Shown here in pieces: positions 1-33,873 of a DNA stretch of 33,873 nucleotides (position 1 is the stretch's first letter; the number at the start of each line of letters is the position of its first letter). Where the stretch lies: the NCBI GenBank assembly GCA_027030485.1, contig JALVEY010000046.1, forward strand, positions 1-33,873, read 5' to 3'. The DNA comes from Persephonella sp. (GTDB lineage: Bacteria > Aquificota > Aquificia > Aquificales > Hydrogenothermaceae). Below the pieces are notes generated by a model. That model had not been told where the DNA came from and ran no database searches. It saw only the letters and a program-made list of their open reading frames with translations. A program made the position numbers and the translations under genes.

Positions 1-814
1 CAACCTTTTCCCCTATCCTTCCTGCATATACAGAGAGACCCTTTTCTGCAAGATCTGCCTCAAGCCCATGCCCTACAGCTTCATGTATCATAGTTCCTCC
101 AGCATCAGATGATATGACAACAGGCATGCTTCCGGCTGGAGGGTGTTTTGCATTTAACCCTAAAACAGCCCTATGGGCAGCCTTTGATGAAACATAATCA
201 ATCAGATCAACCTCTCCAGACTCAAAAAGCTCATATCCAATCAGTCCACCTGTGGATTCATATCCTTTATACATATAACCGTTTTCCTGAGCTATCGCTT
301 CCACATAAAAGGCAACTCTTATCTGTGTATCCTCAACTATTTCACCTTCTGTATTTATTATGAGTATCTCTCTTTTTGAATCTTTTAGAGTGATGTTTGC
401 CTGTTTTATTCTTTTGTCGTGGCTTCTTACTATGTCATCTGCCTTAAGCAGAATCTCTTTTTTTCTCTCCGGAAAGTAATCTTCAGGATCAAGGAGGACT
501 TTTGTATATCCGGTCTGCTGTTTTATTCCGACCTTTATCTTTCCTTCTCCATTTTCTTTAATAAGAGAAGAGACAATACTTTCAAGGGAGCTTTTTGTGA
601 TCTCATTTGTGTATCCGTAATAAGTTTTCCCATTTTTTATCAGTCTTATCCCTACACCCTCATCAAAACCTTCAACACCTTTCTGTAGTTTTTTATTTTC
701 AAAATTTAAAACAGTAGAAAAGACCTTTTCATAAAATATCTCCCCGTATTCTCCACCTTCTGACATTAGCTTTGTGAGAAGATAAGGGGCTAATTCTCTG
801 ACAAGATTTTTCAT
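1..814 (-). CDS. tldD: TldD/PmbA-family metalloprotease, TldD-like, partial (runs off left edge; absent from ORF track)
   Basis: Reverse translation from ATG at 814 gives MKNLVRELAPYLLTKLMSEGGEYGEIFYEKV...; near the edge ...PAGSMPVVISSDAGGTMIHEAVGHGLEADLAEKGLSVYAGRIGEKV, containing the HEAxGHxxEaD motif of TldD. Confidence 0.93.
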   Translation of the reverse strand, partial: MKNLVRELAPYLLTKLMSEGGEYGEIFYEKVFSTVLNFENKKLQKGVEGFDEGVGIRLIKNGKTYYGYTNEITKSSLESIVSSLIKENGEGKIKVGIKQQTGYTKVLLDPEDYFPERKKEILLKADDIVRSHDKRIKQANITLKDSKREILIINTEGEIVEDTQIRVAFYVEAIAQENGYMYKGYESTGGLIGYELFESGEVDLIDYVSSKAAHRAVLGLNAKHPPAGSMPVVISSDAGGTMIHEAVGHGLEADLAEKGLSVYAGRIGEKV

Positions 815-815
815 T

Positions 816-1343
816 TTACAGTCCCAGCAGAAAGGCTATCTCTTCAGGAGATTTTCCTTCCAGAAGATGATTAAGAGCCTGAAGACCTGTCTCATCAATT
901 GAGACATAAAGGGCTTTATCACCTGACTTAAAAGGAACAACGAGAACAGGAACCCTCCATGTCTGTATAAATCTCTTCCAGTCGGAGCTGAAACCTGCAA
1001 GCAAAAGCTGTGCTTCTCTAAATTTGCCTATTGTAATGTTAACAAGGGCAAACATATATTTTGCTTCAGGAATTTTTGATGCACTTTTTGCAAGTTCTCT
1101 TCTTGATCCTTTTATGTCTCCATCTATATATTTGTTAAAACCTTCAATAAATGCTTTTTCTTCTTCAGGAAGATCAAGATAAAACTCAAAGGGAACTTCC
1201 ATATAAGACTCTGAGTTGTCTATCTCAAAAACAGGTGCTATCTGTGTTTTGACTTTATCGGGGTGACCTTTGAATATAAAAATCTCCATCTTTTTCTCCA
1301 TAGTTTTCATAAAATCACCTCTTTTTTTTAAAATTTTATGCAA
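816..1343 (-). CDS. Hypothetical protein (likely start at an internal Met, around 1310 or 1301)
   Basis: 175-aa ORF directly upstream of tldD on the same strand (1-nt gap); aggtgatttt RBS-like sequence before an internal Met; no family recognised. Confidence 0.7.
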   Translation of the reverse strand: MHKILKKRGDFMKTMEKKMEIFIFKGHPDKVKTQIAPVFEIDNSESYMEVPFEFYLDLPEEEKAFIEGFNKYIDGDIKGSRRELAKSASKIPEAKYMFALVNITIGKFREAQLLLAGFSSDWKRFIQTWRVPVLVVPFKSGDKALYVSIDETGLQALNHLLEGKSPEEIAFLLGL

Positions 1344-1425
1344 ATCAGCTTATTTTATGTGTGATATATCTCATCTAATAAAAATAGTTATAAAATTTAT
1401 ATTATACATTCAATTGAGGTTGGGT

Positions 1426-2058
1426 ATGTTTATAACAGAAAAAAGAGCCAGAAAAATAAAAGCTGTTCTTGAGAAAAAACAGAAAGACCTTCAGGTATTT
1501 TCTGATAATGTGACAAATCAGCACAACTTTTCGGCAATAATGAGAACCTGTGATGCTGTAGGTGTCTTATATCTATATTACAGATACCTTGGAAATGAGG
1601 AGATAATCAATGAAGAAATAACAATGGGCTCCCATAAATGGATCATTCATCAGGAGATAGAAGATATAAACAGTTTTTTCAAAAAAAAGAAAGATGAAGG
1701 GTTTCAGATCATAGCCACCCATTTATCCGAAGATAGTATCCATTTTAGGAAAGTTGATTACACAAAACCTACGCTTGTTGTGATTGGTAATGAGATAAAC
1801 GGGGTCAGCGAAGAGGTTTTGGAATATGCAGACAAAAAAATAATTATCCCAATGTATGGAATGGCTCAAAGTCTAAATGTTTCAGTCGCTACAGGGGTTA
1901 TTCTGTATGAGGCTCAAAGGCAGAGAGAAGAAAGAGGATTGTATGAAAAACCTTCATTCAGCAAGGAAGAGATAGAAAATATACTGAAAAAATGGGCTAC
2001 AGATGATCTTATAAAACATAAGATGAGAGAAAGTTCTGTTAGGAATATAAAAAAGTAA
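1426..2058 (+). CDS. trmH: tRNA (guanosine-2'-O-)-methyltransferase, SpoU/TrmH family
   Basis: MFITEKRARKIKAVLEKKQKDLQVFSDNVTNQHNFSAIMRTCDAVGV..., LVVIGNEINGVSEEVLEYADKKIIIPMYGMAQSLNVSVATGVILYEA are SPOUT motifs. Listed ORF start (1270) is too long; ATG at 1426 follows gaggttggg. Confidence 0.9.
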   Translation: MFITEKRARKIKAVLEKKQKDLQVFSDNVTNQHNFSAIMRTCDAVGVLYLYYRYLGNEEIINEEITMGSHKWIIHQEIEDINSFFKKKKDEGFQIIATHLSEDSIHFRKVDYTKPTLVVIGNEINGVSEEVLEYADKKIIIPMYGMAQSLNVSVATGVILYEAQRQREERGLYEKPSFSKEEIENILKKWATDDLIKHKMRESSVRNIKK

Positions 2059-2121
2059 AGATTGCTTATTAATAATTAATTTTTAATATTAATTTATATA
2101 AACTAATTTGGAGAAGAAAAA

Positions 2122-2577
2122 ATGATAATTAAAAGTTCAGCATTTGAGGAGGGAGAACATATACCAGTTAATTTTACATGCGACGGTTCGGACATATCTC
2201 CAGATTTAAGATGGTCTGATTATCCTCCAGAAACACAAAGCTTTGTAATTATTATGGATGATCCTGATGCTCCTTTAGGTACTTTTACCCATTGGATAGT
2301 TTATGACATTCCTCAAACAATGAATTACCTTCCTGAAGGTTTTCCAAAATTGCCAGAAGTAGATGGAATAAAACAGGGTGTGAATGATTTTGGTAGAATA
2401 GGGTACGGTGGACCTTGTCCACCTATTGGTAAACCTCACAGATATTTTTTTAAAATTTTTGCTATTGATCAACCTTCACTTGGTCTTCCAGCTGGAGCAT
2501 CAAGGCAGGAAGTTGAGATGATAATGACCGGAAAGGTTATTGATGAAGGGTATCTTGTAGGGATATACGGAAGATAA
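2122..2577 (+). CDS. YbhB/YbcL family Raf kinase inhibitor-like (PEBP) protein
   Basis: FTCDGSDISPDLRWSDYPPETQSFVIIMDDPDAPLGTFTHWIVYDIP...YGGPCPPIGKPHRYFFKIFAID: PEBP signature. Confidence 0.95.
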   Translation: MIIKSSAFEEGEHIPVNFTCDGSDISPDLRWSDYPPETQSFVIIMDDPDAPLGTFTHWIVYDIPQTMNYLPEGFPKLPEVDGIKQGVNDFGRIGYGGPCPPIGKPHRYFFKIFAIDQPSLGLPAGASRQEVEMIMTGKVIDEGYLVGIYGR

Positions 2578-2949
2578 TTATCTGAAATTCTTAAACATCC
2601 ATAAGGAAATAGATTGTATTTCTTCATCAGATATATCTTTAACAGGAGGCATGATGCCCCATCTATCAATACAGGGTTTACAGATAGATTTATCAAGTGA
2701 TGGTTCTTTTATGAAGTTTTCAAGGTACTCTGCAAATCCTTCCCTTGTTCTATAGAAATATTTAATCTGTCTTGCTAAAACATCAATAGGTGGTGCTTTA
2801 AGGGATAAGTTGTTTGTAGTTTCGTCCGTTTTCTCAATATGACAGGAAGAACAGTACTGTTTAAAAACCTGATAACCGTATTCTTCTGCAAAAGAAAAAG
2901 AAAATACAATTAGAAAAAGAATTATCAACACCATCAAAACCTCATTCAA
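2578..2949 (-). CDS. Monoheme c-type cytochrome with signal peptide
   Basis: Hydrophobic N-terminus, CSSCH heme motif, later GIMPPV (likely axial Met). Start overlaps the end of the upstream lectin-pilin gene by 8 bp. Confidence 0.85.
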   Translation of the reverse strand: MNEVLMVLIILFLIVFSFSFAEEYGYQVFKQYCSSCHIEKTDETTNNLSLKAPPIDVLARQIKYFYRTREGFAEYLENFIKEPSLDKSICKPCIDRWGIMPPVKDISDEEIQSISLWMFKNFR

Positions 2950-4786
2950 ACCTTATTCCAAAATATGATATTTCAACCGTCTGGGTTCTTCCACCTGTTC
3001 CTTCTGTAAACCCAAACTTCACATCTGTAAGATTATTAGTCCAGTCCACACATCTTTTAACATCTGGAGAACTTGAGTTGTAATCTTTAGTTAGATCATC
3101 ACAGTTTGTGCAATCAATCCATGCTTCTATCAGCATTTTAGTTCCTGAACCTCCACAAGTAGAACAGTTAGTATCGCATCCTGTATGTATTTCCATTCTA
3201 AATGAGTGTTTAACACCATCTTCAAGCCAGGTTGGTCTTCGAGTGTAATAACATCCGACTTTTGTAGGATCTGAAAAATTAGTACAGTTTGATGTTATTC
3301 TAACAGAGGGGTTTGAATTACCTGAATGAACAACGCTCCCATTAAAATCTATAGAAACATGATTATAACCTCTGTTTCTCAAATATGGATCACGGTAATA
3401 TGTGTTTGGATATGTGTCTATTTCTACAGCTATACTTTCTTTATCAAGACCGTCGTAACCTAATTTTCCACCTGTTCCTCCACAGTTTAAATTCCAAGGA
3501 GGTTTTTGCCTTATAACAAAAGTAAAACCGTCAGCATCTCCCTTGCTGTCAAAGGATGTATCTACAGTAAGTTTGAAATTAAAAAAAGCTCTCATGGTTT
3601 TATTTTTCAACCTGAATGTTCCGTTATACCAAAAACATCCGAAAGTATTTCTTTGTCCATTTCCAAACGTAACAGTTCCGTTGTTTAGATCAGTATTAAT
3701 AGCATTTGGATTGTTTTCAATCTGGTTAAAATTACTAAGATCATTAGCAAAGCTTACCTGAGAGCCGGGTGGTGCAGATGATCCTGAGGAAGATGTCTGA
3801 GGGTTTATTGTTAGAACAAATGATTTTTCTGCTACACTGCCTTCAGTATCTATTACAAAAAATCTGAGGTTATAACTTCCTGCCTGACCTGTCGCTACTG
3901 TTCCTGACAAGATAGGAGAACTGCACTGCTTCCAATCTGCTCCAGTGTTAACAGATCCATCTACATTTAAACAGTTTGTAGATGCCGTTAGAGTACCTCC
4001 ACAACTAATAGAAACTCCTGAGGGTAAACTTCCCTGAAAACACCATTTATAGTCTGGGTTTGTATCCGGATCGCTCCCGTCTGTAAATGGTATTCCACCT
4101 TCGGCAAAAATAGCTGCGTTGTATGAACTGTTTTCATATCCGTATGGAAGTTCATTATTCAGTATCGAAAGCCTGCTTTCACATCTTATTTTTGTCTGAA
4201 GTTCTCCAAGGGTTATCCACTTTACTATGTCATCATACCTTTCAGGTCTGTTCATATCAGATGGAAAGTTATCCACATTGTCTATCCCGTAATCATACAC
4301 ATTTATTACAGTGGGCGTACTGAGCAGGATTGTATGATCTTCAGTATGGGTGTTTCCATCACCGGTTTGAATATTATTGTTAAGAGAACCACTAACTAAT
4401 AGAAAAGCTACATTTTTTATATCTATTGGTGAAGAACAAGCAGTATCACCGCATATTCTAACTGTTAGATTTGTATTTTTCTTTCTGCAAATAAGTTTAG
4501 AACTGGATGTTAAATCCTGATCTACAAAGTATTTGATCTTTTTTCCAAATGTATCCATAGGATTTCTTACTACACTTTTAAACTCAATATCGTTAGATGG
4601 AAGTCTCAATGCTGAACCTGAATAAGAAATTAACGAATCTGCAGCCGCATTAATAATTTCCTTTGTTGTATTAATTTTAGCCCTTTTAACAAGTATCCCA
4701 AGTACTGTAATTCCTAATCCTGCTAAAAGTCCTATTATAATAAGCACCATAGCAAGCTCTATAAGGGTAAAACCCTTTTTATTCAT
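2942..4786 (-). CDS. Type IV prepilin-like protein with Ig-like (He_PIG-type) and L-type (legume) lectin domains
   Basis: N-terminus MNKKG|FTLIELAMVLIIIGLLAG (prepilin peptidase motif with Glu5); middle ...SGTVATGQAGSYNLRFFVIDTEGSVAEKSFVLTINP (Ig-like); C-terminus ADGFTFVI..GGKLGYDG..SIAVEIDTYPNTYYRDPYLRNRGYNHVSIDFNGS...DVKFGFTEGTGGRTQTVEISYFGIRFE (legume lectin core). Confidence 0.85.
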   Translation of the reverse strand: MNKKGFTLIELAMVLIIIGLLAGLGITVLGILVKRAKINTTKEIINAAADSLISYSGSALRLPSNDIEFKSVVRNPMDTFGKKIKYFVDQDLTSSSKLICRKKNTNLTVRICGDTACSSPIDIKNVAFLLVSGSLNNNIQTGDGNTHTEDHTILLSTPTVINVYDYGIDNVDNFPSDMNRPERYDDIVKWITLGELQTKIRCESRLSILNNELPYGYENSSYNAAIFAEGGIPFTDGSDPDTNPDYKWCFQGSLPSGVSISCGGTLTASTNCLNVDGSVNTGADWKQCSSPILSGTVATGQAGSYNLRFFVIDTEGSVAEKSFVLTINPQTSSSGSSAPPGSQVSFANDLSNFNQIENNPNAINTDLNNGTVTFGNGQRNTFGCFWYNGTFRLKNKTMRAFFNFKLTVDTSFDSKGDADGFTFVIRQKPPWNLNCGGTGGKLGYDGLDKESIAVEIDTYPNTYYRDPYLRNRGYNHVSIDFNGSVVHSGNSNPSVRITSNCTNFSDPTKVGCYYTRRPTWLEDGVKHSFRMEIHTGCDTNCSTCGGSGTKMLIEAWIDCTNCDDLTKDYNSSSPDVKRCVDWTNNLTDVKFGFTEGTGGRTQTVEISYFGIRFE

Positions 4787-5762
4787 AACTTCCTCCTAAC
4801 AGTTTGATCCTTTCTTGAACTATTTTCTTGAGGTTATTATCGGAAAATGGGATTTTGTTTATATGTTTGTAAACTTGAACTGCTTTTTCTGGCAGATCTT
4901 TCATCTCAAGTATTCTTGCATATGCATAGGCTATGTACGGATCGTAAGGATTTTTTTCAAAAGCTTTTTTATAGTAAATATAAGCCTTTTCTATATTTCC
5001 TGACTTCTCTTCAAGAATTCCTTTTGTGTAGCTTAAGTATCCTGTTCTGTCTTCTGTTTTGTTTTTTAAAAATTTCTTAACAAGATTTATTTCTCCGTTT
5101 TCTATTAAAAAAATAAGTATCTGGGATAAGTATCTGGCGTCTCTTATTTTTTTTAGATTTGTAAGAGCTTTTTTCTTTTCTCCTGTATATATTTGTAGGA
5201 TTAATATATTTTTCATTAATTTTTCTGAAGGGTTTATACTGTAAGCCTTCTTGTAGTAAAAAAGGCTTTTTGTGTAATTTAGTTTTTCAAGATATTGATT
5301 TCCAAGGGATATATATGTGGAATACATGTAAGAAGAGGAATTTTTAGATTTTTTTGTTATTTCCTGTTCTGATCTTTTCATCTTTCGTTCTGAAATTTTT
5401 GTCTCCTGAATTTTCTCAGGTTTTTGTATATCCTTTTGTTGAGGTTTTGCCAAAATCTTTTCATTCTGGTGGTTGTTTATCTCATTTTTATCTTCTTTAG
5501 ATTTGACTGCAACTTCAGGTATCTGTTCTGTTAATTTCTGATTTTCCTTTTTTATCTCAGACAAAATGTTTTGTTCTTCTTGAAGGAGTTTTTCTTGATA
5601 AACATAAAGAAAAATGGTTAATGCCGATAAAACAAAAATAAATGTAAGGAGTATTAGTACTGTTTTACTGTCTTTTTTCTTATTTTTTTTCAGATTTGGA
5701 GGAACAGGTTTTCCTTTCTTCCCTCCTTTCATTTTATTAAGAGTATCAATCAATAGGCTCAT
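4779..5762 (-). CDS. TPR-repeat inner-membrane protein, MshN-like
   Basis: N-terminal cytosolic stretch, single TM (TVLILLTFIFVLSALTIFLYVY), TPR-like repeats; next to an MshL-like secretin. Confidence 0.7.
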   Translation of the reverse strand: MSLLIDTLNKMKGGKKGKPVPPNLKKNKKKDSKTVLILLTFIFVLSALTIFLYVYQEKLLQEEQNILSEIKKENQKLTEQIPEVAVKSKEDKNEINNHQNEKILAKPQQKDIQKPEKIQETKISERKMKRSEQEITKKSKNSSSYMYSTYISLGNQYLEKLNYTKSLFYYKKAYSINPSEKLMKNILILQIYTGEKKKALTNLKKIRDARYLSQILIFLIENGEINLVKKFLKNKTEDRTGYLSYTKGILEEKSGNIEKAYIYYKKAFEKNPYDPYIAYAYARILEMKDLPEKAVQVYKHINKIPFSDNNLKKIVQERIKLLGGSYE

Positions 5763-5770
5763 TTTTTACC

Positions 5771-7306
5771 TCAGTGAACCTTAATAATGTGGGGTGTCAA
5801 AAATATAATCAGTTCTTTTTTTTGTTTTAGGTATTCCTCCTTTCTAAACAGTATTCCCAGACCGGGGATGTCCCCTAATCCGGGAACTTTACTGACTATT
5901 TTTCTTTTTTCTGTTCCTATAAGCCCCCCTATTATAATAAGATCACCATCTTTTACTTTTACGATTGTTCCTGCCTCTTTTATGTTAAGTACAGGTGCTT
6001 CTGCAACAACCTGATTGTTGTCAACAAGCTGTCTCAAATCCTCTATCTTAGTTGAAACAGGGACAATATTCATCATTATCTCTCCATCTTCTATATAGGG
6101 GGTAACTCCCAGTAATACACCATCAAGTACGTTTGTTCTGTAATAAGACACCTGTTGAGTTGTTGCTGTTCCTGTTACGGTGCTGACCTGTTTTTCCCAG
6201 AAGGGTACGATAATTCCTGAGGAAATCAGAGCTGTCTGACCGTTGAGTACCCTAATTCTTGGATTTGATAAGGTTTCTATCTTTCCGGTTTTTTCAAGTG
6301 CGTTTAAGATCGATTGAAAGTCTGCTCCTGTTACTAAAATCTGGCCGTAGCTTGTTCCTAAGGCTAATGTCTGGGAAAGTCTGACCGATGCACCTGTGCC
6401 GATAAAGTCTCTCATAAGAAGGTTCCAGTCCACCCCGTATCTGAACTCTTTGCTCAGGGTGACCTCAATTATTTTAGCCTCTATTAGAACCTGTTTTTTG
6501 ACCTCTTTTTTTAATTTCTTGATAAGATCCTCAACTTTTTTCATTTTGTCTTTTGTTGCAGTAACTATAAGAATCCCTGCAAATTTGTTAAGGGTAAAGC
6601 TGTTAGGATTTTTTTCCTGAGTGTTATTATTTTCTACGGAAAGAATTTTTTTAAGGGAATCCTCAAGCTGCTTGTAATACTCGTTTATATCGTTAGGGTT
6701 TTCGTACTTTAATGAAAAATCCCCCTTCAGGTTTGCAACAGAAGGAGATGTTCCTGTTGTTCCGGTAGTCCCTCCTGAATAACCTCCTGTTGTTCCTGAA
6801 CTTCCCAGAACATCACCACCAAGATCAGCTTTGTATTTTGATTTTGAGTGAACGTATGGCAGATGAAAAACTTTTGTTTTTGTTGCTTTTATGTAGATCA
6901 CATTTCCTTTGATTTCGTAATAGACACCTGCCAGATCTGTTATTATCTCAAGGGCGGTTTTAACTGGAGTGTTGTTGAAGTTTGCTGTAACCGGAATTTC
7001 CGGATTAACGTCAGAAGATATGGCGATGTTCAGTCCTGCATCTTTTGCAACAGCGTAAAGGACTGTTTTTAACGGGGCGTTATCTGCACTAAAAGTAAAA
7101 AATCTGTTTTCAAGGGGTGAAATTTTTTCTACAGGTGGTTTAATTATAAGGGGTGGTGGTTGATTTTTCTTGATAACTTTGTAGTTATTTTCCTTCTCAG
7201 GTTCTTTTTTTATCTCTACAGTTTTTTCCGTTTTATCAGCAACATATCCACAACTTACAGCAAAACCCAAAAGAAAAATAATCAATAATCGTAAAATTTT
7301 ATCCAT
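5771..7306 (-). CDS. Type IV pilus/MSHA secretin (lipoprotein), MshL/PilQ-like
   Basis: Lipobox LLGFAVSC|G; secretin signature VPGLGDIPGLGILFRKEEYLKQKKELIIFLTPHII; STN/N0-like domain; G/S/T-rich linker. Confidence 0.92.
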   Translation of the reverse strand: MDKILRLLIIFLLGFAVSCGYVADKTEKTVEIKKEPEKENNYKVIKKNQPPPLIIKPPVEKISPLENRFFTFSADNAPLKTVLYAVAKDAGLNIAISSDVNPEIPVTANFNNTPVKTALEIITDLAGVYYEIKGNVIYIKATKTKVFHLPYVHSKSKYKADLGGDVLGSSGTTGGYSGGTTGTTGTSPSVANLKGDFSLKYENPNDINEYYKQLEDSLKKILSVENNNTQEKNPNSFTLNKFAGILIVTATKDKMKKVEDLIKKLKKEVKKQVLIEAKIIEVTLSKEFRYGVDWNLLMRDFIGTGASVRLSQTLALGTSYGQILVTGADFQSILNALEKTGKIETLSNPRIRVLNGQTALISSGIIVPFWEKQVSTVTGTATTQQVSYYRTNVLDGVLLGVTPYIEDGEIMMNIVPVSTKIEDLRQLVDNNQVVAEAPVLNIKEAGTIVKVKDGDLIIIGGLIGTEKRKIVSKVPGLGDIPGLGILFRKEEYLKQKKELIIFLTPHIIKVH

Positions 7307-7740
7307 CGCTCACCCCACTTTCCTTTTAATAAAACGCCTTCTTTTGAAATTTTAATGATTCTTTCTTCAGGGGAAATTCTGTCTCCCTCACTGTATAACT
7401 TTCCATTTATTATCGTATAACGGTTTGTCCCGATATAAATAAAGCTTACCTTATAAAATGGAGGAGGTTTCTGAGGAGTTTTTATTTTTTCAACGGTTTT
7501 GACTGTGTAAGGTCTGACATTAAGAACCGTTTGAAGAAGTTCTAAGTTTAATTCTTTCTCTCTTTTTTCTGAAAATTCAATATCAATAATCTCTGGATAA
7601 TAATTTAAAATACTTCCCCATTGTTCAATAACTTTCTGTTTTATAAATCCGTTAAAAAGAATAAATATAAACACTCCTAAAATCAGCGGAGAAACCAGAA
7701 CTGTAATCTCTTTATTTCCGATTTTTCTTATAAAATCCAT
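7282..7740 (-). CDS. Pilus assembly periplasmic protein, PilP/MshK-like
   Basis: 152 aa, N-terminal TM, C-terminal YTIINGKLYSEGDRISPEERIIKISKEGVLLKGKWGERWI (HR/PilP-like beta domain); position between PilO-like and secretin genes. Confidence 0.65.
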   Translation of the reverse strand: MDFIRKIGNKEITVLVSPLILGVFIFILFNGFIKQKVIEQWGSILNYYPEIIDIEFSEKREKELNLELLQTVLNVRPYTVKTVEKIKTPQKPPPFYKVSFIYIGTNRYTIINGKLYSEGDRISPEERIIKISKEGVLLKGKWGERWIKFYDY

Positions 7741-8241
7741 CTATTTTCCCTTTAAGAACGGTTGTATTAGCTGAACTTCTAAATAAACTTTCGTCCCTTC
7801 GTTAAGGTTTTCAATCCTGAATTTTTTTATCATAACTATAGGCGAGACTTCATCTTTTAGATTTAACAACAGAGAAAAAAGGTCTTCAGGAGTATTGGGG
7901 TAGTAATCAAATCCGAGTAAAATGGAGTAATAACCGTCTTCTTTTTTTATATCATCTTTTATTGAAGCATCGTATAGTTTTATAAAATTATCTGCTTTAC
8001 TTAAAATAAGTTGGAGTGATTCTTCTTCTTTATAGATTTTTATATTTTTTTTCTCTATAAAGTCAATCAGCCGGTTTAGTTTGCGTTCAATGTCCGTTAT
8101 TTTTATATTTTTTTTCTGTAGGTCATCAATTTTTTGAGAAAGACGTTGATCAACCTCACTTAAAGCGAAATAAAAACTCAAAAGGAATACGAATAATATC
8201 AGTCCCGTGGCATAAAGCACAAAATATTTATCTATCTTCAT
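7741..8241 (-). CDS. Pilus assembly protein PilO/MshJ-like
   Basis: 166 aa, N-terminal TM, coiled coil, ferredoxin-like C-terminus; syntenic position. Confidence 0.65.
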   Translation of the reverse strand: MKIDKYFVLYATGLILFVFLLSFYFALSEVDQRLSQKIDDLQKKNIKITDIERKLNRLIDFIEKKNIKIYKEEESLQLILSKADNFIKLYDASIKDDIKKEDGYYSILLGFDYYPNTPEDLFSLLLNLKDEVSPIVMIKKFRIENLNEGTKVYLEVQLIQPFLKGK

Positions 8242-9553
8242 GGATTTCCCTTTCTATTCTCAGATTAATCCTTAACGAGAGATTTTCTTTATCTTCCTGA
8301 ATGTTTTTTTGGATATTTTTATACCTTCTTAAGATTTCATTTATCTTTAGTTTAAAGCTAAGCATATCACTCAGGCTGCTAAAATTCTGCTCCGAAAAAA
8401 TCTGTATGATCTGTCTGTTATCCTTATTTTCTATGGTTATCATTTTTTCATTAAGAACTTCAAAAATTGATGGCATCTGATCAAAAACAAAAACAGGATT
8501 TAGATCTTCTGACTTTTCAAACTTTTTTATGTAATTTATAAAATAACCAAGCTCATCTTTGCTGATTTTTTTATTTATAAATGATATTTTTTTCTGAATA
8601 GCCTTTTTCAAATCAGAAAGCTGGTTTTCTTTTTCTTTTATACCTGCGTAAACTGTAAAAATCCCTATAGATAGCAATATAATAAGAAATATTGAGAATA
8701 AAGACAAAAATTTTGATATACCTTTAAGTGCTTTTTCCTTTTTTATTATAGAAGGTGTAAAATCAAAATTTTTATTGAGCAATGCTGTACCTACAGGTAT
8801 TAGATATTCCATAAAGTCTTCCTGGGAGATACCCGAAATGAAAGTTTCCACAGAAGGTATTTTAATTTTTAGATTTGTTAATTTTTCGCAAAGTTTAAGT
8901 AATTGAGGGTCTGATGCAGCTTTTCCTGAAATAACTATACTTTCCACATTTATCCTTTTGGTTTGGACTGTAAAAACATAAGTCATATTAAAGTTTTCAT
9001 AATATATATTTGTTAGATCTTTCAATTCTGTTATCTCAGGTAAAGGTATTGATCTAACATATAATATGTCATCTCCCTTTGAAACTGTAATCAGAGCTTT
9101 TTCTGTATCCCCATAGAAATGGAAACAGGTTTTGTTTCCACAGATCTTTTTTGAAATAGGGGCAAGTGAAAAAATATCAACTGTGAAAAGCTCTATATTG
9201 TAAGGATTTTCATTCACTAAGTCTATAGTTTCAAAAAATTTATCTGTTGGTATTCCGTAAACATCAAATAAAGTCTCGTTTTCTGAAATTCTTTCCTTTT
9301 TTAAAATAACAAATGAGTAATTTTTTCCCTCTTCTAATAGGGCTGACATCCTTGATTTTAAGAGGATCTGTACTGTCTCTTCATCATCTATTTCTGGAAG
9401 AACAATACTTGAATAAATGATGTCAGGGAAAAAAATAGAGACACGAAGTTTTGATGATTTTTTATCAAAAGAAAAAAAGCTTAGTTTTTCTTTAAGGTGG
9501 ACTGTTAGTCCTTTTCTTATATTTTTGCCTATTTCCACCGAATAGATTTTCAT
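8228..9553 (-). CDS. MshI/GspL-like pilus assembly protein (PilM-like N-half, TM and PilN-like C-half)
   Basis: N-terminal actin-like PilM features (LPEIDDEETVQILLKSRM...; VPVGTALLN-like YLIPVGTALLN), then TM FLSLFSIFLIILLSIGIFTVYAG and a coiled-coil periplasmic segment; first gene of the operon. Confidence 0.7.
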   Translation of the reverse strand: MKIYSVEIGKNIRKGLTVHLKEKLSFFSFDKKSSKLRVSIFFPDIIYSSIVLPEIDDEETVQILLKSRMSALLEEGKNYSFVILKKERISENETLFDVYGIPTDKFFETIDLVNENPYNIELFTVDIFSLAPISKKICGNKTCFHFYGDTEKALITVSKGDDILYVRSIPLPEITELKDLTNIYYENFNMTYVFTVQTKRINVESIVISGKAASDPQLLKLCEKLTNLKIKIPSVETFISGISQEDFMEYLIPVGTALLNKNFDFTPSIIKKEKALKGISKFLSLFSIFLIILLSIGIFTVYAGIKEKENQLSDLKKAIQKKISFINKKISKDELGYFINYIKKFEKSEDLNPVFVFDQMPSIFEVLNEKMITIENKDNRQIIQIFSEQNFSSLSDMLSFKLKINEILRRYKNIQKNIQEDKENLSLRINLRIEREIHEDR

Positions 9554-9608
9554 GATTATTTCATTTTACCAGCATAGTATAAAAATTATGAATTTTTTAA
9601 TTTAGTTA

Positions 9609-9626
9609 ACGATAATAAATTATCGT
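9609..9626. repeat. Perfect inverted repeat ACGATAAT-AA-ATTATCGT between divergent pilus operons
   Basis: 8-bp arms, 2-nt spacer, read directly; 34 bp upstream of the pilin ATG (9660). Confidence 0.85.
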
Positions 9627-9659
9627 AAAGGTGAAATAAATACTTAAAGGAGGATAATC

Positions 9660-10259
9660 ATGAAAAAGAACCAGAAGGGTTTCACATTGGTTGAGCTTGC
9701 TATAGTTCTTGTTATCATTGGTATTATTTTAGGTGCAGTGTTGAAGGGACAAGAACTTATAAAAAACGCAAAAGAAAAAAGACTTTACAATACGTATAGA
9801 GAGATAATAGCTGCGGTTAATACATACCTTGATAGGTACAACGCTCTTCCTGGAGATGATCCAAAGGCTGGAACAAGGTGGAGTGGACAGCCCAACGGAA
9901 ATGGAAATGGACAGATCGCCGGATTTAACTTTGCCTGTACCAACACCACAAACCAGGAAACATGCTATCTTTGGCAACATCTAAGAGTTTCAGGAATAAT
10001 AAATGGAAATCCCAGCGACAGAACAAATCCTAATCATCCATTTGGTGGAAAAGTGGCTATAGGTTGGACTACTTATAACGGTATAACAGATCACTGGATA
10101 GGATTTCAAAATGTTCCAGAAGAGATAGCCCTTTCCATAGATGAAAAATATGATGATGGTGTATACAATACAGGTTCTATAATATCAAGCGGAAGTACTG
10201 ATTATAATTTAAGTGATACTGCAGATGAAATAAGAGATCTTCGTTTTAAAGGATTTTAA
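9660..10259 (+). CDS. Type IV pilin (major pilin candidate)
   Basis: MKKNQKG|FTLVELAIVLVIIGIILGAVLKGQELIKNAK; strong RBS aaaggagg; first gene of the plus operon. Confidence 0.93.
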   Translation: MKKNQKGFTLVELAIVLVIIGIILGAVLKGQELIKNAKEKRLYNTYREIIAAVNTYLDRYNALPGDDPKAGTRWSGQPNGNGNGQIAGFNFACTNTTNQETCYLWQHLRVSGIINGNPSDRTNPNHPFGGKVAIGWTTYNGITDHWIGFQNVPEEIALSIDEKYDDGVYNTGSIISSGSTDYNLSDTADEIRDLRFKGF

Positions 10260-10267
10260 TTAAAAAA

Positions 10268-11938
10268 ATGGAAAGAAAACCTTTAGGCCAGCTCCTAAAG
10301 GAGCTTGGCTATATCACAGAAGAGCAGATTACTGTTGCTCTTGAGGTTCAGAGAATTAAAGGAGGGCTTTTCGGAGAAATTCTCCAACAGCTCTCCTTTG
10401 TTTCCCCGAGAGAAGTTGCTGAGGCAATTGCTAACCAGTCAGGAAAACCTTTTATTGATCTTTCCCAGTATCCACCTTCAAAAGATGCCCTTAAACTTAT
10501 AGACAAAAATATGGCAAAACAATTTCAAGTTGTACCATTTAGTATAGAAAATAATAAACTTTTTCTTGCGATGTCTAATCCATATGATCTAAACGCCATT
10601 GATATTGTTAAAAGAAGAACAAACCTTGAGATACAGATTTATGTCGCTGATACAGAAACATTATTAAAAACAATAGAGATTCAGTACTTTCTCCTTGAGA
10701 GACCTATTGATCAGGAGATAAAACAGATCATAGAAAGATCAAGGACAGGTGGAGCTGACATACCGAAGTTTGTTGAGCTTATAATAAACAACGCCATAAT
10801 AGAGAGGGCAACAGATATACATATCTCCCCTGAAGACCTTGCCTCACACATCTTTTTCAGAATAGATGGAATAATGAGGCATTATTATGCTTTTCCAAAA
10901 GAGATACATTCTCCTATCGTTTCAAGAATAAAGGTTCTTGCAGGTATGGATATAGCCGAACAGAGACTTCCTCAGGACGGCTCTTTTTCCCATGAGTTTT
11001 TTAATGAAACCTACGATATGAGGGTTTCATCAATACCTACAGCCTACGGTGAAAATGTAGTTATAAGGGTTTTATCCAAAAATCTTTCCCTTTTTAATCT
11101 GAGATCACTGGGCTTTGAGGAGGAAATACTAAAAAAATTAGAAGAAGAGTTTTTAAAGCCACAGGGTATAGTCCTTGTTACAGGTCCTACAGGATCAGGT
11201 AAAACTACCACTCTTTATGCTGCACTCAGAAGGATAAACGCCCTTAGAAGAAATATCCTTACTGTGGAAGATCCTATTGAGTATAAATTTCCCTTTATAA
11301 AACAGACACAGGTAAATGAAAAGGCAGGGTACACATTTGCAAGGGCTATAAGACACTTTTTAAGGCAAGATCCTGATGTTATCCTTGTAGGTGAAATAAG
11401 GGATGAGGAAACTGCCGAGATGGCAATGAGAGCATCCATTACAGGTCATTTAGTTTTATCCACATTGCATACAAATGATTCTGTAAGTGCTATTCCAAGA
11501 CTGATAGATATGAAAATAAAAGATTATATGGTTGCTTCCGGAGTTTCTGCAATAACAGCCCAGAGATTGGTAAGAAAAATCTGTCCTTTCTGTAAACAGG
11601 AGAGAATAGTCTCCGGCAAGGATTTACTTGATTTTGGGTTTGAAGAAGAACAGATAAAAAAATTTGGAAAAATAGAAAAAATAGAAGATCAGACAAAGAT
11701 CTACTATGGTAAAGGGTGTGAGCATTGTAAAGAAACAGGGTATCTTGGGAGAACAGTAATAGCTGAACTTCTTAAGATAGATCACGAAATAGCTGATCTT
11801 ATTGTAAAAGGTTCAACCCCCCTTTCAATTATGGAAAAAGCAAAACAAAAAGGTATGTGGACTTTAAAAGAGGATGGTCTTATCAAGATAATAAAAGGGA
11901 TAACAACCCCTGAAGAAGTTAAAAGGGTAGCAGGCTGA
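10268..11938 (+). CDS. GspE/PilB/MshE-type assembly ATPase
   Basis: Walker A GPTGSGKTTTLYAAL, DPDVILVGEIRDEETAEMAMRASITGHLVLSTLHTND, tetracysteine CPFC...CEHC; N-terminal MshEN-like domain. Confidence 0.97.
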   Translation: MERKPLGQLLKELGYITEEQITVALEVQRIKGGLFGEILQQLSFVSPREVAEAIANQSGKPFIDLSQYPPSKDALKLIDKNMAKQFQVVPFSIENNKLFLAMSNPYDLNAIDIVKRRTNLEIQIYVADTETLLKTIEIQYFLLERPIDQEIKQIIERSRTGGADIPKFVELIINNAIIERATDIHISPEDLASHIFFRIDGIMRHYYAFPKEIHSPIVSRIKVLAGMDIAEQRLPQDGSFSHEFFNETYDMRVSSIPTAYGENVVIRVLSKNLSLFNLRSLGFEEEILKKLEEEFLKPQGIVLVTGPTGSGKTTTLYAALRRINALRRNILTVEDPIEYKFPFIKQTQVNEKAGYTFARAIRHFLRQDPDVILVGEIRDEETAEMAMRASITGHLVLSTLHTNDSVSAIPRLIDMKIKDYMVASGVSAITAQRLVRKICPFCKQERIVSGKDLLDFGFEEEQIKKFGKIEKIEDQTKIYYGKGCEHCKETGYLGRTVIAELLKIDHEIADLIVKGSTPLSIMEKAKQKGMWTLKEDGLIKIIKGITTPEEVKRVAG

Positions 11939-13158
11939 TGAATTTTTACCTGATAGAGGCTATAAATAGAGAAGGAAAAAAACAAAAGAAAATACTTGAG
12001 GTAGATGTAGAGGAGGAACTTTTTCGTTTTCTGGAATTTTCCGGCCTCATACCTCTCAAAGTTAAAAAAGTCCCTTCATTTTACAGATACCTTAACATAA
12101 AAAAGTATTTTTACAGAATAAAGAGACAGGAAATCATAGAAACCCTTGAAAACCTTCATATTATAGTAAAATCGGGAATTCCTATTACAAACGGTCTTAT
12201 TGATATAGCAGAAGATACAGATAACCCGTCTTTAAAAGATATGCTTACAGATATAGCTTATCGTCTTCAAATGGGCTACACATTATCCAGAGCTTTTGAA
12301 CATTATCAAGAAACCTTTTCACCCATAGTTGTTTCCCTAATAAAAATTGGTGAAGAGACAGGTTCTTTAGATAAAACTCTGAAGGATGCTTCGGAACATC
12401 TGAAAAAGATTGAGGATATAAAATCTAAAACAAAGCAGGCTCTAATTTATCCTACATTTGCATTTTTTAGTGTGTTCGGTGCGATGATCTTCTGGCTAAT
12501 TTATGTATTGCCAAAAATAATTGATGCATTTAAAGATTTTAATATTAAACTACCTTTAACAACTATTTTTATAATGAATGTTTCTGATTTTACGAGGAAG
12601 TATTTTCTTGCTGTAGGTATTTTTGTTTTAATTTTAATTTTTTTAACAGGTTTAATTAGAAAGAAAAGTGATAGATTTAGATATGAAACAGATAAAGTTT
12701 TACTGAGACTTCCAGTTTTTGGATCTATAATAATGAACTTTAATTACGCCTTTTTCGCAGAATATATAAGGCTTATGCTGTCATCAGGGGTTCCTCTATA
12801 TCAGGCTCTTAACATAATGGAATCTTCTATAAAAAATATGGTATTTAAGACGGCTATTAAGAATACAAGGGAAAAAATAGAAAGGGGAAAGTCTTTTTCA
12901 GAATCCCTAAAGGAAGAAGGGGTTTTCTCCCCAATCATCATAAGAATGATAGCAATAGGTGAACAGGCAGGAAGACTTGACGAACAGCTAAACTATATAT
13001 CAAATTACTATTACAACAAGGTTGATTATCTGTCCCAGAACATAGCCAAGATGATAGAACCTATTGTGATAGGTATCGTAGGAGGGTTTATGCTAATAAT
13101 AATGCTGGGTCTTGTTGGTCCTATTTATGATCTCATCGCTGAAGTTTCAAAGATGTAG
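11938..13158 (+). CDS. GspF/PilC/MshG-type inner-membrane platform protein
   Basis: Two GspF repeats (LHIIVKSGIPITNGL...GYTLSRAFE; IRLMLSSGVPLYQALNIM...GKSFSESLKEEGVFSPIIIRMIAIGEQAGRLDE), three TMs. Confidence 0.96.
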   Translation: MNFYLIEAINREGKKQKKILEVDVEEELFRFLEFSGLIPLKVKKVPSFYRYLNIKKYFYRIKRQEIIETLENLHIIVKSGIPITNGLIDIAEDTDNPSLKDMLTDIAYRLQMGYTLSRAFEHYQETFSPIVVSLIKIGEETGSLDKTLKDASEHLKKIEDIKSKTKQALIYPTFAFFSVFGAMIFWLIYVLPKIIDAFKDFNIKLPLTTIFIMNVSDFTRKYFLAVGIFVLILIFLTGLIRKKSDRFRYETDKVLLRLPVFGSIIMNFNYAFFAEYIRLMLSSGVPLYQALNIMESSIKNMVFKTAIKNTREKIERGKSFSESLKEEGVFSPIIIRMIAIGEQAGRLDEQLNYISNYYYNKVDYLSQNIAKMIEPIVIGIVGGFMLIIMLGLVGPIYDLIAEVSKM

Positions 13159-13160
13159 TT

Positions 13161-13916
13161 ATGGGAAAAAAGATAGGTCTTGCCCTTTCAGGAGGAGCTG
13201 TTAGAGGTGCAGCACATATAGGAGTTCTTAAGGCACTTGAAGAGTTTGATCTAAAGCCTTCTATCCTTTCAGGATCAAGTGCAGGATCTATAGTATCTGT
13301 ATTTTATGGAGCAGGTTATACAGCCAAGGAAATAGAAGAAATTTTATTAAAAACAAACTTCCTTTCTTACCTTAAACCTTCTTTAGATTTTACATCCCTT
13401 TTTACTCTGGAAAAGTTAGACAGTTTTTTTAAAAAATATATAGATACGGAAGATCTCTCACACCTGAAAATACCTGTTTTTGTTTGTGCAACAAATATTA
13501 ATCTTGGTGTTCCTGAATACTTTAGCTCAGGAAATATATATAAAACTGTTTCTGCTTCATGTGCCTTACCTTTTATATTTAAGCCTGTCAAATTAGGAGA
13601 TTATATTTATATAGATGGTGGAGTTATGGATAATTTACCTGTTGAACCTCTTCTTGGGAAGGTTGATCTTATAATAGGATCAGAAGTAAATCCATTAGGT
13701 GAAGAGAAGAGTCTGAACAATCCATTTAGCATTTTATTGAGGAGCTTCTATCTTGCTGTAAGGTCAAATGTTGAGGCAAGAAAAAAATACTGCGATATTT
13801 TTATCCAGCCTCCTGAGCTAATAAGTATAGGACTTTTCTCAACATGGAAAATTAAAGAGGCTGTAGAGATAGGGTATAAATACTCTAAAAAAATCATACA
13901 GGAATTAATTTTATAA
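13161..13916 (+). CDS. Patatin-like phospholipase / RssA-NTE family esterase
   Basis: IGLALSGGAVRGAAHIGVL oxyanion motif, GSSAGS nucleophile elbow, YIDGGVMDNLPVEPL (DGG). Confidence 0.96.
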   Translation: MGKKIGLALSGGAVRGAAHIGVLKALEEFDLKPSILSGSSAGSIVSVFYGAGYTAKEIEEILLKTNFLSYLKPSLDFTSLFTLEKLDSFFKKYIDTEDLSHLKIPVFVCATNINLGVPEYFSSGNIYKTVSASCALPFIFKPVKLGDYIYIDGGVMDNLPVEPLLGKVDLIIGSEVNPLGEEKSLNNPFSILLRSFYLAVRSNVEARKKYCDIFIQPPELISIGLFSTWKIKEAVEIGYKYSKKIIQELIL

Positions 13917-14799
13917 CAAGGTCTCCCCTTTTCCCTGTGGTGTCCCTATATCCTCTGTTTTTTATTCTTATCTTAACAGGTTTTTCACTGGGCTCTACAG
14001 GAAGTCTTAATCTATTTCCCTCAATATCTGCAATACTTATAAATCCTCCTTCTGCAAGGGTTTCCTTTTTTATTTTGATCTCTGCTGTAAGATCAAGTTT
14101 TTTAAGTCTGAACTTTCCATTTTTTATTTTTATCTTCAGAATGAGATCCCCAGATTTTCCCCCGTTTATTCCTTCGTTTCCTCCACCTTCAACGACCACA
14201 CTCTGTCCATCTAAAACCCCTGCCGGTATCTTAATATTTTTTTTCTCAAGCTTTAGCGTTCTTCCTGAACCTCTGCAGACAGGACAGGGATTTTTTATTA
14301 CAAAACCCCTGCCGAAACACTCAAAACAGGGGATCTCAATAAAAGCCTTTTTTACCCTGCCTGATCCTCTGCATTTTTGACATTCTGTGATCCTTGAAAG
14401 AGAGGTTATGCCTCTGCCTGCACATTTTTCACATCTTACTTTTCTTTTGTATTTGATTGTTTTTACAGTTCCAAAATAACCCTCTTCCACAGAAAGGTTT
14501 ATCTTTATTGTAATCTTTTCTCCAGATACAGGTTTTGTATGAAATCCTAAGAAATCGGCAAGAATATCCCCTACTACTCTGCTGAAATCTTTTTTTTCAA
14601 AATTTTTGAGTGCTTTGTCATATTTCTTTCTTTTCTCAGGATCAATTAATGTGTTATAAGCATGAGTAATCTGTTTAAATATTTCTTGATGGTCTGAGTT
14701 TAAGTCAGGGTGGAACTGTTTTGCTTTTTTTCTGAACGCCTTTTTTATTTCTTCAGGGGTGGCATTCTTGCCAACCCCAAGTATTTTATAAAGATCCAT
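13894..14799 (-). CDS. dnaJ: Molecular chaperone DnaJ (four CxxCxGxG repeats, little or no G/F linker)
   Basis: J domain with HPD (FHPDLNS); CEKCAGRG, CQKCRGSG, CFECFGRG, CPVCRGSG; C-terminal substrate-binding domain. Confidence 0.95.
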   Translation of the reverse strand: MDLYKILGVGKNATPEEIKKAFRKKAKQFHPDLNSDHQEIFKQITHAYNTLIDPEKRKKYDKALKNFEKKDFSRVVGDILADFLGFHTKPVSGEKITIKINLSVEEGYFGTVKTIKYKRKVRCEKCAGRGITSLSRITECQKCRGSGRVKKAFIEIPCFECFGRGFVIKNPCPVCRGSGRTLKLEKKNIKIPAGVLDGQSVVVEGGGNEGINGGKSGDLILKIKIKNGKFRLKKLDLTAEIKIKKETLAEGGFISIADIEGNRLRLPVEPSEKPVKIRIKNRGYRDTTGKRGDLVIKLIPV

Positions 14800-15377
14800 C
14801 AGGTAATTTCTTCTCTCTCCTCTGGAGGAATTGCTACTATTACCTTTGCAGGTCTTATAGTTCTCCCTCGAAACTTATAGCCTGTCTGAATAACTTTTAT
14901 TATTTCGTTTGGTTCATGTTCTTTTGAGATCACCGTTTCAACAGCCTCATGTTCAAGTGGATTAAAGCCTGATGATGTATCTATCTTTTCTATTCCATGC
15001 TCCTGCAAAAAACTATAAAGCTGGTAATGTATCATCTGTATGCCTTTCATCAGTGCATTTATATCTGTTGTTTTTTGTGCACTTTCAAGGGCTTTTTCAA
15101 AGTTATCTATTATCTCCATAAAGCCTTTAGCAAGCCTTAAAGCTCCTTCTTCTTTTGCTTCCTCTTTTTCTTTTCTCATTCTAACTTTGTAATCCTCAAA
15201 CTCTTTCTGGAGGGATTGATAAAGCATACTGAGCCTTTTAGCCGCTTCTTCTGTTTTTTTGAGTTTTTCTTTTAACTGATTTATCTCCTGAGAAAGTATT
15301 TTGTTTTGTTCTAAACATTCTTCAATGGAAACTTCCTTTTCTTCCCTCTCTTCCTGCTTTTTTTCCTTTTCTTCCAT
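14799..15377 (-). CDS. grpE: Nucleotide exchange factor GrpE
   Basis: [17 protein letters not shown]... [34 protein letters not shown]...[23 protein letters not shown]; adjacent to dnaJ. Confidence 0.96.
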   Translation of the reverse strand: [192 protein letters not shown]

Positions 15378-15433
15378 TTATTCTACTCCTCCGTTTTTTT
15401 TATAATTTCTTCAAATATAGCCTTATTTCAAGC

Positions 15434-15973
15434 TCAAAGGAAGATTTCTTCACCGTAGGCGGTAAGATCTATAAACTCATCTGCTATCTCAATAAGTTCT
15501 TTTGCTGCTGTCTGCTTAAATGCTGCTATTTCTACTTTAACACCTTTTGTGTGCAGGTACCGAACAAGATCAACAAAATCCCCATCTCCACTTGCAAGAA
15601 TAGCAACATCTATTTTTTCTGCCAGAGATATAGCATCCATCGCAATTCCCATATCCCAGTCAGCTTTAACGGTAGTCCACAGATTTCCATTTTCATCAAG
15701 TCTTTTAAAAATTTTTGGCTCTTTTACCCTGACCTGATAACCGATATGTTTCAAAGTGTTAATAAATCCTTTTTGATCTACTCCTTGTAGCTTTACAAGA
15801 TATGCTATAGCTCTTATTAATATCCTGTCTGACACCACTTTGTAAAGGATGCTCTCAAAGTTTACCTTTCTATTAAAAGCGTCCCTTGCTGAATAATAAA
15901 GATTTTGTATATCTACAAAGACAGCAACCCTCTGGTTATTATATAACCTTTTGTTTTTTTCTTGATTGTACAT
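15434..15973 (-). CDS. NYN domain (LabA/DUF88-like) putative ribonuclease
   Basis: VAVFVDIQNLYYSAR..., WDMGIAMDAISLAEKIDVAILASGDGDFVDLVRYLHTKGVKVEIAAF: PIN-like acidic motifs. Preferred ATG at 15973 behind gggagaga; listed ORF starts at 15985. Confidence 0.9.
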   Translation of the reverse strand: MYNQEKNKRLYNNQRVAVFVDIQNLYYSARDAFNRKVNFESILYKVVSDRILIRAIAYLVKLQGVDQKGFINTLKHIGYQVRVKEPKIFKRLDENGNLWTTVKADWDMGIAMDAISLAEKIDVAILASGDGDFVDLVRYLHTKGVKVEIAAFKQTAAKELIEIADEFIDLTAYGEEIFL

Positions 15974-16032
15974 ATTCTCTCCCAAAAATTTAATGTAGAA
16001 TTATATTATAAGATCATTAACGGAGGTAAAAA

Positions 16033-16236
16033 ATGTCAAAGTCCGCAGTAAGGGCACAAAGATTTATGATGGGAACTCTTCTTTTGATAGCTATGATTTT
16101 GCTGAATGTTGGGCAAGATTGGGGTAAGTATATTGTTTACTTTATAATATTTATGCTTTATCTTTCAGCTTTTACAGGTTTTTGTCCATCAGATGCTATT
16201 TTTGAGAAGTTATTTGGAAAAAGGCAGACAACTTAA
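16033..16236 (+). CDS. DUF2892 (YgaP-like transmembrane) small membrane protein
   Basis: 67 aa, two hydrophobic segments ending GFCPSDAIFEKLFG, typical of DUF2892; RBS ggagg. Confidence 0.8.
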   Translation: MSKSAVRAQRFMMGTLLLIAMILLNVGQDWGKYIVYFIIFMLYLSAFTGFCPSDAIFEKLFGKRQTT

Positions 16237-17379
16237 ATGAAATTTTTGCATCTTTCTGATACCCATCTTGGGTATCACCAGTATGGTTTACAGGAAAGGG
16301 CCGCAGATTTTTTTGATGTTTTCAATGAAGCTGTTGATTTTGCCTTAGAGAAAAAAGTTGATTTTATTATACATACAGGGGATTTTTTTCATTCATCACG
16401 ACCTTCAAATCAGATTATTCTTCAAGGAATGGAAATACTGAAAAGATTGAAGGATGCAAAAATACCAGTATTTGTAATATCAGGAAATCATGATAGGGGA
16501 AGTCATGTAAGAGATGTATCTCCCTTAAAAATACTTCAACCTTTAGGGCTTAACCTGATAGATTCGGGAGTCTTAGAATATGAAGGTATATTTATTGGTG
16601 GATTAAAATACATATCAAAAGCTGGTTTAAAACAATTGGATTTTAGAGAGGTTCTTGAAAAATTTCTTGAAAAAATGGACGAAGGGTTTAAAATACTTAT
16701 GCTACATCAGGAATTTCAACCTTTTTTTCCAGACTCAAAACTGAACATGTTTTCAGACCTGCCAGAAGGCTTTGATTATGTTGGTATAGGTCATTACCAT
16801 GTCGCCCAGCCTCCCTCTTTAATAAATGGAGCTACCGTTGTTTACCCAGGATCAACAGAGTTTACAGCTTACAACGAAAAAGAGGAAGAAAAGGGAAAAG
16901 GGTTTTATATCATAGAAGTAGATAATAAAGAGTTGCGAACAAAATTTATTAAATTTCAAAGAAGAAGACCTTTTCTTTTTTACAGGTTTAATGAAGAAAA
17001 CAGTGAACAAATTCTTAAAAAAATAAAAGATGATCTTGAGAGAGGTCAGTATGTTAAAAAACCTGTTTTGATTTTAAAGGGTACAGTAAAGGATCTCAGC
17101 TATTCTGATATTAGACATTTAATGAAGAACGAAGGTATAACTGAAGAGAAATTCTTACACATGCAGGTAAACCTTGCAAAAGATCAGGTTGAAAATTCCC
17201 CAGAGCACACAATAATAGAACTTGAAGATAATCTGATAAAAAAAGAACTTCAAAAACTGATTGGAGACAAAGATCTTTCGGAAAAGGTAATAGAGCTTAT
17301 AGACCATTTAAAAACAATTGAAAATACAGATGAGGTAAAAAAACTCCTTAGGGAGAACCCTGAAATTCTGGATTTTTAG
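16237..17379 (+). CDS. sbcD: SbcD/Mre11-type DNA repair exonuclease
   Basis: MKFLHLSDTHLGYHQYGLQERAADFFDVF..., HTGDFFHSSRPS, VISGNHDRG, YVGIGHYHVAQ phosphoesterase motifs. Confidence 0.9.
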   Translation: MKFLHLSDTHLGYHQYGLQERAADFFDVFNEAVDFALEKKVDFIIHTGDFFHSSRPSNQIILQGMEILKRLKDAKIPVFVISGNHDRGSHVRDVSPLKILQPLGLNLIDSGVLEYEGIFIGGLKYISKAGLKQLDFREVLEKFLEKMDEGFKILMLHQEFQPFFPDSKLNMFSDLPEGFDYVGIGHYHVAQPPSLINGATVVYPGSTEFTAYNEKEEEKGKGFYIIEVDNKELRTKFIKFQRRRPFLFYRFNEENSEQILKKIKDDLERGQYVKKPVLILKGTVKDLSYSDIRHLMKNEGITEEKFLHMQVNLAKDQVENSPEHTIIELEDNLIKKELQKLIGDKDLSEKVIELIDHLKTIENTDEVKKLLRENPEILDF

Positions 17380-17388
17380 GAGAGTGTT

Positions 17389-18396
17389 TTGGAATATAGA
17401 AATCTTGGCAACTCAGGTCTTAAAGTCTCAGTTATATGTCTTGGTGCGATGACATTTACAGAAAAGGGATGGAGAACTGCTGGAAGTATGAGTTTTTCGG
17501 AAATAAAAAAGGTTGTTGATTATGCTATTGACAGCGGTATTAACTTTTTTGATACTGCAGATATTTACGGGTTTGGTGAGTCAGAAAGTCTTCTGGGAAA
17601 GGCTTTAGGAAACAAAAAGAATGATGTTATTATCGCAACGAAAGTAAGGGGTGTTATGGACGAAAAAGATCCAAACAGCAGGGGACTGTCAAGATACCAT
17701 ATATTCAGATCTATAGATCAGTCTTTAAAAAGGTTAGGTAGGGATTATATAGATCTTTATCAGCTCCACTGGTGGGACAACCACACCCCTATAGAGGAAA
17801 CCCTTGAGGCTCTGAATGATCTTGTCAGGATAGGTAAAGTAAGGTATGTGGGGATTTCTGATTTTGCCGGCTGGCAGATAGCAAGATCTGTATCAATTCA
17901 GGAGATGAAAAACTACTCAAGATTTATTTCAGCCCAGATGTATTACTCCCTTCTTGGAAGGGATATAGAGTTTGAGGTTGTCCCTGCATGCGAGGCTCTG
18001 GGACTTGGAATTCTTGCATGGAGCCCCCTTGCAGGAGGTTTTCTGACGGGGAAATACTCAAAAAACAGTCCGTATCCTGAAGACAGTAGATACTCAAGAA
18101 TGGAAAAACCTTTTTTAAGGTTTGATCTTAACGAGGCTTTCTCTTTAGTTGAGGGGATAAAAAAGATAGGAAAAAAGTATAACGCTACTGTATCTCAGGT
18201 TGCACTTAACTGGGTTAGATCAAAAGAGTATGTAAGCTCAATTATAATAGGGGTAAGAAGCATAGAACAGATAAAGGACAATGTTGGATGTGTAGATTGG
18301 AGTTTGTCTAAAGAAGATGTCGGACACCTTGATGAGATAACAATACCTAAAAAACCTTACCCTCAATGGTTTCTTGATTTATTTGCAGATCTGTAG
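17389..18396 (+). CDS. Aldo/keto reductase
   Basis: MEYRNLGNSGLKVSVICLGAMTF...INFFDTADIYGFGESESLLGKAL...YIDLYQLHWWD...LAWSPLAGGFLTGKY; TTG start behind aggag. Confidence 0.96.
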   Translation: MEYRNLGNSGLKVSVICLGAMTFTEKGWRTAGSMSFSEIKKVVDYAIDSGINFFDTADIYGFGESESLLGKALGNKKNDVIIATKVRGVMDEKDPNSRGLSRYHIFRSIDQSLKRLGRDYIDLYQLHWWDNHTPIEETLEALNDLVRIGKVRYVGISDFAGWQIARSVSIQEMKNYSRFISAQMYYSLLGRDIEFEVVPACEALGLGILAWSPLAGGFLTGKYSKNSPYPEDSRYSRMEKPFLRFDLNEAFSLVEGIKKIGKKYNATVSQVALNWVRSKEYVSSIIIGVRSIEQIKDNVGCVDWSLSKEDVGHLDEITIPKKPYPQWFLDLFADL

Positions 18397-18404
18397 GTAG
18401 TCTG

Positions 18405-20174
18405 ATGTACACCTGGGATAAGATTTTTTCACAGATAAAAAAATATAGAAGGGAGCTGTTTTTAGGACACCTTTTTGCTGTTCTTGCTACAGCTGTAAGT
18501 ATACCCACCCCCCTTTTTCTTCCTCTCCTTGTTGATGAGGTTCTTCTTAATAAGCCGGGCATATTTGTTCACACATACCAGAAATTTTTTGGTGAGGGAA
18601 ATCCTGTTACCTATACATTAACAGCCCTTATCATCGTTATTGTGATGAGGCTTTTGTTTTTTATATTTAATGCACTTCAGTCAAAAATATTCACAAAAAT
18701 TTCCAAAAGCATAACCTACATTATAAGGGAAGACCTTCTCAAGCATCTGAAAGATGTCTCGATGTCCGAGTTTGAGACTGTTGGGGGAGGTGCGATAACA
18801 TCAAAGCTTGTTACAGACATTAACACAATAGATGACTTTATAGGGAAGACTGTAAGCAGGTTTATAATTTCTGTTCTTACTATTATTGGTGTTGCCTTCG
18901 TGCTGATAATGATAAACTGGAAGCTGGGACTTTTGATAGTTTTTTTAAACCCTGTGGTTATATATTTCACAACAGTAGTAGGAAGAAAAATAGGAAAGCT
19001 GAAGGCTATTGAAAACAAGGCAGTTGAGAGTTTTCAGGAAAAGCTTACAGAGACCCTTGATCTTTTCTGGCAGATAAGGGCAAGCAACAGAGAAGGATCA
19101 TTTATAAACTCTGTGCTTGAGAAGGCAAAAGAGCTAAGAAAAACATCTATAGAGTACGGGTGGAAAAGCGATGCAGCTGCCAGACTGTCTATGCTTGTTT
19201 TTCTCGCAGGATATGAGATTTTTAGAGCCGTAAGCATACTTTTTGTTGCATACTCAGATCTAACTATCGGTCTAATGCTTGCCATATTTGGCTACCTGTG
19301 GGTGATGATGACCCCTGTTCAGGAACTGCTCGGCATTCAGTACGCATTCCACTCAGGGGATGCTGCATTAAAAAGAATAAATGAAATTTTCCAGATGAAA
19401 AAAGAGCCCAAATATCCCCATGTATTAAATCCTTTTAAGAATAAAGAAACATGTTCAATAAAATTAAAAGATGTTTATTTTTCTTACGATGGGATTAATT
19501 ACATTCTTCAGGGGATAAACATATCTGCTGAAAAAGGAAAAAAAGTTGCCGTAGTAGGAGCGAGTGGTAGCGGAAAAACGACCCTTGCCCACATTATGGT
19601 AGGGTTCTATCCAGTGGACAAAGGGGATATCCTGTATGATGGTATATCTGTTAAGGAAATAGGACTTGATGTCGTCAGGGAAAATGTTTCTCTGGTTCTT
19701 CAAAACCCTATGATGTTTAATGATACAGTTAGATTTAACCTGACTATGGGCAGGGATATTCCTGAAACAAAAATATGGGAAGCACTTGAGATAGCCCAGA
19801 TGAAAGACGTTGTGGAAAATATGCCCCAAAAATTAGAAACCCTTATAGGGAAAAACGGCATAAGACTTTCAGGAGGGCAGAGACAGAGGCTTGCCATAGC
19901 AAGGATGATACTTCAGGATCCCAAAATAGTTATACTTGACGAATCAACTTCAGCCCTTGACACACATACAGAGTACAGGCTCTTTAAGGCTCTCCAGAAA
20001 TACCTTGAGAACAAAACAACCGTAATAATAGCCCACAGATTAAGCACAGTTCAGCAGGCAGATTATATATATGTGTTAGACAGGGGAAAAGTGGTAGAAG
20101 AAGGAACCCATCAGGAGCTTATAGAAAAAGAAGGTCTGTACAACAGCTTCATGAGAAAACATTTTATGCTTTAA
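18405..20174 (+). CDS. ABC transporter, fused permease/ATP-binding (exporter)
   Basis: N-terminal TM domain; Walker A GASGSGKTT, signature LSGGQRQRLAIARMIL, Walker B IVILDESTSALD. Confidence 0.97.
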   Translation: MYTWDKIFSQIKKYRRELFLGHLFAVLATAVSIPTPLFLPLLVDEVLLNKPGIFVHTYQKFFGEGNPVTYTLTALIIVIVMRLLFFIFNALQSKIFTKISKSITYIIREDLLKHLKDVSMSEFETVGGGAITSKLVTDINTIDDFIGKTVSRFIISVLTIIGVAFVLIMINWKLGLLIVFLNPVVIYFTTVVGRKIGKLKAIENKAVESFQEKLTETLDLFWQIRASNREGSFINSVLEKAKELRKTSIEYGWKSDAAARLSMLVFLAGYEIFRAVSILFVAYSDLTIGLMLAIFGYLWVMMTPVQELLGIQYAFHSGDAALKRINEIFQMKKEPKYPHVLNPFKNKETCSIKLKDVYFSYDGINYILQGINISAEKGKKVAVVGASGSGKTTLAHIMVGFYPVDKGDILYDGISVKEIGLDVVRENVSLVLQNPMMFNDTVRFNLTMGRDIPETKIWEALEIAQMKDVVENMPQKLETLIGKNGIRLSGGQRQRLAIARMILQDPKIVILDESTSALDTHTEYRLFKALQKYLENKTTVIIAHRLSTVQQADYIYVLDRGKVVEEGTHQELIEKEGLYNSFMRKHFML

Positions 20175-20188
20175 TTCTACCTTTTTTG

Positions 20189-20196
20189 TCCGATAA
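20189..20196 (+). promoter_or_regulatory. Putative sigma-28 (FliA) -10 element TCCGATAA upstream of the MCP gene
   Basis: TCCGATAA matches GCCGATAA 7/8; poor TTAATTCT-like -35 about 10-11 nt upstream. Confidence 0.45.
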
Positions 20197-20226
20197 AAAT
20201 TATAAATTAATAACTGAGGGGGTTAT

Positions 20227-22224
20227 TTGGTGAATTTTTTTAAGAATATGTCAATAAAAACAAAAGTTTATCTTCTTGCTATAATTCCCTTGATTACTAC
20301 ACTTATATATGCCCTTTTTTTTCTTGTTGAGGATTACAGAAAGTATAAGGAAAACTCATTTCTTGAAAAAGATGTTATACTGTCAACAAAAATTTCAGCC
20401 CTCGTTCATGAACTACAAAAAGAAAGGGGAGCAACCGCAGGTTTTTTAGGAAGTAAAGGAAATAAATTTAAGGATGAGCTTTCTAAACAAAGACGATTAA
20501 CAGATGATAAACTATCCCAGTTTAGATCAGAACTCCAAAAAATTGATACAAACAGATACCCTGAAGAGATAAGATCCCACCTAAAAGAAATAGAGGCATT
20601 ACTTTCAGAGCTTAGTGAAATAAGATCAAAGGTTGACTCTTTATCTATTCCATTAAATAAATCTTTAAAATATTACACAGGTCTTAACAATAAACTTATT
20701 TCTATCATAGGTTCTTTTTCAAAATTTAGCTCAAATGCAGAGGTTACAAAAGAACTGTTAGCCTATGTAAATTTTCTTCTTGCAAAAGAAAAGATGGGAA
20801 TCGAAAGAGCTGTACTTTCAGCTGTTTTTGCAAGAAACAGTTTTACACCCGATCTATACAGGAAATTTATATCTCTTCTAAGTCAGCAGGAGGCTTTTTT
20901 TACTTCATTCAGAATGACAGCTCCGGATCAATTTATACAAATATTCAAAAGATATTTTAAAGGGACGTCTGTATCTGAGGTTGAAAAAATGGAGAAGATC
21001 GCTCTTGAGATGGCAGAAAAAGGGGATTTTAATATTGATCCAACATACTGGTTCAAAACGATGACCCAAAAAATAAATATTCTGAAAGATATTGAGGATG
21101 CATTTTCTGATCTTCTGGTAAAAAATATAAGGAAACTAAAATCTGATGCTTTTAAAAAGTTCCTTGCAATGTCAATCTTCACTTTTGTTGTTATTCTTTT
21201 TATTCTTTTTATCAGTTATGTTATCAGTAAATCTATAAGTAATACGGTGAGCCTTATAGAAAGAGAGCTTAGACGTATGGCAGATAATAAAGATTTTACC
21301 AAAAAACTTTATGTGGATACTAAAGATGAGATGAAGAATATAGTTGATTCTATAAACTACCTTGTTGAGGCATCGAGAGAGGCTATTGAACAAGCAAAAA
21401 TATCCTCAAAGGAAAATACATCAATAGCAGCTGAACTTTCAGCAACTGTTTCAGAGATAGAAAAAAGAGTTGAAGAGGAGTCTGAGATCATCAGTAAGAC
21501 AACTTCAAAAGCTACAGCTATGCAAAAGCCCCTTGAAAGTTCAGTAGCTAAACTTGATAAAACAAAAAACGAGATAATAACCGCAGGTAGACTTTTAATT
21601 CAAGTGAGGGACAAAATAGAAGAGCTTCTAAATACTGTTAAACAAAGTGCAGATGAAGAAGTCAAGATAGTAGAAGAGCTTGAAAAGCTAAAAGAATCAA
21701 CAGATAGAACAAAAAATGTCCTTAAACTGATAGAAGATATTGCAAACCAGACAAACCTTCTTGCCCTTAATGCTGCCATAGAGGCAGCCAGGGCTGGAGA
21801 GGCAGGTAAAGGGTTTGCTGTTGTTGCTGATGAAGTAAGAAATTTAGCTGAAAAATCAAGAGAATATGTTGAGAATATCACAGAAACAATATCAGAACTC
21901 TTAAATGAGATAAATATTATATGTGAGAAAATTTCATCAAATGCAAAAACCGTAAAGGTGCTTGCGGAAGAATCACAAAATGTGGAGAAATCTGTTGAAT
22001 CTATAACGGAGGCAATGGAAAAAACGGTAAGCAGATCTGAAGATGCCTCTGACTCTATAAAAGCTATAGTAAATGAGATAAGGGCATTAATTCTTGAGAT
22101 AGAAAAGATTAATAAGATATCTTCTGCCAATACAAAAAGCATAGAAGAGATAGCAGATGCTATTGAACATCTGTACTCTATGACAGAAAACCTGAGCAAA
22201 ATTCTTGAGGAGTTTAAAACATAA
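20227..22224 (+). CDS. Methyl-accepting chemotaxis protein with nitrate/nitrite-sensing (NIT) domain
   Basis: [39 protein letters not shown] (NIT), two TMs, signalling tip [38 protein letters not shown]; start TTG 20227 or GTG 20230. Confidence 0.93.
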
Positions 22225-22238
22225 TTGATTTAAACTCC
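22209..22238 (+). repeat. 10-bp perfect inverted repeat GGAGTTTAAA-N10-TTTAAACTCC spanning the MCP stop codon
   Basis: Read directly; loop acataattga contains the TAA stop. Confidence 0.85.
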
Positions 22239-22279
22239 CTCCGGTATAATATTATTCTATTATTCAGGCTGGAGGGATT

Positions 22280-24388
22280 ATGGATCTAATTGAAAAACTG
22301 AATGATCAGCAGAGAGAGGCTGTTCTGCATTTTTCATCACCCCTGCTTGTTTTAGCAGGTGCCGGATCAGGAAAAACAAGAGTTATAACCCATAAAATAA
22401 TCTACCTTGTTAATAATTTCTCTATTCCTGTTGACAGAATTCTGGCAATAACATTCACCAACAAGGCAGCATCAGAGATGAAAGAAAGGGTTGTAAAATC
22501 TCTAAATCTGAAAGAAGACCCCCAGTGGATAACAACTTTCCACAGCTTATGTGCAAAAATTCTAAGAATTGAGGCAGAGTATATAGGTTACGGGAGGGAC
22601 TTTGTTATTTATGACGAGGAGGATTCAAAAAAGGTTATAAGAGATGTTGTAAAACAGCTGAATATAAATGATGAGGTGTATAAACCTGAAAAGATAAGGA
22701 ATGTTATAAACCAGATAAAGCAGAACCTTGATGAGTCTATTATTGATTTTTACGCATTCACAATGCCCCATCTTCCTGAGATTTACAAAAGATACAGCCA
22801 GAGTTTAGCCCTGTCAAATGCGATGGATTTTGATGATCTTCTCCTAAATGTAGTAAAACTTTTCAAAGAAAACCCTGAGATACTAAAAAAATGGCAGTCA
22901 AAGTTTGATTATATACTTGTTGACGAGTATCAGGACACAAATCTTGTCCAGCATGAGATACTTAAGTTGATCGTTGGGAATAGGGACTGTATAACTGTTG
23001 TTGGAGACCCCCAGCAGTGCATATACACGTGGAGAGGAGCAAACCCTGAAAACATACTTGAGTTTGAGAAGGATTTTCCCGGAACAAAGATAATAAAGCT
23101 TGAAAGGAACTACAGATCTACCGAAAAAATCCTCTCCGTTGCCAACAGGGTAATATCAGGAGCAAAGGGAAGATGGAAAGAGAAGGTTCTCAGGTTGTGG
23201 ACTGACAGAAAGGGAGGAGAGGATATATACCTGATAAGTTTAGAAACTGATAAAAAGGAGAGCGGGTTTATAACAAACAAAATAAAATCATTAACAAAGG
23301 ATGAAGGTTATAGATTTGGTGATTTTGCTGTTTTAATCAGAATGTCGTATCTTTCAAGAAACATAGAGGAATCATTTGTAAGATCAGGAATACCATATCA
23401 GGTAATAGGAGGGTTAAAATTTTACGAAAGGGCGGAGATCAAAGATATCCTTGCATATCTTAGATTTGCACTTCAGCCCAGAGACACACAGGCTTTTAAA
23501 AGAATTATAAACCTTCCCCCAAGAGGAATAGGAGAAAAAACTATACAGAAAATACAGGGTTTTTATGAAACAGACTGGATTCAGGCTTTAACAGATGCTT
23601 ACGAACAACTGCCGAAAAAATCAAAGCTTAGCCTTCAGGAATTTTTAGAGCTTGTTGAGTACATCAGAAAGTATGGAAATAAAAAGCCGTCCGAAACAGC
23701 CAAGTACATTGTTGATGTAATCAAATATGAAGACTACCTTGAAAGCAGATACAAAGACTGGGAAGACAGGGTGGCAAACATACATGAGCTTTTTAATGCC
23801 CTCAAAGAGGTGGAAAGATCAGGGAGGACATTCCTTGAGTTTTTGGAGGAAAGCTCACTTTCTCAGGCTCAGGACAACCTTGAAAACTCAGACACAGTAA
23901 AAATAATGACCGTACATGCAGCAAAAGGTTTAGAGTTTCCTGTTGTTTTCATAGCAGGTCTGGAAGATGGTATATTTCCAAGTGGAAGATCATTTGAAGA
24001 CATAGAGCAGGCTGAGGAAGAAAGAAGGCTTTTTTATGTTGCAGTAACAAGGGCTAAAGAAAAAGTTTTTATGAGCTATGCAAGAAAAAGAGCATCTTTC
24101 AGCGGTCAACTTAATGAAACAAAACCGTCAAGGTTTTTAAAGGAGATAAAAAACGATCTGAAATTTCTTTCAGACAGGAAAAATGTGAGGAGCGGTAAAC
24201 AGATATTCCCTTCAGAACATACAACCAAAGCATTTTCTTCAGGAACAGGCATAAGAACAGGACAGCTTGTGAAACATGAAACATTCGGGAAAGGAGTTGT
24301 TGTGTCCGTTAGCGGAAATAAAGCGACCGTTATATTTGAAAACTTCGGGCAGAAAACAATTTTAAAAGATTTTTTAAAATCTGTTTAA
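22280..24388 (+). CDS. UvrD/PcrA-type superfamily 1 DNA helicase
   Basis: LNDQQREAVLHFSSPLLVLAGAGSGKTRVITHKI, DEYQDTN, VGDPQQCIYTWRGA, VKIMTVHAAKGLEFPVVF, VAVTRAKEKVFMSYA; C-terminal tudor-like domain. Confidence 0.97.
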   Translation: MDLIEKLNDQQREAVLHFSSPLLVLAGAGSGKTRVITHKIIYLVNNFSIPVDRILAITFTNKAASEMKERVVKSLNLKEDPQWITTFHSLCAKILRIEAEYIGYGRDFVIYDEEDSKKVIRDVVKQLNINDEVYKPEKIRNVINQIKQNLDESIIDFYAFTMPHLPEIYKRYSQSLALSNAMDFDDLLLNVVKLFKENPEILKKWQSKFDYILVDEYQDTNLVQHEILKLIVGNRDCITVVGDPQQCIYTWRGANPENILEFEKDFPGTKIIKLERNYRSTEKILSVANRVISGAKGRWKEKVLRLWTDRKGGEDIYLISLETDKKESGFITNKIKSLTKDEGYRFGDFAVLIRMSYLSRNIEESFVRSGIPYQVIGGLKFYERAEIKDILAYLRFALQPRDTQAFKRIINLPPRGIGEKTIQKIQGFYETDWIQALTDAYEQLPKKSKLSLQEFLELVEYIRKYGNKKPSETAKYIVDVIKYEDYLESRYKDWEDRVANIHELFNALKEVERSGRTFLEFLEESSLSQAQDNLENSDTVKIMTVHAAKGLEFPVVFIAGLEDGIFPSGRSFEDIEQAEEERRLFYVAVTRAKEKVFMSYARKRASFSGQLNETKPSRFLKEIKNDLKFLSDRKNVRSGKQIFPSEHTTKAFSSGTGIRTGQLVKHETFGKGVVVSVSGNKATVIFENFGQKTILKDFLKSV

Positions 24389-25158
24389 AGGGTGCACAGT
24401 TTTGATAGATCTATTTTTTCAAGGGGTATATCCCCTATAAGAACCCTTTTAAACCTTTCAAAACTTTCTGACTCATCTGTTATGAAGATTTTTCTTAGAC
24501 CTGATCCGTTGAAACGGAGATTTTCCCTGTGGAGAAACTCGGCTATCGCCTGAGATGAATCAACTATTTTAAGATGTGGATAAATCTTTTTTATCGTTTT
24601 TTTTAATAAAGGGTAGTGGGTACAGCCTAAAATAAGAGTGTCTATTCCTTCAGCCACCAGATCATCAAGGTATTCCCTAACAACAAGCTCTGCTATCTGT
24701 CCTTCAATAATTCCCTCTTCAACAAGGGGAACAAATAAAGGACAGGGCTTTTGGTAAATTTGTACATTATTTTTTTCAAGGAGATTTTTGTAAGAACCAC
24801 TTTTTATTGTAGCAGACGTTCCTATAACCCCTATTTTTTTATTTCTTGTAAATCTTATAGCCATTTCAACGCCTGGTTCAATAACCCCTATCACAGGTAT
24901 ATCAAGTATGTTTTTTAATGTATCAAGGGCAAAAGACGAGGCCGTATTACAGGCAACAATGAGAGCATCAATCCCGAAACTTTTAAGATAGTTTCCAGCC
25001 TCCACAGAATATCTGATAACAGTTTCCTTAGATTTATTCCCGTAAGGTACTCTTGCTGTATCACCAAGGTAGTATATATCAGCTTTTGGAAACTCCTTTG
25101 ATATTTCCTTAAAAACTGTAAGACCTCCAATACCTGAGTCAAATATACCGATACTCAT
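24385..25158 (-). CDS. murI: Glutamate racemase
   Basis: MSIGIFDSGIGGLTVFKEISKEFP...YLGDTARVPYGNKS...DALIVACNTASS...DTLILGCTHYPLL; start trimmed from listed 25209 to the conserved Met. Confidence 0.97.
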   Translation of the reverse strand: MSIGIFDSGIGGLTVFKEISKEFPKADIYYLGDTARVPYGNKSKETVIRYSVEAGNYLKSFGIDALIVACNTASSFALDTLKNILDIPVIGVIEPGVEMAIRFTRNKKIGVIGTSATIKSGSYKNLLEKNNVQIYQKPCPLFVPLVEEGIIEGQIAELVVREYLDDLVAEGIDTLILGCTHYPLLKKTIKKIYPHLKIVDSSQAIAEFLHRENLRFNGSGLRKIFITDESESFERFKRVLIGDIPLEKIDLSKLCTL

Positions 25159-25511
25159 CTTTCTTCTTCCTTGTTTGAATAAACAACAGGGGCGTCCGAC
25201 CACAGCCACTCAAGGTTGTAGTATTCCCTCAGCTCAGGGATGAAGATATTTACCATAATATCACCATAGTCAATGGCTATCCATCTTCCCTCGTTATATC
25301 CTTCAACATGGGAAGGTATTATTCCTTTTTCTTTCAGTCTGTGGGTTATTTCATCACAAATAGCTTTAGTGTGGACAGGTACATCACCTGAGATTATGAT
25401 CATGTAGTCTGCTATAGGAGAAACCTTTCCTATCTCAAGGGCTACTATATCTTTTCCTTTTTTTTCCTCGGCGGTTTTTATTATTTCATTTACAACATCT
25501 CTTGTATCTAT
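25155..25511 (-). CDS. rsfS: Ribosomal silencing factor RsfS, apparently initiating at AUA
   Basis: In-frame upstream extension of ORF 25155..25403 gives (I/M)DTRDVVNEIIKTAEEKKGKDIVALEIGKVSPIADYMIIISGDVPVHTKAICDEI..., the canonical RsfS N-terminus. No ATG/GTG/TTG in frame between the TGA at 25517 and ATG 25403; ATA at 25511 lies about 8 nt after GGAGG. Confidence 0.85.
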   Translation of the reverse strand: MDTRDVVNEIIKTAEEKKGKDIVALEIGKVSPIADYMIIISGDVPVHTKAICDEITHRLKEKGIIPSHVEGYNEGRWIAIDYGDIMVNIFIPELREYYNLEWLWSDAPVVYSNKEEER

Positions 25512-25514
25512 TTC

Positions 25515-26414
25515 TCAACCCTCCTTATCCAATTTTTTTAAAAGATTTTCCATCTCCTCTTTATACTCTGAATTAGGGTAATTTTTTAAAGCATGTTTCA
25601 GAATGGAAACCGCCCTGTTTTTACTATTTTGTATTCTCTCTTTCAATCTGTTTACATGATCTTCAAGAAGTTTTTTTCTGTTTATTAATACATTTTTCTT
25701 TTCTATATCTTTTTCTTCTTTAATCTTTTTTTCAAGTTTTTTTATTTTTTCTGTGTATTCCTCTATCTCGTCTTCATACTGCTTTCCAGAATTTGCCAGA
25801 TTAAAAGCTATTTTATAGACAATAAAATCTTTTTTTATCTGCTCAGGATAATCATCATATACAAGGTTATAATAAACCGCAGCTGAGTAATATTTTCCTA
25901 AGTGTTCGTATAAATCTGCAATCTCAATGATGTGGGTTGCTTCCATTTTTTTTGCTTTAGCAATGATCTTTTTTGCCTTACTGACATATACACTTTCAGG
26001 ATAGTTGTCTAAGATTTCCTCTGCCTTTTCTATAGCTTTCCGTACATATGTTAGATCCCTATCAGGAGAAGGAGAGATCTTCATGTAAGAATCTGCAAGT
26101 TTGTAAAGAACTTCTGGAACTTGAGGAGCTGTGGGAAATAAAGAAAGAAACTCTTCAAACTCAACAATCGCATCAATATAATTTTCTTCCATATAGTATA
26201 TATTTCCCAGATAGTATCTTGCTTTCATTATGTCTGTTGTTGTCATGTTCTCTGCTTTATAAATGGCTTTCTTAAAGTACTCTTTCGCATCATCGTACTC
26301 ACCCTTCTGGTAGAGTTTTAGAGCCTTGCTCATTACCTCTTCTTTTTTTATGGTTTTCTCGGCACATGAAAACAGTACTGTCCCTGCGAAAATTACAATC
26401 AGTATCCTTTTCAT
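25515..26414 (-). CDS. TPR-containing outer-membrane assembly lipoprotein, BamD-like
   Basis: Lipobox VLFSC|AEK; GEYDDAKEYFKKAI...YYLGNIYYMEENYIDAIVEFEEFLSLFPTAPQVPEVLYKLADSYMK: BamD/YfiO-type TPRs. Confidence 0.75.
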   Translation of the reverse strand: MKRILIVIFAGTVLFSCAEKTIKKEEVMSKALKLYQKGEYDDAKEYFKKAIYKAENMTTTDIMKARYYLGNIYYMEENYIDAIVEFEEFLSLFPTAPQVPEVLYKLADSYMKISPSPDRDLTYVRKAIEKAEEILDNYPESVYVSKAKKIIAKAKKMEATHIIEIADLYEHLGKYYSAAVYYNLVYDDYPEQIKKDFIVYKIAFNLANSGKQYEDEIEEYTEKIKKLEKKIKEEKDIEKKNVLINRKKLLEDHVNRLKERIQNSKNRAVSILKHALKNYPNSEYKEEMENLLKKLDKEG

Positions 26415-27811
26415 TCTTCTCTCTCTATAGAAAATTTATTTACCTGTTGATTTATATCAGAAATAATATCAACACTATCTTTAAGTTTCAATTCATTTAT
26501 AAGTTCCTTTGTAGATTTATAGAATGATGGGTGTATTTTTAATTTTAGTTTTACAAAAGGCTTCATTTCTGAGATCTTTTTTTCAATTTCAAACATCATA
26601 AGATACCTGCTTTTTATATGTCCATTTCCATTGCATGTAAAACATATCTCGGTTAACTGTTTTACAAGACTTTCCTCAACCTTTTTTCTGGTTAATTCAA
26701 GAAGACCAAGAGAGGTGAAATTTTTGATCTTAACAGGTCTTTTATCTTTTTTTACTTCATTTTTGAACTGCTCAATAAGAGCGTTTTTCTTTTCTTCATC
26801 TTTCATATCTATAAAATCAATAATAATTATTCCCCCTAAATCTCTAAGCCTCATATGTTTCGCTATTTCTCTCATGGCTTCCAAATTTGTGTGGTAAGCT
26901 GTTTCCTCAAGTGTTTTATGTCTACAATGACTACCACTGTTTACATCTACAGATACAAGGGCTTCAGTTTCTTCTATAACAAGATATCCACCATTTTTAA
27001 GCCACACATATGGATTAAGTATCTTGTTTATAACTTTATCTACCTCGTAATAACTGTAGAGGGAAACCTTTCTCTTTCTGTATGGCTCAAGCTTTATTTG
27101 TCTGTTGAAATTTTTCTTTATGTACTCTTTTATTTCCTTAAGTTTTTTTATATCGTCAGAAACGATTTTTGTAAAATTTCCTGCATAATCCCTGAGTATC
27201 CCATAAACCTTACTTGATTCCTCATAAAGAATAGATGGGGTTCTTTTCTTTTTTGACAGTTTAATAATGTTTTCCCACAACTGTTTTAATGATAAAAAAT
27301 CCTCAATTATCGCCTCATCTGAAGCTTCAACAGCTGATGTTCTTATAATGTATCCATATTTTTCATCATTGAAAGGCTCAAGAAGCCATTTTATGTGCTC
27401 CTTTATCATATCTTTTTGCTCTTTATTCTCAATTTTTGATGATACAGAAACATGAGAGTTATTTGGAATAAGAACAAGGTATTTTCCCGGAAGGGTTATT
27501 TTACAGGAGAGTTTTGCTCCTTTTGTGCTAACAGCTGCCCTTTTGACTTGAACTATAATACTTCCATTTATCTTTAGATCAGGACAAAAATTTACATCTT
27601 TTAGAGGAAGAAAAGCTTCCCGCTCCTCACCAATATCAACGAATGCGGCATTCATTGCAGGAACTATTCTTTTTATCTTTCCTTTGTAGATATTTCCAGA
27701 CTGTTTTAACAGGTCCCTATACTCTACCCTGAGTTCTACCGCTTCATTTTCCTCAAAAATAACGTATAAATACAGATCTTTAGATGATATTATTACAAGT
27801 TCCCTATCCAC
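26411..27811 (-). CDS. rng: Ribonuclease G/E
   Basis: S1 domain IYKGKIKRIVPAMNAAFVDIGEEREAFLPL; ALVSVDVNSG; GGIIIIDFIDM; CFTCNGNGHI zinc-link-like motif. Confidence 0.95.
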   Translation of the reverse strand: MDRELVIISSKDLYLYVIFEENEAVELRVEYRDLLKQSGNIYKGKIKRIVPAMNAAFVDIGEEREAFLPLKDVNFCPDLKINGSIIVQVKRAAVSTKGAKLSCKITLPGKYLVLIPNNSHVSVSSKIENKEQKDMIKEHIKWLLEPFNDEKYGYIIRTSAVEASDEAIIEDFLSLKQLWENIIKLSKKKRTPSILYEESSKVYGILRDYAGNFTKIVSDDIKKLKEIKEYIKKNFNRQIKLEPYRKRKVSLYSYYEVDKVINKILNPYVWLKNGGYLVIEETEALVSVDVNSGSHCRHKTLEETAYHTNLEAMREIAKHMRLRDLGGIIIIDFIDMKDEEKKNALIEQFKNEVKKDKRPVKIKNFTSLGLLELTRKKVEESLVKQLTEICFTCNGNGHIKSRYLMMFEIEKKISEMKPFVKLKLKIHPSFYKSTKELINELKLKDSVDIISDINQQVNKFSIEREE

Positions 27812-27874
27812 AAATTAACCTGTCCTTTTTATGATCTTAAATGATAAATCACACAAAATAGTTAATCAAGAGAA

Positions 27875-27891
27875 AGCCCCACAAAGGGGCT
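27875..27891 (-). terminator. Intrinsic terminator hairpin downstream of the NapH-like gene
   Basis: Minus strand AGCCCC-TTTGT-GGGGCT followed by TTCTCTT, just after the stop at 27898. Confidence 0.75.
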
Positions 27892-27897
27892 GAAGGT

Positions 27898-28800
27898 TTA
27901 TCTTTTGACTTTACCTGCTATAAAATCAGGATCTCTTTTAGGAAGTTCTGTTACCCATGTCATTAATGGTTCTTTACATTGGGGAAGTCTGACCTGCTTG
28001 CATGTGTCAACACATTCCCCGCAAACTATACATGCCTGAATACCTTTATAAAAATCATTTATATAAGCCATTCTTCTTGGATCAAGTGCCATAGGACAGT
28101 TTTTGATACATTCTCTACAGGATCCACAATCTGAAAGATCAAATCTTGGATCCATTGTTGTTTTGAATTTATGGTGATACGGGGTTATTTTCTGGTAAAT
28201 TCCTGTTGGGCAGAATGTTCTACACCATCTTTTACCTATAAAAACTTCAAAATAAACAACAACAAAAGCTGAAAGAAAAGCGACCCACAGCCATGAGAAC
28301 ATAGGGTTTGTGGCGTAGAAAAATACCCTCAGGTCTGTAACCCAGTTAAAGAACAGGGCGAGAAAAAGAACAGCAGTAACGAAGGAGATAAGATAATAAG
28401 CTATTTTTCCAGCTGTTTTAGATCTTGGTCCATAAATTCTTTTTCTAATAAGATCCTGAATTTCAGCAACCCAACCTCCGGGACAAATCCAACCGCAGAA
28501 AACCCTTCCGTTTATCAAGTTCATCACAATAACAAGTATGGCAAAAAAACCAAGAGCAAGAATAACAGGCATTAATCCTTCTTCCACAGAAACTTTTTCC
28601 CCAAAGATCCATGCTTCGTCGTGAGCCAGATCTATTTTTGCTATTTTCAGTTCAGGTATTATTATCAAAGCAAGGATAACGATAATATAAACTGTGTTTC
28701 TCAGTAATGTGAACTTATGTGTTTCCATAAATGACGGCTGAGGACAGGACTGAGCCTGAATTTCAGTTGACATTAATCTACCTCCAAAAAAATTTAACAA
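27898..28800 (-). CDS. NapH/CcoG-like membrane 4Fe-4S ferredoxin
   Basis: CGWICPGG and CRTFCPTG motifs in membrane segments; CGSCRECIKNCP and CIVCGECVDTC clusters. Likely start is an internal Met (MSTEIQ...) behind ggaggtag. Confidence 0.85.
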   Translation of the reverse strand: MLNFFGGRLMSTEIQAQSCPQPSFMETHKFTLLRNTVYIIVILALIIIPELKIAKIDLAHDEAWIFGEKVSVEEGLMPVILALGFFAILVIVMNLINGRVFCGWICPGGWVAEIQDLIRKRIYGPRSKTAGKIAYYLISFVTAVLFLALFFNWVTDLRVFFYATNPMFSWLWVAFLSAFVVVYFEVFIGKRWCRTFCPTGIYQKITPYHHKFKTTMDPRFDLSDCGSCRECIKNCPMALDPRRMAYINDFYKGIQACIVCGECVDTCKQVRLPQCKEPLMTWVTELPKRDPDFIAGKVKR

Positions 28801-28834
28801 CAGTAAAATATTATAATATATTATAATTAGATTT

Positions 28835-28850
28835 GTTAGTTTTTACTAAC
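28835..28850. promoter_or_regulatory. Dyad GTTAGT-TTTT-ACTAAC (copy 1) in divergent intergenic region
   Basis: Perfect 6+6 inverted repeat, followed by CAAA; flanked by TATAAT-rich sequence toward the NapH-like gene. Confidence 0.7.
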
Positions 28851-28872
28851 CAAATAAATGAGAGGTTTGGAA

Positions 28873-30480
28873 ATGAAAAAAGCTGTAGCTCTTTTTTTAT
28901 TTTTTGTGGCGGCGGTATTCTTAACATCTTGTGAAGGCAAAGGTAAGCTAATTATCAAAGAGCCTCCCAACGCTGATGTTTACATCAACGGAAAACATGT
29001 AGGTAAGACCCCCCTTGAGATTGAACTGAAAGAAGGTAAATACACAATTGAGGTTGCAACTTCCCCTTTTGTCTTAGAGAGAAAAAAAGATGTGTGGGTA
29101 TATTTTGATCACACAACAGAGCTTTCATTTAATCCTACCCCTAAAGGGATTCTTGTTATAGACACAAAACCGGAAGGGGCTATCGTTCTTGAAGGCAGAA
29201 ACCCAATAGGGAAAACCCCATTTAAAGATAAAGTTGATGTGGGTCAGCACCATATTATCTTAAAGCTGGGAGCTGTTGGGACTTCAAGGGTTGTAACAGT
29301 TGAGTACGGAAAAACAACAAAGCTTTTTGTAAATCTTGAAAAAGCTGTAGTTCATTTTAAAGCCAATCCTGAAGATGCTATCCTTTATATAGATGGTAAA
29401 AAAATTGGGAAATTTCCTGTAACCTTAGAACTTGATCAGGGTGTTCACAACATCATTGTCGAGAAGGGAGAGTACAAAGATAAATTTGTTTTGAGGGTTA
29501 AAAAGGGTGATGAGATTACGGTAAATTACGAACTGCAGGAAGTTCAGCTTCCTCCTATACAGGCTTACGGCCCTGTTACATTTACCCCTGATAATAAATA
29601 TCTTGTAACCCTTGGAAAAGCAGGAATATACTTCTGGGATATTAAAGAGTTTAAGCCCCAAATATCCCTTTATGATCCAAAAGATGTAAGAAACTTTGAT
29701 AAATTCATCAATTACGGTATATCTGATGACGGTCGTTATGTGGTTGGTATAAAACCTATAAGAAGACTTGCTTATGCCCTACCAGAAAACCTTAAAGGAA
29801 AAAAGGTTGATAAAATACTTGTGTGGGATATGAAAACAACATTTCCGGTACTTTCCAGATTGTATCCTATGGAGTCTTTTATAACAGCTTTGAGCGGCAA
29901 TAAAGCTTACTTCGTTACAAGAGATGGAAAGGTTAAAGTTATTGATATAAAAACAGGAAAGGAATTAGATGAAAAAAATCTTGGAAAAGTTCCCTCCTCA
30001 GGGAAATACATAAACGGGAAACTGTATATAGGCACCCAAGATGGGAGCATTATAATTCTGAATACAATAGATGGATCAGTTGAAAAAATTCAAAAACTGC
30101 ACGATGGAAAAATCACAGATATACAGTCATCAAAGGACAAAACCCTGATAATAACAGCATCAACAGATGGAAGCGTAAAATTGAGCAAGCCGGATCTTTC
30201 CCCTATAAAAACGGTAGAAGTAGGAATAGAAGTTTACAGCGCGAATATATCACCATTAAAAGAAAAACTGGCTATTGGTAGAGCAGATAAATCGGTTGAT
30301 GTTATAGATATGAAAACAGAGAATATAATTTATAAAATAAATAGGTTAAAGTTCATTCCTATATCTTTGGTATTTGCAGATGAGGAAATTTTGATAATAG
30401 CATCATCAATAAAAAAACCTGAAATTGATATTTTCAGGAATGGCCATCTCATGAAAAAATGGATACAGACAATAAAGTAA
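28873..30480 (+). CDS. Lipoprotein with three PEGA domains and a WD40-like beta-propeller
   Basis: Lipobox FLTSC|EG; GKLIIKEPPNADVYINGKHVGKTPLEIELKEGKYTIEV, GILVIDTKPEGAIVLEGRNPIGKTPF, VHFKANPEDAILYIDGKKIGKFPVTLEL; WD-like blades after residue ~230. ATG at 28873 preferred over 28858. Confidence 0.88.
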   Translation: MKKAVALFLFFVAAVFLTSCEGKGKLIIKEPPNADVYINGKHVGKTPLEIELKEGKYTIEVATSPFVLERKKDVWVYFDHTTELSFNPTPKGILVIDTKPEGAIVLEGRNPIGKTPFKDKVDVGQHHIILKLGAVGTSRVVTVEYGKTTKLFVNLEKAVVHFKANPEDAILYIDGKKIGKFPVTLELDQGVHNIIVEKGEYKDKFVLRVKKGDEITVNYELQEVQLPPIQAYGPVTFTPDNKYLVTLGKAGIYFWDIKEFKPQISLYDPKDVRNFDKFINYGISDDGRYVVGIKPIRRLAYALPENLKGKKVDKILVWDMKTTFPVLSRLYPMESFITALSGNKAYFVTRDGKVKVIDIKTGKELDEKNLGKVPSSGKYINGKLYIGTQDGSIIILNTIDGSVEKIQKLHDGKITDIQSSKDKTLIITASTDGSVKLSKPDLSPIKTVEVGIEVYSANISPLKEKLAIGRADKSVDVIDMKTENIIYKINRLKFIPISLVFADEEILIIASSIKKPEIDIFRNGHLMKKWIQTIK

Positions 30481-30488
30481 GTCTAAAC

Positions 30489-30510
30489 GGGGAGATATCC
30501 TCCCCCTTTT
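30489..30510 (+). terminator. Intrinsic terminator
   Basis: GGGGAG-ATATC-CTCCCC then CTTTTCTG, 9 bp after the PEGA gene stop. Confidence 0.75.
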
Positions 30511-30554
30511 CTGATAAAATTTAACCTCTAAGTAAATCACAGCAGGAAGGTAGT

Positions 30555-31934
30555 ATGTGCGGAGTATTTGGCGTATTCAATAATACAGCTGCATCACATA
30601 TGACATTTTTAGGACTTCACGCTCTGCAGCACAGGGGTCAAGAATCTGCAGGAATAGCCGTATCAGACGGCTACGACATAAACCTTAAACTTGGAGAAGG
30701 TCTTGTAACAAGAATTTTTAAGCAGGAGGATCTGAACGAGCTTAAGGGAGATACAGCCATAGGGCATGTAAGATACTCTACTTCAGGAGGATCTGATCCT
30801 AAAAATATACAGCCGTTTTTCGCCCACTTTTACGGGGGGTCTTTTGCCATTGCCCATAACGGCAACCTTGTTAATGCAGAACAGATAAGAAAGGATCTTG
30901 AAAAAAACGGGGCTATTTTCAGATCAACATCTGATACAGAGGTTTTTGTCCACCTTATAGCAAAAGCAAAGGAGCCTCCACCGTCTCACATAATGCTACA
31001 CAAAAATGATGCAGATTTTCTTCCTCTCGTTTTTTCTGCAATGTCAAAGGTTAAAGGGGCTTATTCCCTTCTTATTTTGAGGGAAAAACAGCTTATAGCT
31101 GTAAGAGATCCATACGGCTTTAGACCCCTTGTTCTTGGGAAAAACAGAACAGGTTCATACTTTGTCGCATCTGAGACGTGTGCCCTTGATATTATAGATG
31201 CAGAATACCTGAGGGACATAAAACCTGGTGAAGTGTTAGTAATTGATGATGCAGGTATGAGATCATATTTCCCCCTTGATCATGCAGATAAGCCTAAAAA
31301 ATGTATCTTTGAGTTTGTGTACTTTGCCAGACCTGACAGCCTGATATTTAGAGACTGGGTTTATGAGATAAGAAAGGAGATGGGAAGAACCCTTGCAAAA
31401 GAGTACACTGTAGACGCCGATTATGTTGTTCCTGTTCTGGATTCAGGTCTTATAGCAGCGATGGGCTATTCAGAGCAGAGCGGAATTCCCCTTGAGATCG
31501 GACTTATCAGAAACCATTATGTAGGCAGAAGTTTTATCCAGCCGAAACAGGAGATCAGGGATCTTAGCGTAAGGCTGAAGCTGAACCCTGTAAGACAGGT
31601 AATACAGGGGAAAAGGTTGATCGTTATTGATGATTCTCTTGTAAGGGGAACCACAAGCAAAAAAATAGTAAGCATGCTCAGAAGTGCAGGAGCTAAGGAA
31701 ATACATCTTCTGCTGAGCTCTCCTCCGGTAATAAGCCCCTGTTATTACGGAATAGATACTCCAACGAAAGAAGAACTGATAGCTGCAAACAAAAGTATTG
31801 AGGAGATCAGAGATTACATAGGTGCAGATTCCCTTTATTACCTTTCGCTTGAAGGAATGATTAGTTCGGCAAATAAGCATAAGCAGAAAGGGTTTTGTAC
31901 TGCGTGTTTTGATGGAAATTATCCGGTTTTATAA
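30555..31934 (+). CDS. purF: Amidophosphoribosyltransferase
   Basis: MCGVFGVFNN (catalytic Cys2), LQHRGQESAGIAV, GHVRYSTSG, RLIVIDDSLVRGTTSKKIV PRPP loop. Confidence 0.98.
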   Translation: MCGVFGVFNNTAASHMTFLGLHALQHRGQESAGIAVSDGYDINLKLGEGLVTRIFKQEDLNELKGDTAIGHVRYSTSGGSDPKNIQPFFAHFYGGSFAIAHNGNLVNAEQIRKDLEKNGAIFRSTSDTEVFVHLIAKAKEPPPSHIMLHKNDADFLPLVFSAMSKVKGAYSLLILREKQLIAVRDPYGFRPLVLGKNRTGSYFVASETCALDIIDAEYLRDIKPGEVLVIDDAGMRSYFPLDHADKPKKCIFEFVYFARPDSLIFRDWVYEIRKEMGRTLAKEYTVDADYVVPVLDSGLIAAMGYSEQSGIPLEIGLIRNHYVGRSFIQPKQEIRDLSVRLKLNPVRQVIQGKRLIVIDDSLVRGTTSKKIVSMLRSAGAKEIHLLLSSPPVISPCYYGIDTPTKEELIAANKSIEEIRDYIGADSLYYLSLEGMISSANKHKQKGFCTACFDGNYPVL

Positions 31935-31935
31935 A

Positions 31936-31962
31936 AAAAAAGAGGGGGGCGGAAAACCCCCC
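31936..31962 (-). terminator. Intrinsic terminator oriented on the minus strand
   Basis: Minus strand GGGGGG-TTTTCCG-CCCCCC followed by TCTTTTTTTTT; no T-tract on the plus side. Confidence 0.65.
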
Positions 31963-31985
31963 ACTGATGGCTCCAGCAGGGCATC

Positions 31986-32001
31986 GTTAGTAAACACTAA
32001 C
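31986..32001. promoter_or_regulatory. Dyad GTTAGT-AAAC-ACTAAC (copy 2)
   Basis: Same arms, spacing and flank (CAAA) as the copy at 28835. Confidence 0.7.
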
Positions 32002-32055
32002 CAAAATATAATATAATACGAATATTCTAAAAAAGCAACCCTTTTGGAGGGTAAA

Positions 32056-33147
32056 TTGAAAATAAAGCAGATACTGAAAAAATTACAGGAAAATGATCTG
32101 GATTCATTTTTTGTCTCAAGCAGACCAAATGTTTTTTATCTGTCCCATTTTAGATCCTCAAACGCATATATTCTGCTGACCCGGACAGAAAAATTTTTTA
32201 TAACAGACAGCAGATACTACGAGGCTGCAAAAGAAAGTCTAAAAGACTGGCAGGTTATACAGCTTGGTGAAAAAAATAAAAACCAGATAGATCATCTGAG
32301 AGATATACTCAACGAATACGGAGGTAAAAAGGTAGGTTTTGAGGAGGACAGAACAACGATAGCTTTCTACAAAAAACTTACGAATAAAGAATCGGGTAAA
32401 ACTGAAAGTCTAAAATGTCAGCTTGTAGGGTTCTCAGGATTTTTTGACCGGTTTAGAGTTTCAAAAACAGAAGAGGAGATCCAGATAATAAAAGAGGCTG
32501 TAAAAAGAACAGACAGAGTATTTGAAAATATACTACCTCTTATTCCCTCAGCTAAAAATGAGCTTGACCTGAGGAGAATGATAATAAATGAGATATTCCT
32601 GCAGGGGGGAACAGGTGAGAGCTTTCCGGCTATTGTTGCATCAGGTAAAAATTCTGCAGTACCACACCATGAAACATCATACGATCCTGTTGAAAAAAAC
32701 AGCCCTATTTTGATAGATATGGGAATGGTTTATAAAGGTTACTGCTCAGATTTTACAAGGGTCATTTTTTACGGAAAGGTTGATCCTGAGATAGAAAAGA
32801 TTTACCAGATAGTAAAAGAGGCTCACCTGACAGCTGTTGAAAAAGTAAAGGCCGGTATTCCTGTAAAAGAAATAGACAAAACAGCAAGAGATGTTATAAA
32901 AAAATACGGCTACGGTGATTACTTTCTCCATTCAACAGGTCACGGTGTAGGGATAGAGATACACGAACCTCCAAGGGTGTCGGAAAAGTCAGAAGAGATC
33001 CTTCAGGAAAACACAGTAATAACTATAGAACCCGGAATATACATTCCACACAAAGGTGGAGTTAGACTTGAGAACATAGTTGTTGCCAGAAAAAACAGAG
33101 CTGAAGTTCTGACAGAAACTCCTCTTGATCTGGTGATCATCGGCTGA
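32056..33147 (+). CDS. pepP: Xaa-Pro aminopeptidase / M24 family peptidase
   Basis: SAVPHHETSYDPVEKNSPILIDMGMVYKGYCSDFTRVIFYG..., HSTGHGVGIEIHEPP, TIEPGIYIP, GGVRLENIVV. TTG at 32056 behind ggaggg is preferred over 32044. Confidence 0.95.
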   Translation: MKIKQILKKLQENDLDSFFVSSRPNVFYLSHFRSSNAYILLTRTEKFFITDSRYYEAAKESLKDWQVIQLGEKNKNQIDHLRDILNEYGGKKVGFEEDRTTIAFYKKLTNKESGKTESLKCQLVGFSGFFDRFRVSKTEEEIQIIKEAVKRTDRVFENILPLIPSAKNELDLRRMIINEIFLQGGTGESFPAIVASGKNSAVPHHETSYDPVEKNSPILIDMGMVYKGYCSDFTRVIFYGKVDPEIEKIYQIVKEAHLTAVEKVKAGIPVKEIDKTARDVIKKYGYGDYFLHSTGHGVGIEIHEPPRVSEKSEEILQENTVITIEPGIYIPHKGGVRLENIVVARKNRAEVLTETPLDLVIIG

Positions 33148-33193
33148 TTTTTTCTAAAAAATTTGTATAATAAAAGAAAAAACATTTAAAAAA

Positions 33194-33873
33194 ATGATTG
33201 AACAGGAATTAAACAACCTTTACAGATCCCTATCCACAGAAAAAGATTTTTTTGAAAACTACAGGGGAAGGTTTGTTGACAGCTTTTTGAAATATTTTAA
33301 GAAAATATCAAATATGGAGCTGTCTGATGAAAGGATAAGAACCCTTTCAGAAGGGATATACAAGAGGCTTTTCAGCTTTCAGGGAAATCCTCTTGATGAA
33401 CTTTACTCTTTAGGACTTAAAATGTATGAAACAAAAGTTGATATAAGAGCTATCCTGTCCAAAGTTTTTATGGTAATGGCAAGGGATTTTCTTGAGCATC
33501 TTATACAGAAAGAAAAAGATATTACGTTTCTCAAAAACTATCTAACCCTTGTTGAGGCTTATCTTGATACTCTGGACAGAGCTAACACAGATTATGTTGA
33601 ATCCCTGCAGGATAAACTTACCAGTATTCTAAAAGAGAAAAAAATAGATCAGACCCAGACCATTATAGATATTCTGAGGGTAAAAAAAGAAAACATCAAA
33701 GTTATAGATTATTTCTACGAGGTTCCTGTTACCTGCAGTTCAAGGCTCCTGCGGATTGAAGGAAAGAATGTTTTTCTTGACGTTTCCAATTGTGTAAACA
33801 AAATCTTTGAAAAAGATCATTATGTATTTGTAAAAATTGACGGTCTGAGTAAAACAATAAAAGGAAAAGTTGA
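33194..33873 (+). CDS. Hypothetical protein, partial, possibly PilZ-type (runs off right edge)
   Basis: Open frame from ATG 33194: MIEQELNNLYRSLSTEKDFFENYRGRFVDSFLKYFKK...VIDYFYEVPVTCSSRLLRIEGKNVFLDVSNCVNKIFEKDHYVFVKIDGLSKTIKGKV. The tail resembles N-terminal beta domains found before PilZ. Confidence 0.55.
   Translation, partial: MIEQELNNLYRSLSTEKDFFENYRGRFVDSFLKYFKKISNMELSDERIRTLSEGIYKRLFSFQGNPLDELYSLGLKMYETKVDIRAILSKVFMVMARDFLEHLIQKEKDITFLKNYLTLVEAYLDTLDRANTDYVESLQDKLTSILKEKKIDQTQTIIDILRVKKENIKVIDYFYEVPVTCSSRLLRIEGKNVFLDVSNCVNKIFEKDHYVFVKIDGLSKTIKGKV

Follow-up and report, generated by a model that had tools for sequence, protein, structure and literature searches.

A lectin-bearing modular pilin, putatively an exchangeable tip adhesin, at an MSHA-like pilus locus of a Persephonella-like bacterium

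The gene read from 4786 to 2942 on the minus strand of the window (the whole 33,873-nucleotide stretch of DNA analysed here, from a heat-loving Persephonella-like bacterium) encodes a prepilin with an L-type lectin domain at its C-terminal end. The product is probably a modular minor pilin that acts as the tip adhesin of an MSHA-like type IV pilus, with a glycan-binding head and a gene that occupies an exchangeable slot. Five species keep the gene, with 56-94% identity in every module and no internal stops, so the well-conserved lectin-bearing modular pilin is real; its role as an exchangeable tip adhesin is likely. The nearest named relative is the protein of a Persephonella MAG, with 84% identity over the full length.

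Modular gene and pilus locus

Pfam profiles and motifs place a prepilin N-terminus, a pilin body, an Ig-like module and an L-type lectin in one ORF, the combination put forward in the original prediction. All motifs named there for 2942-4786 are present letter for letter, and the strand, which was absent there, is minus. The layout is as follows.

2942..4786, minus strand: modular prepilin with an L-type lectin head, 614 amino acids plus stop in one open frame
4772..4786, minus strand: class III leader MNKKG, predicted cut before F6 (mature F1, E5), from the sequence and an N_methyl match above cut-off
4172..4771, minus strand: pilin body, residues 6-205, from the AlphaFold model and motif comparison
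3797..4171, minus strand: Ig-like (He_PIG-type) module, residues 206-330, from homologues and modelled beta structure
3752..3796, minus strand: Ser/Gly/Pro-rich linker, residues 331-345, from the sequence and low pLDDT from residue 331 on
2945..3751, minus strand: L-type (legume) lectin head, residues 346-614, from Pfam PF18483 and a PDB profile

The leader (MNKKG/FTLIEL) has a Gly ahead of the cleavage site, F1 and E5 in the mature protein, and a hydrophobic helix. The N_methyl profile (PF07963) matches residues 2-24 above the Pfam cut-off, and the full-length AlphaFold model has an N-terminal helix at residues 8-59. The lectin pilin has the make-up of a class III prepilin and, with a non-pilus domain fused behind the pilin body, that of a modular pilin of the PilB/PilC type. 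The pilin body terminates in a YDDIVKWITLGEL motif that is common to the Nitrospirota homologues. The He_PIG profile is weak in the window's protein (E=0.16) and clear in homologues (E as low as 2.5e-30), and the module is confident beta structure in the full-length AlphaFold model.

The lectin-pilin gene ends an MSHA-like pilus operon. The surrounding genes are as follows.

2578..2949, minus strand: small cytochrome c-like protein (Pfam Cytochrome_CBB3 6e-6, slightly below cut-off), overlapping the 3' end of the pilin gene
4779..5762, minus strand: TPR membrane protein in the MshN position, from the profile scan
5771..7306, minus strand: MshL-like secretin (best match MshL, 244.0 bits against a cut-off of 250.2)
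7282..7740, minus strand: MshK/GspB-like small membrane protein (T2SSB weak; position conserved)
7741..8241, minus strand: MshJ/PilO-like small membrane protein, from position and shape
8228..9553, minus strand: MshI/PilM-N-like protein, from position and shape
9660..10259, plus strand: probable major pilin, 199 amino acids (N_methyl 38.2 bits)
10268..11938, plus strand: MshE-like extension ATPase with an MshEN c-di-GMP-type domain (T2SSE 2e-124, MshEN 1e-16)
11938..13158, plus strand: MshG/GspF-like inner-membrane platform protein (T2SSF 1.7e-52)

The plus-strand pilin, ATPase and platform genes diverge from the minus-strand operon. By profile matches, the secretin beside the lectin pilin, which had been foreseen, is MshL-like and is accompanied by an MshE-like ATPase and an MshG-like platform protein; the ATPase also matches NF053729 with 55 bits, above the cut-off of 38. 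The MshK-, MshJ- and MshI-like names are given from position, size and an apparent membrane anchor, as family matches are not strong. A small gene similar to the cytochrome c-like gene adjoins the carrier slot in several relatives (L113, L114, and L117).

The Vibrio MSHA set has several pilin genes (MshA, B, C, D, O, and P). A multi-pilin set of this kind was not found at the locus, which has two pilin genes. These are the only two prepilin genes found in the window's genome, which is 83% complete and encodes a prepilin peptidase (PF01478, G000:C164) and PilT outside the pilus locus. Near-complete relatives hold five to ten prepilin genes each, so the count of two pilins describes the locus and may not extend to the cell. 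The probable major pilin is hypervariable: it shares 43% identity between G019 and G025, and the other genes of their locus share 71-98% (loci compared: window 9660-10259; L111:12638-13285; L112:2211-2822). None of the plasmids searched carries the lectin-pilin gene.

Two other roles for the filament were weighed against this locus. The filament could be a type II-like pseudopilus, with the protein working in the periplasm or in secretion and not as a surface adhesin. The profile scan does give type II-like matches (GspG 1.7e-8, residues 4-79), but the secretin is closest to MshL, if slightly below its cut-off, the ATPase has MshEN, and GspC and GspL were not seen at the locus. Related complete genomes also have an extra cluster of three small prepilins, one of 144 amino acids (GspG-sized), which possibly forms a separate type II-like system. 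A pseudopilus is very unlikely on these grounds. A receptor for the uptake of DNA or matrix, the role suggested for Thermus ComZ, is still less probable. The large modular pilin and the thermophile host would suit it, and the beta-solenoid module of ComZ, cited as DNA-binding in the text of PMC8179133, offers a precedent; similarity to a beta-solenoid was not found in the head, which has a lectin site instead.

Lectin head and predicted sugar and metal site

The profile PF18483 (Lectin_L-type_dom) aligns with residues 358-532 at E=3.5e-14 and 53.6 bits when the whole protein is searched, and gives E=2.8e-15 and 57.2 bits against the lectin domain alone; both scores are lower than the curated Pfam cut-off of 78.3 bits, and Pfam itself would not annotate the lectin. 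A profile built from the five orthologous heads matches the PDB lectins 7elv (E=1.1e-9) and 2fmd (E=2.7e-7). A further weak colinear stretch in the PDB lectin alignment lies close to the C-terminus (FGFTEGTGG). The Pfam legume-lectin match expected at the outset was found in part: PF18483 is significant, although below its cut-off, and a search of the window's own genome with PF00139 gave no match. PF00139 does match two of the five lectin heads. It was dropped as a model for the window's head for lack of a match, and PF18483 is the right model. Despite the Pfam score, these comparisons support the head as a true L-type lectin.

The lectin head was modelled with AlphaFold from two sequences only, with a pLDDT of 39 and a pTM of 0.42, and Foldseek gave no significant hit (best E 0.1); the poor model is attributed to the input of only two lectin sequences. 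The full-length model, made from eight sequences, reaches a pLDDT of about 70-87 across much of residues 40-330 and is not usable past them. The Foldseek lists from both models were set aside as evidence. Since AlphaFold yielded no usable lectin model, the fold claim rests on sequence homology.

The sugar and metal residues can be located within the head as follows.

3530..3532, minus strand: sugar-site Asp D419 (ADGFTF), invariant in five species and aligned with legume lectins
3458..3472, minus strand: Gly-rich sugar loop GGKLG, residues 439-443, which is GGGLG in two species
3359..3424, minus strand: metal-site stretch E455, D457, N461, D466 and H476, invariant in five species
3101..3178, minus strand: Cys cluster C537-x3-C541-x2-C544...C559-x2-C562, invariant

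N461 doubles as the sugar-site Asn. The metal-site stretch aligns with VEFDTYPNTDIGDP...H of 2fmd. The alignment of 2fmd with the single lectin pilin extends over the metal stretch as well as the sugar Asp; the His, which comes after about five inserted residues, was set by eye. In the five-species alignment the Asp, the Gly-rich loop and the metal ligands E, D, N, D and H are conserved as had been claimed. The lectin head shares 56-91% identity among the five species, and all eight sugar and metal residues are invariant (8/8; hypergeometric p=0.003 against a background of 137 invariant positions out of 276 in the lectin). The eight residues were chosen beforehand from family knowledge, and this p-value is modest. 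The CX3CX2C...CX2C cluster has no counterpart in the plant lectin alignments shown; disulfides or a metal site are candidate roles for it.

An alternative for the head is that it keeps the L-type fold and the metal site for a structural role, or for attachment to protein or mineral surfaces and not to glycans. L-type folds serve protein contacts too, and the conserved Cys cluster, missing in the aligned plant lectins, may make another contact. Set against this, the Asp, Gly and Asn of the monosaccharide site and all metal ligands are invariant. Such residues would be superfluous in a purely structural domain, which disfavours that version, and a non-glycan head is considered unlikely. A predicted glycan-binding head with a Ca/Mn-dependent site is preferred.

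Other L-type lectin proteins in Aquificota (L046:514-1965, L047:646-2037, and L048:1021-3021) have no prepilin start; one of the three seems to contain two lectin domains. The prepilin start is likewise absent from L138, the sole one read of three PF18483 matches in a Nitrospirota-centred survey.

One carrier, different heads and probable gene exchange

Beyond what the original prediction described, profile searches show the pilin to be a shared carrier, with heads that differ between species. A pilin-body profile found a homologous carrier in 50 of 136 Aquificota genomes and in 30 of the 245 genomes, taken from the phylum of a record titled Nitrospirae, that make up the Nitrospirota-centred survey. 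Only five of the 136, all from the window's genus, have the lectin on the carrier. The carrier at L015 has a Laminin_G_3 (LamG) head (2.3e-13), and the one at L074 has DUF2341 followed by an apparent ConA-like stretch. Further carriers have small Cys-containing ends, and the number of He_PIG modules varies. In most loci of the family that were read, mshN is followed directly by the carrier, and near-complete genomes of the window's genus have a single copy in a single syntenic slot. Different heads in the same gene slot suggest that the pilus changes its grip by exchange of a tip subunit.

A small Cys-containing head with a YNNG-LSDR/TDR-like ending is present at L014, L016, L019, L023, L006, and L008. 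This head, present in carriers of both Aquificota and Nitrospirota, may be ancestral. In the Nitrospirota-centred survey, the end of the carrier at L108:1-2025 resembles a LamG-type domain by eye. In two genomes of this survey, modular pilins that differ at their C-termini stand in tandem arrays (L109:2772-10950 and L110:1284-7316). One has five carrier matches (417-693 amino acids), and the other has three carriers on one contig and one on another (429-1090 amino acids). The pilins of L007, titled Saccharibacteria, are closely like those of the Nitrospirae locus L002, and the contig is possibly mis-binned.

The trees of the carrier and of the pilus machine are in conflict. In the mshL tree, G019 and G025 (lectin) join G027 and G028 (no lectin) with full support, and G018 (no lectin) is placed beside G000 and G023 (lectin). 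In the pilin-body tree, the lectin pilins group together, with the long-branched G015 inside that set, and those of G027 and G028 go with pilins of another genus. In the two genes past the pilin, G019 and G028 are 92% and 87% identical, and in mshE 94%; their pilin bodies share 42% identity. The corresponding values for G019 and G000 are 78%, 72%, and 82%, with 68% in the pilin body. G018 presents a second conflict: its pilin body shares 71% identity with that of G017 and 52% with that of G000, and the mshL values are 68% and 78%, respectively. The pilin data reject G019, G025, G027, and G028 as one group (AU p=3e-50), and the lectin genomes as one group are rejected by mshL (5.5e-12), mshE (3.4e-5), and mshN (0.0012), with groups that were picked after the pairwise identities and trees were known, so that these p-values are not blind. 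The argument for exchange is drawn from how large the conflict is and from the fact that three genes and both flanks agree on it, not from the p-values.

This conflict with the mshL, mshE and mshN trees points to exchange of the pilin gene between lineages while the machine stayed. Exchange of the whole pilin gene is the simplest reading and the most likely one from the sequence comparisons. The main alternative, which is rather unlikely, is that the differing heads are ancient duplicate carriers sorted by differential loss, without exchange between lineages. Several carriers do occur in some Aquificota and in two Nitrospirota-centred genomes, in tandem in the latter, but the near-complete genomes of the window's genus have their one copy in one slot, and repeated traceless loss of duplicates would be required. 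On the exchange reading, the mshN-adjacent slot in Aquificota may well be a natural tip-exchange site. There the whole modular pilin gene, with a lectin, LamG-type or other head, would be replaced as the machine descends vertically, and the window would hold the first described metal-site L-type lectin tip.

A course of events can be proposed for the lectin pilin. A prepilin peptidase would cleave off MNKKG, and the N-terminal helix would pack in the filament, with the Ig-like module and linker keeping the head clear. The tip position is putative, and the pilin body has no close sequence kin among pilins of known position. The lectin head would hold a glycan via a Ca/Mn-ordered site, and the lectin-headed pilus may anchor the cell to a surface, to matrix or to other cells nearby. 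In its fixed slot after mshN, the carrier gene would be swapped as a unit between lineages, changing the head and its target.

Comparison with known systems

A lectin-bearing pilin (PMC9934059) and modular pilins in general (PMC8179133) were already known, so the novelty hoped for in the original prediction holds for the L-type, metal-site version. It is reduced by PilC of Streptococcus sanguinis and by the 264 architectures, from more than 1,200 modular pilins, that the text of a 2021 survey reports (PMC8179133). A literature search for an L-type lectin joined to a pilin or type IV pilin found no relevant report. As far as found in the literature, the new elements are a metal-site L-type lectin in a diderm MSHA-like locus and the exchange of its slot. 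Lectin pilins, known from a human commensal whose head is galectin-like, are thereby extended to an early-branching thermophile in which the head is of the legume type. Sister species that share slot and machine and differ in their heads form a natural experiment for testing directly how heads relate to targets and which rules govern tip exchange, and the thermostable L-type lectins may serve as reagents.

S. sanguinis PilC has a pilin, an Ig-like module and a ConA-superfamily lectin in the identical order; its lectin was shown to bind sialylated glycans, and PilC is modelled at the pilus tip (PMC9934059). The PilC host is a monoderm and its lectin is galectin-like in structure (Gal-7), whereas the window's protein, from a diderm MSHA-like locus, has an L-type lectin head that keeps the legume Ca/Mn residues. 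As in modular pilins generally, a functional domain is grafted on a pilin, and N_methyl with PF13385 or PF05345 is common (PMC8179133). PF18483 is not among the architectures named in the text of that survey, and its Dataset S1 may list it.

The head shares the sugar Asp, Gly loop and Asn and the E, D, N, D and H ligands with legume and other L-type lectins (PDB 2fmd and 7elv), and differs from these two in about five extra residues ahead of the His, the Cys cluster and the pilin fusion. The MshL/MshE/MshG-type machine is like that of the Vibrio cholerae MSHA pilus, for which MshQ is the putative adhesin (PMC7096442). Unlike that system, the window's locus has two pilins, with the adhesive domain on the pilin after mshN. 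In Myxococcus, Kil/Tad pili have tips customised by large modular minor pilins, with several alternatives (PMC12075869). That system uses Tad machinery and paralogous tip sets within each genome, whereas the slot described here is single and its heads vary across species.
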